From positions 186,001 through 250,000 of the forward strand of contig NZ_JACJOU010000012.1 of assembly GCF_014695725.1 (NCBI RefSeq): DNA of 64,000 bases, given 5' to 3'. A model generated the notes under the pieces. It searched no databases. It saw nothing but the letters and a program-made list of their open reading frames with translations, and was not told the DNA's origin. This document shows, one piece after another, positions 1 through 64,000 of the stretch (its first letter is position 1; each line of letters starts with the position of its first letter). Source of the stretch: Microcoleus sp. FACHB-672. Lineage in GTDB: Bacteria; Cyanobacteriota; Cyanobacteriia; Cyanobacteriales; Oscillatoriaceae. The position numbers were made by a program, and so were the translations under genes.

Positions 1-73
1 CACCCATCTGTCCGCCGCCGGCGAACACATCTTCTGGTACAGTCGCCTTTATGGGATCTATCCAATTCTCCAT
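1..73 (-). CDS. Partial N-terminus, possible PAS/GAF sensor kinase
   Basis: Only the first 24 codons of a leftward gene are inside the window. The ATG is the complement of 71-73 and is preceded by an AAAGGAG ribosome-binding site about 8 bases upstream, which supports a real start. The visible peptide begins MENWIDPIKATVPEDVF and runs into a Gly-rich GGGQMG stretch. That opening resembles the N-terminus of cyanobacterial multi-PAS/GAF histidine kinases, where GGGxMG is followed by a Trp-Ser/Pro-Leu-Gly-Pro motif. The identification is from memory of the family and rests on few residues; the start itself is better supported than the function. Confidence 0.45.
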   Translation of the reverse strand, partial: MENWIDPIKATVPEDVFAGGGQMG

Positions 74-151
74 CTGGGCGTCTCCTTTTGCGTCAACTCG
101 CACGCAACTCTTCAAGCACTAAGGTATAAGAATTAGTTTACTGCCGGTATC

Positions 152-189
152 CCTCATGTGTGGTAACTTGCCGGTCACCACGCATGAGG
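152..189. promoter_or_regulatory. 13-bp dyad between divergent genes
   Basis: Arms 152-164 and 177-189 are complementary at 12 of 13 positions (CCTCATGTGTGGT against ACCACGCATGAGG) around a 12-base loop. No T-run follows on either strand, so it is not a typical terminator. It sits between the leftward gene starting at 73 and the rightward gene starting at 347, so an operator or RNA hairpin in a 5' leader are both possible. No known regulator is recognised. Confidence 0.4.
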
Positions 190-346
190 TGATTAACGTG
201 ATGTCCTTGTTACAAAAACCGTAAGTTTTATACTTTTAAGATGTGTTTTCTTACGGCGAGGTACAGTCTTTTCCTGCCTACCTGCACTAGACTAGAGCTG
301 CAACCCCATGCAATTCTTTGCCTAGCTTAATACGAGAGCATCGATT

Positions 347-1186
347 ATGGACTACCTTTTTGCAGTCGTCACCCCCCTTGCGGTGGCAATTATTGGTGGA
401 TGTACTGTGCGCTCTGTGAAAATTATCAGTGAAGAAAATGAAGCCCTGGTTGAGCGACTGGGCAAATTCCATCGCAAACTGGAATCCGGTCTCAACTTTA
501 TTAATCCTATCCTCGATACGGTTGTTTTAGAAGACACGCTCAGCGAACGAGTGTTGGAGCTGAAGCCAAGCCAAGCAATTACCAAAGATAATGTTTCGCT
601 GATTATAGATGCAGTGCTTTACTGGCGGGTGATAGAACTAGAACTGGCTTATTACAAAGTTCAAGATATTGAAGAAGCGCTGAGAAAGTTGGTTCTTACC
701 ACGCTCCGATCTGAGATTGGGGAGATGGATTTACAGAAGACTTTCTACTCCAGAAAAGATATTAATAAAGCGATGTTGCGAGAGTTGGATGATGTCACTG
801 ACCGTTGGGGTGTTAAAGTGACCCGCGTTGAGGTGCAGGAAATTACGCCAACACCGAAAGTCATTGAAGCGATGGAGTTAAAACGAGCGGCGGAATTTAA
901 AAAACAAGCAGATATTTTGGAGGCTGAGGGCACTGTGCGAGCAATGGAACTGCTTTCAACTGCCATCAAATCCCAGTCTAATAGTAAAGATATTTTGCAG
1001 TTTCTTGTGGCTCAAAGATATGTAGAAGCGAATCAAAAATTGAGTGAAAGCCCGAATGCAAAAATTGTTTTTATGGGTTCAGAACCTTTGGGTTCCTCAA
1101 TGGGTGAGTTGTTAAATAACTCGACGATTAGTCCTCCTGAAAGCAATGGCTCTAATTCAAGTTCTAAAAACCTGAGTTCGGGTTAA
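347..1186 (+). CDS. SPFH/Band 7 (stomatin-like) membrane protein
   Basis: This 279-residue protein has a short hydrophobic N-terminus (about residues 3-20) and then the SPFH core: an Ile-Ile-x-Glu-x-x-Glu-Ala-Leu-Val-Glu-Arg-Leu-Gly start, the Gly-Leu-Asn-Phe-Ile-Asn-Pro segment and an Arg-Ser-Glu-Ile-Gly-x-Met-Asp-Leu region near residue 125. A predicted helical region follows, rich in Glu, Ala and Lys (about 170-200). Stomatin/prohibitin-type proteins form membrane scaffolds and often regulate proteases or channels; no NfeD partner is adjacent. The C-terminus ends in a Ser/Asn-rich tail. The last codons (from 1169) and the stop lie inside an IS982-like terminal repeat, so the original C-terminus was probably replaced by the insertion. 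Confidence 0.88.
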
Positions 1187-1527
1187 GCAGAAGGAAGGAA
1201 AAACGCATTGATATTGAGAGAGAGCTTCTTTGGCTGATGGCAATAGGCAATTAATCCACAGACTAAATTCACCAAGAAATTGACCGGATTGCGATGCCTA
1301 GAATGCTCAATGTCACAGATGTTTTTCAATTGGAAGGGTAATTGTCTCGATTATGGAGCGTTTGCGGATAAGCAGTTTATCTATCAGTGGCATCAGCTTA
1401 TTGTTCATATTGCGCTTCACCGAAGAGCAAAAAAGTTCTTCTAGACTAAGCATGGGACGAGCAAGTCTTGCTGTTGTCTGATAACTTTTAGCTGACTCGC
1501 TTGTCCCTTCCTTATCCCGAACTCAGG
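1169..1527 (-). mobile_element. IS982-family element remnant, transposase C-terminus
   Basis: On the minus strand this stretch reads as the end of an IS982-type transposase, with broken but recognisable peptide: RNMNNKLMPLIDKLLIRKRS, then [12 protein letters not shown], then IAYCHQPKK and a stop at 1184-1186. One in-frame stop and a frame change show it is decayed. Its ends are inverted repeats: CCTGAGTTCGGG at 1171-1182 and the complement at 1516-1527. Only about 85 codons of the transposase remain, so the 5' part is deleted. The left end supplies the last codons of the SPFH gene and the right end abuts the stop of the kinase gene at 1528. A second remnant with the same tips lies at 7641-7790. 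Confidence 0.8.
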
Positions 1528-2808
1528 CTACTGGTAGTGTTTGAGAGGCAATTCAACTTGGAACTTTGAGCCTTTACTCACTTCACTTGTAACATGGATG
1601 TGCCCGCTATGAGCTTGGACAATTTGCTGGGTGATCGCCAACCCTAACCCAAAGCCGCCACTGTCTTGAGAACGCTGAGTGTCTACCCGGTAGAAGCGAT
1701 CAAAGATATAGGGGAGGTCGGTTTCTGGAATTCCAATACCTGTGTCGATTACTTGAATCATTGCCCAACCGAGGTGAGGCACCAGGCGAACCAGGATTGC
1801 GCCACCAGCAGGGGTATATTTACAGGCATTGTTGAGCAAATTTTTGATTGCTTGTTGTAGCAAATCAGGATCAGCCCACAGTTCGATCAGTTGCTCAGGC
1901 TGCTCGTAGGTCAGGTTGATAGTTTGCTGTTCTGCTAAGGTTGCAAACTGAGTTACCAAACTTTTGAGCAAATCGTTAAGGTTGATTAATTTGAGTGACT
2001 CTGGTGTAAGCTGCCCTTGATGACGAGCAAGCAATAACAGATTATTGACGAGCATACCCATTGATTTCGCACTATCCACAATGTTTTCTAAAGGAGGGTG
2101 ATAGTGAGAATCATTGGGGGCGATGAGTAATCCGAGTTGAGCATTGGTCAGAATCGCGGAAATGGGCGAGCGCAACTCATGAGAAGCATCTGCTGTGAAC
2201 CGTTGAAGCTGTTGATAGGCTTGCCGAATCGGTTGCATGGCAAAGCCGCTGAGAATCCAGCCGGTAAGCGCAATTAGCCCTAATGTGATCGGTACTGTTA
2301 GAGTCATTGCCATCTGAAGCTGCTGAAGTTCTTGTTGAGTCTCCATCAGAGGAGTGGCAACCTGAAAATACCCCAAAGTTCCAGTTCTGCCCTCTACAGG
2401 TAATGTCACCTGACGGAGCCAAATTTTTTCCTGCCAAAGTGGATCTGTCGATTGAACCGTGAGATAACCGAGGGGTGTATTTAACTGGTCTGGAGAAGAC
2501 GCTCCAAAAAAGCGAACGAGTCGTCCTTGCGCGTTGTACCAGCGCACATAAATCAGATCCTCTGTAAGTGGATGTGAACCACTACCCAACAAAGGAACAT
2601 GGCTCAGATCGATCTGGCTCTGGCCTTGACGAACTTCATAATGCACACTGGCAGCCATTACTCTGGTCTTATCGTAGAGCAAGCGATCAAGTGCTTCCAG
2701 TTTTTCCTTGATCTCGATCTGATAAATCACTCCAGCAAATAGCACTAGAATGCTTCCCATCGAAAGGGTGAACCAACGAGCCAGGTTGCGACGACTTCGG
2801 TTAAACAC
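1528..2808 (-). CDS. rppB: Sensor histidine kinase, RppB/NrsS type
   Basis: This 426-residue membrane kinase has a first transmembrane helix at about residues 13-30, a periplasmic sensing region (about 35-165), a second helix (about 167-190), then a HisKA domain with the phosphoacceptor in ASHELRSPISAI (His about 210) and an HATPase domain with its N-box and G-boxes (DTGIGI, GFGLGLAI). The response regulator gene lies immediately upstream on the same strand, with a 9-base gap, so the two are one operon. The pair matches the cyanobacterial RppA-RppB/NrsR-NrsS type, which in Synechocystis 6803 responds to nickel and redox state. The ligand here is not shown by sequence. The stop codon sits against the end of an IS remnant. 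Confidence 0.85.
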   Translation of the reverse strand: MFNRSRRNLARWFTLSMGSILVLFAGVIYQIEIKEKLEALDRLLYDKTRVMAASVHYEVRQGQSQIDLSHVPLLGSGSHPLTEDLIYVRWYNAQGRLVRFFGASSPDQLNTPLGYLTVQSTDPLWQEKIWLRQVTLPVEGRTGTLGYFQVATPLMETQQELQQLQMAMTLTVPITLGLIALTGWILSGFAMQPIRQAYQQLQRFTADASHELRSPISAILTNAQLGLLIAPNDSHYHPPLENIVDSAKSMGMLVNNLLLLARHQGQLTPESLKLINLNDLLKSLVTQFATLAEQQTINLTYEQPEQLIELWADPDLLQQAIKNLLNNACKYTPAGGAILVRLVPHLGWAMIQVIDTGIGIPETDLPYIFDRFYRVDTQRSQDSGGFGLGLAITQQIVQAHSGHIHVTSEVSKGSKFQVELPLKHYQ

Positions 2809-2817
2809 GTCTTGCTT

Positions 2818-3504
2818 TCAAGATTTATGCTTTTCAGGGGGCGTCAGGCGATAGCCCATGCCATAGATGCTCTCCACCCAATCAGCCGCTCCTACAGTCT
2901 GCAAGCGTTGACGCAGTTTGCGAACTAGGACAGTCATTGCATTGCTTTCGGGTTCGGTTCCCCATTCCCACACTGCCTGCTCAATCTGGTTGCGGGTTAA
3001 CACTTGCCGGGGATGGCGCATGAAGTACTCCAACAGTTGGAACTCACGACTGGATAGAGAAACAGTTGCACCTTGCCGCTCGACAGTCAGGGTATCGAGG
3101 TGGAGGTGGAAATCCTCAAGACTCAGTGTATCTCCCTGCCAGAGGGGTGATCGCCGTCTTAATGCCCGGACTCGTGCCATGAACTCCACCAGGTCGATCG
3201 GTTTCACCAGGTAGTCATCTGCACCGGCATCTAATCCAGTTACTTTTTCAGGCGTGGTGTCTCTTGCCGTGATCATCAAGACTGGAGCCGTTTTTCCCGC
3301 TGCTCGATATTGCCGGCAGAGGGTTACACCACTGACACGCGGTAACATCCAGTCTAGAACCAGCAGATCATATTCTTTTTCTGATAGAAGCCACTGAGCG
3401 GTCTCTCCATCTTTTACCCCATCGACGCTGTGCCCTGCCTGGGACAGTGCCATTTGCAGCGGCATTAGTTGTTTTGGGTCATCTTCCACCAGCAAAACTC
3501 TCAT
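2818..3504 (-). CDS. rppA: OmpR-type response regulator, RppA/NrsR type
   Basis: This is a 228-residue receiver plus winged-helix DNA-binding protein. The receiver begins MRVLLVEDDPKQL with its acidic pair, has the phosphoacceptor Asp in LLVLDWMLPRVSG and the conserved Lys in DDYLVKPID. The C-terminal domain shows the Trans_reg_C pattern (SSREFQLLEYFMRHPRQVLT, then IYGMGYRL). The frame stays open 56 codons upstream, but the start at 3504 fits the family's N-terminus and has a GGGGGAG sequence about 10 bases upstream. It is the first gene of the operon with the kinase. It is divergent from the gene at 3637, so the 132-base gap between them probably carries its target promoter. Confidence 0.88.
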   Translation of the reverse strand: MRVLLVEDDPKQLMPLQMALSQAGHSVDGVKDGETAQWLLSEKEYDLLVLDWMLPRVSGVTLCRQYRAAGKTAPVLMITARDTTPEKVTGLDAGADDYLVKPIDLVEFMARVRALRRRSPLWQGDTLSLEDFHLHLDTLTVERQGATVSLSSREFQLLEYFMRHPRQVLTRNQIEQAVWEWGTEPESNAMTVLVRKLRQRLQTVGAADWVESIYGMGYRLTPPEKHKS

Positions 3505-3636
3505 TCCTTTGCTGCTCCCCCTTGCGGCTTGCCAGATTGAAAATAGGCATTTAGTGTAATGTAAACATCTCCTTTGAGCCAGATTTTCAGGCAGACCAGG
3601 CTGTACTAGAGTGCAGATAACGAAACATACAAGCTG

Positions 3637-4038
3637 ATGAGAAACAGTAGTGGGTGGCGTACGACAAAACAATGGCTGCGAGCATCAGGGGCAGAGTTCT
3701 GGTTGCCACTGCCGTTTGTGGCGATTGCCTTTTGGTTTGGCACCAATATTCTGATGGCTCAAGAGCTGCGGCAACCCCAACCAACCGAAACGAAACTTCA
3801 GGCAGACACTCAGCTTAAAGCGACTGTATCCATCAACATCCTGCTGATCAATGCAATCATCAATCGGCAGCAGGGAGTTACGCAGGTTGAGGTAAAAACA
3901 ACGGAACCTATCTTGAAGCGGTTGGAACTGGAATTGCCGATGACCGACACCAATCAAATCGAGGCGGCGATCGCGCAAGAACTTCAGTTATCTCGTCAAG
4001 ATGTGCGGCAACTCGTTCGTTATGAAATTGTTGAATGA
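3637..4038 (+). CDS. Small membrane-anchored protein beside rppAB
   Basis: This 133-residue protein has one hydrophobic segment at about residues 19-41 (FWLPLPFVAIAFWFGTNILM), then a soluble domain with the alternating pattern of a small alpha/beta fold ending in RQLVRYEIVE. I do not recognise the family. It is divergent from rppA and co-directional with the broken cation ATPase downstream, so it is a candidate member of the regulon of that two-component system. No strong ribosome-binding site precedes the ATG; an alternative later start would remove the membrane segment and is less likely. It contains a HIP1 site at about 3966. Confidence 0.6.
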   Translation: MRNSSGWRTTKQWLRASGAEFWLPLPFVAIAFWFGTNILMAQELRQPQPTETKLQADTQLKATVSINILLINAIINRQQGVTQVEVKTTEPILKRLELELPMTDTNQIEAAIAQELQLSRQDVRQLVRYEIVE

Positions 4039-4298
4039 GCTTGCTGTGTCAATAGACAAAATGCGCCAATCGCCATTGCAATCACATAAACCCTGTGAAA
4101 TAGAGCTTGCAAATCCATAAGCTACCTCCGTTTCTTCTTAGTCCTAAATCACAAATGTGATCCAAAAATGAGCAGTAGAAATTTGGCGCTCACTTTTAAC
4201 TCACTTTCTTGAAGGACGCTAGAGAAGTAGTGAAGCAGGCAACGCTGGCTTACGGTAGCCTTGCCGCTCCAGATTGTATGGGGCCAGGAGGAAATGGG

Positions 4299-7013
4299 AT
4301 GGTAGTACTAGATAGCGTCAAATCAACGGAACATCAATGGCATCACCTTTCTCAGGAGCAGGTTGTCCGTTCGCTCAAAACTGATCCTGAAAGGGGATTG
4401 TCTTTTACAGAAGCAGCAGAACGACATGATCGCTTTGGTCCTAATCAGTTAACCGCTCAGAAAAAACAGAGTGCCTGGTTGCGATTTCTTCAGCAATTCA
4501 ATCAACCGCTGCTCTATATTTTGCTGGTTGCGGGACTGGTGACGGCGTTTCTGCAAGAGTGGATCGATTCGGGCGTGATTTTTGGGGTGGCGCTGCTTAA
4601 TGCCATCATTGGCTTTGTCCAAGAGGCAAAGGCAGAGGATGCGATTGCTGCTTTATCGGAAGCTGTCACGACTGATGCAACCATTCGCCGCAACGGTCAA
4701 AAGCAAGTGGTTTCATCCCGCGAACTAGTTCCCGGCGATCTCGTCCTACTCTCTTCTGGCGATAAAGTACCTGCCGATCTGCGGCTGCTTGAAATTCGTG
4801 ACTTACAGGTAGACGAATCAGCCCTCACAGGAGAATCGGTTCCAGTCGAAAAAACCCTTCAGCCCCTAGAAGCAGATACTCCGCTAGCAGAGCGCACCAA
4901 TATGGCGTACACCGGCAGCCTCATCACCTTTGGGCAGGGGCTTGGAGTTGTTGTAGGCATTGGTGAGATGACCGAAACCGGACACCTCTCCCAACTGATG
5001 CAATAGAGTACAGCCATAGAAACTCCCCTGACTCGTAAAATTGACAAATTCAGCAAAACCTTGCTGTACGTTGTATTGGGCTTGGCGACCTTCACCTTTG
5101 TCGTTGGCGTGGCTCAAGGGTTTTCCTTAATTGAGGTGTTCAAAGCAGCGGTTGCACTGGCAGTCAGTGCGATTCCTGAAGGGTTACCTGCCATCCTCAC
5201 AGTGACATTGGCCATCGGGGTATCTCAAATGGCAAAACATCATGCCATCATCCGCAAATTACCGGCGATCGAGACACTAGGCAGCACTACTGTAATTTGT
5301 TCCGACAAAACCGGAACCCTGACCCAGAATCAAATGACGGTTCAGGAAATTGACGCAGGTGGAAGGCGGTATCGGGTGAGCGGTGGAGGGTATGCACCCG
5401 ATGGAGAAATCTCCCTGAATGGACATGCAATTGATCTGGCAAAGACACCAGCTTTATATGAATGCCTCCAAGCCGGACTGTTGTGCAATGACTCTCATCT
5501 AGAAGTGCAGGACGGAAACTGGATGGTGATCGGTAGCCCCACAGAAGGAGCACTGGTTGCTGCCGCCCACAAAGCTGGACTCAGTACAGATAAGCTGGAG
5601 CAGGCGCTTCCTCGACTCGACATCCTACCGTTTGAATCTCAATTTCAATACATGGCAACACTACATCGTAGCCGCCCAGAACCGTTGATTTATGTCAAAG
5701 GTTCGGCTGAAGCCATCCTCAAGCGATGTCGTCAAATGCTGGATGAAGATGGAAAGGCGATTGCCCTCAACCCAACGCAAATTGAGCAAACTGTAGAGAA
5801 CATGGCAAAAAAAGGGCTGCGGGTTCTGGCACTTGCCAGGAAAGCTGTCCCTGGCTCTCAAAGCTTGATCGAGCATTCTGATCTGGAGCAAGGTTTAGTA
5901 TTTCTGGGGCTGGAAGGCATGATCGATCCGCCCCGTCCCGAAGCGATTCAAGCCATTGAATCCTGTAAATCTGCGGGGATTCAGGTCAAGATGATCACAG
6001 GCGACCATGCCAAAACAGCAGCCGCGATCGCTCAACAGATGGGTCTAAATTCAACTCAGAATGCACCTGTTGTCACAGGTCAAGAACTTGCGCGACTGGA
6101 TGAGCAAGGATTAGCCAACGCCGTTGCACAAAGCAATGTATTTGCACGAGTTGCACCCGAACAAAAACTGCGGATTGTGGAAGCGCTCCAAGCCAAAGGT
6201 GAAATTGTGGCAATGACCGGAGATGGAGTCAACGATGCGCCTGCCCTGAAGCAAGCTGACATCGGGGTAGCAATGGGCATCACGGGCACTGAAGTCACGA
6301 AAGAAGCGGCAGATATGATTCTAACAGACGACAACTTTGCCTCGATCGAGGAAGCTATCGAGGAAGGACGCACCGTTTATAAGAATCTATTGCGGGCAAT
6401 CGCCTTCATCCTGCCGGTGAACGGTGGCGAATCCATGACCATCTTGATTGCCGTAATGCTGGCAACGCCACTGCCTATTTTACCAATACAAATTCTCTGG
6501 CTAAATATGGTCAGTTCCGTGGCCTTGAGTCTACCGTTGGCATTTGAGCCACCTTCGCCAGATACAATGCAACAGCCGCCTCGTCCTGTGAATGAACCTC
6601 TGTTGTCGCGCAGGCTGATCACACGAATTTTAACTGTCTCACTGTTTAACTGGATTGTGATCTTTGGCACCTTTGAATGGATTATACAAACGACTGGAAA
6701 CGAAGCTCTAGCACGAACAATGGCAATCCAGGCATTGGTTGCAGCAGAAGCCTTTTACCTGTTAAGCATTAGCCGATTTGTTCCGGCGATCGCTGCGAAG
6801 CTACGTGGTAAAAATGAGCCATTCGGTTACGCAGTGGCGATCGGCATTGCAAGTGTTCTACTGTTTCAGTTCCTGTTTAGCCAGTGGAGCATCATGAACC
6901 AGCTATTCACAACTGAAGCATTGACTCTAACTCAAGGCTTTATCTGTGTCGGTATTGGGATACCTATGATTGCTTTAGCTGCGTTGCTGAAGCGGATTGC
7001 TCCGCTGACATAA
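4299..7013 (+). pseudogene. P-type cation ATPase with in-frame amber stop
   Basis: Two open stretches, 4299-5006 and 5061-7013, lie in the same frame and together read as one 904-codon P2-type ATPase. A TAG at 5004-5006 (codon 236) interrupts it where relatives have Gln; the codons between the TAG and 5061 read straight on (STAIETPLTRKIDKFSKT). The first part holds the N-terminal cation-ATPase domain, two membrane helices and the actuator motif TGES (about residue 177). The second has PEGLP in M4, the phosphorylation motif DKTGTLT (Asp 336), TGDHAKT, GDGVNDAPALKQAD and the C-terminal helices. The start at 4299 is chosen for AGGAGG 7 bases upstream; Met codons further upstream are possible. 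PEGLP suggests a Ca2+/Mn2+-like or PacL/MgtA-type pump. It may be a recent pseudogene, a read-through gene or a sequencing error. Confidence 0.85.
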
Positions 7014-7088
7014 ATGTCTTCAATAAAGCCGCTCTTCTGAGCGTGCTTACTCCGCAAAGTTTGTAGCGTTAACTATTCATCTTTTCTC

Positions 7089-7631
7089 ATGACTCTTCAT
7101 AATCTTAAACAGGCGATCGGCATCTTCTCCAATCATCAAGACGCAGAACAAGCAATAGCTGAGCTAAAAAACAAGGGCTTTCCCATGCACAAGCTCTCAG
7201 TGATTACCAAGTTTTCTCGTGATGACGATAGTTTAGATAGGCATTTAAATAGACAAAGTGTGCGGCAGCCTTCAATAACAAGAGCAGAGGGTGCAAAAAC
7301 AGGCGCAATTACAGGAAGCATGGGAGTCGGTTCACTCGCCCTAATTTTTGGACTCGGCAGCCTGATAATTCCTGGTATTGGTCAGGCATTAGCGGTAGAA
7401 AGCCTTTTAACAACTTTTTTTGGCAGTGGAATTGCCGCAACTGCTGGTGGTCTATATGGTGCAGTTCGAGGATGGCTGGTGCCAGAAGAACAGGCGAAAA
7501 ACTACAACGACAGATTTAACCAAGGAGATTATTTGATCATCATGGAGGCAGTAGAAAACGAGATCCTGATTGCTGAACCTGTCCTTAAATATTGGGGGAT
7601 TCAGAGGTGGCGTGTCTATGACATATCTTGA
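7089..7631 (+). CDS. YflT-like general stress protein with glycine-rich hydrophobic core
   Basis: This 180-residue protein starts with the pattern of the YflT heat-induced stress domain (Ala-Ile-Gly-Ile-Phe-x-x-x-x-Asp-Ala-Glu-Gln-Ala-Ile, then Leu-Ser-Val-Ile), about residues 8-45. A Gly/Ala-rich hydrophobic stretch (about 72-128) could form one or two membrane segments or a glycine-zipper region. It ends with a second alpha/beta strand pair (DYLIIMEA). Such proteins are often adjacent to stress and ion-transport genes; the biochemical role is not established. It lies 75 bases after the broken ATPase and ends 9 bases before an IS remnant. Confidence 0.6.
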   Translation: MTLHNLKQAIGIFSNHQDAEQAIAELKNKGFPMHKLSVITKFSRDDDSLDRHLNRQSVRQPSITRAEGAKTGAITGSMGVGSLALIFGLGSLIIPGIGQALAVESLLTTFFGSGIAATAGGLYGAVRGWLVPEEQAKNYNDRFNQGDYLIIMEAVENEILIAEPVLKYWGIQRWRVYDIS

Positions 7632-7640
7632 ATCTAAAGT

Positions 7641-7790
7641 AACGTCAGTTCGGGATAAGGAGGGATGGAACAGATATAACTGTCTAGTCAATTTGGTCTG
7701 CGGCTTGATTGCCTATTGCCACCAGCCAAATAAACCATCCCTCATACCCGATGCCTCTTTGCCCGCCTCTGTTTAACCCGAACTCACGTT
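7641..7790 (+). mobile_element. Short IS982-family remnant with both inverted repeats
   Basis: The ends are inverted repeats: AACGTCAGTTCGGGATAA at 7641-7658 and, on the complement, AACGTGAGTTCGGGTTAA at 7773-7790, with two mismatches. The interior on the plus strand encodes only the last codons of an IS982 transposase, [20 protein letters not shown] with a stop at 7774-7776. At 150 bases it is an internally deleted, MITE-like derivative. It shares its tips with the remnant at 1169-1527. The transposase 3' ends of the two remnants point outward from the block between them. Confidence 0.78.
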
Positions 7791-7992
7791 AAATAAATTT
7801 AAGATACTTTAATAGCAATTCTCAATGGCATGAAAAATGGAGAAAAGTCAGAAAGACCTAGGGGAAGCCCCCTAAACCCCTGCAAATGGGGTTATCTGTT
7901 GAGCGTCAATACCCCTAAGGGCAATTCTGAATGAGTTCTTAGGATTTGAAATTTTAGATTGAACACACGAGAGAATTGCTATAAGCGCTTTT

Positions 7993-8853
7993 TTATTTTC
8001 GATAAATAGCATCAGCAACGCGGCAGACATCTCGCATTTCTCGAACATCATGAACCCGAAGGATATCGGCAGCACCGGCAACTGCGGCACAACAGGCGGC
8101 AGCGGTTCCCCAGACACGCGCTTTGGGTTCTGGTTGGTCTAAAATATGACCGATAAAGCTTTTACGTGAAGGGCCAACTAAAAGGGGGCAGCCGAGCGAT
8201 TGGAACACCGGCAGTTGTCTGAGAATTTCTAGATTTTGCGCGTAATTTTTGGCAAATCCAATGCCGGGATCAATGATAATTCGAGAGCGCTTAATTCCTG
8301 CGGCAATCGCAGCATCAATTCGCTGGGTAAGAAATTCAGAGATTTCCCCAATCAAATCTTGATAATTTGTTAGCTTTTGCATGGTTTGGGGATTGCCCCG
8401 GATGTGCATCAACATCACCGGCACCCCGAGTTGCGCCACAACCGGCAGCATTTGGGGGTCAAAGGTGCCACCGGAGATGTCGTTGATGATATCTGCGCCG
8501 GCTGCAACGGCTGCCTGTGCCACCTGTGATCGGGCGGTATCAACAGAAATGGGCACCTCGTTCAAAGCTGTTGAGCCGGCTGCTTTCCGCAGTTCTCGCA
8601 CCACCGGCACCACGCGCTCAATTTCTTCCTCAACAGACACCTCAAGCGCACCGGGACGAGTTGATTGCCCCCCCACATCAATGATGTCTGCGCCGGCATC
8701 TGCCAGTTCTTGAGCCTGCGCCACGGCAGCAGCCAGGGTGTTGAACGATCCGCCATCGCTAAAGCTATCGGGCGTAACGTTCAAAACACCCATCAAATAA
8801 GTGCGACTTCCCCAATTAAAGGTGCGTCCCCGAATGGTTAAAGGTGCCGGCAT
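7993..8853 (-). CDS. folP: Dihydropteroate synthase
   Basis: This is a 286-residue pterin-binding TIM barrel, normal for the family. It condenses 6-hydroxymethyl-dihydropterin diphosphate with p-aminobenzoate in folate synthesis, in the cytosol. The signatures are GVLNVTPDSFSDGG near residues 22-35, DIIDVGGQSTRPGA near 56-69, DIINDISGG near the middle, and SRKSFIG toward the C-terminus. It begins 17 bases after the stop of tpiA on the same strand, so the two are probably co-transcribed. The gap of 202 bases to the IS remnant at 7790 shows no gene. Confidence 0.95.
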   Translation of the reverse strand: MPAPLTIRGRTFNWGSRTYLMGVLNVTPDSFSDGGSFNTLAAAVAQAQELADAGADIIDVGGQSTRPGALEVSVEEEIERVVPVVRELRKAAGSTALNEVPISVDTARSQVAQAAVAAGADIINDISGGTFDPQMLPVVAQLGVPVMLMHIRGNPQTMQKLTNYQDLIGEISEFLTQRIDAAIAAGIKRSRIIIDPGIGFAKNYAQNLEILRQLPVFQSLGCPLLVGPSRKSFIGHILDQPEPKARVWGTAAACCAAVAGAADILRVHDVREMRDVCRVADAIYRK

Positions 8854-8870
8854 TGCCTACGCCCTTTTTG

Positions 8871-9596
8871 CTATTTGTAATTCACAATTCGGGCAAAGCC
8901 TGCCGGTTCGAGACTCGCGCCTCCCACCAAAACGCCATCAATTTCTGGCTGCGCCATGATTTCATCAATATTGTCTGGCTTGACAGATCCGCCATATTGA
9001 ATCGGTACATCGGCATTGCTGAGCTGCTGCCGAATTAACCCAATAACTCGGTTGGCTTCTTTGGCTTCGCAAGTGTCGCCAGTGCCAATTGCCCAGATCG
9101 GTTCGTAGGCGATGATCAGGTTATTCTGATCGACATCTACGAGGTCTTTTTCCAGCTGGCCAATAATATGGGTTTCTGTTTCCCACCCGTCCCGCTGTTG
9201 CTTGGTTTCACCGACGCACAAAATTGGGGTGAGTCCATGTTTCTGGGCGGCTTTCAGACGTCGGTTCACCGTTTCATCGGTTTCGCCAAAGAACTGCCGG
9301 CGTTCGCTGTGGCCAACGATCACGTAACGCACGCCAAGTTCTGTAAGCATTGGGCCAGAAATTTCACCTGTGTAAGCACCGGCGTCTTCCCAATGGACGT
9401 TCTGTGCTCCTAGCCGCAGGCGACTCCCGTGCATATTCTTCGAGAGATTTCCCAAGGTTGTGAAGGGAACGCAGAGGATAATTTCTCTTTCTTCTGGGGT
9501 TTCATCCAGGTGGTTCACAAATCCCTGCAAAAACTCCAGGGCTTCTGCCTGGGTTTTGTACATTTTCCAGTTGCCGGCAAGAACGATTTTCCTCAC
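8871..9596 (-). CDS. tpiA: Triosephosphate isomerase
   Basis: This 241-residue TIM barrel interconverts dihydroxyacetone phosphate and glyceraldehyde 3-phosphate, in glycolysis and the Calvin cycle. The catalytic residues are visible: Asn9 and Lys11 in GNWKMYKT, His96 in IVGHSERR and Glu165 in [11 protein letters not shown], with the phosphate-binding GGSVKPDN and GVLVGGASL loops at the C-terminus. The start is GTG at 9596, directly giving [11 protein letters not shown]. It is upstream of folP on the same strand. Confidence 0.97.
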
Positions 9597-9842
9597 AGGT
9601 GATTCAGTTTAGTTAAGAACGGTATAAATAGCACCCTCCAGTCTAAGGCTTTTTGGGGGCGTATCAATTTTAGATTTGAGATTTTTGGTTTTAGCGCCAC
9701 TGGTGGGCCGGCAGGACAGATTTTCTAGTTTGTGAGGGGAAAAAATCAGCCGGTGAGAAGTTGGGGAAAATGCTGGCGCTAGGCTCCGAGTGCGGTATTC
9801 TCAAAGTTAGGTTTTGTTTACAGCTCATCCCCGCCGCTTGTT

Positions 9843-10406
9843 ATGACACCGCCGGATCTTCGGGAACTCGCACAGCAGGGCGATCTTAATGCAATAGAGG
9901 CCCTGCTCAACCGCCAACTGCAACCTCTAGGCATGACGGCTCAAACTTCCCTACAGGGTGAAGAATGTTTGATCGTTTTGCTGGAATCCGTTGAGTTTGT
10001 ACCGGATCGCTATGCGGTTGTGCAATTGATTCGCAACGAGCTGACAGATTTAGAGTTTGATGAGATTAATCGGGTGAAAGTTCGCGGACGACAAGCCGGT
10101 CAGGAAGAGTTGGCTTGGAGTCACGAAGTTGGGCTGGAGGTTGGCACCTATTCGATGTTAATGGTTTCTCAAGCCCAAGATCAAAAGGTGCCGGTGCCGG
10201 CACCCGCGACGGAAGCTAACCAATCGCAACAAGTGCTTTTAGAACCCCAACGCTGGCAGAAAATTGCAATTGGCATACTCACCGCAGTGTTATTCGTGGC
10301 GCTGCTAGTTTTTGCCGGCCAGAAGTTAATTCCTGGGTTTTCAGACAACATTTTCAGATCAGAAAATAACCAGGGAAATCCTACCATGCCGGCAACCCAA
10401 CCCTGA
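9843..10406 (+). CDS. Hypothetical protein with C-terminal membrane anchor
   Basis: This 187-residue protein is of a type seen in cyanobacteria; I cannot name a function. Residues about 1-110 are soluble and begin with a helical region (PPDLRELAQQGDLNAIEALL), then an alpha/beta segment. A Pro/Ala linker follows (about 115-130). One transmembrane helix (about 140-160, IAIGILTAVLFVALLVFAG) lies near the end, with a short Asn-rich tail. The topology suggests a cytosolic domain tethered by a C-terminal anchor. It is convergent with pnp and its stop codon sits inside a terminator hairpin. Confidence 0.7.
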   Translation: MTPPDLRELAQQGDLNAIEALLNRQLQPLGMTAQTSLQGEECLIVLLESVEFVPDRYAVVQLIRNELTDLEFDEINRVKVRGRQAGQEELAWSHEVGLEVGTYSMLMVSQAQDQKVPVPAPATEANQSQQVLLEPQRWQKIAIGILTAVLFVALLVFAGQKLIPGFSDNIFRSENNQGNPTMPATQP

Positions 10407-10435
10407 GCTTACAAACAGCTCAGGGCGTACGTTTT
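10401..10435 (+). terminator. Rho-independent terminator
   Basis: A perfect 9-bp stem, CCCTGAGCT (10401-10409) with AGCTCAGGG (10417-10425), has a 7-base loop and a downstream T-run (10432-10435). The stop codon of the gene at 9843 lies within the left arm. It faces the end of pnp, so it should end transcription from the left. Confidence 0.7.
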
Positions 10436-10465
10436 ATTTACAAACGACCGAACAGGAGCGACGTT

Positions 10466-12622
10466 TTACGGATTCGCTGCCGCCGCCCGTGCTGCCGCCG
10501 CCTCATCTGGGTGAATCCCCAAGCGTGTGAGATTAATGCGACCCTTCTGGTCAATTTCTCGCACTTTGATAATCACCTCATCGCCGACAGAAAGCTCATC
10601 TTCCACCTTGCCAACGCGATAGTCAGCGATCTGGGAAATGTGGATCATCCCTTCTTTACCGGGCAGAAACTCCACAAATGCCCCGATGGGGATAATGCGA
10701 GTGACATGACCAACATAAACATCGCCGGCACTCAGCTTGCGCGTCATATTCTGGATAATGGTGCGTGCTCGCTGAGCTTTTTCGCCTTCTATCGCAGAAA
10801 TTGTGACGGTGCCATCGTCCTCGATGTCAATCTTGGCACCCGTTTCCTCGGTAATACCCTTAATCGTCTTACCACCTGGCCCAATGATCATGCCGATCAA
10901 GTCTGGGTCAATCTTAATGGTCAGCAGGCGTGGTGCGAAGGGTGACAGTTCTTCACGAGGTTTGTCAATGGTGCTGAGCATTTTTTCTAGGATATGCATC
11001 CGCGCCGGCTTGGCTTGGTGGATGGCGTCGGCGATCACCTGCATCGGCAACCCAGATATTTTCATATCCATCTGTAATGCCGTAATGCCGGTATCGGTGC
11101 CGGCTACCTTGAAGTCCATGTCGCCCAAAAAGTCTTCGATGCCCTGAATATCTGTGAGGATGCGAACCTCGTCTCCTTCCTTGATCAGTCCCATTGCCGC
11201 GCCACTCACCGGCTTGATCAGGGGCACACCGGCATCCATCAACGCTAAGGTTGAGCCGCAGACTGAACCCATTGAGGTGGAACCATTAGAAGAGAGAATT
11301 TCCGACACCACCCGAATCACATAGGGAAATTCTTCCTTCGGCGGCAGAATCGGCGTAATTGCTCGTGCGGCTAGGGCACCGTGACCGATTTCACGACGTC
11401 CGGGTGCTCTCATCGGCTTGGTTTCACCCACAGAGAAGGGAGGGAAGTTGTAATGGTGCAGGTAACGCTTCTCGTCTTCTGGGTGCAAATCGTCTGCTAA
11501 ATCTTGGGCATCACCAGGGGTTCCCAGCGTCACGACTGACATAACTTGGGTGAGTCCTCGGTTAAATAAGCCGGTGCCGTGAACGCGTCGCGGCAATAGC
11601 CCAACTTGACAGGAAACCGGACGAACTTGGTCGAGTTTGCGACCGTCAACCCGCACCCCATCTTCAATGATCTGCCGGCGCATCAGCTGCTTGGTGACAT
11701 CTTTGAAAACAGTGCTGATGGCTTTGCTGTTTGCGGTGGCTGCCACTCGCAACGGGTCATCTTCCGACAGTTCTTCAATCGCCGTTACAACTTTGGTTGC
11801 TTTAATTTCATCCAAGGCTGCATCACGGGCATTTTTATCGAGGTCAAACTGAGACAAAATGGCTTTGATGTCTGCGCTGACGCGATCATGAATAAAGTTT
11901 TGCAGCGTCGGATCGACTGGCGGCTGTTCTTCGCGAACCAGCTCAATTCCGAGTGCTTCCATCAGCTCTCGTTGAGCTTTAATTAGGTCACAGGCGGCTT
12001 CGTAGCCAAAATCGATGGCTTCAATGATGTCCTGTTCTGGCAGTTGGTTCGCACCGGCTTCCACCATAATCACCCCATCTGGGGAGCCGGCGACCACTAA
12101 ATCTAAGTCGCCGTTTTCAATCTCATGGTATGTTGGGTTGATAACGAAATCATCTCCAACTAACCCAACCCGCACTGCTGCCATTGGCCCATTAAACGGA
12201 ATTTGAGCTAATAGCACGGCCACAGAAGCTCCCGTCACGGCGAGCACATCCGGCGGCACTAATGCGTCCATCGACAGCGTTGTTGCGACGATCTGAATGT
12301 CATCGCGCAGCCAACCTGGGAATAGGGGACGCAGAGGCCGGTCAATTAGACGGCTGGTGAGTGTCACTTTTTCGGGGGGACGCCCTTCCCGCCGCAAGAA
12401 CCCACCAGGAATCCGACCGGCAGCGTAGAGTCTTTCTTCGTAGTCTACTAACAGGGGCAGAAAATCGATGCCCTCTCTTCCTGTTGAGCGGGTTGCCGTC
12501 ACTAAAACGGCGGTGTCTCCTGACTGAATTAACACTGAACCACCGGCCTGAGGCGCAAGTAGGCCAACCTTCAGCCGAATATCCCGTCCATCAAAGGATA
12601 TCGACTTGTCGAATTCTTTCAT
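10466..12622 (-). CDS. pnp: Polyribonucleotide nucleotidyltransferase (PNPase)
   Basis: This 718-residue enzyme degrades RNA 3' to 5' with phosphate, and in cyanobacteria also makes heteropolymeric tails. In order: a first RNase PH domain (about 10-140), a linking helical domain, a second RNase PH domain (about 310-540, with [14 protein letters not shown] and [12 protein letters not shown]), a KH domain ([15 protein letters not shown] near 565) and an S1 domain ([20 protein letters not shown] near 630). The ATG at 12622 follows a GAAGG sequence. No rpsO is next to it, unlike in many bacteria. Confidence 0.97.
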
Positions 12623-13286
12623 GCAACACTTTTTCCTTCTCTATTCCTTTCTGTGGCAATCGTAGCACTGAATATACGGGTGCTGCCGTAAGGTTAATAA
12701 GTGTATAAATCAGCCCGCTTATCTGGTTTTGGATAGGGAATCTTCCTTTGTCTGGGACTTGCACAACTGCATCTGTTCCCCCACTCGTGGAACCCGCGCT
12801 CTCTTTGGGGTGCCGGTTGGGTTGTACAATAAAGCCAGCGCTGTAGATGTTGCCACAGGCTTGTGTGATGTTTGGTTTCAGATATTCCCTTGGCTTCTCT
12901 TGGATTGTTGCCGGTATGTACAGTTCTTGTTAATAGCTTGTGATGACCTATCCCCCAGTCGGCATATTCTGTCTGAGATAGAGCTTTAGCTTAAATTTAC
13001 CCATCAATCATCGCTCGACTCTACCGACCCTCTTAAAATTTGTTATTAAGGATGTCTCCCGGATAATTTTTGACCGTATAGGGTTCGATTTGATACCATT
13101 AATACTGAATTTTGATAAGATTACTGTAATATATTTTCTTAATAAAATTAATCAAGAATTATCATATTTTCAATTTTTAGAAAGTTGATCGGATGGGCAA
13201 ATCTTTGAGGTGCTAATCGCAGAATCTCAAAGCAAGTGGCATTTTCAGTGTCAGTGTTAGACGAACTGTAAGGATTTCTAGATCGA
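12623..13286. other. Gene-free spacer between pnp and SNF2 helicase
   Basis: These 664 bases separate divergent genes. The pnp-proximal half is of mixed composition; the half before 13287 is AT-rich (about 13020-13190) and probably holds the helicase promoter. An 86-codon frame at 12729-12989 has no ribosome-binding site and no family resemblance, so I do not call it. No RNA gene or repeat was recognised. Confidence 0.5.
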
Positions 13287-16200
13287 ATGGCAATTTTACA
13301 TGGCAGTTGGTTAATTCAGCCTCAGGGGGGTTGTTTATTTATTTGGGGAGAAGTCTGGCGCAGAATGACGCTGTCTGAATCCCCAGAAGTTGCAGGGGTG
13401 TTACCTCATCCTTTGGCAATGACACCGGCTGAACTGACAGAATTTATAAAATCGTTAAAATTAACCGCGATTAAGGGATTGGGGGAAAAGGGGAAAAGCA
13501 GCCGGTGGGAGTCTTTGATTAAGGGATTGGGGGAAAAGGGGAAAAGCAGCCGGTGGGAGTCTTTAGTGTTTTCTGTTCCAACGCGGATCTCGGAAACGGG
13601 TGAAGTAACGCCTCAGCATTCCGCAGCAACGCCGGCAGAAAGTGAGGAAATGCCGGTTTATCTTTACCCTTGGCAAGTTGAAGGACTTTGTCTAGACGCT
13701 GTAGAGGCAATGCAATTTTTGCAAGCATTACCGCTGGGAAATGTGAGTGAGGAAGATTCTTTTTTAGGGGCAGATTTGCGATTTTGGTCACATTTGGCAA
13801 GATGGAGTTTAGATTTACGGGCAAGGTGTAAATTTTTACCGGCACTTCAACACAATACAGATAATTCTGCAGCCGGCACCTGGCAACCGCTACTAGACAG
13901 CGCCGCCGATCAAGGGCGTCTGGAACGCTTTTTGAAACAAATGCCGGCAGCTTGTCGGACATATCAGGGGAATGGGGAATGGGGCAATGGGCATGGGGCA
14001 TGGGGCATGGGGAATGGGGGATTAGAAAGAGAAACGACAGCCAATTCCCAATCCCCAATGCCCAATTCCCAATTCCCAATAGCAGTGAATTTACCAACCA
14101 CTCCTCAAGAATTGCTGTGGGGATTTTTGCAAAGTACCATTGATGCCCAAGTGCGACAGGTGGCGAAAAATCAAAGTGTGCCGGCATTCGTAACGCCGCT
14201 TCGGGAGTGGTTGCAAGCGTTGGGTTCGCAGTCGGCTGAGGTGAAAGCACCGGCAATGGCGACGGAACGTTTGGAGGCTACACTCAAGGCTTGGATGGTG
14301 CCGGTGCAGCATCATTTGGCGGGACAGCAGTTATTTCGCACGTGCTTTTCACTTCACCCACCGGCTGCCGGTGAGAAAGAGTGGATACTGGCGTATGGTT
14401 TGCAAGCTGCTGATGATCCAACTTTTGTAGTGGATGCTAAGACAGTTTGGAGTCATCCGGTTGAACGCTTTGTTTATCAAGGGCGCATGGTTGAACAGCC
14501 GCAAGAAACGCTGCTGAGGGGTTTGGGTGTGGCTTGCCGGCTTAATGCTGCGATTGAACCGAGTTTGGAGGAGGCGTCTCCCCAGTTTTGCCGGCTGACA
14601 CCGCTACAGGCGTATGAGTTTCTTAAGAGTGGTGCTTGGCGGTTTGAAGATAGCGGTTTGGGAGTAATTTTACCGGCAAGTTTATCAAACCGAGAAGGAT
14701 GGGCGAGCCGGCTTGGGTTAAGCATTCGAGCGGAAACGCCGAAAATTAAGAAAAATGAGCGCTTGGGATTGCAGAGTCTGCTGAGTTTCAAGTGGGAATT
14801 AACCATTGGCGGGCAAAATCTGTCTAAGGCAGAGTTTGAGCGCTTGGTGAAGTTGAATTCTCCCTTGGTGGAAATTAATGGCGAGTGGGTGGAGTTGCGC
14901 CCGCAGGATGTGAAGGCAGCGCAAAATTTCTTTACCAGTCGTAAAGATCAGATGGAACTGTCTTTGGAGGATGCGCTGCGGCTGGGGACGGGTGACTCGC
15001 AGATGATTGAAAAGCTGCCGGTGGTGAGTTTTGAAGCCGGTGGCAAGCTTGAGGAGTTATTTGCGAACCTGACAACCAATCGCGCACCAGAGGCGATCGC
15101 TACGCCAGAAAGTTTCCGAGGTGAATTGCGCCCTTATCAATCTTTAGGTGCCGGCTGGCTGGCATTTTTGGAACAGTGGGGCTTGGGTGCTTGTCTGGCG
15201 GATGATATGGGGTTAGGAAAAACCGTTCAGACGATTGCTTTTCTGCTTCACCTGCAAGAGCAAGATGCACTGGAATCGCCGGTTCTTTTGGTTTGCCCAA
15301 CCTCAGTTTTAGGTAATTGGGAGCGCGAAGTCAAGAAATTTGGCCCGACGTTAAAAGTGATGGTGCATCACGGAGATAAACGCGCTAAAGGAAAGGCGTT
15401 TGCCAGTACAGTTAATGGCAATAATTTGGTGATTACAAGCTATCCCTTGGTGTATCGTGATGCCAAAGATTTGCAAAGTGTTTCTTGGCAAGGGTTGGTT
15501 TTAGATGAGGCGCAAAATATTAAGAATTCTGAGGCGAAACAGTCGCAAGCAGTGCGGCAATTAGAGACTCAATTTCGGATTGCGCTAACCGGCACTCCGG
15601 TGGAAAACCGGCTGCAAGAATTGTGGTCAATTTTAGATTTTCTGAATCCCGGATATTTGGGGCAGCGGAATTTCTTTCAGCGCCGGTTTGCGATTCCCAT
15701 TGAGAAGTATGGGGATACCTCGTCGTTGCAAACGTTGCGCTCACTTGTACAACCGTTTATTCTGCGCCGGTTAAAAACTGATCGCACGATTATTCAAGAT
15801 TTGCCTGAAAAGCAAGAAATGACGGTATTTTGTGGTCTTTCTGCGGAACAGGCTTCTCTCTATCAAAAGCTGGTTGATGAGTCTTTGGCTCAGATAGAAT
15901 CAGCGGAAGGAATTCAGCGACACGGCATGATTTTAGCGCTGTTGGTGAAGCTTAAGCAAGTTTGCAATCACCCGGTTTTGTTTACTGGAAAACCTGAGAA
16001 GTCAAAGGGTAAAAGTTTAGGCGAGGGTGGGAAAACTGGTAAGTTGGCAACTAATGCCGGTTTGGCGGGAATTAGCACGCAGCAATCTGGAAAGCTTCTA
16101 CGCTTGCAAGAAATGCTGGAGGAAGTTTTAGCGGAGGGTGATCGGGCTTTAATTTTTACGCAGTTTGCTGAGTGGGGAAAGTTGCTTAAGCCGCATTTGG

Positions 16201-16640
16201 AAAAACAGTTTGGGCGGGAAGTTTTGTTTTTGTACGGCAGCACCGGCAAGCAGCAACGGGAGGAAATGATCGACCGATTCCAGCATGATCCGCAAGGGCC
16301 GAGAATTATGATTTTATCGTTGAAGGCTGGAGGAACTGGGCTGAATTTAACGCGGGCAAATCATGTTTTTCACTATGATCGCTGGTGGAATCCGGCGGTG
16401 GAAAATCAGGCGACTGATCGGGTATTTCGGATTGGTCAAACGCGGAATGTTCAGGTGCATAAGTTTGTCTGCAATGGGACTTTGGAGGAAAAGATTCATG
16501 ACATTATAGAAAGTAAAAAGGCGCTGGCTGATCAAGTTGTGGGCGAAGGTGAGCAGTGGTTGACTCAAATGGATACGGATCAGTTGCGTAATTTGTTGTT
16601 GCTTGATCGCACTGCGGTTATTGATGAGGAGGGGGATTGA
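13287..16640 (+). CDS. SNF2-family DEAD/DEAH helicase-like ATPase
   Basis: This 1,117-residue protein has an N-terminal region beginning MAILHGSWL, typical of the cyanobacterial family, then an SNF2-associated domain (about 300-560), then an SNF2 ATPase core with Walker A DDMGLGKT (about 638-645) and the DEAQ box (about 741-744), and a helicase C domain with GSTGKQQREEMIDRFQ, SLKAGGTGLNL and TDRVFRIGQ. Such enzymes translocate on duplex DNA; the biological role of this family is unknown. It is followed after about 280 bases by a SWIM zinc-finger gene, a recurrent pairing. Two oddities are a 48-bp tandem duplication at 13470-13565 (16 residues repeated) and an insertion of a G-rich/C-rich inverted repeat at 13967-14080, both in frame. 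Confidence 0.9.
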   Translation: MAILHGSWLIQPQGGCLFIWGEVWRRMTLSESPEVAGVLPHPLAMTPAELTEFIKSLKLTAIKGLGEKGKSSRWESLIKGLGEKGKSSRWESLVFSVPTRISETGEVTPQHSAATPAESEEMPVYLYPWQVEGLCLDAVEAMQFLQALPLGNVSEEDSFLGADLRFWSHLARWSLDLRARCKFLPALQHNTDNSAAGTWQPLLDSAADQGRLERFLKQMPAACRTYQGNGEWGNGHGAWGMGNGGLERETTANSQSPMPNSQFPIAVNLPTTPQELLWGFLQSTIDAQVRQVAKNQSVPAFVTPLREWLQALGSQSAEVKAPAMATERLEATLKAWMVPVQHHLAGQQLFRTCFSLHPPAAGEKEWILAYGLQAADDPTFVVDAKTVWSHPVERFVYQGRMVEQPQETLLRGLGVACRLNAAIEPSLEEASPQFCRLTPLQAYEFLKSGAWRFEDSGLGVILPASLSNREGWASRLGLSIRAETPKIKKNERLGLQSLLSFKWELTIGGQNLSKAEFERLVKLNSPLVEINGEWVELRPQDVKAAQNFFTSRKDQMELSLEDALRLGTGDSQMIEKLPVVSFEAGGKLEELFANLTTNRAPEAIATPESFRGELRPYQSLGAGWLAFLEQWGLGACLADDMGLGKTVQTIAFLLHLQEQDALESPVLLVCPTSVLGNWEREVKKFGPTLKVMVHHGDKRAKGKAFASTVNGNNLVITSYPLVYRDAKDLQSVSWQGLVLDEAQNIKNSEAKQSQAVRQLETQFRIALTGTPVENRLQELWSILDFLNPGYLGQRNFFQRRFAIPIEKYGDTSSLQTLRSLVQPFILRRLKTDRTIIQDLPEKQEMTVFCGLSAEQASLYQKLVDESLAQIESAEGIQRHGMILALLVKLKQVCNHPVLFTGKPEKSKGKSLGEGGKTGKLATNAGLAGISTQQSGKLLRLQEMLEEVLAEGDRALIFTQFAEWGKLLKPHLEKQFGREVLFLYGSTGKQQREEMIDRFQHDPQGPRIMILSLKAGGTGLNLTRANHVFHYDRWWNPAVENQATDRVFRIGQTRNVQVHKFVCNGTLEEKIHDIIESKKALADQVVGEGEQWLTQMDTDQLRNLLLLDRTAVIDEEGD
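13470..13565 (+). repeat. 48-bp tandem duplication inside the SNF2 gene
   Basis: Copies at 13470-13517 and 13518-13565 differ only at the last base. Each encodes IKGLGEKGKSSRWESL. The near identity implies a recent event, and the multiple-of-three length keeps the reading frame. Confidence 0.95.
13967..14080 (+). repeat. GGGGAATGGGGCATGG-type inverted repeat inside the SNF2 gene
   Basis: A G-rich arm (13967-14021, units such as GGGGAATGGGGCAATGGG) is followed by a short spacer and a C-rich arm (14041-14080, CCAATTCCCAATCCCC-type units), so the transcript could fold into a long imperfect hairpin. It is read as a low-complexity Gly/Asn/Trp-rich then Ser/Gln/Pro-rich insertion. The same unit occurs between genes at 22327-22374 and 38414-38443. 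Confidence 0.85.
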
Positions 16641-16685
16641 AGAATTTGGGGTAGTTTTTGGTGAGGAAGGAGGGAAGAGTTTTTT

Positions 16686-16855
16686 AACCGCAGATAAACG
16701 CAGATAAACGCAGATGGATATTCTAATTTAGTGTAATTTGTGGGTGAGGAGGGATGGAAAAGTTTTTTAACCACAGATGCACACAGATGATAGCGTAGCG
16801 TGCCGGCAGGCATATACAGATAAATACAGATGAGTGCAGATGAGTGCAGATGAGT
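16686..16855 (+). repeat. Dispersed AACCGCAGATAAACGCAGAT repeats
   Basis: The block 16686-16715 is AACCGCAGAT followed by ACGCAGAT-type units with a 10-bp period. A second, more diverged block at 16769-16855 has AACCACAGAT, then CACAGAT, ACAGAT and repeated GAGTGCAGAT units. They lie between the SNF2 and SWIM genes. Other copies are at 17813-17834, 22466-22495 (opposite orientation) and 48149-48171, always between genes. Confidence 0.85.
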
Positions 16856-16917
16856 TTTTGGGCTTAATTTAATAGTTGAGCGGGATAAGAAAAATATTCT
16901 ATAGGGAAGGAGAGGAA

Positions 16918-17760
16918 ATGACTGGAAGCAATATTCAGGTTAGTCGAGAGTGGTGGGTGGAACGGTGGTTGGAGTTGCTAGATTCTTACCGTTTTAAGAA
17001 GCGCTTGGAAAGGGCGAGGGTTTATGCAAGGGAGGGTAATGTTCTCAGTATTGAATTCAAAGGGCCAAAGGTATTAGCTAGGGTTCAAGGGACTGATCCT
17101 GAACCTTATCAAGTTTCTTTGTCTATGGATGCTTTTACGGATGAAGAGTGGAGTTATGTGATTGAAACACTTTCTGAAAAAGCGCTATTTTCGGCTAAAA
17201 TGCTGGCAGGAGAAATGCCACAAAATATTGAACAAGTTTTTATTAAAAATGGTTTAAATTTGTTTCCTTACCGGCTTGATGATATTCGCAGCCGGTGTAG
17301 TTGTCCGGATAAGGCAAATCCCTGCAAACATATTGGGGCAATTTATTATCTTCTGGGTGATCGCTTCAGTGAAGATCCGTTCGTTTTGTTTCAACTGCGG
17401 GGACGCAGCAAAGAGCAAATTATTGATGCGCTACGCTTGTTGCGAGGGAAGGGAGAGGGAGAGAATGGAGGAGAAGGGGAAAAGACTCCTTTTCCTGCCT
17501 CTAGCGCTATGCCTGAAATAAAGCAGTTTTGGCAATATAATGATCAACTGGAATCTTCTCTGGTTGTAATCGCGCCGGCACCCAGCAGTGAAACAATTTT
17601 AGATGTACTCGGTCCCATTCCTTTACCATCGGATGGTAGTGAAAATTCTCGCTCAAATAATGCGAATGCGACTGTGCCGGCTGTCATGCAGTATTTAAAA
17701 ACGGTTTATGCTGAGGTTAGCCAGCAAGCCATTTTATCGGCAATGACAAATGATTCTTGA
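16918..17760 (+). CDS. SWIM zinc-finger protein, partner of the SNF2 gene
   Basis: This 280-residue protein contains a SWIM motif, CSCPDKANPCKH (about residues 124-135), the Cys-x-Cys-xn-Cys-x-His pattern that binds zinc and is used for DNA or protein binding. The preceding region (about 30-110) is a conserved SWIM-associated domain (RVQGTDPEPYQVSLSMD). The frame is open from a TTG at 16876, but the ATG at 16918 has GGAAGGAGAGG just upstream, so I choose it. A low-complexity Gly/Glu stretch at about 17450-17500 may be an expanded repeat. It is co-directional with the SNF2 gene, which suggests one complex. Confidence 0.85.
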   Translation: MTGSNIQVSREWWVERWLELLDSYRFKKRLERARVYAREGNVLSIEFKGPKVLARVQGTDPEPYQVSLSMDAFTDEEWSYVIETLSEKALFSAKMLAGEMPQNIEQVFIKNGLNLFPYRLDDIRSRCSCPDKANPCKHIGAIYYLLGDRFSEDPFVLFQLRGRSKEQIIDALRLLRGKGEGENGGEGEKTPFPASSAMPEIKQFWQYNDQLESSLVVIAPAPSSETILDVLGPIPLPSDGSENSRSNNANATVPAVMQYLKTVYAEVSQQAILSAMTNDS

Positions 17761-17812
17761 AGTAAAGGCGGGTTTATCTTGCGTATTGTGGCAAGAATAG
17801 AAGTTTCTAAAT

Positions 17813-17834
17813 TAACCACAGATAAACACAGATG
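17813..17834 (+). repeat. Copy of the AACCNCAGATAAA repeat
   Basis: The sequence AACCACAGATAAACACAGAT is a diverged copy of the dispersed repeat at 16686. It sits between the convergent SWIM and AAA-vWA genes. Confidence 0.8.
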
Positions 17835-17887
17835 GTTTATATGAATTTATCTGATCAAGTACGCTAACCCGCCTCTTGAATTAAAGT

Positions 17888-19789
17888 CTAGCCGTTTTTG
17901 TGTCGAGAACCTTCGCGCAAGTTTTCACGATATTCTTCCCGATCTTTTGAGTCTTGGAGGTGTCGCTGCATTAGTTCTATGATATCGTCCATATCCTCCT
18001 CGATCTCAAAGACAACAACCCGACAATCTTCATCGTAGAGGTCTTTATCTCCCTGTAAATTAACCTCCAAATCATCAAATTCTTTGAGGTTAATATCTTT
18101 ACCTAGACCTAAGCCAATAATGATAAATTTGACAATTCTTTCATCATCTATTTTGGCACAAGTCTGTTTGAGCAAGGTTTTAAATTCTGGAAGATCGTCA
18201 AATCCACCATCAATGTAGATGATAAAAAATGCGCCTTTTGATTTGCCTTCCTGAATATCCTGAAGCGTTATTTTTTCGCGTCCGTCGAACCAATTTTCTA
18301 AACACTTACGCAATGCCGGCGCGATATGGGTGTTGGCATCTGGGTTATTTTCCAAAAACAGAGAACGAACTTGTTCTGGGATGGAAACTTGACGGATCTG
18401 GCCTCGAAATCTGCGCCGGTTAAAGGTTGTGATAGCAACTTCTTCACAGACCTTTAAATCTGGGTTGTCTTTGGGACGTCTGGTTAAAATTTGCCCAACA
18501 TGACCCATTACGAGTTCTTCCATTTGCTGCCAGCGGCTTTTGTTGCTGCCAACATCTTTTAAACTCATGGAAGCGCTTTGATCGATGAGAACAAATACGT
18601 CACGGTTGTAAATTCTTTCAATTGGTTCGGCCATCATATCCTCCTGCAAAAATGCTTGTTTCTCTCGAACCCAAGTCAGATTGAAGACTTGTTGGTAAAT
18701 CGGATTTGTGACTTTCAGGAAACCCTCTTCTTTTGTCACTAACCCTGAGATAATTAATTCCCACTGTTCAGAAAATCCCTTGAAACGAATCGAGCTTGAG
18801 GTTAAAATTTTATGATAAAGGGCTAAAGCTTTAAGCTTGAGAAGTTTACCACTTGTTTGACCTCGAATAAAATAGTTTTCGATTTCTTGAAAGTGAACAT
18901 TTCTATCTTGCTTACGCCAGTTTTTAATGATTTTAGTTTGGACAATTTTTCCTACATACTCTTCTAAATTTGAATGTTCTTGCAGCTTAGGACTGCTGAT
19001 CACTAAATTGCAAACGACCTGAGTGAGAAAAGGTTGGCCTCCTGTCCAGTAAAGAATCAAATCTAGAAGTTTTGCCGCTTCATTTGGGTCTTTAGTGACT
19101 CGGTCGAGTCCCCGACGTAGGGGTTCACAGTCGCCGGTCAAATTGCTCAGTTCGATCTGAATTCCGACATTCAGTGGATAATTTTTAGTGACAAAGTCTG
19201 AGGGTTTAGCGACGCCAAGTAGAACAAAGGTGAGGCGAGTTAAAGGAGATTTATCTTTTTTATCTGATAAAGCTTTAATTTCTCCAATAAAAGAATCTTG
19301 TAAATTCCAGTTTATCAAAGTTTGAATTTCATCGATAAAAATAACCAGTTTTTTATCTTCTATTTTGCTTAAAATTTCTTCAATTAAAAATTCTTCAAAT
19401 CTTACTGAAGGCTGAATATCTTGGTTTTTATACCAGACAAAATCTAACCTTTCCAATAAATTAAGATTGGGAATTGAAATACCTTTGCAAATTTCCCGGA
19501 GAATGTTAAACCAAAGAAATTTCTCAGACTCTACGCTGCCAAGCCGGTGTAAATTTAGCTGAACACAGATTGCGCCTTCTTCAGTTAGCTTCTGTGCGGT
19601 TTTTACCATTAAGCTAGATTTGCCCATTTGACGAGGCGCAAGCACATAACAGACTCGCTCATAAATATGAGTAGAACGAGCAAAATTATAAAGTTCTTCG
19701 TCTGCCTCTCGTCCTACATAAGTAGGCGCTTCTAGAGGGAGTGTACCCCCCTGTACTTGATAGAAGCTACCCTGGCCATTATCTTCCAT
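17888..19789 (-). CDS. AAA-like ATPase fused to a C-terminal vWA domain
   Basis: This 633-residue protein has an N-terminal AAA-like (AAA_35-type) NTPase: Walker A in APRQMGKSS (about 51-59), Walker B LVIFIDEIQTLI (Asp153-Glu154), and a helical C-terminal region to about 375. A linker leads to a von Willebrand A domain beginning DVFVLIDQSASMS with the MIDAS Asp-x-Ser-x-Ser at 403-407. It ends in a charged helical tail. I prefer the ATG at 19789, 28 bases after the stop of the upstream gene; the frame is open to 19879, which would overlap that gene by 62 bases. Signal-transducing NTPases of this kind occur in regulated effector (conflict) systems; no toxin-like domain is recognised in it. It is probably translated from one mRNA with the HTH-AAA gene. 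Confidence 0.85.
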   Translation of the reverse strand: MEDNGQGSFYQVQGGTLPLEAPTYVGREADEELYNFARSTHIYERVCYVLAPRQMGKSSLMVKTAQKLTEEGAICVQLNLHRLGSVESEKFLWFNILREICKGISIPNLNLLERLDFVWYKNQDIQPSVRFEEFLIEEILSKIEDKKLVIFIDEIQTLINWNLQDSFIGEIKALSDKKDKSPLTRLTFVLLGVAKPSDFVTKNYPLNVGIQIELSNLTGDCEPLRRGLDRVTKDPNEAAKLLDLILYWTGGQPFLTQVVCNLVISSPKLQEHSNLEEYVGKIVQTKIIKNWRKQDRNVHFQEIENYFIRGQTSGKLLKLKALALYHKILTSSSIRFKGFSEQWELIISGLVTKEEGFLKVTNPIYQQVFNLTWVREKQAFLQEDMMAEPIERIYNRDVFVLIDQSASMSLKDVGSNKSRWQQMEELVMGHVGQILTRRPKDNPDLKVCEEVAITTFNRRRFRGQIRQVSIPEQVRSLFLENNPDANTHIAPALRKCLENWFDGREKITLQDIQEGKSKGAFFIIYIDGGFDDLPEFKTLLKQTCAKIDDERIVKFIIIGLGLGKDINLKEFDDLEVNLQGDKDLYDEDCRVVVFEIEEDMDDIIELMQRHLQDSKDREEYRENLREGSRHKNG

Positions 19790-19817
19790 AAGCCACTCAA
19801 TTATCCTTCTAAAACTA

Positions 19818-21125
19818 TTATAAATGTTCCTGAAAATATCGTTTGTATAACTCAAACCTAACCTCCCAGGAAAACCCATCTTGTCTAATTAAGCCGGCTT
19901 TCTCTAACTGAAACTTTGCAAACTCATCTTTACAGGTTTCTTGCTTTAAAATATTGCTAAAACACTGACGTAAATTTTGATTTCTTTGTAGCAATTCTAA
20001 ATGATTTAGTAAATAAGAACCGAATGGCCCGTTTGCCTGAACAGCCTTGCGCTCCAATTCTTCTAAACTCAGGTTATTTTGACTAATTTGATAAAGGCCC
20101 AAATTAACTAAAGCTGGATGGCCACCAACTAACGCTTTTAAAGTTTTAACTTCGACATTTGTCCAAGTTTCTAAGCCATATTTATTGGCAAGTTCTAAAA
20201 TTTGATTCGAGTTAAATTCTTCTAATTCAACCGCATCTCCCACATTCGGCATAACAGACCCGCGAATTTCTCGATCTAAATAAGTTTCTGTTGAATAAGC
20301 AACCACAATACTTGGCCAAACAATTTGCGCCTGACTAACGACCTTCATTTCAGTTTCATTCCAAGTCCTCAACAAGTTTAAAAAAGGTGTTTGAGTTTTC
20401 TCATAACCCAAAACTGCATCAATTCCGTCAATAATTAAAGTTTTGCTTTGTTTAATTTTTGAGAAAATACGATCTCGTAAATAATCTGTGCAATTTGTAC
20501 CGGGAGCAACATCGGAACGCCAAGATTTTTTTAAATCCTCTAGCTCATAGTTACTCAGCGTGCCTTTGAATGATTGAGCAATGGCATAGGTGAAACGCTG
20601 TAAAAGTTTATCTAAATTTGTGAACGCTTCGGGTTCAAAACCAACGCCTCCCAAATCGACAAAACCGACTAAATGATTCGGTTGTTTCTCTAATAAGTGC
20701 CGCAGGTGCACCAGCAAAGAAGACTTACCCATTCCTTGGGAGGCTTTGATTCTAATAAACGGCATGGCGCTCTTTTTGCTGCGATCCGCTTGTAAGGCTT
20801 GCCGGCACGTTTTATCGGCTGCTCGTTCTATATAACGTCGATCTCCAATTGGCACGATTCCGATGAGGGGATAAATAACAGGTTTTTCTTGTTTTCCGAC
20901 CCAAATAATTTCTTTTTTACTGTCCCGACCGGCACAATCAGGCGTGGTGATTTTAATAAACTTTTCTTCTTCGTATTTCTTCAGCCACCGATGAGCCGTG
21001 CTGCGTGCGCGTCCACACCATTGAGCAAAATCTCCGTCACTAATCAGCTTCTTCCAATCTTCGTTTGCCTTCAGCTCTGCCTCTAGTCGGCTCAACCCTT
21101 CCTCTTGACTCAGCTTTTTACTCAT
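19818..21125 (-). CDS. HTH-AAA-like ATPase, first gene of the pair
   Basis: This 435-residue protein starts with a helix-turn-helix-like region (about 5-80, GDFAQWCGRARSTAHRWLKK), followed by an AAA-like NTPase with Walker A SQGMGKSS (about 129-136), Walker B TLIIDGID (Asp233, Asp236) and a winged-helix-like C-terminal part (about 340-435). The frame starts with a GTG at 21149, but ATG at 21125 is the better start. The DNA-binding N-terminus suggests that it senses something and controls a promoter, plausibly its own. It is followed after 28 bases by the AAA-vWA gene. The upstream region carries repeated 11-bp boxes. Confidence 0.82.
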   Translation of the reverse strand: MSKKLSQEEGLSRLEAELKANEDWKKLISDGDFAQWCGRARSTAHRWLKKYEEEKFIKITTPDCAGRDSKKEIIWVGKQEKPVIYPLIGIVPIGDRRYIERAADKTCRQALQADRSKKSAMPFIRIKASQGMGKSSLLVHLRHLLEKQPNHLVGFVDLGGVGFEPEAFTNLDKLLQRFTYAIAQSFKGTLSNYELEDLKKSWRSDVAPGTNCTDYLRDRIFSKIKQSKTLIIDGIDAVLGYEKTQTPFLNLLRTWNETEMKVVSQAQIVWPSIVVAYSTETYLDREIRGSVMPNVGDAVELEEFNSNQILELANKYGLETWTNVEVKTLKALVGGHPALVNLGLYQISQNNLSLEELERKAVQANGPFGSYLLNHLELLQRNQNLRQCFSNILKQETCKDEFAKFQLEKAGLIRQDGFSWEVRFELYKRYFQEHL

Positions 21126-21160
21126 AAGCGCAGAAACCCACCCCCACACAACTTTAACTC

Positions 21161-21282
21161 ACGCTTGTCACTTCCCTCTTCTATTTTAAAACACAGTGCA
21201 AGGAAAAAAATAAGATTAACGCTTCACTCACGCTCCATCTAGAGAAGCATTTTTCGATTAATGCTCCATTTATGCTCTAAAA
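21161..21282. promoter_or_regulatory. Five ACGCTYCA-type boxes with 11-bp spacing
   Basis: Boxes are ACGCTTGTCAC (21161), ACGCTTCACTC (21219), ACGCTCCATCT (21230), ATGCTCCATTT (21261) and ATGCTCTAAAA (21272). The pairs 21219/21230 and 21261/21272 are each spaced exactly 11 bp, one helical turn, and the two pairs are 42 bp apart. They are upstream of the HTH-AAA gene. This fits an operator for a repeat-binding protein, possibly that gene's own product. Confidence 0.5.
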
Positions 21283-21436
21283 ATACCTAAATCTTGATTC
21301 TAAAAATATTTTTTTATCGAAACATAAAACAGTAATGACAGTTACTTTTTTATCCTTTATACCTTTATATATGGATTCGATTCACAGTCAAACCAATCAG
21401 GGAAGAAAATAATTATTGGTAAAAATTCGGGAATTG

Positions 21437-21892
21437 ATGGTTTTCCCATTACCTAATTTTTTAAATATGACACAAAGTAAAACATCCTCGGATGGAGAGA
21501 TACGGGAGAAGCTCTATCTAGTAGCCGGTGGTTCTGTGTTGGGTGCTGTCGCCTTGCTATTAAGCGGTGTCGCCTTATTTTCTAAAGTCCCGGCGAATTT
21601 ACCCAGAGAACGCTCATTAGGGCCAACACAAACTTGCGCTGAAATTGTGCAACCAAAAGCGGCATTATCGCGAGAACAATTAGCAAAACTTTTGAGCGTG
21701 CCAGAGCGCACCCAGCGCCGCAAAGTACAAGAAATTGCCAAAGAACCTTACTGCCGGCTGCCTTCTTTAAACATTCGCGCCGGGTCTACCACAGCTCGCG
21801 ATATTTACCCTTTAGCATTCGATCCGCAAACATCGCTCGTGATTATCTATGAAGGAGAAACCTATGTTGGGTATGGCTTCAAGCGTTCGTAG
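21437..21892 (+). CDS. Single-pass membrane protein of an envelope cluster
   Basis: The protein is about 151 residues, with a transmembrane helix at about 25-50 (LYLVAGGSVLGAVALLLSGVAL) and an external domain containing a few Cys (CAEIVQ, PYCRLP) and a KVQEIAKEPYC segment. I do not recognise the family. The frame is open from TTG at 21416; the ATG at 21437 has a GGGA upstream, while the ATG at 21467 has none, so the start is uncertain. Its 3' end overlaps the start of the lipoprotein gene by 29 bases, so translation is probably coupled. Confidence 0.65.
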   Translation: MVFPLPNFLNMTQSKTSSDGEIREKLYLVAGGSVLGAVALLLSGVALFSKVPANLPRERSLGPTQTCAEIVQPKAALSREQLAKLLSVPERTQRRKVQEIAKEPYCRLPSLNIRAGSTTARDIYPLAFDPQTSLVIIYEGETYVGYGFKRS

Positions 21893-22322
21893 AGCCTTGC
21901 TAGCCGTCGCGTTGCTCGTCGCCACCGGCTGCACACAACAGCCGGCAGAACCCCCCAGAGAACTAACCCTTTACCAATCTTGGGAACTGCAACCTGGGGA
22001 TGAACTTGCCGGCCATCAAATATTAGGCGGACTCGGCGATATTTCCCTCGCCTTAAATGGGGATGCAATCTATGCACCTTTTGACGGCAAAGTGCAGCCG
22101 CACAAACCAACCTGCGTAATTTTCTCCAGCGAAGAACTGCCGGTTTACCTATTTCGTTTGTGTGGACTTTCATCACCGAAATTTGGCCCCCGAAGTGCCG
22201 GTGAACCCATCGCAACCGGCAAGGATCTGCGGTTTGCTTTGCTCAACAAACAACCCGATGGTCGATGGGCAATGGTAGAACCTTCTAAGAAAATTATCGA
22301 GCAAATGTTGTTGCCACAGTAA
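21864..22322 (+). CDS. Predicted lipoprotein
   Basis: This 152-residue protein has a classic lipoprotein signal: a positively charged N-terminus, a hydrophobic stretch and the lipobox LVATGC with the modified Cys at residue 23. The exported part is a compact domain (SLALNGDAIYAPFDGKVQP, reminiscent of the biotinyl/M23 hairpin fold) of about 130 residues. The ATG at 21864 is chosen because GAAGGAG lies 7 bases upstream; an ATG at 21849 has none. It precedes the M23-VanY hydrolase gene by about 220 bases, so a role at the cell wall is likely. Confidence 0.7.
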   Translation: MLGMASSVRRALLAVALLVATGCTQQPAEPPRELTLYQSWELQPGDELAGHQILGGLGDISLALNGDAIYAPFDGKVQPHKPTCVIFSSEELPVYLFRLCGLSSPKFGPRSAGEPIATGKDLRFALLNKQPDGRWAMVEPSKKIIEQMLLPQ

Positions 22323-22326
22323 GAGA

Positions 22327-22374
22327 GGGGCATTAGGAATTGGGCATGGGGAATTGGGCATGGGGCATGGGGGG
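22327..22374 (+). repeat. G-rich GGGCATGGGG intergenic repeat
   Basis: A run of units GGGCATT, AATTGGGCATGGGG and GGGCATGGGG lies between the lipoprotein and the M23-VanY gene. It is the same unit that occurs inside the SNF2 gene. Confidence 0.8.
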
Positions 22375-22465
22375 AAGTTAGCCTTCCTTAATTCAACTGG
22401 GGTCAAAAAAATGGGGTTAAAAAAAAGTATTTTTCCAACTTCCATATCACACAAACCGTTAACCC

Positions 22466-22495
22466 ATCTGCGTTTATCTGCGTTTATCTGTGGTT
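22466..22495 (-). repeat. Inverted-orientation copy of the AACCNCAGATAAACGC repeat
   Basis: The sequence ATCTGCGTTTATCTGCGTTT followed by ATCTGTGGTT is the reverse complement of the repeat at 16686-16715. Confidence 0.85.
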
Positions 22496-22539
22496 AAAAA
22501 AAGAAATTTCCTTGACGCCTCAGAAATCAGCACTCAAAA

Positions 22540-24750
22540 ATGAAACGATACATCATTACAAATTTTCTCATTCGAGTCTTAGTGCTGGTATTGGGAGCCG
22601 GCCAAGCAGCATTAGGCTCGCCAATCGTGCTGGATTTTAGCATTCAAGAACCAGATATTCAAACTCCCCCACCGACACCCATTCAAGAAATAGAAAAGCC
22701 ACAAAACATCCTGCAAAAATTATCCGCTGCTCAGCTATTTGCTACCCGTCAATCTGCCGGCAGTATCGCCATCGGAGCCGCTGAGGGCAACCTGACAGCA
22801 GCAGGAAAAACCACCACGCTTTATCTAGGACATATCGATCCAGGAAATCATGTCACAAATCGCGGATTTTGTAGCTGGAACCGCGCTTTAAACTTAACCG
22901 TTGCGGAAGCTGATCGCCGGTGTTTAGCAGCCCTACAGAGCCAATCAGCCGCCGTTGAGCGCAAGTTAAAAGATTTAGGAATTGACGTAAAAACTGACAT
23001 TGAAGCACTGGTTAACGGCGCTGATATTTGGAACCAGTCAAAGTTTGCCGGCAGGCAGTTTGCGGCAAAGTACAAAAAAGCCCTGGAAAAAGGACTGCGC
23101 GGGGAACGTGCGGTGCTGGATGCGCGAGTGGAAGCGTTTCGCAATGAAGTCGGACAGCTCGACGCCACCGGACTTTTCGGCATTTGTCTCAGGGAACCTC
23201 ACTACCGGCGGCAATTGGCGGGACTGACCGCCTACTCCGAGGCTTGGCGGTGGCAGTGCATCGCCCTCGATCAAGGGCGTAGAGTGGGGGAAGTGAGCTA
23301 TGCCTTAAAGCTAAATCTGGGAAATATTCAAATTGCTTCTAGTAAAATTAAGACCGTGAATCAGCCAATTTCAAGCAAACTCGCTCGTCAAGATGAGCCG
23401 GTTTCCACACCACAAGTGCAACCAATATCAGAGTCGATGGTACTAAGTTTTCAACCGGCTTTGGATCAGGGTTCTGCACCAACTCCGATTCCAGATTCCG
23501 ATAGTATAGACGTGTCGTTGCTGGTTTCAACTTCGGCAAATGTTGAAGATAAAAATCTGTCAGATAGCGTTCAAAATGTGGTGTTGCCGGCTTCTAGCCA
23601 ACCTACAGCTTCTGAAGCATTAACGCTGAGTTTTGATCCTACAGCGTCTCCAGAAGTTCCCGTCGTCCCAGAGAAACCAAAGGTTGTAGAAATTGCCAGT
23701 GCTAAAGCCGTGAACTTGGGTGCCGGTGCGGATAAAACGACAGTTAAATTTGATACAGGAAGCTTATTAGCTCGTTCCCCAAAACACGGTGATCGCGTTG
23801 GTTCCTACTCAATTGCTTCTCATTTTGGAATTAGACCACAACCCTGCGCTGTTTGTAGTAAATATCACAATGGAGTTGATGTGGGAACGCCTATCGGAAC
23901 ACCGCTTTATGCGATGGCGCTGCCGGGAGCAACCGCCAAAGTTCAATGCTTTAATACACACTTAGGCGGATTGACTGCTATCATCAATTCTCAGAGTATT
24001 CCAGATAGAAGCTTTGCTGCTGTCCATCTATCCTCTTGTAAAGCCGGCACTCATAAAGCTGGAGAAATCTTTGCAAGAACTGGCAACAGTGGAGCCGCTA
24101 CAACTGGGCCACATTTGCACTGGGGAGAGAGCGTGAATTATCAATATGTGCCACCGCAACGGGGATATATAGAGTGGGTAATTAGTAGCAGAATCCCACA
24201 GCAATTTGAACCAAAAGCCATCAGATCAACGGCACCCAAACCTGTTTTATACGGGCATTTGGCTTACGCTGAAGCTCCACAAAATGAGTTGGTTAATGTA
24301 GGAAATGGCGAGAAACTCCGTCAAAATGCTGCGGCTAAGTTTAAAGAAATGGTTGCCGCTGCCGGTAAAAAAAATATTAGACTTATTCCCCTGTCTGGGT
24401 TTCGATCTATCCAAGAGCAGCGCTCTGTATTTTACGACACCGCAGCAGCTAGAGGGCAGTCCCCAGAAGAACGAGCGAAAGTCAGTGCGCCTCCCGGTTA
24501 TTCAGAACATCACACCGGCTATGCAATTGATATTGGAGATGCCTCACATCCTGAGTTAAATTTCAGCCCAGACTTAGAGAATACGCCGGCTTTTCGCTGG
24601 ATGCTGGCAAATGCTGAAACTTATGGATTTGAACTTTCTTTTCCCCGGAATAACAGCCAGGGAGTCACCTATGAGCCTTGGCACTGGAGATATGTGGGTG
24701 ATCGACAAAGTCAAGAAATATTTAAAGCCGCAAGGGTGGCGGTGAAGTAA
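22540..24750 (+). CDS. M23 peptidase-VanY carboxypeptidase fusion
   Basis: This 736-residue exported protein has an N-terminal signal-like segment (about 1-27) and a conserved region of unknown function (about 60-255) with Cys residues. A Ser/Pro-rich linker leads to a LytM/M23 metallopeptidase domain (YHNGVDVG with His-x3-Asp near 443, HLHWGE near 525), and then a VanY-type D,D-carboxypeptidase domain with SEHHTGYAIDIG (near 655) and EPWHWRYVGD. It should cut both peptide bridges and D-Ala termini in peptidoglycan. Both zinc-ligand sets look intact. Substrate preference is not shown by the sequence. Confidence 0.88.
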   Translation: MKRYIITNFLIRVLVLVLGAGQAALGSPIVLDFSIQEPDIQTPPPTPIQEIEKPQNILQKLSAAQLFATRQSAGSIAIGAAEGNLTAAGKTTTLYLGHIDPGNHVTNRGFCSWNRALNLTVAEADRRCLAALQSQSAAVERKLKDLGIDVKTDIEALVNGADIWNQSKFAGRQFAAKYKKALEKGLRGERAVLDARVEAFRNEVGQLDATGLFGICLREPHYRRQLAGLTAYSEAWRWQCIALDQGRRVGEVSYALKLNLGNIQIASSKIKTVNQPISSKLARQDEPVSTPQVQPISESMVLSFQPALDQGSAPTPIPDSDSIDVSLLVSTSANVEDKNLSDSVQNVVLPASSQPTASEALTLSFDPTASPEVPVVPEKPKVVEIASAKAVNLGAGADKTTVKFDTGSLLARSPKHGDRVGSYSIASHFGIRPQPCAVCSKYHNGVDVGTPIGTPLYAMALPGATAKVQCFNTHLGGLTAIINSQSIPDRSFAAVHLSSCKAGTHKAGEIFARTGNSGAATTGPHLHWGESVNYQYVPPQRGYIEWVISSRIPQQFEPKAIRSTAPKPVLYGHLAYAEAPQNELVNVGNGEKLRQNAAAKFKEMVAAAGKKNIRLIPLSGFRSIQEQRSVFYDTAAARGQSPEERAKVSAPPGYSEHHTGYAIDIGDASHPELNFSPDLENTPAFRWMLANAETYGFELSFPRNNSQGVTYEPWHWRYVGDRQSQEIFKAARVAVK

Positions 24751-24778
24751 AAAAAACCCTAATTTATGAATGAGGGAT

Positions 24779-25249
24779 TTAAATTATTGCTTCTGGATCG
24801 CAGCGAATTTCAATTAGAAATCCATCCGGATCATAAAAGTAAATCCCTCTGCCGGTGGGTCTTGTAACGGGGCCATGATCGATTGAAACTTGGTTTTGTT
24901 TAAGCACTTCAACGGCTGTATCGAATAACTGCGAATCGATATCAAAAGCGAGGTGATTGGCGCGAGTAAAAGCACGATGGGGATCTTGATCGGGAGGGGA
25001 TAAATCTGGCTCCCAAAATAAATCGATTACCGTGCCATCTGGGGTAACAAAATTGGTAACTTTTCCTGCTGCTACTAACTCTCGTAGGGTTGCCGGCACC
25101 TCATTGCCGGTGAGTTCGTGCAAACCAAGAATACTGCCATAGAAGTGGCGGGAAGCTTGCATATCCTGTACATTCAAAGCGATATGGTGTACACGCCGCA
25201 AATCGCCAGAGGTAAGGGCTGTTGTAGAGGACGCTTGGCTAGATACCAT
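24779..25249 (-). CDS. VOC (glyoxalase/bleomycin-resistance/dioxygenase) family protein
   Basis: This 156-residue protein has two beta-alpha-beta-beta-beta modules of the vicinal oxygen chelate fold. Likely metal ligands include His in RVHHIALNV (near 22), His in RANHLAFDI and Glu in FLIEIRCDP near the end. The fold is shared by glyoxalase I, fosfomycin-resistance enzymes and extradiol dioxygenases; the substrate cannot be told. It is convergent with the M23-VanY gene. Confidence 0.85.
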   Translation of the reverse strand: MVSSQASSTTALTSGDLRRVHHIALNVQDMQASRHFYGSILGLHELTGNEVPATLRELVAAGKVTNFVTPDGTVIDLFWEPDLSPPDQDPHRAFTRANHLAFDIDSQLFDTAVEVLKQNQVSIDHGPVTRPTGRGIYFYDPDGFLIEIRCDPEAII

Positions 25250-25330
25250 AGCAGAGCCGGCTCCTTTTTTGATTTATAATAAACCTGAGACGTTTACTTT
25301 AAAGTTTATCGTTAAAAATAAAATTTGCTC

Positions 25331-25813
25331 ATGCCGTTTGACTATTCTTTAGATTTTAAAACCATTGATTTTCGCTTATCTCCAGAACTTTACCGCGTGG
25401 GCAAAGGTGAACAGGGGGTGCTGTTGGTAGAACCCTATAAATCTGAAATTCTTCCTCACTGGCGATTTAAAACTCCGGAGATTGCGCGGCAGTCTAGCGA
25501 AAAAATTTATGAAATGTTTCTGAATTATCTGGAACAAGATGATTTTGTCGGGGCGGATATGGCGCGGAAGTTTTTACAAATGGGTTACACTCGCGCCCGC
25601 CGGTATGCCAATCATAAAAGTGGCAAAAAATATCAGAAAAATCCTCAAAAGGAAAGTTCGCAGAAAGCCCAGAAGGAAGCAAGAAAAGATATTTTGCCCT
25701 ATGAAGTTGATCCGATAAAAGCAGAGTCTGCGGCAATATTTAAAGAAAAATGGACGCTGGCTAAAACCAACGAGAAATACCTTCAGCTTTTAGCAAAGTG
25801 GCCTAAAGATTAG
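25331..25813 (+). CDS. DUF4385 family protein
   Basis: This 160-residue protein has the DUF4385 pattern: PFDYSLDFKTIDFRLSPELYRVG at the start, EPYKSEILPHWRFKTP, and a C-terminal LQMGYTRARRYANHKSGKKY followed by a Lys-rich helix. The function of the family is unknown. The ATG at 25331 is chosen over a TTG two codons earlier. It is divergent from the VOC gene and convergent with the SLH-WG gene; the gap of about 95 bases after it has an imperfect hairpin but no clear terminator. Confidence 0.78.
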   Translation: MPFDYSLDFKTIDFRLSPELYRVGKGEQGVLLVEPYKSEILPHWRFKTPEIARQSSEKIYEMFLNYLEQDDFVGADMARKFLQMGYTRARRYANHKSGKKYQKNPQKESSQKAQKEARKDILPYEVDPIKAESAAIFKEKWTLAKTNEKYLQLLAKWPKD

Positions 25814-25908
25814 GCAAGAATAAGATATTACTAGATTTTTAATTTTCGTATTCGTTAAGAGAGGGCAATCCTTCTTCAGTGAATTGCACTCCCCTAAAGA
25901 TTCATTGC

Positions 25909-27708
25909 TTACTTAAGGGGATGTTTAATATACCCCCATTTGCCGCCTTCAACATAGTTTTGCATATCGTTCCACTGTCCACCCACATTCACTCTGGCTA
26001 GCCCTTCAGAAAAAGCACCAGCCGCATCATATTGTGGCTGAATAATCATTTTCCCAGTCTTGTCAATATAGCCCCACTTGCGCTGAATTTCGACGGCAGC
26101 TAGCCCTTCAGAAAATTTGCCATCTTCCTTGAAAAATTGAACGTGGGCAGCATCACCGGGAAACGCACCAGTCCCAGAAAATTGGGCCGGGATGACCAGT
26201 TTTCCTGTTTCGTCAATATAACCGACACCCTCCCAAGGTTTTACAACCTGTGCTAGACCTTCAGAAAATGGCCCGATTAGCGAATATTGAGGCTCGCTTA
26301 AATAGTTACCTGCTTTGTCAATAATACCGATTTTTCCCTCAAAAGTAACCTTTGCTGTTTCTTGAGAAAAAGCGCCAGTAAAATCAAATTTTAACTCAAT
26401 GACAACTTTGCCGGTTTTGTCGATATAACCGGCTTTATTGTTAAGCCGAATTGCTGCTAGCCCGTTTGAGAAGGCATCCCCAAAATCAAATTGAGGAGGA
26501 ATAACAACTTTGCCAGTTGTGTCGATATAGCCGACTTGATAGTTAAAGGTATAGGCTGCTAATCCTTCAGAAAAAGATTTAAAATAACCCACTGGCGTTT
26601 CAAACACCATCTTGCCGGTGATATCGATAAAGCCGTTTTTGGTGCCGGTTCTCACCCGCGCTAATCCGTCTGAAAAGTCTTCGGCATCATCAAATTGTGG
26701 CTGGATAACTATTTTGCCGGTTTTGTCGATCCAGCCGATTTTACTATTAAGCCAAACCCGCGCTAATGGTTGAGATTTAGCAAAGCGAGCTGCCATTTCA
26801 AATCGAGTTTGACTGATAAACTTACCCGTTTTGTCAATATGGCCATGCTTATCGCCAACTCTGACGACAGCCAAACCTTCAAAGAAGGAATCACAGCCAT
26901 CAAAGTTTGCTTGAATCACAAGTTTGCCAGTGGTGTCAATATAGCCGCATTTAGAGCCAATGGTAACAGATTGCAATTCCTCCGAGCGCTCACCAACACT
27001 GTCAAACTGTTGGGTTACAACTTTGCCGGTTGTATCAATAAAACTGTATTTTGGCCAAAATGAAATTTGGGCAATGCCATTAGCAAAATCGCCGGCTCTA
27101 TCAAATTGAGGCGAGATTTCAAAAGCTCCGGCAATATACTGCGCCGGCACGGCATTAGCAATTTTTAAAGCTTGACAAATCAAGGCAACAACTTCAGCGC
27201 GTGTAGCATTTTGCAGAGGTTTGAGTTGTTTAACATTGGGATAGTTGACAACGAGCCGGTTTTGAAGGGCTGCGGCAATTGCACTTGTGGCATAACTAGG
27301 AATTTGTGCAGCATCGTCAAAATATTTTTTAAGCGTTTCATTGTAATTTGTAGGGGCGCTGTATTTTAGCCCATTTGCTAGGGAAACGAAGGCTTGAGTT
27401 CGTTCTAGCGGTTGTTCTGGTTTAAAAATTCCCTCCGGATATCCGGATAAAAATCCCATTTCATAAGCCGTAGAAATTGCTTCAAATGCCCAGTGAGTTT
27501 TAGGAACATCACTAAAATTCACTGCACTCCGAATTTTTGGGGCATTCGGAAAAGCTTTACGCACAAGGGCAGCAAGTTCCGCGCGGGTAATGGTAGCATT
27601 TGGACGAAAGCTTCCATTAGGATATCCACTAATAATCGATTTTTCAGCTAGTTGTACAATTGGCGCTTGCGCCCAATGGTTTTGAATGTCAGAAAAAGTA
27701 GCTGGCAT
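25909..27708 (-). CDS. SLH-domain protein with ten WG repeats
   Basis: This 599-residue protein begins directly with three SLH modules (FSDIQNHWA near 5, FSDVPKTHWAFEAI near 65, FDDAAQIPSYATSAI near 129), then about ten WG beta-repeats (unit GYIDTTGKLVIxxxFDxAxxFSEGLAxV, about 45 residues each) and a short C-terminal half repeat. SLH modules usually bind secondary wall polymers or the outer membrane, but there is no signal peptide ahead of them. WG repeats form a beta-helix or propeller and are often protein-binding. The role is unknown; a cytosolic location is possible. Confidence 0.85.
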   Translation of the reverse strand: MPATFSDIQNHWAQAPIVQLAEKSIISGYPNGSFRPNATITRAELAALVRKAFPNAPKIRSAVNFSDVPKTHWAFEAISTAYEMGFLSGYPEGIFKPEQPLERTQAFVSLANGLKYSAPTNYNETLKKYFDDAAQIPSYATSAIAAALQNRLVVNYPNVKQLKPLQNATRAEVVALICQALKIANAVPAQYIAGAFEISPQFDRAGDFANGIAQISFWPKYSFIDTTGKVVTQQFDSVGERSEELQSVTIGSKCGYIDTTGKLVIQANFDGCDSFFEGLAVVRVGDKHGHIDKTGKFISQTRFEMAARFAKSQPLARVWLNSKIGWIDKTGKIVIQPQFDDAEDFSDGLARVRTGTKNGFIDITGKMVFETPVGYFKSFSEGLAAYTFNYQVGYIDTTGKVVIPPQFDFGDAFSNGLAAIRLNNKAGYIDKTGKVVIELKFDFTGAFSQETAKVTFEGKIGIIDKAGNYLSEPQYSLIGPFSEGLAQVVKPWEGVGYIDETGKLVIPAQFSGTGAFPGDAAHVQFFKEDGKFSEGLAAVEIQRKWGYIDKTGKMIIQPQYDAAGAFSEGLARVNVGGQWNDMQNYVEGGKWGYIKHPLK

Positions 27709-28174
27709 AATTTAATGTTGTAAATTTGCTTTGGGATTGACTATCTCATCCCCACTCTAAAAGTTTATATTGAAAAAGCCGGCTACAACTGTCCGCCTGT
27801 TCAACTGTCACACTGTGAGTATTTGAGCCAACGCATTTCTCAAATTTTCATTTTTCTTAAGTATTGAAACAAGAATTTTTATAGAGCAATATTTTGAATT
27901 TTATCTTAAAAATATTAAAAAATAATAAATTTAACTAGAACTAAAAGTAGGCTGCCATCTTTGCCTAAATGCCTAATCTCTGGCAGAGATATTTCGATTA
28001 AATAATGTAAGTACGTTGTGAAGCGGTCTTCCTTGGAAAGAGCGGAGAAAGCAAAATCATCTTACTCATCAAAAAGAAAGCGGAATGCCGACGATATCTT
28101 CAAATTTGACACCTTATCTCATCACCTCGTGAATTTCAGCTTATCCTATAAAAGATAGACTGAATACATACCTT
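27709..28174. other. Gene-free spacer upstream of tex
   Basis: These 466 bases separate divergent genes and hold no open frame, RNA gene or repeat that I recognise. The centre (about 27840-27950) is AT-rich. Confidence 0.5.
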
Positions 28175-30448
28175 ATGCTGAACATCCCTCAACTTCTCGC
28201 ACAAGAGCTTTCCATTAGTCCTTCCCAAGTGAAAAACGCTCTGGAACTTTTGAGCGAAGGCGCAACCATTCCCTTCATTGCGCGTTACCGAAAAGAGCGC
28301 ACCGAGGGACTAAACGAAATTCAATTACGCGATCTTTTTGACCGGCACGCTTATTTAACCGAAATTGAAGAACGCAAAACAGCAATTTTAAAAACGATTT
28401 CAGAGCAAGGAAAACTCACCGATGAACTGAAAGCAAAAATCGAAACGTGTTTGCAAAAAAACGAACTCGAAGACCTTTATCTTCCCTTTAAACCCAAGCG
28501 CCGCACGCGAGCCACAATTGCCCGGGAAAAAGGACTTGAACCGCTGGCAGCCTTTATCAAATCGCTCAATAATAAGAGTGCTTCTCCGGTATCGCTAGAG
28601 GAAGAAGCGGTTAAATACATTTCTGAAGAAAAGGGTGTAAAAACTGTAGAGGAGGCACTTAAAGGAGCTTCTGATATTTTAGCAGAAGAAGTTTCCGAAA
28701 AAGCAGAATTGCGGGCTTACTTGCGAGATTATTTAATGAATTCAGGATTTTTTGTCTCGCAAATTAAAGATGAGCATCCCGAAGGCAGTACCAAGTTTGA
28801 GATGTACCGAAATTACCAAATTAAGGTCAAAGATATTGCACCGCATAATTTGTTAGCTTTATTTCGGGGAGAAACAGAGGTAGTGCTGGATTTAGAACTC
28901 TCTTATGAGGAATCGGCAGTGATGTATTATCTGGAGTCTCAGGAAATAAAAACCAAGGTGCCGGCAGTTCGGGAATTTTATCAGGGAATGCTCAAAGATG
29001 CCTTTAACCGGCTGATGAAAACTTCTCTTATCAGTGAAGTGCGTGCTGCTAAAAAATTAGAAGCGGATATCGAGTCAATTAAAACGTTTGAAACCAATCT
29101 TCGGGAGTTGTTGCTGTCTGCGCCGGCAGGCATGAAACCTACTCTCGCAGTTGATCCTGGATTTCGCACCGGCTGCAAAGTTTCTGTCCTTAGTGAAACC
29201 GGGAAATTTTTAGAATATCAAACCATTTTCCCACACACGGGAGCCGGTCAACGCGCCAGTGCGGCGGCTATGGTTAAAAAGCTGATTGAGAACTATAAAA
29301 TTGAGCTAATTGCTATCGGCAACGGCACAGCTTCTCGCGAAACCGATGAGTTTATTGGTGATATTTTAAAAACCTTAGATCGTCAACCGATTAAAGTCAT
29401 GGTGAACGAGTCTGGCGCTTCAATTTATTCGGCTTCAGATGTGGCCATTTCTGAGTTTCCTGAACTCGATCTTACCGTACGCGGTGCCATTAGTATCGGA
29501 CGTCGGTTGCAAGATCCCTTAGCTGAGCTTGTCAAAATCGATCCGAAGTCGATTGGGGTTGGACAATATCAACATGATGTTGATCAAAAGTTGCTGAAGA
29601 AAAAGCTGGATGAAACTGTAGAAAGCTGTGTAAACTACGTTGGAGTAGACCTGAATACAGCCTCCAAAGAGCTTCTAACCTTTGTATCGGGAATGACGCC
29701 GGCAGTCGCAAAAAACATTGTCAGTTATCGCAATGAAAACGGGGCGTTTAAAAATCGACGGCAACTTTTAAAAGTGCCTAAATTAGGGCCAAAAGCATTT
29801 GAACAAGCGGCTGGATTTCTGAGAATTCGCGGGGGTGAAAATCCGCTGGACAATACAGCAGTACACCCTGAAAGTTACAAATTAGTAGAGGCAATCGCGG
29901 CAGATTTAAGTGTGCCAGTTGATCGGATTCCTCAAGCCGCAGAAAAACTCAAGTCTCTAAATCTGAAGAAATACGTGACTGATAGTGTTGGGGAACCAAC
30001 CCTCCGCGATATTATCAACGAATTAGAAAAGCCGGGAAGAGATCCGAGAGCTGAGTTTAAATATGCCACGTTTAAGGAAGGCGTGAATGAAGTAAGAGAC
30101 TTGATGGTTGGGATGGAATTAGAAGGCGTTGTAACAAATGTAGCCAACTTTGGAGCGTTTGTTGATATTGGCGTTCATCAGGATGGGTTAGTGCATATTT
30201 CCCAATTAGCTGATCGATTTGTTGATGATCCCAAAACAGTTGTGAAAGTTGGACAGGTTGTGAAAGTGCGGGTAATGGAAGTGAATGAGAAATTGAACCG
30301 AATTAGCTTATCGATGAGATCGCCAGATGGCGCAACGACAACTAGCGTGCGCCCTGCTAAAAAGAACGAGAGTAAAAACGAGAGTAAAGTAGAGAATCGC
30401 AATCCAACGATTGATGATTTGAAGGCAAAGTTTGGTAAGAAAAAGTAG
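28175..30448 (+). CDS. tex: Tex family RNA-binding transcription accessory protein
   Basis: This 757-residue protein, normal length for Tex, has the Tex N-terminal helical region (ALELLSEGATIPFIARYRKE near 23-42, EDLYLPFKPKRRTRATIA near 99-116), a YqgF/RNase H-like domain (LAVDPGFRTGCK near 326), helix-hairpin-helix motifs (LNTASKELLTFVSGM near 495) and a C-terminal S1 domain (GMELEGVVTNVANFGAFVDI near 640). Tex binds nucleic acid and acts with RNA polymerase in transcription. The Lys/Asn-rich tail is unremarkable. Confidence 0.95.
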   Translation: MLNIPQLLAQELSISPSQVKNALELLSEGATIPFIARYRKERTEGLNEIQLRDLFDRHAYLTEIEERKTAILKTISEQGKLTDELKAKIETCLQKNELEDLYLPFKPKRRTRATIAREKGLEPLAAFIKSLNNKSASPVSLEEEAVKYISEEKGVKTVEEALKGASDILAEEVSEKAELRAYLRDYLMNSGFFVSQIKDEHPEGSTKFEMYRNYQIKVKDIAPHNLLALFRGETEVVLDLELSYEESAVMYYLESQEIKTKVPAVREFYQGMLKDAFNRLMKTSLISEVRAAKKLEADIESIKTFETNLRELLLSAPAGMKPTLAVDPGFRTGCKVSVLSETGKFLEYQTIFPHTGAGQRASAAAMVKKLIENYKIELIAIGNGTASRETDEFIGDILKTLDRQPIKVMVNESGASIYSASDVAISEFPELDLTVRGAISIGRRLQDPLAELVKIDPKSIGVGQYQHDVDQKLLKKKLDETVESCVNYVGVDLNTASKELLTFVSGMTPAVAKNIVSYRNENGAFKNRRQLLKVPKLGPKAFEQAAGFLRIRGGENPLDNTAVHPESYKLVEAIAADLSVPVDRIPQAAEKLKSLNLKKYVTDSVGEPTLRDIINELEKPGRDPRAEFKYATFKEGVNEVRDLMVGMELEGVVTNVANFGAFVDIGVHQDGLVHISQLADRFVDDPKTVVKVGQVVKVRVMEVNEKLNRISLSMRSPDGATTTSVRPAKKNESKNESKVENRNPTIDDLKAKFGKKK

Positions 30449-30463
30449 GGCGTTAAGTTTTTT

Positions 30464-30487
30464 CCTTCCCAGGTATCTCTGGGAAGG
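30464..30487. terminator. Perfect hairpin between convergent genes
   Basis: CCTTCCCAG (30464-30472) pairs perfectly with CTGGGAAGG (30479-30487) around a 6-base loop. It lies between the ends of tex (+) and the methyltransferase (-). The T-run is weak on both sides, so termination strength is uncertain. Confidence 0.5.
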
Positions 30488-30493
30488 TTAATC

Positions 30494-31264
30494 TCATGCT
30501 TTTGGCTTTTCAAAAATTAAAATATGCTGCTGAGGTAAAACATCTTTATTTTCTTTCCAGACTAAACCCACCGGCACCATTTCTTTTCGTACTTGTTTTT
30601 CGGTCATTTTATGCAAGGCTTTGATAGCAATAAAAGGATTTTCACCCCGGTATTCCACCAGAACAACGCGTCCTCCAGGTTTGAGTGCTTTGACAATCGC
30701 TTCCATGACTTCTCTGGGATATTCAAACTCGTGATAAGCATCGACCATGATGGCTAAATCAACGCTTTCAGCCGGCAGGTTCGGATCGCTCACGGTTCCC
30801 AAAACCGGCTCAATGTTACTAATCTTTTTCTGTTTTTTCAATAATTCAATCATTTCTAGCATTTCCGGCTGAATATCTACCGCTAGCACTTTTCCTTCTG
30901 GCACTAAGCGAGCGATCCGAAAGCTGATGTAACCAGTGCCGGCACCAATATCTGCCACGACATCTTTCGCGCTAAGATTAAGAGACTTTACCAATTTATC
31001 CGGCTGCTCTTCATACTCCCGGCTTCGTCTCTCCAACCAGCTGGCTCCTTGATGTCCCATTACTTGGGCGATTTCTCGCCCCATATAAAACTTTCCAATG
31101 CCATCAGGACTATGGATCGTTCGCTGCTCATAAACAGTGTCGGCACTAACAGTGGTTTCTGAGTTTAAAATTCTAGAGCCGGCAAATATCAAGCCGGTTA
31201 AAATGAATAAAATAACCAGCGCTCCACCCCAACCCTTGATTTTTAATTTTTTAAAAAAGTTCAT
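30494..31264 (-). CDS. Membrane-anchored class I SAM methyltransferase
   Basis: This 256-residue protein has an N-terminal hydrophobic helix (about 13-31) that may act as a signal or anchor, and then a class I methyltransferase domain: the SAM-binding DVVADIGAGTGYISFRIARL (near 101-120), the acidic loop VLAVDIQPEM, and LAIMVDAYHEFEYP. The start ATG at 31264 has GGAG 5 bases upstream. The motifs resemble UbiE-like small-molecule methyltransferases; the substrate is unknown. Confidence 0.85.
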   Translation of the reverse strand: MNFFKKLKIKGWGGALVILFILTGLIFAGSRILNSETTVSADTVYEQRTIHSPDGIGKFYMGREIAQVMGHQGASWLERRSREYEEQPDKLVKSLNLSAKDVVADIGAGTGYISFRIARLVPEGKVLAVDIQPEMLEMIELLKKQKKISNIEPVLGTVSDPNLPAESVDLAIMVDAYHEFEYPREVMEAIVKALKPGGRVVLVEYRGENPFIAIKALHKMTEKQVRKEMVPVGLVWKENKDVLPQQHILIFEKPKA

Positions 31265-31521
31265 TGTCGCTCCTTAGTTAAAACTTAAATTGAGAAAAAT
31301 TAAAGTCTGTTTATTACAAAGGCTTTCATGATTTCTAAATTCAGTTCTTAGCTTAGCAAATTTTAGCAATATTTTTAAATTAAATCTTGAATTTAAAAGG
31401 TAATTGTTAGAATAAGTCCTGCTCAAATAATAAATAAAAATCACTAAAGCTTTTGAATTTGAAGTTAAAGATAAATATAATAGAATTAAGTTAAAATATT
31501 GATTTTAGCTATAATAATAGG

Positions 31522-32187
31522 ATGGATTCAACAGATTTGCCGACTTATATCTACTTGCACGGGTTTGCATCTAGCCCGCAATCTCAAAAAGCAACGTACA
31601 TTGCCAAATGTTTTAGTTCGTTGCAAATTCATATGAAATTGCCCGACCTGAATCAAGGGGATTTTTCTCACCTTACTTTAACGCGACAAATCGCACAAGT
31701 TCAAACAGAATTTCCACCGGCACCCTCATCAATTACCTTAATAGGCTCTAGTTTTGGCGGTTTAACCTCAGCTTGGCTGGCACAACAGCACTCGCAAGTC
31801 AAACAAGTTGTCCTCCTCGCACCGGCGTTTGAATTCCTCACTCATTGGCAGTCAAAACTCGGACAAGAACAAATGCAGCGCTGGGAAAGAGAAAAATACC
31901 TGCCGGTGTATCACTACGGACAGAAGCGATCGCTCCCTTTGAGCTATGAATTTATTAGAGATGCCGGCCAGTATCACGATCACCAGTTGCAAAGACCCGT
32001 CCCCACACTAATTTTGCATGGGATTCACGATGAAGTGATTCCAGTACAAGCCAGCCGGGACTTTGCCGGCACTCGCCCTTGGGTGCAACTGGTAGAACTG
32101 GACAGTGATCACGGCTTGGGTAACGTCATGCCCCAGCTTTGGCAGGAAATTTGCCGATTTTGTCAAGTGTCTGTCGCTACTGAATAA
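31522..32187 (+). CDS. YqiA/YcfP-type alpha/beta hydrolase
   Basis: This 221-residue protein is a compact alpha/beta hydrolase. It shows YLHGFASSP near residues 11-19, the nucleophile elbow GSSFGG with Ser77, an acid in LILHGIHDEVIP and a catalytic His in SDHGLG near the end. YqiA-type enzymes hydrolyse short acyl esters or thioesters. It is divergent from the methyltransferase gene, with an AT-rich 257-base gap. Confidence 0.85.
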   Translation: MDSTDLPTYIYLHGFASSPQSQKATYIAKCFSSLQIHMKLPDLNQGDFSHLTLTRQIAQVQTEFPPAPSSITLIGSSFGGLTSAWLAQQHSQVKQVVLLAPAFEFLTHWQSKLGQEQMQRWEREKYLPVYHYGQKRSLPLSYEFIRDAGQYHDHQLQRPVPTLILHGIHDEVIPVQASRDFAGTRPWVQLVELDSDHGLGNVMPQLWQEICRFCQVSVATE

Positions 32188-32313
32188 GCGCGTTAACGTG
32201 ATTTTAGTCATCACAACGGCAGGATGAAAAACAATCATAAAATGTGATATTTTACATCCTACGATACATATATTTAAGCCATTGTTTAAGTATGATAAAT
32301 TCAATCGCTTTCC

Positions 32314-32613
32314 ATGCTCACAATGTCAAAGCTTATTTCTCAGGTTGCTCTATCGTTAATTGCCGTTTCCGGTGTGGAGATTTCTGCACTAGCCCTCGCG
32401 TCGCCCGCAGCGGCACAAAACGCCTCGTCGCCCACCGGCTGGACGCTGAATTGCAGTGGTGGCATTTGCCGAAACCAGCGCATAGCCTCTAGCTTTGCCA
32501 CAACACCCGCTCCAAAGTCTATCCCTGAAAATAATCCGGTGATAGCCATTTTACTTGTAGGGCTGGGAATGTTGCTCTATAACAAAAAGCCCAAATCCTC
32601 ACAGGCTGAGTAA
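32314..32613 (+). CDS. Small exported protein with C-terminal anchor
   Basis: This 99-residue protein has an N-terminal signal peptide with cleavage probably after ASPAAAQ (near 35), then a short Cys-containing segment (NCSGGICRNQ), a Pro/Thr linker and a hydrophobic C-terminal helix (about 74-89, VIAILLVGLGMLLY) followed by a basic tail. This layout resembles LPXTG/CTERM-like sorting tails, but no known sorting motif is evident. A start at 32323 is equally possible. I do not recognise the family. Confidence 0.6.
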   Translation: MLTMSKLISQVALSLIAVSGVEISALALASPAAAQNASSPTGWTLNCSGGICRNQRIASSFATTPAPKSIPENNPVIAILLVGLGMLLYNKKPKSSQAE

Positions 32614-32640
32614 CAGACAACCGGCATAGGAGTTGGCTTA

Positions 32641-33672
32641 ATGAAAGGCTGTGTCTTAGGAATAGATGGCGGCGGCACCAAGACGGTTTGTATCTTGATG
32701 GATAAAACCGGGCAAGTGATCGGGCGTGGAGAAGCCGGCCCTTCTAATTACCAAACCGTAGGACTCGAAGCAGCCGGCAACTCAATTAGAGACGCGATCG
32801 CCCAAGCAGCCGCACCACTTGGGGAAGTCAGCCTTGAAGCAATCTGTGTGGGATTAGCCGGCGTTGGGCGTTCCCAGGATGTCCAAGCGGTGCGCGCTTT
32901 GGTGCAGCAGTTACTTTCAAGCAGTGAACTGCCGGTGAAGCCTTCATTACAGCTGCCTTCTCTAGAAATCAATCATCAAGAATTGAGCGCTGATAATCTT
33001 CTGCATTCTCAACTCTCAATTCTTCACTCATCTCATGTCATCGTTTGCAATGACTCTGCAATTGCCTTAGTCGGTGGAGTCGGTAAGCCGGTGGGAGTTG
33101 TGATCATTGCCGGCACCGGCGCGATTGCCTTTGGACAAAACCATCAGGGACAGACAAAAAGAGCCAGCGGTTGGGGCTATCTTCTGGGGGATGAAGGGAG
33201 CGGTTATCACATTGCCATCCGTGGGTTAAGATCCGTCGTGCGCTCTTATGACGGGCGTTTAGGTGAAACAATTTTAACTGAGCGAATCATACAACATCTC
33301 AATCTCAACAGCATTGAAGATTTAGTTGAAGTCATTTACCGGCGCGGATGGGGTGTCAAACAAATTGCCGCTTTAGCACCCATTATTGATGAAGCAGCAG
33401 CAGTCGGCGACTTGATAGCTAATAACATTATTAGTGAAGCAGTTGAAGAATTAGTATTAGCGGCACGAGTCGTAAGTCAAGCGTTATTTAAGCCAGATGA
33501 AGCCTTTGAAGTTGTCACAATGGGGGGAGTTTGGCGGGGTTTGGCAAATTTGCGAGGCCGGTTTGCCACCTCACTCGCAGAAATTATCCCTTCAGCAACC
33601 GTAATTTGGGCCAGACATGAGCCGGCTTACGGTGCCGCTTTACTCGCGTTGCAGACACTCTCGCCCGGTTAA
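32641..33672 (+). CDS. BadF/BadG/BcrA/BcrD-type sugar kinase (N-acetylglucosamine kinase-like)
   Basis: This 343-residue actin-fold ATPase has a phosphate-1 motif GIDGGGTKTVCILMD at the N-terminus, a connect-2-type GTGAIAFG near 155 and GWGYLLGDEGSGYHIAIRG. That combination is usual for N-acetylglucosamine kinase-like enzymes of this family. AGGAG lies 8 bases before the ATG. A Ser/Leu/His-rich segment at about residues 95-135 (AT-rich, CTCAACTCTCAATTC-type DNA) is probably an inserted repeat, since relatives lack it. It follows the small exported protein by 27 bases. Confidence 0.82.
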   Translation: MKGCVLGIDGGGTKTVCILMDKTGQVIGRGEAGPSNYQTVGLEAAGNSIRDAIAQAAAPLGEVSLEAICVGLAGVGRSQDVQAVRALVQQLLSSSELPVKPSLQLPSLEINHQELSADNLLHSQLSILHSSHVIVCNDSAIALVGGVGKPVGVVIIAGTGAIAFGQNHQGQTKRASGWGYLLGDEGSGYHIAIRGLRSVVRSYDGRLGETILTERIIQHLNLNSIEDLVEVIYRRGWGVKQIAALAPIIDEAAAVGDLIANNIISEAVEELVLAARVVSQALFKPDEAFEVVTMGGVWRGLANLRGRFATSLAEIIPSATVIWARHEPAYGAALLALQTLSPG

Positions 33673-34280
33673 ATTGATAGGAATCATCGGTTAATCCATG
33701 CCATCATTCCTGTGAATTCAAGTTTTATAAAAGCAAGATGAAGCCGCCTCACAACACTTTGTCTGGGCTAAACTTCTGAGAAAGGCTGCAAAGGCAAGAC
33801 GAAAATCAATAAAAATCAATAATTATTTAGATATAGGCATCCTGGATTGCAGGTAAATTCAACTTTTGAATTCCCCTAATGGAGATGATATAAAGAATAA
33901 AGGGGGAAAACAGAAATGAATTTGTTGAGATCGCTGCCGGTGAAAAGGCATTTTAACAGCGGTGCTTCATTTTTCCAACAGTAAATATATCGAGAAATAG
34001 CATATTTCAGTACAGATTCATCAATCCCAATTTTGGGTAAAAAATCCATTTCTCTCCTACTCTCTGAATCAAATGCCTTGCAAACACCATACTTTTAGAA
34101 AAATTTTACCAATTGTAAACGTTAAGTCTACCCTTGACGGCTCCTAAGAAGTGCAAACGATGAACCTTAATTGTGTCCTATACTACAAATAAACGCCCCT
34201 CAAGACCGAATATCTTAATTTACTAACAAAAGCTGGGTCATCCGTTACGCCTGTGTTCGCTTAATCCAAAATTATTTCTC
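33673..34280. other. Gene-free spacer upstream of the GGDEF-EAL gene
   Basis: These 608 bases have no supported gene. A 10-bp direct repeat, AAAATCAATA, occurs twice in tandem near 33801-33822. No RNA gene or terminator was recognised. Confidence 0.5.
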
Positions 34281-35987
34281 ATGCATATCAATCACCCTAA
34301 TCTTTGGCTGTACTCATTCCTATCTCGCTTTCAACGTCCGCCCAGCTACAAGGCAAAAATCATGCTAGTTGCCTTTTTAGGCACTCATGTACCCCTTTTA
34401 ACCCTTTTGCTTTATTTTCTGACGATAAACACATCGTCATTTCAGATGACGCTGCGTGTGCTAGGAATCGCTTTAGTAGCGACTTTAATCGGCACCGCCG
34501 CCACACTCTACGCAATACATAATCTTCTGGCACCTGTGATTCTCACCTTTTTGACCTTACGAGAATACTTAAACCAGAAAAAGCTACCCAACCTGCCAAC
34601 TAAATTTACAGATGAAGCCGGCATATTGATGGCAGATACAGTCCGAACAATTAAACAATTAGACGAAGTTATTCAGCATCTCACGAATTACGATAACCTC
34701 ACGGGTCTACCCAATCAAGCCTTATTCCAAGATCGTCTGCAACAGGCTTTAATCCGAGCACAGGACAATAACCGACTATTAGCCGTCATCTCGTTAAAAC
34801 TAAAGAATCTTTCAGAGATTAGCAATGCCTTGGGGCGCGATGCCGGTGATTTGCTACTCAGGGAAGCTGCTCAGCGACTGAGCGCTAGTGTGCGCCCAAC
34901 CGATCTCCTCAGTCGTGTTGCCAAAGATGAATTTGCGCTCGCTCAAACTGAGCTTACTGTATCAGAAGATATATTACCCTTATGTAAGGAAATTCTCTCT
35001 ACTTTTTCAACAACTTTCTTCATTGAAAATAAGCCGTTACATCTAAGCGTCAGCCTAGGTATTTCCATCTATCCTTTTGATGGCTCTCAAGTCGATCAGC
35101 TTTGGGAAAATGCTAGTACAGCAATGTATCAAGCAAGACAACAAGCACAGAGCAACTATCAGTTTTTTGGGGCTGAAATGAAGGCTCAATTGCAGGAACG
35201 GTTAACTTTGGAAAATGAATTGCGTTATGCCCTGACACGCAATGAAATTCATTTACACTATCAGCCACGAGTCGATCTCGGCCATAATCAAATTGTCGGT
35301 GTAGAAGCGCTCGTGCGGTGGCAACACCCTGAGCTGGGATTCGTCTCGCCGGTTAAATTTATCCCCATTGCCGAAGCGAACGGTTTAATTGTCCCAATAG
35401 GGGAATGGGTGTTACGCACTGCCTGCACTCAAAACCGTATCTGGCAGCAAGCTGGACTGCCCCCGATCCGGATGGCTGTCAACTTATCAGCCCGTCAATT
35501 TGAGCAATCTGATTTAGTGGAGCGAATTAACCAAATTCTTGAAGAAACAGGTATGGATGTTTCTTATCTAGAATTAGAAGTAACTGAAAGCTTGTTTGTT
35601 GATAATGTTCAGAATACAATTAATATCTTACAGCAATTGCGTGACAGAGGAATTACCCTTGCACTCGATGATTTTGGGACAGGTTACTCATCCTTAAATT
35701 ACTTGAGACATTTTCCCATTGACACCCTGAAAATTGATCGCTCTTTTGTCCGGGATGTTGTTGCCGATCCCCATAACGCAGCCGTTACAAACGCAATAAT
35801 ATCCTTAGCAAAAAGTCTGGAATTAAAGATCACTGCTGAAGGTGTAGAAACGCAAGATCAGTTTGAATACATTAAATCCCAAGGGTGTAATGAAATTCAA
35901 GGCTACTACTTTAGCCGGCCTATTCCTGCCGATGCCCTGGCTACACTTTTGCAGACAGGTGTAACCGGCCACGAATCGCTGTCCTAG
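34281..35987 (+). CDS. GGDEF-EAL c-di-GMP protein with degenerate GGDEF
   Basis: This 568-residue protein has two N-terminal transmembrane helices (about 27-48 and 56-80), a HAMP-like region, a GGDEF domain and an EAL domain. The signature GGDEF is AKDEF at 214-218, so cyclase activity is probably lost and the domain may only bind GTP. The EAL domain looks intact: EALVRWQHP, the LNLSARQF-like VNLSARQF, ELEVTES, DDFGTGYSSL, KIDRSFV and AEGVE. It should therefore be mainly a c-di-GMP phosphodiesterase. There is no separate sensor domain other than the membrane region. Confidence 0.9.
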   Translation: MHINHPNLWLYSFLSRFQRPPSYKAKIMLVAFLGTHVPLLTLLLYFLTINTSSFQMTLRVLGIALVATLIGTAATLYAIHNLLAPVILTFLTLREYLNQKKLPNLPTKFTDEAGILMADTVRTIKQLDEVIQHLTNYDNLTGLPNQALFQDRLQQALIRAQDNNRLLAVISLKLKNLSEISNALGRDAGDLLLREAAQRLSASVRPTDLLSRVAKDEFALAQTELTVSEDILPLCKEILSTFSTTFFIENKPLHLSVSLGISIYPFDGSQVDQLWENASTAMYQARQQAQSNYQFFGAEMKAQLQERLTLENELRYALTRNEIHLHYQPRVDLGHNQIVGVEALVRWQHPELGFVSPVKFIPIAEANGLIVPIGEWVLRTACTQNRIWQQAGLPPIRMAVNLSARQFEQSDLVERINQILEETGMDVSYLELEVTESLFVDNVQNTINILQQLRDRGITLALDDFGTGYSSLNYLRHFPIDTLKIDRSFVRDVVADPHNAAVTNAIISLAKSLELKITAEGVETQDQFEYIKSQGCNEIQGYYFSRPIPADALATLLQTGVTGHESLS

Positions 35988-36027
35988 CGAGCCGGCTGAA
36001 ACTTGAATGAGAGCTTAAATTGCCATG

Positions 36028-36063
36028 AAAAAAAAATGAGCCGGCTACTTCGCCATAGCCGGC
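36028..36063 (-). terminator. Rho-independent terminator of the WGxxGxxG gene
   Basis: On the minus strand, GCCGGCTA and TAGCCGGC (36040-36047 with 36056-36063) form a perfect 8-bp stem around an 8-base loop. Nine T's follow (A-run at 36028-36036 on the plus strand) after a three-base gap. Confidence 0.75.
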
Positions 36064-36089
36064 CCGCGTTAAACTGCATTTTGTTGTGA

Positions 36090-36404
36090 TTAATATCTTG
36101 TTGTTGTTGAGGAAGTGGCAGCAGGATCGGGGTCGCGAAAACGAGTCGGTTCATCCTTGCGGAAGAGATTGGCTAAACCAATTAGACCCAATAAACCTAA
36201 TGCACCCCAGTGATTGTTATCGCTTTCACTCTCTTCAAGGGGGGTTGTGTCAACGACAGTTCTATTCGGATCGTTATTCGTTCCATTAGTTCCGGCGGGA
36301 GCTGTGTTATTTTGGGCGGAAGCCGGCATCATACCAGGAAGAATCGCTAAGCTCAGGGCAAGAACGCCAGCACCGGCAACCTTTGACAAATCAGAACGCT
36401 TCAT
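36090..36404 (-). CDS. WGxxGxxG family membrane protein
   Basis: This 104-residue protein has an N-terminal signal-like hydrophobic segment (about 8-30), an Asn/Thr-rich middle, and the signature WGALGLLGLIGLANLFRK near 66-83, which defines the cyanobacterial WGxxGxxG family of unknown function. The ATG at 36404 is preferred: upstream codons would place extra residues before the signal segment. A strong terminator follows the stop. Confidence 0.75.
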   Translation of the reverse strand: MKRSDLSKVAGAGVLALSLAILPGMMPASAQNNTAPAGTNGTNNDPNRTVVDTTPLEESESDNNHWGALGLLGLIGLANLFRKDEPTRFRDPDPAATSSTTTRY

Positions 36405-36610
36405 GTTTATTTTCTCTTTTTCCAATTGGTTTGTGTTACACATCAATCTATCAATATCCCCACTAAAGCGAATCCATCTGCAGCAGTAAGCTAACCCACC
36501 TCTGCACTCTCTCTGAAGTGATAAGCCCCAGATTCAAAGACTGTAGAAACTGTAATCGGCACCAAAAAAGAGATAATAAAACGGATGCCTTTTCTAAGTC
36601 AGCAGCAATC

Positions 36611-37255
36611 ATGCAGACACGCGACCGCAACGCTCAACCGCTTCCCAATCTTGATGTGCCCTCACCGGCACGCAGCGCCACCGTCAGCCGCACCACCGGC
36701 GAAACCGATGTACACGTCACCGTCAACCTCGACGGCACTGGCACCTGCACCGCCAACACCGGCGTTCCCTTCCTAGACCATATGCTGCACCAAATAGCCT
36801 CACACGGGCTGCTAGACTTAGACGTGCGGGCAACCGGCGACATAGAAATAGACGACCATCACACTAACGAAGATGTCGGCATCACCCTCGGGCAAGCCTT
36901 AGGAAAAGCCCTCAGTGATCGCAAAGGCATCGTCCGCTTTGGCCATTTCATCGCCCCCCTTGATGAAGCCCTGGTTCAAGTCGCCCTAGACTTTTCCGGA
37001 CGCCCTCACCTCAGCTACGGATTGCAAATTCCCACCCAGCGTGTTGGCACCTACGACACCCAACTTGTGCGCGAGTTCTTCGTCGCCCTCGTTAACCACA
37101 GCCAAATGACCCTCCACATCCGCCAGCTAGACGGCATTAACTCCCACCACATTATTGAAGCCACCTTTAAAGCCTTTGCTCGTTCCCTGCGAATGGCAAC
37201 CGAAGTCGATCCTCGCCGTGCCGGCACCATCCCTAGTTCCAAAGGCGTCTTGTAA
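36611..37255 (+). CDS. hisB: Imidazoleglycerol-phosphate dehydratase
   Basis: This 214-residue enzyme carries out the dehydration step of histidine synthesis. The duplicated metal-binding motifs are visible: [11 protein letters not shown] near 57 and [10 protein letters not shown] near 85, with [16 protein letters not shown] near the C-terminus. The frame is open 31 codons further upstream, but the ATG at 36611 matches the family's start. hisC follows 28 bases later on the same strand. Confidence 0.95.
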
Positions 37256-37283
37256 TTTCTCCCTCCTAGCCCCTAGCCCCTTC

Positions 37284-38414
37284 ATGCTGCCCTTCATCCG
37301 TTCAGATTTAAGCAAACTCCGCGCCTACACGCCCCACCCAGGCGGCAGTGCCGGTGAACCCGTTCAGTCCTCGATTGATCGGTTGGACACCAACGAATGC
37401 CCCTACGACTTGCCCGACGAACTCAAACAAAAGCTAGCATTCACCTTTGAGCGGCTGATCGAATCCAATCGCTATCCCGATGGCAGCTATGCTGCGATTA
37501 AAGAAGCGATTGCCGAATATGTCAGCGAATCTGTCGGGTTCATTGAAACCGCTAAAATTGCGTCAGCCAATATTTCCGTAGGCAATGGCTCGGATGAACT
37601 CATTCGCTCTTTGTTAATTGCCACCTGTGTAGGGGGAGAAGGCTCGATTTTAGTCGCTAACCCCACCTTCTCCATGTACGGGATTTTGGCGCAAACCCTA
37701 GGCATTCCAGTCGTATCTGTTGGGCGATCTGAAGCGAATTTTGAAATCGACTTGGCAGCAGCTCAAAAGGCGATTGAACAAACGCAAAATCCACCAATTC
37801 GCGCGGTGTTTGTCGTCCATCCCAATTCCCCCACCGCCAACGCCTTAACCCCAGCAGAAATCGACTGGCTCAAGAGTTTGCCGGCGAATATCTTGGTGGT
37901 TATTGACGAGGCGTATTTTGAATTCAGTCAGACAACCCTTGTGGGAGAATTACCCCAGCGACCAAACTGGGTAATTTTACGCACCTTCTCCAAAGCCTTC
38001 CGCTTAGCCACCCATCGAGTCGGTTATGCGGTTGCCCATCCGGAAGTGATCAGCGCCCTCGAAAAAGTCCGCTTGCCTTACAACTTGCCTAGTTTTACTC
38101 AAGTTGCAGTCGAAGTTGCCCTGACGAACCGGCAACAGCTCTTAGGCATAATTCCCCAAATTTTAGACGAGCGCAGCCGGTTAATTAAAGCCTTCAACCA
38201 AGTCCCACAACTGCAAGTTTGGCCCAGTAACGCTAACTTCATTTACCTGCGTCTCAAAGATGCCGGTGACATGGATGCAGCCCTCAGCCACCTGATCCAG
38301 CAACTCAAAACTCAAGGAACCCTAATCCGTCATACCGGCGGCGGCATTCGTATCACTGTTGGCACCCCTGAAGAGAATACGCGCACACTTCAGCGGTTGC
38401 AAGCGATTTTGTAG
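37284..38414 (+). CDS. hisC: Histidinol-phosphate aminotransferase
   Basis: This 376-residue PLP enzyme of fold type I has [10 protein letters not shown] near residue 33, [12 protein letters not shown] near 100, [10 protein letters not shown] near 205 and the PLP lysine in [15 protein letters not shown]. It transaminates imidazole acetol phosphate with glutamate. The frame is open upstream into hisB, but the ATG at 37284 is the right start because it begins at the conserved N-terminus. The gap before it holds CCCCTAGC-type repeated bases. Confidence 0.93.
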
Positions 38415-38443
38415 GGGAATAGGGCATGGGGTCATGGGGCATC
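38414..38443 (+). repeat. Copy of the GGGGAATGGGGCATGG repeat
   Basis: The sequence GGGGAATAGGGCATGGGGTC is followed by ATGGGGCATC, immediately after the hisC stop. It belongs to the same family as the repeats at 13967 and 22327. Confidence 0.7.
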
Positions 38444-38502
38444 AAGATGATTGCTCCCTCTGCCCCCTCTTTCACTCAGGATTCAGCACTCAGCAGTCCC
38501 AT

Positions 38503-39048
38503 CTACGCTCTCACGACTGCCGGCTTTTTAACACTCTGGCGCACCATTCGCAGCGTTTGCGGTAAAACACCCACTAGGCCGGCTAAAGCCTCATCCTGTA
38601 TTTGCGCGACCGTCTCTGGGTCAAAATAATATTCAAACTGCGTCAAAAGCATCTGCGCTCGCTGCAGTGGCCCTGATTTTTCCGTGAGCTGTTCCATCAG
38701 CCGAATCCAATGCCGCCGAGTCCAAAAAGCCTTTTGTCTCGCCTCATGAGTTTCTGGATAAACCAAACTCAAATTGCCCACCGGCACTGTGCGCTGACAG
38801 TCAATATCAAAAAAACCGCCAACCGCTGCTCCTGGCCCAGCAAATTCTGTGTGAAAGCGTTTATAAAGAATTAAGCCACTGCGCTGATGGCTGTCCACCA
38901 CAAGTAACTGTCCGCTATTGAGCTGCGTCAGGATTTCGGAGCCTTGAGCGTACCGGATCAAGCTCTGAGAAGATTTTGTAGTTTCATTTTTCCTCCCCTG
39001 AACTTCATCAGATTTGGAGGCGGGCGGGTCAGTCCTGAAGTTATCCAT
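38503..39048 (-). CDS. Conserved hypothetical protein
   Basis: This 181-residue protein has no signal or membrane segment. The middle contains an alpha/beta core (GQLLVVDSHQRSGLILYKRF near 46-65, CQRTVPVGNLSLVYPETHEA near 84-103) and a helical C-terminus with LTQFEYYFDPETVAQIQDEA. I do not recognise a catalytic motif. It lies 90 bases after the hisC stop, convergent with it. Confidence 0.6.
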   Translation of the reverse strand: MDNFRTDPPASKSDEVQGRKNETTKSSQSLIRYAQGSEILTQLNSGQLLVVDSHQRSGLILYKRFHTEFAGPGAAVGGFFDIDCQRTVPVGNLSLVYPETHEARQKAFWTRRHWIRLMEQLTEKSGPLQRAQMLLTQFEYYFDPETVAQIQDEALAGLVGVLPQTLRMVRQSVKKPAVVRA

Positions 39049-39348
39049 TGCGTCAAAAGCCGGCTGATGGTGCGGTTAGTTAACGACCGATGGGATCGTT
39101 CTCTCTACTTCTTATGATGACGCAATTTAGTTATCAAAAAAGACAAGATTCTTTGAAGATCCGCGTCTCCAAGGGAAGGCGGATTCTTGGTTCATCTAGT
39201 CGGCTTGTCTAAAGTAGTTTCCTTCTTCCTAGCCATTTCAGATAAGAAGGCGAGAGATGGAGTGGTTAGGCAGAGTAAGGGGAAACTCAACACCGGCAGG
39301 AATTTGAGGGGTTGGGCGAAGTGAAACGGCAACCGACATCAGATTGAT

Positions 39349-40023
39349 TTAATCGCTGGTTTCTAGGCGCTTGCGTAACAAAATTCGTCTAGGTTGACCG
39401 AGTAACCAAGAATTCAAGCCGGCATCAACTTGTTGTAGCCGATAACCGGCCTTGAAGTAAAGCCGTCGCGCCTGGTTGTTATTTTCTAAAACATGGAGGT
39501 AAAGGTCTGGAAATCCCCATTCTAAAGCCTTGCCTTCACAGGCAGTCAGCAATTGCCGCGCCACTCCTTGCCGGCGAGCAGATCTTTGCACTGCCAAGTT
39601 TGACAAGTAAGGATATTGAAAAGATTTGCACTGCCAAGAATAGGAAGAGCGCAGGGTCATCTCTACCGTGCCGACAATGTGAGGAGGGGCATCTGTTGAT
39701 TCTCCCACAGCGGGATCGAGCGCCACTAAGCAGACGTAGTGACGTCCGGCTGTGCGAAGCCGGTGTCGTATATCCTCATAAATACCCATACGCAAAAACG
39801 GATAGACGCAGCCCATCAAACCGGCGCGAGAGTGAAAGCTATCCGTCAAAATTTCAGCTAAGCTTATCAGATCCGGGGACTGGGCGGCACGGATAATGAA
39901 ACGCGTCTGATCGGCGGCGGTGCCGGAGCGTCCTGGCTGGCCATGCGTCGGGGAAGAAAAGCAAGGGTTCACAACTGGTGAGGGTACGAGCGCAAAATTT
40001 ATCCTAATTGATTGAGCCGGCAA
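39349..40023 (-). CDS. GNAT family N-acetyltransferase
   Basis: This 224-residue protein has the GNAT fold. The acetyl-CoA loop is visible in SNLAVQRSARRQGVARQLL (Arg-x2-Gly-x-Ala, about 142-160), followed by LYLHVLENNNQARRLYFKAG (about 174-193). The start is a TTG at 40023; the first 40 residues are low in conservation, so the true start may be further downstream. The substrate is unknown; relatives act on proteins or small amines. Confidence 0.82.
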   Translation of the reverse strand: MPAQSIRINFALVPSPVVNPCFSSPTHGQPGRSGTAADQTRFIIRAAQSPDLISLAEILTDSFHSRAGLMGCVYPFLRMGIYEDIRHRLRTAGRHYVCLVALDPAVGESTDAPPHIVGTVEMTLRSSYSWQCKSFQYPYLSNLAVQRSARRQGVARQLLTACEGKALEWGFPDLYLHVLENNNQARRLYFKAGYRLQQVDAGLNSWLLGQPRRILLRKRLETSD

Positions 40024-40825
40024 GAGCGGCGTTCCATCACCACAGAAATGTCAAATTTTATTAACGATAACGGGCTTGTGTGGTGAGGGTGAACTCGCTA
40101 ATTTCCAGCTTTTTTCTCAGTTTTTGGGGTTCTACCACTATCTTACTCAAATTTTTCTAACCTCATTCGTCAAAAAACCCGCTTAAGACACTTGGAAGTT
40201 AAAAATAAAGAAAGTATAAAAGTATAACGCACTATACTGAACAGTAAGCTGTTATAAGCAGGGTTGGGGCAAAAAGCGTACACCGGCATGATCATCTGCC
40301 ACTTGGAACCCTGTGGGAAAACCTTTGGTCAAAATTTCAGGTTGCCGGTCAAAATAGCTTTATGCAGATGGGGATCGAGACCTCAAGGGCATCTACCGCA
40401 AGCAGTATATCAGGTCAACTTATTTCGTTGCGATGCAACAAATGAGACAAATCACTATACAATCTAAACCCATCTTCCATTCAGCGGTGACACCAGCCTC
40501 AAGAAGTTATCGAACACGCCAAAAGCGTTTTCGCTGACTCCTTCGCACTCAGCTAAGCCTGATGGCTGTCACAATGCATCTATAAAAAAACAGTCCCCAT
40601 TTCTCTTAAGACAGGAGCGAAGTGCAGCTTGGCATATCAAAATTGCCAGTTATGTTCTCCGTTCTCTTCATATTTCCGCAAATTGCTGAAGTATTTGTGA
40701 AGTCACCCTTTAAAAGTGAAAGTCTTAATAAAAACTGCAAAGTTAGAGGCTCACGTTTTGCCGTAGAATCGTCAAACTTTACGCTCTTAACATTCAAAAA
40801 CCAAAATAGCAAAACCAAAATTGAT
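40024..40825. other. Gene-free spacer before a GAF histidine kinase
   Basis: These 802 bases include an AT-rich promoter-like patch (AGTATAAAAGTATAA near 40213) but no supported gene. A 67-codon frame at 40264-40467 has no family resemblance. The kinase frame is open back to a GTG at 40622, but that N-terminus has an unconserved, hydrophobic, Asn/Lys-rich character and the ATG at 40826 looks better. Confidence 0.45.
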
Positions 40826-43300
40826 ATGGCGATTAACCCTTATCCGGCTGAATCCCCTAGAGGTAAAGTACCTATTGACCTTAAACGACGCCACTTAAGG
40901 CGAAGGATTTCACCTTCCCACACATGGGGAGAGCATGAAGAAAAATTAACAACCAGCCAACAATTGGCGAGTGAGCCACTTTTTGAAGCCCTATCAAAGA
41001 GTGGAGCAGACATTGCCATCACAGAACTATTTCACCGGCTCTCCTGTAACGATAGCGCAACCCCCCAAGCCGAGATCCAAGCTTGGACGAAAGGCTGGGT
41101 TGAATGTCTGCAATTTCTGGGCCATATCGACCCGGAAACAGGCAAACAATTGCAGCAAATTTCTCACGAACACCCACACACCCTAACTCGCACCCCCCAA
41201 CAACCTGACAACCCGCTACTTTATCAAGCACAGCGCTTACACCAAATTACCAGCAACATCCATCAGTCCCTAGACGAAACCGAGGTGCGTCAGGCAATTG
41301 TGCAACAGTTGTGCAGCCTTTTAGGTGCAGACTGTGCCGGCTTAATTCTCTACAACCGGCAAGCCCAAACCCTCGCCGTCGTCGCCACCTATTACCGGGC
41401 AGAAGCCATCGGCGCACCCATTTCTCCAGGCGAAACCCCAGAGGGTCTCACCCTGCGGCTAGGATCGGGCTTAGATCGCGATACCTGCTGGAAACACCAC
41501 TCACCTTGGATCGCTCAGGACGTAGACACCGCCGAAATTTCAGAAGTTGAGCGCCTGCTGTTGCAAGCCTCCGGACTCCACTCAACCTTAATGGTGCCCA
41601 TCGTCTATGAGGGAAATTTACTGGGCAGCGTTTACATTAGCCAGTACACTTCTTGCCGACTGTGGAGTGCTGCAGAAATGCAACTGGCTGAATTGGTAGC
41701 CCAACAAGCTGCCCTTGCTCTCAACCACGCCCGCCTTTACAGTGAATCCCAGCGACAAGCCCAGCGCGAGCAAGCGCTGAATCGCATCGCCCATCGGATT
41801 CGTACCTGTTTAGATATCGACATCACGATTAACACTGCCCTAGCCGAGCTGCTACAGCTCACTCAAGCGGATTTAATGATTTTTGTCGTCCCGCACCCCC
41901 ATAACCCCAGCAGCCTGCAAATCACCCACCAAGCTTGCCGAAACCAAGTATCCCAGCCGCAGCGTCAGCACTCTAGTGATACGTGGCTAGAAGTCGGTAC
42001 AACCATTGAATTTAAGGGCGGGGGCCAGTATTGTAGCAACAGTTTATCTGGCCAAGTCGTGAACGTGGTTCCCAATACCCAAACAGCCCTGTTGGATGAG
42101 CGGGAACGCGCACTGTTCCAGCAGATGCAAATAGGAGCGTTGCTAGATACGGCTATTTGCTATCAGGACACCTTGCTGGGCCACATCTTGGCCATCAAAC
42201 AGCAACCCTACGATTGGACGGAAGATGACACAGCGGCAGTGGAAGCGCTGGCGAATCAACTTGCCATTGCTATTACCCAAGCCCAACTGTACAAACGCAC
42301 CCAGCAACAAGCCGAGGAAGCCAAAGCTTGGGGCCGGCAGCTTGCTAAAAACCTTGAGGAAAAAACCCAATTAATTGCCTCTTTACACGCCACCCAGGCA
42401 CAACTGGTTCATCGAGAAAAAATGTCTTCCTTGGGGCAACTGGTTGCCGGTGTTGCTCACGAGATCAATAACCCAATTAATTTTATTTACGGTAATATCC
42501 CGTATATCAACAACTACACTGACGACCTTCTGGAGTTAGTTTGCCGCTATCAAAACGCATTTCCCAACCCACCGGCAGCCCTTGCTGAGTTTGAGTCCCA
42601 AATTGATATTGAATTTATTCAATCGGATCTGGGCAAAATTCTCAATTCCATGAGCAAAGGGGCTGAGCGAGTGCGAGAAATCGTCCTCACCTTACGCAAC
42701 TTTGCCCGTCTAGACGAAGCGGAAAAGAAGGCCGTCGATGTCCATGAAGGGTTGGAAAGTACCTTAATCTTGCTAAACAACCGCCTGCATGGCATAGAAA
42801 TTGTGCGACAGTACGGCGAGATTCCTCGTGTTGATTGTTATCCAGGCCAGCTCAATCAAGTGTTTATGAATCTTCTTTGTAACGCTATTGATGCGATCAA
42901 AGAAGCGCAAAAAGCCGGTTTGAAGTCTGCCAAAACAGAGGACTTAGAGCCGGCCAAACAGGTCTCTATCGGACAGCTAAGCATTCGTACAGAGTTGATC
43001 TCCAACGCCGAATCCTGTCTGGCTGATATCCTACCGGACTCAACCAATCTGCAAGAACATCGCCTCGCACAGAACAAGGTGCGAATCCGAATTCGAGACA
43101 CCGGCACAGGCATTGCCCCCGAACACCAAGCCAAAATTTTTGATCCCTTTTTCACCACCAAGCCGGTGGGCACCGGCACGGGTTTGGGCTTATCCATCGC
43201 CTACAAAATCGTGGTACACAAACATCAGGGAAAACTCTGGTGTGAATCAACTGTTGGGGGCGGGACAGAATTCTTCATTGAATTACCGCTGCGGCAGTAA
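40826..43300 (+). CDS. GAF-domain sensor histidine kinase
   Basis: This 824-residue protein has no membrane segment. In order: an N-terminal variable region, a helical domain (about 55-110), a first GAF domain (about 145-305), a second GAF domain (about 325-485), a coiled-coil, a HisKA domain with AHEINNPINFIYGN (His545) and an HATPase domain with N-box VFMNLLCNAIDAI and G-boxes RDTGTGIAPEH, GTGTGLGLSIAYKIV. GAF domains may bind a bilin, nucleotide or other ligand; no chromophore Cys motif is evident. No receiver is fused. Confidence 0.88.
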   Translation: MAINPYPAESPRGKVPIDLKRRHLRRRISPSHTWGEHEEKLTTSQQLASEPLFEALSKSGADIAITELFHRLSCNDSATPQAEIQAWTKGWVECLQFLGHIDPETGKQLQQISHEHPHTLTRTPQQPDNPLLYQAQRLHQITSNIHQSLDETEVRQAIVQQLCSLLGADCAGLILYNRQAQTLAVVATYYRAEAIGAPISPGETPEGLTLRLGSGLDRDTCWKHHSPWIAQDVDTAEISEVERLLLQASGLHSTLMVPIVYEGNLLGSVYISQYTSCRLWSAAEMQLAELVAQQAALALNHARLYSESQRQAQREQALNRIAHRIRTCLDIDITINTALAELLQLTQADLMIFVVPHPHNPSSLQITHQACRNQVSQPQRQHSSDTWLEVGTTIEFKGGGQYCSNSLSGQVVNVVPNTQTALLDERERALFQQMQIGALLDTAICYQDTLLGHILAIKQQPYDWTEDDTAAVEALANQLAIAITQAQLYKRTQQQAEEAKAWGRQLAKNLEEKTQLIASLHATQAQLVHREKMSSLGQLVAGVAHEINNPINFIYGNIPYINNYTDDLLELVCRYQNAFPNPPAALAEFESQIDIEFIQSDLGKILNSMSKGAERVREIVLTLRNFARLDEAEKKAVDVHEGLESTLILLNNRLHGIEIVRQYGEIPRVDCYPGQLNQVFMNLLCNAIDAIKEAQKAGLKSAKTEDLEPAKQVSIGQLSIRTELISNAESCLADILPDSTNLQEHRLAQNKVRIRIRDTGTGIAPEHQAKIFDPFFTTKPVGTGTGLGLSIAYKIVVHKHQGKLWCESTVGGGTEFFIELPLRQ

Positions 43301-44498
43301 AGGCAAAGGTAAAATTTTCTCTTTTTCCTTTCATCTTCTAATACTGCGATCCAATCTGTGGATGTAAAAAACTGGAATCAAATTCCTATTTATCTCTTGT
43401 CATCTCTTCCAGATTGAAAAGATAATAAACGAATTTTTCCACAGAAAGTTCAACATACAGCCCTACTCGGTGAATCGTTAATCATCATCACCCCCAAAAG
43501 CTTGGTGTGCGTGCATCTTACAGCCTAGAAATATCCAACCGATTTAGGATTGCTATAGAAGTCAGAATAACCAGAAACGAATTGCCGGCATGACTCAAGT
43601 CATGAAGGATGCTCATCGATCCTTCTAGGCTGCAAAACCGAGTTAAAACTTAACAAGGTTTAACGCGCTCAATTAGCTAAACAGGGCGACGCTGCCGGTC
43701 ATGCTTAGAATTGGGAAGAAGCCAGCCAAATTCAAGAAAAAAGGTTAACTTGGCAGTTTCATGGGAAATGGCTCTATGAAGGTTGAAGCGTTCCGAAGTC
43801 AGCTTTCAAGCTAAACCTAGCGTCTGTTATCTAGTATAGAAAAGCAAGTGTGTTGGATAGCGTTGAGTCCGTCTTATGTAACGGTGTATTAGGATCATAC
43901 TGAAGGAGTGCATCAACCTTCGTCGGAGTGCAAGCGCCTACTCCTTTGCCCTGTACAATCACCTGCCCAGCGCTATTGTGCTGTTATATCCAGTCCGCAT
44001 AGGCAACGCTGATTTCAGCTTTTCCAGAAAAGCGGAGGTCTTCGGAGCGCTCTTGCTCGTGGCTAAGCCATAATGTGCTAACTATCATAATGACCAAAGC
44101 TCACTCCCAAACCTTATGGCAAGATGTAGTTAATTCTCTCAAGACAACTGCTGCCGCGATCAAGCGATGGGTTTTGTTGTGTCTCAATTTAAGGGTCGTC
44201 ATCTGCACCCCTGTGCCTCTCCTCAGCCACCGGCTGTTTCTTAGGAATGCCGGCTTTTTTGGCTTGGATACCAGGGAAATGCTTGCACTACAAGCGTTAG
44301 GGTTCATCCGTCTGGTCGCTCGGATGGCCCGAAAAGCTCCATTCCGATTGATTGGGTTTAAAAAGATTTGAGCTTTCTCAAATCCTAAATCCGCCCGTTA
44401 AAATGTCTTTGCCCCAAAAGGCGATTTCGACTGGGAAATTTATTTAGCCTGATGAGACGATGTTAGATCTAACTGCCTCAGCAGCAGGAGAGCGGTGC
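43301..44498. other. Long spacer between two signalling genes
   Basis: This stretch of 1.2 kb has no strong gene. It contains two adjacent small hairpins at 43902-43944 and a weak 93-codon frame at 44090-44371. No tRNA, CRISPR or IS signature was seen. The two signalling genes around it may each have their own promoter here. Confidence 0.45.
44090..44371 (+). CDS. Possible small basic protein
   Basis: An open frame of 93 codons with an ATG at 44090 encodes a basic protein with hydrophobic segments (IKRWVLLCLNLRVVICTPV). There is no ribosome-binding site of note and no family recognised. It is listed for completeness and may be spurious. Confidence 0.2.
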   Translation: MTKAHSQTLWQDVVNSLKTTAAAIKRWVLLCLNLRVVICTPVPLLSHRLFLRNAGFFGLDTREMLALQALGFIRLVARMARKAPFRLIGFKKI

Positions 44499-47400
44499 AT
44501 GACATCCCAAGGAAACAGTAAAACTAAAATACTGGTTGTCGATGACGAACCAGATAACCTGGATCTGCTTTACCGCACCTTCCATGAGGAATACCAAGTG
44601 CTGAGGGCAGAAAGTGGGCCGGCGGCGCTGGATATTCTCGCCACAGCCGGTGATATTGCTGTGATCATTTCCGATCAGCGGATGCCCCTGATGAGCGGAA
44701 CTGAATTCCTCAGCCTCACCGCAACCCAGTATCCGGATGTGATCCGAATTATTCTCACCGGCTACACCGATGTGGAAGATTTGGTGGAAGCAATTAACTC
44801 CGGTAAGGTGTTCAAATACGTTACCAAGCCCTGGGATGCTGAACAGCTTCTAGCCCTTGTGAGACAAGCCGTAGATACTCACAATGTACTAAAAGCTCGC
44901 ACACGAGAACTTTGCCGCACGCTCCGTCAAGAATCACTGCTCAATGCAGTCACCAATACTATTCGTTCTCGCACTAACTACCGGCAGATTCTCCAGACGA
45001 TCGTAGAAACCGTTGGCCAAATGTTTGAGGTCAGCTGCTGCATCCTGCGTCCGGTTCATGATGACCAACTAGCAGCCGAGTCCTTTATCTATCAAAAGGA
45101 TGAAAACGGCAGGAGGAGGGATGAAAAAGGCAATTCTCATTCGTCTTCTACCCTTCCTGCTTCATCCTTATCCCAGACAGTTTGGGACACCCGCGATGTC
45201 GAGGTGATGAATGATGTACTAGCAGATGAGCGGTTTAGCGAAACCGAAGAAGGCAGAGAGCGGGCCGCCATTTACCAAGCCGCAAATATTCGCTCTAGCT
45301 TAGTTGTCCCGCTATTCTGCCGGCTCGATTTTATGGCAGTGCTGGCATTGCACGAGTTCGGGACGCCGCGTGTGTGGCAGGATGACGAAGTCCAGATGGT
45401 GATCATGGTGGCCGACCAAGCTGCCTTTGCGCTGGCCCAAGCACGGGCTTACGAACAGGTACGGGCGCTAGCCAAACGCGAGGCGCTGATCAACACAATC
45501 ACAACCGCAATTCGCTCCAGCCTCAACCCTCAAGACATTTTTGCCGCCATCACCCACCAGCTGGGGCAAGCCCTTCATGCGGATGGCTGCGCCCTATCTT
45601 TGTGGACGGAGGAGGATGAATATGTCCAGTGTGTGGGGTTATACGACTCGTTGCAAGACACGTACCACAAAGAGACCCTGGAAGGTTCACATCAGCCGAC
45701 AAACCCATTTTACCGGCTGGGAACGTCACACTTGCCCTCAGAAAATACCCAAGTCGGTAACAACGGAGCGCCAGCGGCTTCTAGCAACGCCAAGGGCGCA
45801 CAAAACTCCCCTACACCCTCATCGTTGCTGCCCCGGTCTGTCGTGCCTATTCGGGGCAATCCTGTGCTGCTCCAGCTGCTAGTGACACAACAGCCGGTGG
45901 TGGTCAGCGATCTGGAAACCAAGCCAGAACTGAATGTATTCGATATGCCGCTGAGATCGCCGGCACGGGCGCTGTTAGTGGTGCCCCTGATCTCAGACGG
46001 GCAAATCATTGGCAGTATTTCTCTGCGCCAAACTCACACAGCCAGACAGTGGGAGGCATCAGAAATTGAGCTGGCGCAGGCAGTGGCGGCGCAGGCGGCG
46101 ATCGCAGTGCAGCAAGCCCGACTTTATCAAAAAACACGACAGCAGGCAGAACGACTACTGGAACTTGACCGGCTCAAAACCGAGTTTTTCCAAAATATTT
46201 CTCACGAGTTCCGCACGCCGCTGACGCTGATGATTGGGCCGCTAGAATCGGTGGTGGCCCATCAGGGAGATTTACCCTATGAGCAGGCAGCGATCGCGCT
46301 GCGAAATTCCCGTCGTTTGTTGCGACTGGTGAACCAACTGCTAGATTTACAGCGCATTGATGCCGGTCGGATGCAACCGACATTCCGCCCCTGCGATTTA
46401 GTGGATTTTGTTAACCAAACCGTGGATTCGTTCCGCCCTTATTGTGACAAAAAGGGAGTAGGGGTTTACACGCATCTGAGCGAGTGTTCCTCAGTCTACT
46501 TAGATTTAGAAAAATTCGATAAGGTACTCTACAATTTACTGTCCAATGCGATGAAGTTTACGCCGAAAGGCGGCAGTATTATTGTTACCTTGCAACGGGC
46601 TGGGGATCATTGTCTTTTGCAAGTAAAAGATACCGGCGTTGGCATTCGATCTGACCAGATTCCTCACTTGTTTGAGCGCTTCCGTCAGGCAGAAGGATCG
46701 GCAAGCCGGTCTTATGAGGGCAGCGGTTTGGGTTTGGCTTTGGTTAAAGAACTGGTTGAACTCCACGGGGGCCAAATTTCGGTTGAATCGGTTTACCGGC
46801 AAGGGGCGACTTTCACGATTTGGCTGCCAATCGGAACGGCTCACCTGCCTCCTGAACAAATCATTGAAGTGCCTACCGGGGTGCTGCCTTCTCGCGCTGC
46901 AGTCGAGTTAGCAGATGTGGAGTTTGAGCAAGAAACTCATGACTTATTAGAGTTAAATGAAGAGTTAAAAGAAGCCACTCGCAAGACTTCTGCATCGCCA
47001 ACGCAACCATCCGTGCCGGCACAAGGCGGACTCCCGAAAGCTCAACAGTCGGTTTTATTTGTCGATGACAATCCTGATCTGCGTACCTATGTTTCTGGCA
47101 TTCTCAAGCAAAAAGGCTATCACGTTATTCTGGCTCGCAATGGAGCGGAGGGATTCTCGCTAGCAAAAGAACAGCATCCTGACCTAATTGTGACGGATTT
47201 GATGATGCCTTTGGTGTCGGGTTTGGATATGATTCGCATGATTCGAGAAGAGGAGGGTTTAAAAGGAATCCCGATCATTTTGCTGACTGCAAAAGTTAAT
47301 GAAGACACTCGTCTTGAAGGTGTGGAAGGAGGCGCGGATGGCTATTTAGCAAAGCCGTTTAATGATCGCGAACTGCTGGCATCTGTGCGAAATCTCTTGG

Positions 47401-48113
47401 CACTCAAGGAAAATGAGCGCCGGATACAAGAACTCAATACCTATCTAACCGAGTCTGTGTTGCGTCGGTTTTTGCCGCCTTCTATGGTGATTAAAGCGGC
47501 TGCCGGTGAACTGTTGCTCGATCTGCGCCCAGAACCCCGTTTAATCACGATTTTGTTTAGTGACATTGTGGGGTTCACCCAGTTAGCTAATACATTGCGC
47601 TCTCGCCGGGTGGCAGAAGTGCTTAATGAATATTTAGCAGAAATGACGCGAGCGGTGTTTGATAGCGGCGGTACGGTGGATAAGTTTGTGGGAGATGCTG
47701 TGATGGCTTTATTTGGCGCACCGGAGGAACTAACCCCGAATGAACAGGTGCGGCGGGCGGTGGCGGCAGCGCGGCAAATGCAGCATCATTTAGCAATCCT
47801 AAACCGGCGCTGGCAAGAGCAAGGTTTAGTAGGGGCGCAAGGTGTGGCACCTATTCAGTTCCGCTGTGGCATTCATCAGGGCACGGCTGTGGTGGGAATG
47901 TTCGGTGGGGCAGATCGAGCGGATTATACGGCGATTGGCCCTTCGGTGAATATCTCGGCACGATTGCAAGAGGCGGCAGATCCAGGGAGTATTTTGGTTT
48001 CAGCAGCAGTTGCAGATTATCTAGATGAGGAGGAAATTACAAAATTCCGCCCACTTAAATTGAAGGGAATTGATGAAACGGTTCTCACTTTTGTGGTGAA
48101 TTCGCCGGAGTGA
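44499..48113 (+). CDS. Receiver-GAF-histidine kinase-receiver-adenylate cyclase hybrid
   Basis: This 1,204-residue hybrid has a receiver (phosphoacceptor Asp59 in IISDQRMP), two GAF domains (about 165-325 and 345-540), a HisKA domain with SHEFRTPLTLMIGP (His569), an HATPase domain (KDTGVGIRSDQ, GSGLGLALVKEL), a second receiver (Asp900 in DLIVTDLMMP) and a class III nucleotide cyclase domain from about 995 with FSDIVGFT, GDAVMALFGAP and DYTAIGPSVNISARL. The last motif fits adenylate cyclase specificity. The ATG at 44499 is chosen for AGGAG 8 bases upstream, against one at 44460. An inverted repeat within the first GAF region (45096-45169) is read as a low-complexity insertion. Confidence 0.92.
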   Translation: MTSQGNSKTKILVVDDEPDNLDLLYRTFHEEYQVLRAESGPAALDILATAGDIAVIISDQRMPLMSGTEFLSLTATQYPDVIRIILTGYTDVEDLVEAINSGKVFKYVTKPWDAEQLLALVRQAVDTHNVLKARTRELCRTLRQESLLNAVTNTIRSRTNYRQILQTIVETVGQMFEVSCCILRPVHDDQLAAESFIYQKDENGRRRDEKGNSHSSSTLPASSLSQTVWDTRDVEVMNDVLADERFSETEEGRERAAIYQAANIRSSLVVPLFCRLDFMAVLALHEFGTPRVWQDDEVQMVIMVADQAAFALAQARAYEQVRALAKREALINTITTAIRSSLNPQDIFAAITHQLGQALHADGCALSLWTEEDEYVQCVGLYDSLQDTYHKETLEGSHQPTNPFYRLGTSHLPSENTQVGNNGAPAASSNAKGAQNSPTPSSLLPRSVVPIRGNPVLLQLLVTQQPVVVSDLETKPELNVFDMPLRSPARALLVVPLISDGQIIGSISLRQTHTARQWEASEIELAQAVAAQAAIAVQQARLYQKTRQQAERLLELDRLKTEFFQNISHEFRTPLTLMIGPLESVVAHQGDLPYEQAAIALRNSRRLLRLVNQLLDLQRIDAGRMQPTFRPCDLVDFVNQTVDSFRPYCDKKGVGVYTHLSECSSVYLDLEKFDKVLYNLLSNAMKFTPKGGSIIVTLQRAGDHCLLQVKDTGVGIRSDQIPHLFERFRQAEGSASRSYEGSGLGLALVKELVELHGGQISVESVYRQGATFTIWLPIGTAHLPPEQIIEVPTGVLPSRAAVELADVEFEQETHDLLELNEELKEATRKTSASPTQPSVPAQGGLPKAQQSVLFVDDNPDLRTYVSGILKQKGYHVILARNGAEGFSLAKEQHPDLIVTDLMMPLVSGLDMIRMIREEEGLKGIPIILLTAKVNEDTRLEGVEGGADGYLAKPFNDRELLASVRNLLALKENERRIQELNTYLTESVLRRFLPPSMVIKAAAGELLLDLRPEPRLITILFSDIVGFTQLANTLRSRRVAEVLNEYLAEMTRAVFDSGGTVDKFVGDAVMALFGAPEELTPNEQVRRAVAAARQMQHHLAILNRRWQEQGLVGAQGVAPIQFRCGIHQGTAVVGMFGGADRADYTAIGPSVNISARLQEAADPGSILVSAAVADYLDEEEITKFRPLKLKGIDETVLTFVVNSPE
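45096..45169 (+). repeat. Inverted-repeat insertion inside the hybrid kinase gene
   Basis: Nine-base arms AAGGATGAA (45096-45104) and TTCATCCTT (45161-45169) flank GCAGGA and TCCTGC-containing segments. It is read as a Lys/Asp/Glu/Arg-rich, then Ser/Thr-rich insertion within the first GAF domain. The DNA resembles intergenic hairpin repeats. Confidence 0.8.
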
Positions 48114-48148
48114 AGCGTTGAAAGTAAACTTCTGGCAAAAGGTTTTTT

Positions 48149-48171
48149 TAACCGCAGATAAACGCAGATAA
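48149..48171 (+). repeat. Copy of the AACCGCAGATAAACGCAGAT repeat
   Basis: AACCGCAGATAAACGCAGAT follows a T-run and lies between the hybrid kinase and modB. Confidence 0.85.
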
Positions 48172-48235
48172 GGTTAACTATTTAAGGCGTTCATTTGTTG
48201 GTTTTTAAAATTTTTGCAAGAGGTTAAATTCAGAA

Positions 48236-48961
48236 ATGAGTGTTCAATTTTCAATTCTCAGTTCTTTGCGCTTGTCGTTGCAGGTGGCACTTTTGGCAAC
48301 AGTTTTTGTGGCGCTCATTGGGGGACTTATCGGTTACTTATTGGCGCGGCATAATATACAAGAAAGAAGAGAAAAGAAGAAAAGGCGGTTTGGATTTCCC
48401 CCTTCTAATTTTTTGCTGTTTGTGTTTGAAGCCTTGATAACTCTACCGCTGACGTTACCCCCAACGGTTGTGGGCTTTTATTTATTAGTTTTATTTGGGC
48501 GCAATGGGTTTGTAGGCCGACCTCTTTATGCAATAACCGGCTGGAGTTTGGTTTTTACCTGGCAAGGCGCTGTAGTGGCGGCGGCGGTGATGGCACTGCC
48601 GTTGATGGTGAAAACAACGCGGGCGGCTCTGGAAAGTGTAGATCCCATTTATTTACAAGCGGCTCAAACTTTGGGCCAATCTGAATGGCAAGTTTTTTGG
48701 CGGGTTTGGCTGCCTTTGGCGTGGAAGGGTATCTTTGCAGGGATTGTTCTCAGTTTTGCGCGGGCTTTGGGGGAATTTGGCGCGACACTGATGATTGCCG
48801 GCAACATTCCAGGGGCTACACAAACGATGCCAATGGCGATTTATGAGGCTGCAACTGCCGGCAATGAGCGGCTGGCGTTGATTTTAGTGGTAATTCTCAG
48901 TTTGATTTCCTTAATGGTTGTCTCGCTCACCAATTATTTGGAACAACGCCACGCACAATAG
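48236..48961 (+). CDS. modB: Molybdate ABC transporter permease
   Basis: This 241-residue inner-membrane permease has the ModB features: hydrophobic helices throughout, TLPLTLPPTVVGFYLLVLFG in the third segment and the EAA-like loop LPLAWKGIFAGIVLSFARALGEFGATLMIAGN. A charged insertion (about residues 39-60, QERREKKKRR then FPPSNFLLF) sits in the first cytoplasmic loop and looks like an expanded AG-rich repeat. No modA or modC is next to it, so the binding protein and ATPase must be elsewhere. Confidence 0.85.
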   Translation: MSVQFSILSSLRLSLQVALLATVFVALIGGLIGYLLARHNIQERREKKKRRFGFPPSNFLLFVFEALITLPLTLPPTVVGFYLLVLFGRNGFVGRPLYAITGWSLVFTWQGAVVAAAVMALPLMVKTTRAALESVDPIYLQAAQTLGQSEWQVFWRVWLPLAWKGIFAGIVLSFARALGEFGATLMIAGNIPGATQTMPMAIYEAATAGNERLALILVVILSLISLMVVSLTNYLEQRHAQ

Positions 48962-49108
48962 AAAAGGAAAAGTTAACGGTTTATCATAATGGGTTTGGGA
49001 TTCAAGAATAGCTCTTTTCTTTATTGGTCAAGAGTTATCTGTCATTTGTCAAGTTTTCAAAAGGACAAATGGCAACGGACAATGACAAACTCTAGAATCT
49101 AAAGCTCA

Positions 49109-50356
49109 ATGACTTCAACTGATCCAACTGAGCCACCGAACTGGCGCAGACACACCGATCCACCGGCACTCTGGGTGGGGGTGTCTCTGGGTTCTGTTTT
49201 TGTGCATCTGCTCGTTTTCTGGTTGGCACGCTCTCTCAGCTTGCCGGTTCTTGTTAAGTCGGGGGATGAGCCAATTGCAATTGATCTGTTTGTGGAGATT
49301 CCAGAAACAGAAGCACCTAAAGCATCGCCTCAGCAAAAGGCGACGCCATCGGCACGCCCACAAGCGCCGGCAAAAGCAATTCCGGCACCAGTAAATAAAT
49401 CGGCTGTTTCTTCTGCTTCAGATAACACGGCGCTGCTGCCGGCACCAGCTAAGTCGCCGACGGCTTCTAACGGGGGCGTTAATAAGCCGGCACCCACTCC
49501 AACACCAACTCCTAAGCCGGCACCCACTCCAACGCCAATTCCTAAGCCGGCAGCTACAGCGACGCCAATTCCCAAGCCGGCATCCGCACCAACGCCAGAA
49601 CCGACACCCACGCCAACTCCAACACCCACGCCAACTCCAACACCCACGCCAACGCCAGAACCGACTCCCACACCCACACCCACACCAGAACCGGCTCCCA
49701 CACCCACACCAGAACCGGCTCCCACACCCACGCCCACGCCAGAACCGGCTCCCACACCCACGCCTGAACCGACTCCCACACCCACGCCTGAACCGACTCC
49801 CGAACCCACACCCACGCCTGAACCGACCCCGGAACCAACTCCGGAACCCACACCCATACCCACGCCAGAACCCGAACCGACTGGGCCGGCAACCTCTAGC
49901 GAAGAGTTGCCACCCGTACCGCCGCCAAGGGACAATCCCACAGAAACAGCTCAGCAGCCGGAGACATCGGAGCCGGCAGGGGAACCGGAACCTTCAGAGG
50001 GTGACGCTGCGGGGGTTAGAGTCAGTGTTGTGGGGGTTAGCCAAGCGAACCCAGACAAGGATCTTCCTGATGCCGGTCGAGAAGCCAAACCCATGAGGTT
50101 TTCTGACGAGTTTCCTGACTTGGCCTATCCGCCGCAAATTGATAAAATCGCTCTTGGTCAGGAGGTCACCTTGTATGTGATGGTGAGTGCTGCAGGAAGA
50201 CCTGAAGTCATACAGGTGCGGCAAGGCAGTCAATCACCGGCTTATGATCAGTGGGCGGAAAACCTGATGGCACAATGGGAATTTGAGCCGGCATACCAAG
50301 GCGGTCAACCCGTTGCCGGTGAGCTGGAGGTGCGGCTTAGAATTGACCCACTGTAG
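49109..50356 (+). CDS. TonB-family protein with long Pro-rich spacer
   Basis: This 415-residue protein has an N-terminal transmembrane helix (about 20-42), a long Pro/Thr/Glu-rich spacer (about 90-265, units PTPTPTPEP) and a C-terminal TonB domain (about 325-415) with [20 protein letters not shown] and [23 protein letters not shown]. TonB spans the periplasm and passes energy from ExbB-ExbD to outer-membrane receptors; neither partner is in the window. The spacer is long, suggesting a thick periplasm or a variable-length repeat array. Confidence 0.85.
49490..49880 (+). repeat. CCNACNCC-type proline-repeat DNA
   Basis: Short tandem units of CCNACNCC with interspersed CCAGAACCGAC give about 130 codons of Pro, Thr, Glu and Ala. 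The minus strand reads as a long Gly/Val/Ser frame, which is a shadow. Copy number is likely to vary between strains. Confidence 0.9.
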
Positions 50357-50431
50357 AACATGAAAAAAGAGTTTTTTCAAATTTTGTTCACATCTGGCAA
50401 AATCGTGATATATTTAAAAATGCGTTGGATT

Positions 50432-50502
50432 GCGGGCATGGTTTAATGGTAAAACCTTAGCCTTCCAAGCTAAAGACGCGGGTTCGATTCCCGCTGCCCG
50501 CT
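50432..50502 (+). tRNA. tRNA-Gly (UCC anticodon)
   Basis: It has a 7-bp acceptor stem GCGGGCA/TGCCCGC, a D-arm, an anticodon stem TTAGC/GCTAA with loop CTTCCAA giving anticodon TCC (decoding GGA/GGG), and a T-arm with TTCGATT. The 71 nt end without an encoded CCA. Confidence 0.96.
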
Positions 50503-50679
50503 TTTAAGTAAAACCTAATAAAACCAAGGCATTCAGGCTTTACTTCCTAGGCCGGTTTCAGTCTAAATTGACATCGCATCTGCAACAGTTCTATCAACTT
50601 CCTGCCGAGCGAGGCGGTAAGCTAGAGTTTTGTCACTTCTCAGATTCGCGTTATCTCTTTTGCTGTTGCAGGTCATTGC

Positions 50680-51840
50680 ATGAGTCAACGTCCCAGTATC
50701 TTCTCGTTTTTCTCAGGAACCGGCTTTCTCGATTTAGGGTTTGAATTGAGCGGTTACAATATCGTTTATGTCAACGAAATTCACCCACCTTTTCTAGAAG
50801 CTTACCGTTATTCTCGCGAACAGCTTAATTTGCTTGAGCCAGAATACAACTACTTTAAAGAAGATGTGATTAAACTTACCGAAGGTAAAGATAAATTACG
50901 TCTGAAAGAATTAATCCAAGATGCTCGCAAATCTAGTAATATTATTGGGTTTATCGGTGGCCCGCCTTGCCCTGATTTCTCGATAGGCGGTAAAAATAAA
51001 GGTGGAGAAGGAGAGCGTGGTAAACTTTCTGCTGCCTACATTGAATTAATTTGTCAGCAGAAACCAGACTTCTTTCTTTTCGAGAATGTTAAAGGACTGT
51101 GGCAGACCAAAAAACATCGATTGTTTTTTGACGAACTCAAATCTAAAACGCAAGAAGCCGGTTATGTTTTAACCGAACGCCTTATTAATTCGTTAGAATA
51201 TGGAGTTCCGCAAGACAGAGACCGAATTATTCTTCTGGGATTTCGTGAAGAATTGATTATTGATAAAAGCAATCATATTGATCTGCAAAAAAATATTGTT
51301 GAGAGTGCTTTTCCTTGGAAAAAGTATATTAAATATTCAAAACGAGAGGTTCTGTCTTACCCTTGGTTGCAAACCAACCAATTTCAAGAAGATTCAGAAC
51401 TGCCTTTTCCGGGTGGTATTCCGCAAGAGCTAACCGTTGAATATTGGTTCAAGCAAAATGATGTACTTAACCATCTAAATGCTCAACATCATTTTAAACC
51501 GAGAGCCGGTCTCAACCGATTTAAATCTGTCGAAGAAGGTGATACTTCCAAAAAATCTTACAAACGCCTTCACCGATGGCGATACTCTCCAACCGCTTGC
51601 TATGGAAATAACGAAGTTCATTTACATCCCTACAAAACCCGCAGAATTTCTGTTGCTGAGGCGCTGGCAATACAATCTTTGCCAAAAAACTTTTATCTGC
51701 CGCCTTACTTACCCTTAAACATTTTATTTAAAACCGTAGGAAATGGGGTTCCTTACTTAGCTGCACAAGCACTCGCACAGACAATTTTGGATTATTTAGA
51801 AATCAGTAAAGTCGAGCGCGTCGTAGAATTAATTTCATGA
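50680..51840 (+). CDS. DNA (cytosine-5-)methyltransferase, orphan
   Basis: This 386-residue enzyme has the m5C motifs: FSFFSGTGFLDLG (motif I, about 8-20), the catalytic PPCPDFSIGG with Cys97, ENVKG (Glu135-Asn136), GVPQDRDRIILLGFR and the C-terminal TVGNGVP. A target-recognition region lies between about 190 and 340. No restriction enzyme is adjacent, so it may be an orphan or the genome's own regulatory methylase. The DNA is AT-richer than its neighbours and lies just after a tRNA gene, which hints at horizontal transfer. The recognition sequence cannot be read from the protein. Confidence 0.92.
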   Translation: MSQRPSIFSFFSGTGFLDLGFELSGYNIVYVNEIHPPFLEAYRYSREQLNLLEPEYNYFKEDVIKLTEGKDKLRLKELIQDARKSSNIIGFIGGPPCPDFSIGGKNKGGEGERGKLSAAYIELICQQKPDFFLFENVKGLWQTKKHRLFFDELKSKTQEAGYVLTERLINSLEYGVPQDRDRIILLGFREELIIDKSNHIDLQKNIVESAFPWKKYIKYSKREVLSYPWLQTNQFQEDSELPFPGGIPQELTVEYWFKQNDVLNHLNAQHHFKPRAGLNRFKSVEEGDTSKKSYKRLHRWRYSPTACYGNNEVHLHPYKTRRISVAEALAIQSLPKNFYLPPYLPLNILFKTVGNGVPYLAAQALAQTILDYLEISKVERVVELIS

Positions 51841-51914
51841 AATTCAGACTCGGCGCTCGTTATGCCGCAAAGAAGATAAAAGTATCTTTTGTTACTTCTA
51901 AATGGGTGATGATT

Positions 51915-52199
51915 TCAACTGTTAGATAAAAAATCAACTGTTGGCAAAAGCGGATCTTTAACAATCCCCACACCGGCAAACCCCCAGCGAGTCAGCAAAC
52001 CCTTTAATTGAGAGCCGGTGATTGACTCCACGCCAAACTTATCCGCAACACCGGCACCGTGTGTATTGAGGTAGCTTAGCGCGTCAGAATGCTCTTGGAA
52101 CATCAGCAAATAGCCTTTGCCGCCGCTAGTATTGGGATGAGCCGCCAAATAGCTACCGTCAGCTTTAGAACGAACTAAATAGTGAATTTGTGAAAACAT
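51915..52199 (-). CDS. Small conserved hypothetical protein
   Basis: This 94-residue protein has no signal or membrane segment. It has the pattern IHYLVRSKADGSYLAAHPN, then a mid-region LLMFQEHSDALSYLNTHG and an ESITGSQLKGLLTRWGFAGV helix. It resembles small cyanobacterial proteins of unknown function. It precedes the ABC permease stop by 20 bases on the opposite end and is co-directional with it. Confidence 0.6.
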   Translation of the reverse strand: MFSQIHYLVRSKADGSYLAAHPNTSGGKGYLLMFQEHSDALSYLNTHGAGVADKFGVESITGSQLKGLLTRWGFAGVGIVKDPLLPTVDFLSNS

Positions 52200-52219
52200 A
52201 GTTCCCCCTCTTACTAAGC

Positions 52220-53281
52220 TTAATTCATATCTTCCAGTTTAATTCGGGGATCAGAAACTTTTAAAAGTAAATCTGCTAGCAAATTCCCTACAATTAGCAT
52301 GACAGCACCCATCATCAAACTTGCCATTACTAAATACAAATCTTGATTCGTTACCGCTTGCAAAATCAGCCGGCCTAATCCGGGCCAATTAAAGAAAAAT
52401 TCTGCAATAAACGCCCCGCCTAACAAGCCGGCAAACTCAAATCCTAATAATGTAATTAGAGGATTCACTGCATTTCGCAGAGCGTGTACATAAATGACTC
52501 GATTTTCGGGTAAACCCTTTGCACGAGCGGTTCGGATATAATCTTGGCGCAGTACATCTAGTAATTGTCCGCGAGTAATTCGCTGCAAGCCGGCAAAACT
52601 GGTAACACTGAGCGCGATTGTCGGTAAAATCATGTGCCAGCCAATATCTAAAACTTTCCCCAACGGCGTTAAATCCGCATAATTAATGCTAGTCATGCCG
52701 CCGACTGGAAAGAGCGGGGAAGTAACTTGAGCGAAAAATAAGAGTACCAGCGCCGTGATAAAGCTGGGAAAACCTTGCCCGATGTAGCTAATGACACGCA
52801 GGATGCGATCAGTTAGATCATTTTGCTGAACCGCGCCAATAATCCCCAGAGGAATTGCAATTGCCCAAGTCAAAAGTAACGATGAAATGGCTAGCAATAG
52901 GGTTGCCGGTATGCGCTCCCACAACAGAGATGCCACTGAGCGTTGGTAAACAAAACTCGTGCCAAAATCCCCTTGTGTAACAATTCGTCTTAACCAGCGC
53001 CCATATTGCTCCAACGGCGGCTTATCTAAGCCAAAATTAATACTTAATTGTTTGATAGTTTCCGGAGAAATCTTGGGATTTTGCCGCAGCGTATCCAAGT
53101 AATCTCCTGGTGCTAGTTGAATAATTGCAAAGCATAATGCTGATGCTAGAAACAGCGTTAAAAGTGCTTGTAACAGCCGCTTTAACACATATAAAAGCGT
53201 CTCGCTGGTGGCAAGCGCCGCCATTCCATTTGTAAAAGATTCCAGCCCCCGGCTGCCTGAAGAATGCTTAGTAGAAGTCAT
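52220..53281 (-). CDS. DppB/OppB-type ABC transporter permease
   Basis: This 353-residue inner-membrane permease for peptide or nickel-type ABC importers has an N-terminal helix (about 35-55), the LAPGD motif with a conserved Pro-Gly region, GIIGAVQQND, and the EAA loop DYIRTARAKGLPENRVIYVHALRN followed by hydrophobic helices. The frame opens at 53326, but the ATG at 53281 is a better start. No cognate DppC, ATPase or binding protein is adjacent, so its partners must be encoded elsewhere. Confidence 0.85.
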   Translation of the reverse strand: MTSTKHSSGSRGLESFTNGMAALATSETLLYVLKRLLQALLTLFLASALCFAIIQLAPGDYLDTLRQNPKISPETIKQLSINFGLDKPPLEQYGRWLRRIVTQGDFGTSFVYQRSVASLLWERIPATLLLAISSLLLTWAIAIPLGIIGAVQQNDLTDRILRVISYIGQGFPSFITALVLLFFAQVTSPLFPVGGMTSINYADLTPLGKVLDIGWHMILPTIALSVTSFAGLQRITRGQLLDVLRQDYIRTARAKGLPENRVIYVHALRNAVNPLITLLGFEFAGLLGGAFIAEFFFNWPGLGRLILQAVTNQDLYLVMASLMMGAVMLIVGNLLADLLLKVSDPRIKLEDMN

Positions 53282-53372
53282 AAAAAAAACGATTAGATAG
53301 AGATGGAGGCAGGGGCAAAGCGGCAAAGCAACACAGAAGCATAGAAATTACCTAACCGATTTTCTCTGCTTC

Positions 53373-53428
53373 TACCTTTGAGTTGGCGCAGCCTTGCCCG
53401 TACCTTTAGGTGGGCGAAGCCTTGCCCC
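53373..53428 (+). repeat. 28-bp tandem repeat upstream of the permease
   Basis: Unit 1, 53373-53400, and unit 2, 53401-53428, share TACCTTT and GCCTTGCCC with few differences. They sit between the apt stop and the permease start; the second unit nearly touches the apt end. Confidence 0.75.
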
Positions 53429-53435
53429 ATAAGCC

Positions 53436-53948
53436 TTAATACTCGATTAAACTCACCACCGGCACATTTGGCAGTTTGTGACGACCGCCCAAAGCCGCTA
53501 GCTCTAAGATAAAGCCAAAACCGACCAATTCGCCGCCCGTCTGCTGCACGAGATCCGCCGTTGCCTTTGCTGTACCGCCGGTTGCCATCAGATCGTCCAC
53601 AATGAGCACCCGACTGCCCGGTTCCCAGGCATCCTGATGCATTTCTAGCCGGTCTGTCCCATACTCTAGCTCATACTCGACAGCATAAATCGCCGCCGGC
53701 AACTTGCCCGGTTTCCGCACCGGCACAAAACCGGCACCCAGTTTATAAGCCATTGGCACCGCAAAAATGAAGCCTCGTGACTCCATGCCAACAATATAAT
53801 CGGGTTTTAAATCGGCACATTTTTCTGACATCGTGTCGATGGTGTAGCGCAGCCCCTGTGGGTCGCGCAAGAGCGTTGTAATATCCCGAAACAAAATACC
53901 CGGTTTCGGAAAATCTGGGATGTCGCGAATCAGAGACTTCAAATCCAT
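53436..53948 (-). CDS. apt: Adenine phosphoribosyltransferase
   Basis: This 170-residue enzyme salvages adenine to AMP with PRPP. It begins [20 protein letters not shown], then [17 protein letters not shown] and the PRPP-binding motif [16 protein letters not shown] (about 122-137). Length and motifs fit class I Apt. It lies upstream of the permease on the same strand, with a 28-bp tandem repeat between. Confidence 0.96.
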
Positions 53949-54369
53949 GAGTTGATGATTGAGGGTGAGTTTGGCATCAGTATCGTCTTGTCTGCCGGTT
54001 CGGGAACTATCCTCTAGCCTGACAGGGGTTGCGACAAAATCGTACAGCTCTTCATGGTGCGTTTGTCAAGCAATCTTGCTCCGATCCCGTACACTAGAAT
54101 TTAGCACCGGCTCACCGCCAACACCCATCAAAATGCCCAGCTCTCTTATGTGCCCTTACGGATCACTGTGCAGAAATCTTGCTAAAATTGACTGTTTGTT
54201 TGTCCCCGGATTTTTAATTTCAAGTGCTGAATTTTGGTAGCACACAGATGGGTTCGCGCCACTAGTAGAAAAGGGCATCAATGTCAATAGAAAAACTTAG
54301 GTATTTTTGTTTGCAAGCCATTATAAATTTAGTCTTGATTAGTCCAGTTGACCCCCCCAGGCAGTTAGC
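53949..54369. other. Divergent promoter region between apt and DUF3038 gene
   Basis: These 421 bases hold no supported gene and should carry promoters for both flanking genes. No riboswitch or repeat was recognised. Confidence 0.5.
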
Positions 54370-54996
54370 ATGAATGGTCCAGTAAGCGTAATGCAATCCA
54401 ATAGTCCGCCCGAACGGTCAACCCCGCTGATTTTGGACAGTCTGCCGAACCCTCTCATCTCTGAGCTGGGCTGTCCCCGTCGCACACGGTTGCAAATAGA
54501 CCTGATCTTACTGGCCATTGAAGCCTTAGATCTTAGAGGCTCTGAAGCCATCTTAGCCTTGGCCAAAGAACTGGAGATCGACGAAATTATTCAAAATCGG
54601 GTCGTCCTGTGGCGACTTCGCAGCACCAACCCGCTGAGGCGTTACAGCCAGCGGCGTCCCCTGAGTTTGGAAGAAGCCAAAGCGCTGGTAATGATTGCCT
54701 GCCACTTAGCACGTCGGATGACTGTATTAATTCGTCAGCTGCTAATGGACTACCAGCAATTGCGAGACAAGCAAGTACCACTTGAACACCATTTGCGACT
54801 GTCTGATTATTTAGAACGCTTCCGGGCGCATTTCCGCAGCCGGATGAACCCCCGCAGAGCCGGTGTTATGGTGTACAACACCGATGAAAAATTGAACCAG
54901 CTGGCTCTAGAATTGCTGGGTAAATTACTGTTTTGCACCGGCACCGCCGGAATGCAGCGATTTTGGATTAGTCTGTTTGATGGAGAGGTGGCATGA
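54370..54996 (+). CDS. DUF3038 domain protein
   Basis: This 208-residue protein has a helical core: LQIDLILLAIEALDLRGSEA near 41-60, LWRLRSTNPLRRY near 80-92, MIACHLARRMTVLIRQLL near 107-124 and a C-terminal LNQLALELLGKLLFCTGTAG. The family is confined largely to cyanobacteria and its function is unknown. Its stop overlaps the ATG of the DUF4335 gene by four bases (ATGA), so the two are translationally coupled. Confidence 0.85.
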   Translation: MNGPVSVMQSNSPPERSTPLILDSLPNPLISELGCPRRTRLQIDLILLAIEALDLRGSEAILALAKELEIDEIIQNRVVLWRLRSTNPLRRYSQRRPLSLEEAKALVMIACHLARRMTVLIRQLLMDYQQLRDKQVPLEHHLRLSDYLERFRAHFRSRMNPRRAGVMVYNTDEKLNQLALELLGKLLFCTGTAGMQRFWISLFDGEVA

Positions 54997-56357
54997 CAAT
55001 TCTACGCCAATACAATTTACCGAATTGCACCCTGCTCCTAGAAGGCATGAGCGAGAGCGCTTCTAGCAGCCCCTCAGACAGTCGCCCTTTGATGTCGCTT
55101 CTAATCGGTGCGGAATGCCGGTTTGCCGGTCGAGAGCAGACACTGAGCGGGGGACGGGAGTTTTTAGAAAGCTTAGTCACCGCACTCAGCCGCTACGCCC
55201 AAGAAGTTTTGAGCGGAGTGCCCCTCCCAATCGATCCGACAGCTCAGCCATCCTTGGTAGAGGTGCGAAAAATTGAAGGAAACTTGCACCGGCTGACTCT
55301 ACACTCGCCGGATGGGCACAGTGTCGCGAAACCGGCATCTCCGACACACTTTGATCTGACAACCGTACAGCTGTTTGATTTGGTAGAGGCCGTCGATCAG
55401 TTTTTTGCAGACTCTCGGACGCTGCCAGAGTTGTCTCTACGCTTGACACCCGTTTCTAAGAAATCTGCCCAAACCTACAAGCCGGTAGCCCGCCGCGCCA
55501 TGCCGGCAGCCATTGGGGTGTCAACTTTAGCCGCTGCAGCAATCGCGGCTTCTTTCTTTCCTATTCCCGACGTGCGACGCCCCACAGAGCCGGTGCAACA
55601 GTCGGGTTCTAGCAATAATACGTTAACCAACACCAGTGCTAATTCCAATGCCGGTGCTTCCCCCCCTTCGGCTTCAGAGTTAGAAACTGCCCTGTCAACC
55701 TTGCCGGAGATTACCGATCCCAACCAACTCGAAGGTTTGAAGTGGAAACTTTACGACCAAATTGATCGCGCTTGGAAACGCGACGACTCGTTTGGGCAGG
55801 AACTTGTTTATCGCGTTGGTGTGGGCCAAGACGGGGCACTTGTCGGCTACAAACCGGCGAACCAGGGCGCGATAGATGCAAAGGAAACGCCCTTGTCAGA
55901 CTTAGTTTACATTCCCCCAGGCGGCGGTGAAGCCACGCCAGAATCTCTCGCCCAGTTCAAAGTCGTGTTGAGCGAGAAAGGGGATGTGCAAGTCAGTCCC
56001 TGGAAAGGCTACACCGCAGATCCCAGCTTACCACCAGATATTTCCGATCCTGGACAGCTAGAAGATTTGCAGGATCAGCTGTACAAGGAAATTGATCGAA
56101 ATTGGAAAGACTCTCCCTCCTTTGAGCGGGAGTTAATCTATCGCGTGGGAATCACCCCAGAAGGCACCATTGTCAACTTTACGCCGCTGAATCAACCGGC
56201 CTTTGATTACGTTCGGGAAACACCCCTAGAGAAATTGCAGCAACCGGCATCGGCTGCAACCGAGGGTGCCGGTGATCAGCAACCGCTGGCTCAATTTAGA
56301 GTTGTTTTTACCCCCAGAGGGGTGCTTCAAGTCAGTCCTTGGAAAGGATTTCGTTAA
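54993..56357 (+). CDS. DUF4335 domain protein
   Basis: This 454-residue protein follows the DUF3038 gene with an ATGA overlap. It has an N-terminal domain (about 1-150), one hydrophobic segment (about 168-188, AMPAAIGVSTLAAAAIAASF), a Ser/Asn/Pro-rich linker and two copies of an about 100-residue domain (about 235-340 and 347-454) that share IDRxWK, ELxYRVG and VSPWKG. Partner interaction with the DUF3038 protein is likely from gene order only. The function is unknown. Confidence 0.85.
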   Translation: MTILRQYNLPNCTLLLEGMSESASSSPSDSRPLMSLLIGAECRFAGREQTLSGGREFLESLVTALSRYAQEVLSGVPLPIDPTAQPSLVEVRKIEGNLHRLTLHSPDGHSVAKPASPTHFDLTTVQLFDLVEAVDQFFADSRTLPELSLRLTPVSKKSAQTYKPVARRAMPAAIGVSTLAAAAIAASFFPIPDVRRPTEPVQQSGSSNNTLTNTSANSNAGASPPSASELETALSTLPEITDPNQLEGLKWKLYDQIDRAWKRDDSFGQELVYRVGVGQDGALVGYKPANQGAIDAKETPLSDLVYIPPGGGEATPESLAQFKVVLSEKGDVQVSPWKGYTADPSLPPDISDPGQLEDLQDQLYKEIDRNWKDSPSFERELIYRVGITPEGTIVNFTPLNQPAFDYVRETPLEKLQQPASAATEGAGDQQPLAQFRVVFTPRGVLQVSPWKGFR

Positions 56358-56384
56358 CCGGCAGTTCCCGCTGTCGTTTAGAGA

Positions 56385-56416
56385 GGGGGAGCAAAGCAAA
56401 ATTTGCTTTCTCCCCC
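56385..56416. terminator. Hairpin between convergent genes
   Basis: GGGGGAG (56385-56391) pairs with CTCCCCC (56410-56416), with an inner AAAGC/GCTTT stem and one bulged C. It is placed between the DUF4335 gene and the leftward aminotransferase, which suits a two-way terminator. A strong T-run is lacking. Confidence 0.5.
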
Positions 56417-56426
56417 AGGTATTCCT

Positions 56427-57614
56427 TTACGGCTGATAGCGGATACCAGCATCTTCAAAGCGGCGCAAGGCTTCGCCAAGGCGATCACAATCCGCAATTA
56501 AACTCACGCGGACATAACCCTCCCCGCCTTGCCCAAAAGCATTGCCTGGGGTTACAACCACACCTGTCTGCTGCAATACCGTCAGCGCAAAATCCGTTGA
56601 ACCGGCACCAGGGGGACACTTCACCCAGAGATACATCGTTGCCAGCGTTTTGTCAACATTCCAACCGAGTTTACCCAATCCCTCAATCAGAAAATCTCGC
56701 CGGGTTCGATAACGATTTTGCACTTCATGCAGGTAAACATCTGGCAATTGCAGGGCAGTTTCCGCAGCCGATTGAATGGCGGCAAAAATACCGTAATCCA
56801 AGTTTGTTTTTAACGTCCGCAGTCCTTGAATAATGTGCCGGTTTCCTACCACAAAGCCAACACGCCAGCCGGCCATGTTGTAAGTCTTGGACAAGGTGTG
56901 AAACTCAACCCCAATATCCTTAGCCCCCTCAATTTCCAGCAAACTCGTGGGCTGATAGCCATCAAAAGCCAGCTCAGCGTAGCACAAGTCATGGACGAGC
57001 AAGATTTCATACCGGCGGGCAAAAGCAACAATTTCCTCGAAAAATTCGCGGGGTGCGGTTGCGCCAGTGGGGTTGCTGGGATAATTGAAATACAGAATCT
57101 TGGCTTGTTCAGCCACCGAGTCAGGAATTGCGGTTACATCAATCAGCCAGCCGTTTTCCGGTTTCAGCATTAAACTGTGAACCTTGCCGCCGGCAATCAC
57201 CGGCCCGCGAAAATGGGCCGGATAAGCTGGGGAGGGCACCAGCACCAAATCCCCAGGATTAATATAAGCAATGGCTAAATGAGTCAAACCTTCCTTAGAA
57301 CCGAGGAGGGGCAGCGCTTCGCTATCGGGATCGAGTTCAACCCCATATCGGCGCTTATACCAATTGCTAATGCTGCGGCGGAAGCTGGCGGTGCCTTCAA
57401 AGGGAGGATAGCCATGATTGGCAGGATTTTGCATCGCCGCAATCGCCGCATCAATCACGGGTTGAGGCGTCGGGCCATCTGGATTTCCCATGCCCAAATC
57501 AATTAAATCCAGCCCCTGTTCTCGCGCCCTGGCTTTAAGTTCATCCAGTCGGGCAAACACATAGGGCGGTAATGCTTGCAGCCGATTAGCTGGCTCGATC
57601 CAATCCAACGTCAT
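56427..57614 (-). CDS. Class I/II PLP aminotransferase (LL-diaminopimelate aminotransferase-like)
   Basis: This 395-residue fold-type I enzyme has YPPFEGTASFRRSISNWY, GSKEGLTHLA, NYPSNPTGA, HDLCYAEL, the PLP lysine in SKTYNMAGWRVGF and a C-terminal VRVSLI. It is close to the LL-diaminopimelate/aspartate aminotransferase group; the exact substrate is not proven. It lies convergent with the DUF4335 gene. Confidence 0.85.
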   Translation of the reverse strand: MTLDWIEPANRLQALPPYVFARLDELKARAREQGLDLIDLGMGNPDGPTPQPVIDAAIAAMQNPANHGYPPFEGTASFRRSISNWYKRRYGVELDPDSEALPLLGSKEGLTHLAIAYINPGDLVLVPSPAYPAHFRGPVIAGGKVHSLMLKPENGWLIDVTAIPDSVAEQAKILYFNYPSNPTGATAPREFFEEIVAFARRYEILLVHDLCYAELAFDGYQPTSLLEIEGAKDIGVEFHTLSKTYNMAGWRVGFVVGNRHIIQGLRTLKTNLDYGIFAAIQSAAETALQLPDVYLHEVQNRYRTRRDFLIEGLGKLGWNVDKTLATMYLWVKCPPGAGSTDFALTVLQQTGVVVTPGNAFGQGGEGYVRVSLIADCDRLGEALRRFEDAGIRYQP

Positions 57615-57899
57615 TAAATTGCCGCACTCTTCTGATTAATCAAAAAAACACTAATTTGAGAAGCGAGTTTTGAGCAAACCGATCGGCTGTCAGGTGGTTT
57701 TTGAGCCAAACATTCTCGCTCTGGGTGAAAATAGATTGGCTAAATCCGCCACGACAAAGGCTTTACTGAACTTGCCACCCAGAGCGGCGATTTGCTCTAC
57801 TTTGAAGTTGCAGCGGCAGCCGGCTAAATCTTTCCGAGGATAGATTTGAGTCTGGCAAACACGCTGGATTATTAGCTTATCAGCTATCAGCGATGAGAA

Positions 57900-59072
57900 T
57901 TAACAAAGCCCTTCTTCAATTCCCAGCAAAGTTCGTCCTGAGTCCACCGGCACGGTTGTCGAAACCATTGCCGCCATCAGCTGTTCCGGAACCACGGTAA
58001 AGGGTAGTCGGTGGATATCTGAAGCCGGCTGACAGGCAATTTCAGCCGCTTGCTGCAACTGAGTTAGGGTAATATTGGCCAAACCTAACTGGCTAAGGGT
58101 TTGCGGCAAGCCGATTTCTGTATAGAACTTTAAAAGCTGTTGCCGCGCTGATGCCGCCAACTGGTTGCCTTGAATAGTTTCTTCCAACCGCAACTGCACG
58201 AGAATGCCATAAGCGACTTTTTCGCCGTGCAAAGTGCCATGACTCGCCAGCAAATGCGTTAAACCATTGTGTACCGCATGAGCAGCCACCGTGCGACACT
58301 GAGCACCGCCAATCCCCCCAATGATGCCGGCGAGTAAAACCGTTGCATCCACAACTTCCCGCCACACTGCACCCCCCGGTTCTTGTAGGGCATCCACAGA
58401 CTTTTGAAACAAGAGATCCCGCAGAACTCTGGCTTGTTGAACGGCGGCGATCAGGAGGGTTTGATCTGAGTGACCACTACTAACAGACGCTTCATACCAC
58501 TTAGCAAGGGCATCACCGATGCCGGCAACTAACGTGCGCTGGGGAGCGGTTTGAATCAAGTCATAATCGAGGATTAGCAAGTCCGGGCAGCGTGCCAGGG
58601 CTACGTCATACAGAAAAGCACCTTCGTTGGAGTAAACATTGGAGAGGGCTGTCCAGGCGGCACAGGTGGCTGCTGATGTGGGGATCGTAACCACCGGCAG
58701 CCGGCAGCGATAGGCCAAGAGTTTGGCCATATCCAGTGCCTTGCCGCCACCCAAGCCAATAATCACATCGGCTTGATGGGACTTCACCGCTTCTTCCAGG
58801 GAAGCCAAGGACATCTCAGAGCAATCCGGGCTGTAAGAAGCTTGCGCCACCGCTAATTTTTGCTGTTCTAGCACTGTCAGCAGGGGCTGGCCGGCACTTG
58901 TCAGAGTGCGTTCGCCGGCCACAACTAACGGCCTAAGTCCCAAACGTGCGATTGCTTCGCCACTGAGGGCTTGGGAACCGCGAATCACTTGAGCCGGCGC
59001 AACATTCATCGAATAAAGCATCGAGACACCCTTAGAGGCGTCTGGGACGTTAGAAGCAGCGGGATGGGTCAT
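57900..59072 (-). CDS. Iron-containing alcohol/glycerol dehydrogenase family protein
   Basis: This 390-residue protein of the GldA-like family has the NAD-binding GLGGGKALDMAKLLA near 106-120, IPTSAATCAAWT and metal ligands in AGIGDALAKWYEA, HAVHNGL and HGTLHGEKVAYG. It should be a NAD(P)-dependent dehydrogenase acting on a polyol or similar alcohol; the substrate is not shown. An upstream sequence lies between it and the sufU-ycf51 region. Confidence 0.82.
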   Translation of the reverse strand: MTHPAASNVPDASKGVSMLYSMNVAPAQVIRGSQALSGEAIARLGLRPLVVAGERTLTSAGQPLLTVLEQQKLAVAQASYSPDCSEMSLASLEEAVKSHQADVIIGLGGGKALDMAKLLAYRCRLPVVTIPTSAATCAAWTALSNVYSNEGAFLYDVALARCPDLLILDYDLIQTAPQRTLVAGIGDALAKWYEASVSSGHSDQTLLIAAVQQARVLRDLLFQKSVDALQEPGGAVWREVVDATVLLAGIIGGIGGAQCRTVAAHAVHNGLTHLLASHGTLHGEKVAYGILVQLRLEETIQGNQLAASARQQLLKFYTEIGLPQTLSQLGLANITLTQLQQAAEIACQPASDIHRLPFTVVPEQLMAAMVSTTVPVDSGRTLLGIEEGLC

Positions 59073-59289
59073 ACGGCAACGCCTTGTGGGTTGAGTAATA
59101 GGAATATCAGTCTACAAATTTTTACAGGGAGTGTGTCACACTGATCCGCTAAATGAGTGAAGTTCTTAACCTTCACTTAAGGTAAATCGGCGGGCAGCCG
59201 GTTAGCGAACGGTCGAGTGGCAGAAAAAGCACTGAAGCGTCGCTGGCGCTTTCCCACCCGCCGCCTTACCTGTCTGGCACACGACGGTG

Positions 59290-59811
59290 TTAACTTTTCT
59301 CTGGCTGGGGCAATTGGGCGAATTTGTCTCGGAAGATTTCAACGCTCATGTTCTCGTCGTTGCGATTATAGAGCGAACGCTTGATCTGACCGATGTAGAG
59401 CGGTTTTGACACGCCGGTTTCTGGGTGGATAATGGTGCGGGCGCGGATCGTTAACTGATTTTCATCTTTACCCAGCCGGCCTGGTGTAAACAAGTTGCTT
59501 GCCGCTTGACGCAGAGTCGCGTCAAGTTCCGACTCGGTAATGGTGGGTGGAACCGCGATCACCGCCTGAGGCCCACTGATATCGTAGACAGTGGAAAAGC
59601 GAATGGCACCGGGAATTGAGGTGCGAGTGATGGGGACGAGGGTGAGAGCAAATAAACCGGCAGTTAGCACGCCCATAAAGCCGGTGGCACCCACCAGCCG
59701 AAACCGGATGTCCCATTTAAAGACAAACGCCAGCCCAGTGAGAATGCCACAGGCTAAGGTGAGAATGGCTGCCCACTGGGTAGCGGTGATAAATTCAGCA
59801 ATTGTTGGCAT
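59290..59811 (-). CDS. ycf51: Ycf51 family protein
   Basis: This 173-residue membrane protein has two N-terminal hydrophobic helices (about 13-30 and 37-60) and a C-terminal soluble domain with TESELDATLRQAASNL and RARTIIHPETG. The family is conserved in cyanobacteria and red-lineage plastids; its function is unknown. It is followed on the same strand by the GldA-like gene after 217 bases. Confidence 0.88.
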   Translation of the reverse strand: MPTIAEFITATQWAAILTLACGILTGLAFVFKWDIRFRLVGATGFMGVLTAGLFALTLVPITRTSIPGAIRFSTVYDISGPQAVIAVPPTITESELDATLRQAASNLFTPGRLGKDENQLTIRARTIIHPETGVSKPLYIGQIKRSLYNRNDENMSVEIFRDKFAQLPQPEKS

Positions 59812-59875
59812 AGGAGTTATTTCGCGATCTGTAGTTCACTGTTCGTGAACAATAAACAATGAACAAGCTGGCAAT

Positions 59876-60355
59876 TCAAGATTCTTTTTCGTTGGTAACA
59901 AACCCGTTGGACTCAGCATCGCCCGATGATTCGAGGGCCGCTTTGAGGGTGTGCCAGGTGAGGGTGGCGCATTTGATTCGCACGGGAAATTGTGAGACGC
60001 CTTGCATGACGTTTAACTTCCGCAACTCTTTGGGGAATTCGGCTTCGCCTTTCATCATGCCTTGAAAGCGCTGCACCATTTCTAAGGCTTCTGCAACGCC
60101 TCGCCCCCGCAAGGCATCGGCCATCAAGTCAGCAGAAGCCATTGCGATGGCGCAACCTTCTCCCTCAAATTTGACATCTTCAATGCGATCACCGGCATCG
60201 TTCAGCCGCAGGGTTAGCTCAATCGTATCGCCACAGGAAGGATTATGGCCCCGTTGCAGCCGATGTGCCGGCTCGGTTTTACCGCGATGCCGGGGTTTTT
60301 TATAGTGTTCCAGAATAACTTGCTGGTAGAGGTCGCGCAGATTGCCAAGAGACAT
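59876..60355 (-). CDS. sufU: SufU-type Fe-S cluster scaffold/sulfur transfer protein
   Basis: This 159-residue protein has the SufU/IscU fold with the three Cys and Asp ligands: NPSCGD (Cys41, Asp43), GEGCAIAMAS (Cys68) and RIKCATLTWHTL (Cys129). The extra segment before the last Cys (about 85-115) is typical of SufU rather than IscU. SufU takes sulfur from SufS in Fe-S assembly. It starts 65 bases after the window's ycf51 start on the same strand. Confidence 0.92.
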   Translation of the reverse strand: MSLGNLRDLYQQVILEHYKKPRHRGKTEPAHRLQRGHNPSCGDTIELTLRLNDAGDRIEDVKFEGEGCAIAMASADLMADALRGRGVAEALEMVQRFQGMMKGEAEFPKELRKLNVMQGVSQFPVRIKCATLTWHTLKAALESSGDAESNGFVTNEKES

Positions 60356-60831
60356 GATGGGATGGCTCAGATGTTAACTTATCGTTACTTAGATCCTATC
60401 AGTGTCTATCGATTTGGCGGGGTAACTCTGCCCCAACAACTGAGATGCCGGTTGAATTGACCTCTAGAAGTTGCTTTTTTACTGATCGCTGATGTTGTGA
60501 ATTTTTTGTCTTTCAGAACTGACTTGAGCGGGCGAAATTTGCCCCACCTTTGTCCAACATCTGACACCTGTGGCAAAGCGTCATCAAATTTGCCCTTTCA
60601 TTTATCTTTAAATAAATATCGGCTACTTTGTTGGAGGCTGCCGGTGGTGGCAGGGTCAGCAGCTAGCCTCGTTTGGCACTCTGCTAAATTTGCCGGCTCA
60701 CACCCAACAACAGCGGCAATGGTCAGGGCAAATTGCGATAAACTCAGCATGATCACGAAATCTGGCTGTAGCCTCTAAACTAATATAAATGGGCTGCATT
60801 CAAAAACTCCATTCCCTTTGCAACCCCTAGC
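60356..60831. other. Gene-free spacer between sufU and pheS
   Basis: These 476 bases lie between divergent genes and contain no supported gene, RNA or repeat. They should carry both promoters. Confidence 0.5.
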
Positions 60832-61836
60832 ATGACGATTCAGATTAGCGATATTGAGGCTCAACTAGAAACACTGCGGCAGGAAGCGCAAAGTGCAATC
60901 ACCACTGCCGGCACGCTCGAACGCCTAGAGGAACTCAGAGTCGGCTACCTGGGCAAAAAAGGCCAACTGTCTCAAGTCTTAGGCAGCATGGGCAAATTAA
61001 GTCCAGCCGACCGGCCTCGCATTGGTGCAATGGCCAATGAGGTCAAGGAAGCGGTGCAAACAGACCTTGATTCCAAGCGGACAGCGCTGCAAGCCGCTCA
61101 AATTCAGGCCAAGCTGGAATCAGAAACTTTGGATGTCACCATGCCTGGGGTTTATCGTCCCCAAGGTCGAATTCATCCCTTGAATGGAATGATTGATAGG
61201 GTCGTGGATATCTTTGTGGGACTCGGTTACACCGTGGCCACCGGCCCGGAAATGGAAAGCGATTATTATAATTTTGAGGCGCTAAATACGCCACCCGATC
61301 ATCCAGCGCGGGATATGCAGGATACTTTCTATTTACCAGACGGCAACCTGCTACGCACCCACACTTCCTCGGTGCAAATTCGCTACATGGAAAAACACGA
61401 GCCGCCGATCCGAATTGTCTCACCTGGACGCGTTTACCGACGCGATACCGTGGATGCGACTCACGCGGCAGTTTTCCATCAAATTGAGCTTTTAGCGATT
61501 GATGAAGGGCTAACATTTACGGATCTTAAAGGCACGCTCAAAGAATTTTTACAGCAGATGTTTGGCGCTGATTTGCCGATTCGTTTCCGTGCAAGTTATT
61601 TCCCGTTCACTGAACCTTCTGCTGAGGTGGATGTGCAGTGGCAAGGCAAATGGTTAGAAGTCTTGGGTTGCGGGATGGTCGATCCAAACGTCCTTAAAAT
61701 GGTCGGTTACGATCCAGAAAAATACACGGGGTTTGCTGCCGGTTTTGGAGTAGAACGCTTCGCAATGGTGCTGCACCAAATCGACGATATTCGCCGGGTT
61801 TACAACAGTGACTTGCGCTTTTTGCAGCAATTTTAA
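60832..61836 (+). CDS. pheS: Phenylalanyl-tRNA synthetase alpha subunit
   Basis: This 334-residue subunit has an N-terminal coiled-coil (about 3-85) that contacts tRNA, then the class II catalytic core with [46 protein letters not shown] and [14 protein letters not shown]. It aminoacylates tRNA-Phe together with PheT, which is not in the window. An inverted repeat follows the stop. Confidence 0.97.
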
Positions 61837-61844
61837 GCAAGTAG

Positions 61845-61890
61845 TTGCTAATCGTTAAAGGTGAATTTTGTCGCCATTAGCGATTAGCAA
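61845..61890. repeat. Inverted repeat after pheS
   Basis: TTGCTAATCG (61845-61854) is mirrored by CGATTAGCAA (61881-61890) around a 26-base spacer. It lies 9 bases after the pheS stop; T-run support is weak, so it may be a terminator or a regulatory dyad. Confidence 0.55.
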
Positions 61891-61946
61891 TTAATCGTAA
61901 ATATTTTTAAGAAAATACCTCTAGAAGACGACTAAATATAACTTTT

Positions 61947-62867
61947 ATGGCACTTGAAAAACTGACCTGGTGGCGAATAAGTTTACGGATGAAAGGGTCA
62001 GTCGCTCCAGCAATTTTTAGCCAGGTGCTTTTTTGCGGAGTGTTTGGCTTTTTTATTTCCATACTTTATCATTTTAAAGTACCCGTTGGCTGGAGTATTG
62101 TTGGGTTTGTTCCTAATATTATTTTAGGTTTATTATTAGTATTTCGGACAAATACTGCTTACGAACGATTTTGGGAAGGTCGCAAACTTTGGGGAACTTT
62201 AGTCAATACTGTCCGCAATTTTGCCCGCCAAATTTGGATAGCGATTGATGCCAAGGAACCCCAGGACGCACACGAGAAAATAGCAACTTTGAGACTCTTA
62301 GTTGCTTTTGCTGTGGCGACGAAATTGCATCTACGGCAAGAGGCACTTAACAGTGAGATAGAGGCGTTAATATCGCCGGAACAGTATCTCAAGCTGAAAA
62401 GCATGAACAACCCTCCTTTAGAAGTTGCCTTCTGGATTGGAGACTATTTACAAAAGCAAAATGAGCGAGGGTGCATCAATAACTATCAACTGGCGGCGAT
62501 GCATAAGCTACTAGATAATATGGTAGACGTTTTAGGAGGATGTGAACGGATTTTAAAAACTCCAATTCCCTTAGCCTATGCCATTCATCTAAAGCAATTA
62601 CTATTAATTTATTGCTTATTATTACCTTTTGAAATTGTTGGTAAGGTGCAGTGGTGGACAGGGCCGGTGGTTGCTTTAGTGAGTTTTATAGTGTTTGGGG
62701 TGGAAGAAATTGGCATTGAAATCGAAAATCCTTTTGGTCATGACTTCAACGACTTACCTTTAGATACTATTTGCGCTACTATGCTACGCAACATAGAAGA
62801 TTTAATTTCCCTCTCGCCTAATACTCACGTTAATCTAGCTGAGGAAAAACAAACACTAATAAATTAG
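61947..62867 (+). CDS. Bestrophin-family anion channel protein
   Basis: This 306-residue membrane protein has about four hydrophobic helices and the bestrophin signature LVFRTNTAYERFWEGRKLWG (about residues 64-83), with the ICATMLRNIEDLI region near the C-terminus. In cyanobacteria and plants these are chloride- or bicarbonate-like channels of the thylakoid or cell membrane; the ion is not proven here. No partner gene is adjacent. Confidence 0.88.
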   Translation: MALEKLTWWRISLRMKGSVAPAIFSQVLFCGVFGFFISILYHFKVPVGWSIVGFVPNIILGLLLVFRTNTAYERFWEGRKLWGTLVNTVRNFARQIWIAIDAKEPQDAHEKIATLRLLVAFAVATKLHLRQEALNSEIEALISPEQYLKLKSMNNPPLEVAFWIGDYLQKQNERGCINNYQLAAMHKLLDNMVDVLGGCERILKTPIPLAYAIHLKQLLLIYCLLLPFEIVGKVQWWTGPVVALVSFIVFGVEEIGIEIENPFGHDFNDLPLDTICATMLRNIEDLISLSPNTHVNLAEEKQTLIN

Positions 62868-63010
62868 GGAGCAAGCTAGAACACGCTCAAATTTTAAAAT
62901 GTTAAAAATAATAGAATCTTGGGTTAAAAAATAGGTTAATAAAACAGATTTTACCGAAAGATAGGTGAATTAAAGCTAAAATTAAAGTAGCGTAATAGGC
63001 AGAAAAATAT

Positions 63011-63334
63011 ATGGCGGAAGTTCAGATCGCAATTGAGGGAAAAGGCGCAGTTGAAGCAGCAGAAGCGCTGTTAAGCAGTCCTGACATAACACGAGGAACC
63101 TGGCAACCCGTAGAAGCAACAAGACCTGATAAGGTCGTGTCAGTGATTGTTCACATTCTATCAGCTGCAAGCGCAGAAGCTTTATCCCAACAAATTAATA
63201 ATTGGTATCAAAGATATCAAGAAGCGGTGTTGGCTCAAACAATTGATAAGGTGGTACTGGTAGCGAATGGCAAGCGACTGTTGCTGGGAGAGAGTAGTCT
63301 CGATGATCTTCGCCAGACAATCTTAAATACATAA
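63011..63334 (+). CDS. Small EACC1-like (effector-associated) protein
   Basis: This 107-residue protein has a beta-alpha pattern: VQIAIEGKGAVEAAEALL near 4-21, a middle VVSVIVHILSAASAEALSQQI and a C-terminal VVLVANGKRLLLGESS. The layout recalls effector-associated constant component (EACC1-type) proteins, which accompany effector domains in conflict systems. The likeness is weak and from memory; no effector gene lies beside it. It may otherwise be an unrelated small cyanobacterial protein. Confidence 0.55.
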   Translation: MAEVQIAIEGKGAVEAAEALLSSPDITRGTWQPVEATRPDKVVSVIVHILSAASAEALSQQINNWYQRYQEAVLAQTIDKVVLVANGKRLLLGESSLDDLRQTILNT

Positions 63335-63443
63335 GGTTGTTGTGAAAATTTTAAACAATAATAGATTTGGCGAACACCGGCAGCCGGTGAATTCACTCAA
63401 TGGCATTGCTTAAACCTTGAAATAAACAAGCCGGCAGAATTTC

Positions 63444-63809
63444 ATGGATCGTCTCGTCAAGAGTGGAACAGGTTGGCGCTTAGGCTGGAATCCCAGCGCC
63501 GCTGAATATAAAGGTTTAGTGGGTGGGGAAGATTGGGCGCTAGAGTTGACAGAGGCGGAGTTGAATGATTTTTGCCGGCTTCTAGGGCAACTGGCGGCTA
63601 CAATGAGCCAAATGGCCGAGGAATTGATGGACGAAGAGAAAATCGCCTGTGAAGCCGAAAGTGATTTACTCTGGTTAGAAGTTGAAGGCCGGCCTAATTC
63701 CTTCAGCCTGCACTTCATTCTATATTCAGGACGTGGCGCAGAAGGGAAATGGCCGGCCTCTGCAATTCCCAGTTTGGTTCAAGCCATGCAGGCACTCAAA
63801 GTTTTTTAA
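63444..63809 (+). CDS. DUF1818 family protein
   Basis: This 121-residue protein begins with KSGTGWRLGWNPSAAEYKGLVGG, then EDWALELTEAELNDFCRLL and a beta-rich C-terminal half (ESDLLWLEVEGR, FSLHFILYSGRGAEG). The pattern fits the cyanobacterial DUF1818 family of unknown function. It starts 109 bases after the EACC1-like gene and is followed by tRNA-Pro. Confidence 0.82.
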   Translation: MDRLVKSGTGWRLGWNPSAAEYKGLVGGEDWALELTEAELNDFCRLLGQLAATMSQMAEELMDEEKIACEAESDLLWLEVEGRPNSFSLHFILYSGRGAEGKWPASAIPSLVQAMQALKVF

Positions 63810-63857
63810 TTTAGGTGCTTGCTTACTGTGGCAGATGTGCTATTATAAAAATTCGCA

Positions 63858-63932
63858 ACGGGGCGTAGCGCAGCTTGGTAGCGCACCACTTTGGGGTAGT
63901 GGGGGTCGTGGGTTCAAATCCCGCCGCTCCGA
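63858..63932 (+). tRNA. tRNA-Pro (GGG anticodon)
   Basis: It has acceptor arms CGGGGCG/CGCTCCG with one G-U pair, a D-arm, an anticodon stem CCACT/AGTGG with loop TTGGGGT giving anticodon GGG (decoding CCC/CCU), and a T-arm with TTCAAAT. The 75 nt include the discriminator A; CCA is not encoded. Confidence 0.95.
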
Positions 63933-64000
63933 TTTCAAAAAACCTCTAGACAAGTCGATTTGATCGAATGTCAAATCAGTTGTCTGGGATGACGAATTGT

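Follow-up and report, generated by a model that had tools for sequence, protein, structure and literature searches.

MalT and the LAL regulators are STAND ATPase activators that work as oligomers on repeated boxes and carry a LuxR-type HTH at the C-terminus. The SARP-NOD and SARP-LAL activators AfsR and PimR, as portrayed in the relevant sections of two papers, bind direct repeats 11 or 22 bp apart with one protomer per repeat (PMC10936776, PMC5930380); the AfsR promoter has two 11-bp repeats overlying its poor -35 element (PMC10936776), and one PimR operator consists of 10-bp units (PMC5930380). In the same sections, a SARP comprises an OmpR-like domain and a BTA domain, and a distance of 8 bp separates the 3' repeat from the -10 (PMC10936776, PMC5930380). 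In addition, NTP-dependent conflict systems of multicellular bacteria have been described as operons of NTPases with vWA-like or GTPase partners, in a paper whose main text does not contain the words 'promoter' or 'direct repeat' (PMC7159879). Among the open-access matches listed (titles and abstract starts; e.g., the best 12 of 243 and the best 12 of 111), we found no paper on how cyanobacterial AAA_35 or HTH-STAND genes are controlled, or on their operators. Here we describe a phased array of 11-bp boxes upstream of such a gene in a 64,000-nt stretch of the Microcoleus sp. FACHB-672 genome (the window), which recurs upstream of many orthologues in one orientation and one helical phase, and which changes with the type of HTH that the adjoining gene encodes.

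The HTH-AAA_35 gene (P0001, 435 aa; 19818-21125, minus strand) encodes an N-terminal winged-HTH-like region and a C-terminal AAA_35 NTPase. Its product belongs to the AAA_35 family (Pfam PF14516; 228.2 bits, gathering cut-off 27), and Pfam HTH models match the N-terminus below their cut-offs only. The downstream gene, an overlapping operon partner on the same strand (17888-19879), encodes AAA_35 above cut-off and a stretch resembling vWA at the C-terminus (a sub-cut-off VWA_2 match, E 0.013). The defence-protein models of PADLOC-DB 2.0.0 gave no match to P0001 and one to the partner at E 0.016, which places neither protein among the families modelled there. A PDB sequence search returned no match for P0001, a wHTH profile had weak PDB matches only (ORC2 the best at E 0.035, then Fur and SlyA/MarR proteins), and a structure prediction from three sequences was uninformative (mean pLDDT 39.3). 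The closest named locus found, at 98% protein identity, is in a Microcoleus vaginatus MAG.

A same-strand partner lies within 150 nt downstream in 30 of 34 loci, and the gene beyond the boxes varies in strand and length between orthologues. Pfam scans of three partners found AAA_35 in all three and VWA above cut-off in L071; the L065 partner has HEPN_Swt1 and a sub-cut-off dynamin match, with a Double-GTPase 2 gene next to it. Partners beyond these three were judged from length and N-terminus. As a separate observation, two adjacent open frames 3' of the HTH gene in L086 (167 and 1136 aa) have identical first 70 residues and are a partial duplication of the partner gene. In L087 and L089 the HTH-AAA_35 frame is broken or its HTH part lost, and the boxes upstream of L089 are still present.

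The array consists of two tandem pairs, four 11-bp boxes in all, 91-154 nt 5' of the ATG at 21125 and 42 bp from pair to pair. Read on the gene (minus) strand, in the register TAGAGCATAAA-TGGAGCATTAA ... TGGAGCGTGAG-TGAAGCGTTAA, box 1 is TAGAGCATAAA (21269-21279, start at -154 from the ATG), box 2 is TGGAGCATTAA (21258-21268, -143), box 3 is TGGAGCGTGAG (21227-21237, -112) and the proximal box 4 is TGAAGCGTTAA (21216-21226, -101); all four are TGGAGCATTAA-like. A preliminary description of this DNA had placed the boxes in another register on the forward letters, as ACGCTTCACTC (21219-21229) with ACGCTCCATCT (21230-21240) and ATGCTCCATTT (21261-21271) with ATGCTCTAAAA (21272-21282). The spacings that it gave, 11 bp within pairs and 42 bp between them, are present in the sequence and are recovered by a repeat search, which returned a 22-nt direct repeat (21214-21235 and 21256-21277, 77% alike, 42 bp apart), and TRF reports an 11-bp unit at 21257-21277. 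A fifth, weaker box had also been proposed at 21161. The similarity exists, as ACGCTTGTCAC at that position matches 21223-21234 in 11 of 12 nt; its membership in the array does not hold, because the box (ACAAGCGTGAG, 21158-21168, minus strand) scores below the threshold of the clade matrix described below and lies 58 bp, or 5.5 helical turns, from box 4, the nearest box, and hence half a turn out of phase. It was therefore left out.

The orthologue set comprises 35 places that reached E 1e-45 or better, spread over 33 of the 388 genomes of the order; no additional place was found in two families (14 and 61 genomes) or in a sample of the class. Two near-copies of the window, L062 and L063, were excluded from all counts, and the remaining 32 loci were sorted by eye on their N-terminal sequence into two sets of 16, one having a wHTH and the other a LuxR-like HTH. 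A matrix built from the four window boxes alone, searched for pairs at 10-12 bp with 400 shuffles per region, found tandem pairs upstream of 6 of the 16 distant wHTH orthologues: L066, L067, L068 and L069 (0 of 400 shuffles each; L066 and L067 are near-identical), L077 (p 0.005) and L081 (p 0.0125). The result was not significant in the other ten (L065, L079, L083, L084, L086, L087, L088, L089, L094 and L095), for which the starts of L087 and L088 are probably wrong and L084 has 182 nt upstream only. On the opposite strand, the lowest value in the wHTH set was p 0.048 (L081), and p 0.033 was obtained in the LuxR-like set (L074), in which the gene strand gave p 0.015 for L090.

For a second matrix, built for the clade, tandem pairs in these very promoters served as seeds, so that 11-bp spacing is favoured by construction. 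It was run on the window and 14 orthologues; L084, with its 182 nt, and L087, with its start lost, were excluded. In these 15 wHTH regions it found 48 matches on the gene strand versus 6 on the opposite strand, compared with 5 and 6 in the 16 LuxR-like regions and 0.33 per 330 nt per strand in flanks. Phased boxes (at least two boxes 10-12, 14, 20-22, 31 or 42 bp apart) are present in 12 of the 15; matches in L094 lie 83 and 32 bp apart, and L086 and L095 have no gene-strand box with this matrix. The 24 neighbour spacings of 11 representatives are 10 bp (two), 11 (eight), 12 (two), 14, 20, 21 (seven), 22, 31 and 42, a list that omits weak matches (L079 at -52, L081 at -300 and +19, L094 at -213 and -98), the near-copy L067, L094 and one 137-bp gap in L079. 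Their helical phase gave V = 0.87 at 10.5 bp, a value reached by none of 100,000 random sets drawn from 10-45 bp, and the 20-22 bp spacings, which the matrix seeds did not select, share the same phase. Thus the box, its orientation and its phase recur before many wHTH-AAA_35 orthologues, where the preliminary description had suggested looking for them, and the same-face spacing that it had noted holds beyond the window with a neighbour spacing of 10-12 bp, not exactly 11.

These motif-based tests were adopted because a plain lag count (11-nt matches of 9/11 or better at each lag, against shuffles) is also raised at lag 8 and at heptad lags. In 33 orthologue regions, the observed and shuffled counts were 5 versus 0.6 at lag 11, 5 versus 0.6 at lag 12, 10 versus 0.5 at lag 21, 7 versus 0.7 at lag 42 and 6 versus 0.8 at lag 8; in 75 broad regions, they were 11 versus 2.1 at lag 9, 15 versus 2.1 at lag 10 and 9 versus 2.6 at lag 21, with 10 versus 2.5 and 7 versus 2.1 at the heptad lags 7 and 14.

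The LuxR-like clade carries a different box. TACGCA occurs within 300 nt upstream in 12 of 16 LuxR-like regions versus 0 of 14 wHTH regions (Fisher 2e-5), a motif that was picked after viewing the same sequences from which the counts come. Its sites in this clade number 22 on the gene strand and 5 on the opposite strand, where those of L071 and L091 lie. Neighbouring ACGCA spacings below 60 bp are 21 bp in 10 of 20 and 19-20 bp in four, the rest being 6, 8, 15, 33, 36 and 57 bp. On a tree of the AAA part (L089 excluded), the HTH label changes four times, 1 pair emerges from an independent-pair test limited to supported branches, and the AU test rejects a single wHTH clade only marginally (p 0.0485); the association between HTH and box is, therefore, carried by few independent swaps. 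The connection between boxes and adjacent HTH gene, which had been offered as an inference, gains support from comparison, both in the recurrence and in the change of box with HTH type.

A third class, HTH-TIR-AAA_35, has 10-bp CTCAKRAAA repeats upstream; the TIR domain was seen between HTH and AAA_35 in L028, the one member scanned. The pattern CTCA[GT][GA]AAAnYYCA, as 10-bp repeats within 450 nt upstream, was found in 14 of 16 loci of the defining set, in none of 59 AAA_35 genes outside the class, in none of the 34 orthologue loci and never on the opposite strand. In genomes outside the defining sample, it was present at 22 of 32 places (all such places at E 2.6e-28 or better), with none on the opposite strand and none for reversed controls; near-copies among the 22 (L208-L211, L216 and L217; L213 and L214) reduce them to about 16 distinct sites. 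It was absent in L192 (position misplaced), L200, L202, L205, L206, L207, L212, L215, L218 and L220. Of 20 loci in an earlier held-out sample, the motif rule assigned 2 to the HTH-TIR class, 1 of them with the box. L039, an HTH-TIR-class gene in the window's own genome, has this third-class box at -260, so two paralogues of one genome carry different boxes. Other repeats were seen in passing. In another HTH-AAA_35 class (L025, L030, L032 and L034), 9-bp TCAGAAAA-type repeats, spaced by less than one helical turn, lie within 82 nt of the start codon. In addition, 5 of 20 loci of more distant HTH relatives (L226, L231, L236, L237 and L239) have direct repeats in the vicinity of the gene, spaced by 10 or 20 bp and in some cases adjoining a TATAAT-like element.

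What might read these boxes? We consider it fairly likely, on this comparative footing, that they are a putative helically phased operator in the HTH-AAA_35 gene's own promoter, read by the gene's own product and perhaps activating. The HTH-AAA_35 protein would probably be the binder, each HTH of its oligomer reading one 11-bp box. Separated by 1, 2, 3 or 4 helical turns, the boxes all lie on the same side of the DNA, an arrangement in which neighbouring protomers could bind cooperatively. Binding would probably depend on NTP-driven oligomerisation and would probably activate, in which case the operon would be under positive feedback and, with it, a second gene predicted to encode an AAA_35-vWA or AAA_35-HEPN-dynamin-like protein of biological-conflict type.

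The direction of control is where the strongest rival enters, namely that the same protein binds the same operator for repression, a negative autoregulation lifted when the NTPase is triggered. The comparative evidence fits this equally, many HTH autoregulators act as repressors, and the promoter is placed by consensus only: the candidate -10 element TAAAAT (21183-21188, minus strand), 27 nt after box 4, is a consensus match with two further TAnnnT matches within 60 nt. Against repression stands the promoter layout, which is more usual for activators. Under a strict rule, 4 of 13 rows (window, L066, L067 and L068) have a -10-like hexamer that follows the end of the proximal box by 26-28 nt, and a search of the gene strand across 21080-21480 gave no sigma-70 pair. 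The distance is 29 nt in L094, 50 in L065, 15 in L069, 33 in L083 and L089, and 13-15 or 54 in L088; the strict rule gave no match near the boxes in L077 and none in L079 or L081, and visual inspection places an ATAG-type element in a comparable position in L079, L081, L083 and L089. With the boxes ending 26-28 nt before a -10-like element in some promoters and no -35 seen, the layout leans weakly towards an activator-dependent promoter, and we regard repression as rather unlikely.

It is less probable still that another regulator binds the boxes and that the HTH-AAA_35 gene is merely its target. The boxes by themselves do not name their binder, and regulators of the PhoB/OmpR class bind tandem 11-bp repeats. 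A search of the 6.37 Mb of the window's own genome that allowed up to 2 mismatches found tandem sites at this locus only; four further tandem places have 3 mismatches versus two for the control, and single boxes, at 17 versus 13 for the reversed pattern, are near control level. Moreover, box type follows the HTH type of the adjoining gene, which makes this alternative improbable.

Least of all do we favour a chance or decayed simple-sequence repeat without function: the window does hold other tandem repeats, heptads included, and same-genus genomes are too alike to show selection (the near-copies L062 and L063 match in 173 and 170 of 175 upstream nt, with four boxes intact), but on a four-box score for two tandem pairs (unit 9-13 and offset 25-60, both free; maximum 66) none of 1500 dinucleotide-shuffled versions of the 300-nt region reached the array's 48, though the best, at 47, fell just one point short, and the recurrence, strand bias and phase in distant orthologues, together with the recurrence of a different box in held-out members of a sister class, make this reading very improbable indeed. 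Six of 425 overlapping 300-nt tiles of the window outscore the array (at 13.5, 16.8 and 49.5-49.8 kb), and all six coincide with tandem arrays in the TRF output. Elsewhere in the window, a 48-bp tandem repeat and heptad-type repeats (GGGGAAT / CCAATTC), of a kind familiar from cyanobacterial genomes, were seen at 13469-13564, 13966-14080 and 22327-22372, and were put aside. A long series of related 6-54 bp repeats (CCCACACCCACGCC and similar) at 49483-49882 is perhaps a Pro/Thr-rich coding stretch.

Returning to self-activation, it is tempting to speculate that HTH-headed AAA_35 NTPases form a large cyanobacterial family of self-addressed switches. In its own promoter, each HTH class would carry tandem repeats, about one or two turns apart, of a box particular to it (TGARGYATTAA, TACGCA, CTCAKRAAA and others), and one genome might operate many positive-feedback circuits insulated from one another, every one of which would fire the conflict operon to which it belongs after NTPase triggering and oligomerisation. 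We hold this to be possible rather than probable. The pairing of HTH class and box class itself offers a putative, readable protein-DNA code. Which box each HTH binds, and whether it turns its operon on or off, could matter well beyond this locus, since 330 of the order's 388 genomes contain matches (E up to 1e-8) to the wider HTH family to which the third class belongs.

How, then, does the locus compare with described systems? With MalT and the LAL regulators it would share an oligomeric STAND ATPase activator acting on repeated boxes, and it differs from them in that the HTH is N-terminal. Like the conflict systems in the portion of PMC7159879 considered here, the window and L065 combine an NTPase with vWA-like or GTPase partners; one difference is that the small number of proteins scanned showed no MoxR or VMAP component, and, set against the vWA-MoxR ternary system, the window pair shows AAA_35 in one protein and AAA_35 with a weak VWA_2 in the other (general Pfam scan). 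The closest likeness in architecture and spacing is to the SARP-NOD activators, as far as the sections cited above describe them (PMC10936776, PMC5930380). An N-terminal DNA-binding domain is joined to a nucleotide-binding, oligomerisation-type domain in both, and the repeats lie one or two turns apart here as well (20 of the 24 spacings fall at 10-12 or 20-22 bp). However, the DNA-binding part here is a winged HTH of weak classification, joined to an AAA_35 NTPase; OmpR-like and BTA domains are absent from the nine Pfam matches of P0001 at E up to 0.1, which sets it apart from the SARPs. In place of 8 bp between repeat and -10 there are 27 nt in the window, where the -10 is a consensus match only, and 26-28 nt where a -10 is visible. 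Moreover, the targets in the sections of PMC10936776 and PMC5930380 are other genes, whereas the array here stands at its own gene. Because domain content and distance to the -10 differ, we describe the array as resembling, and putatively working like, the SARP-NOD (AfsR) promoters without SARP homology, and not as being one of them.
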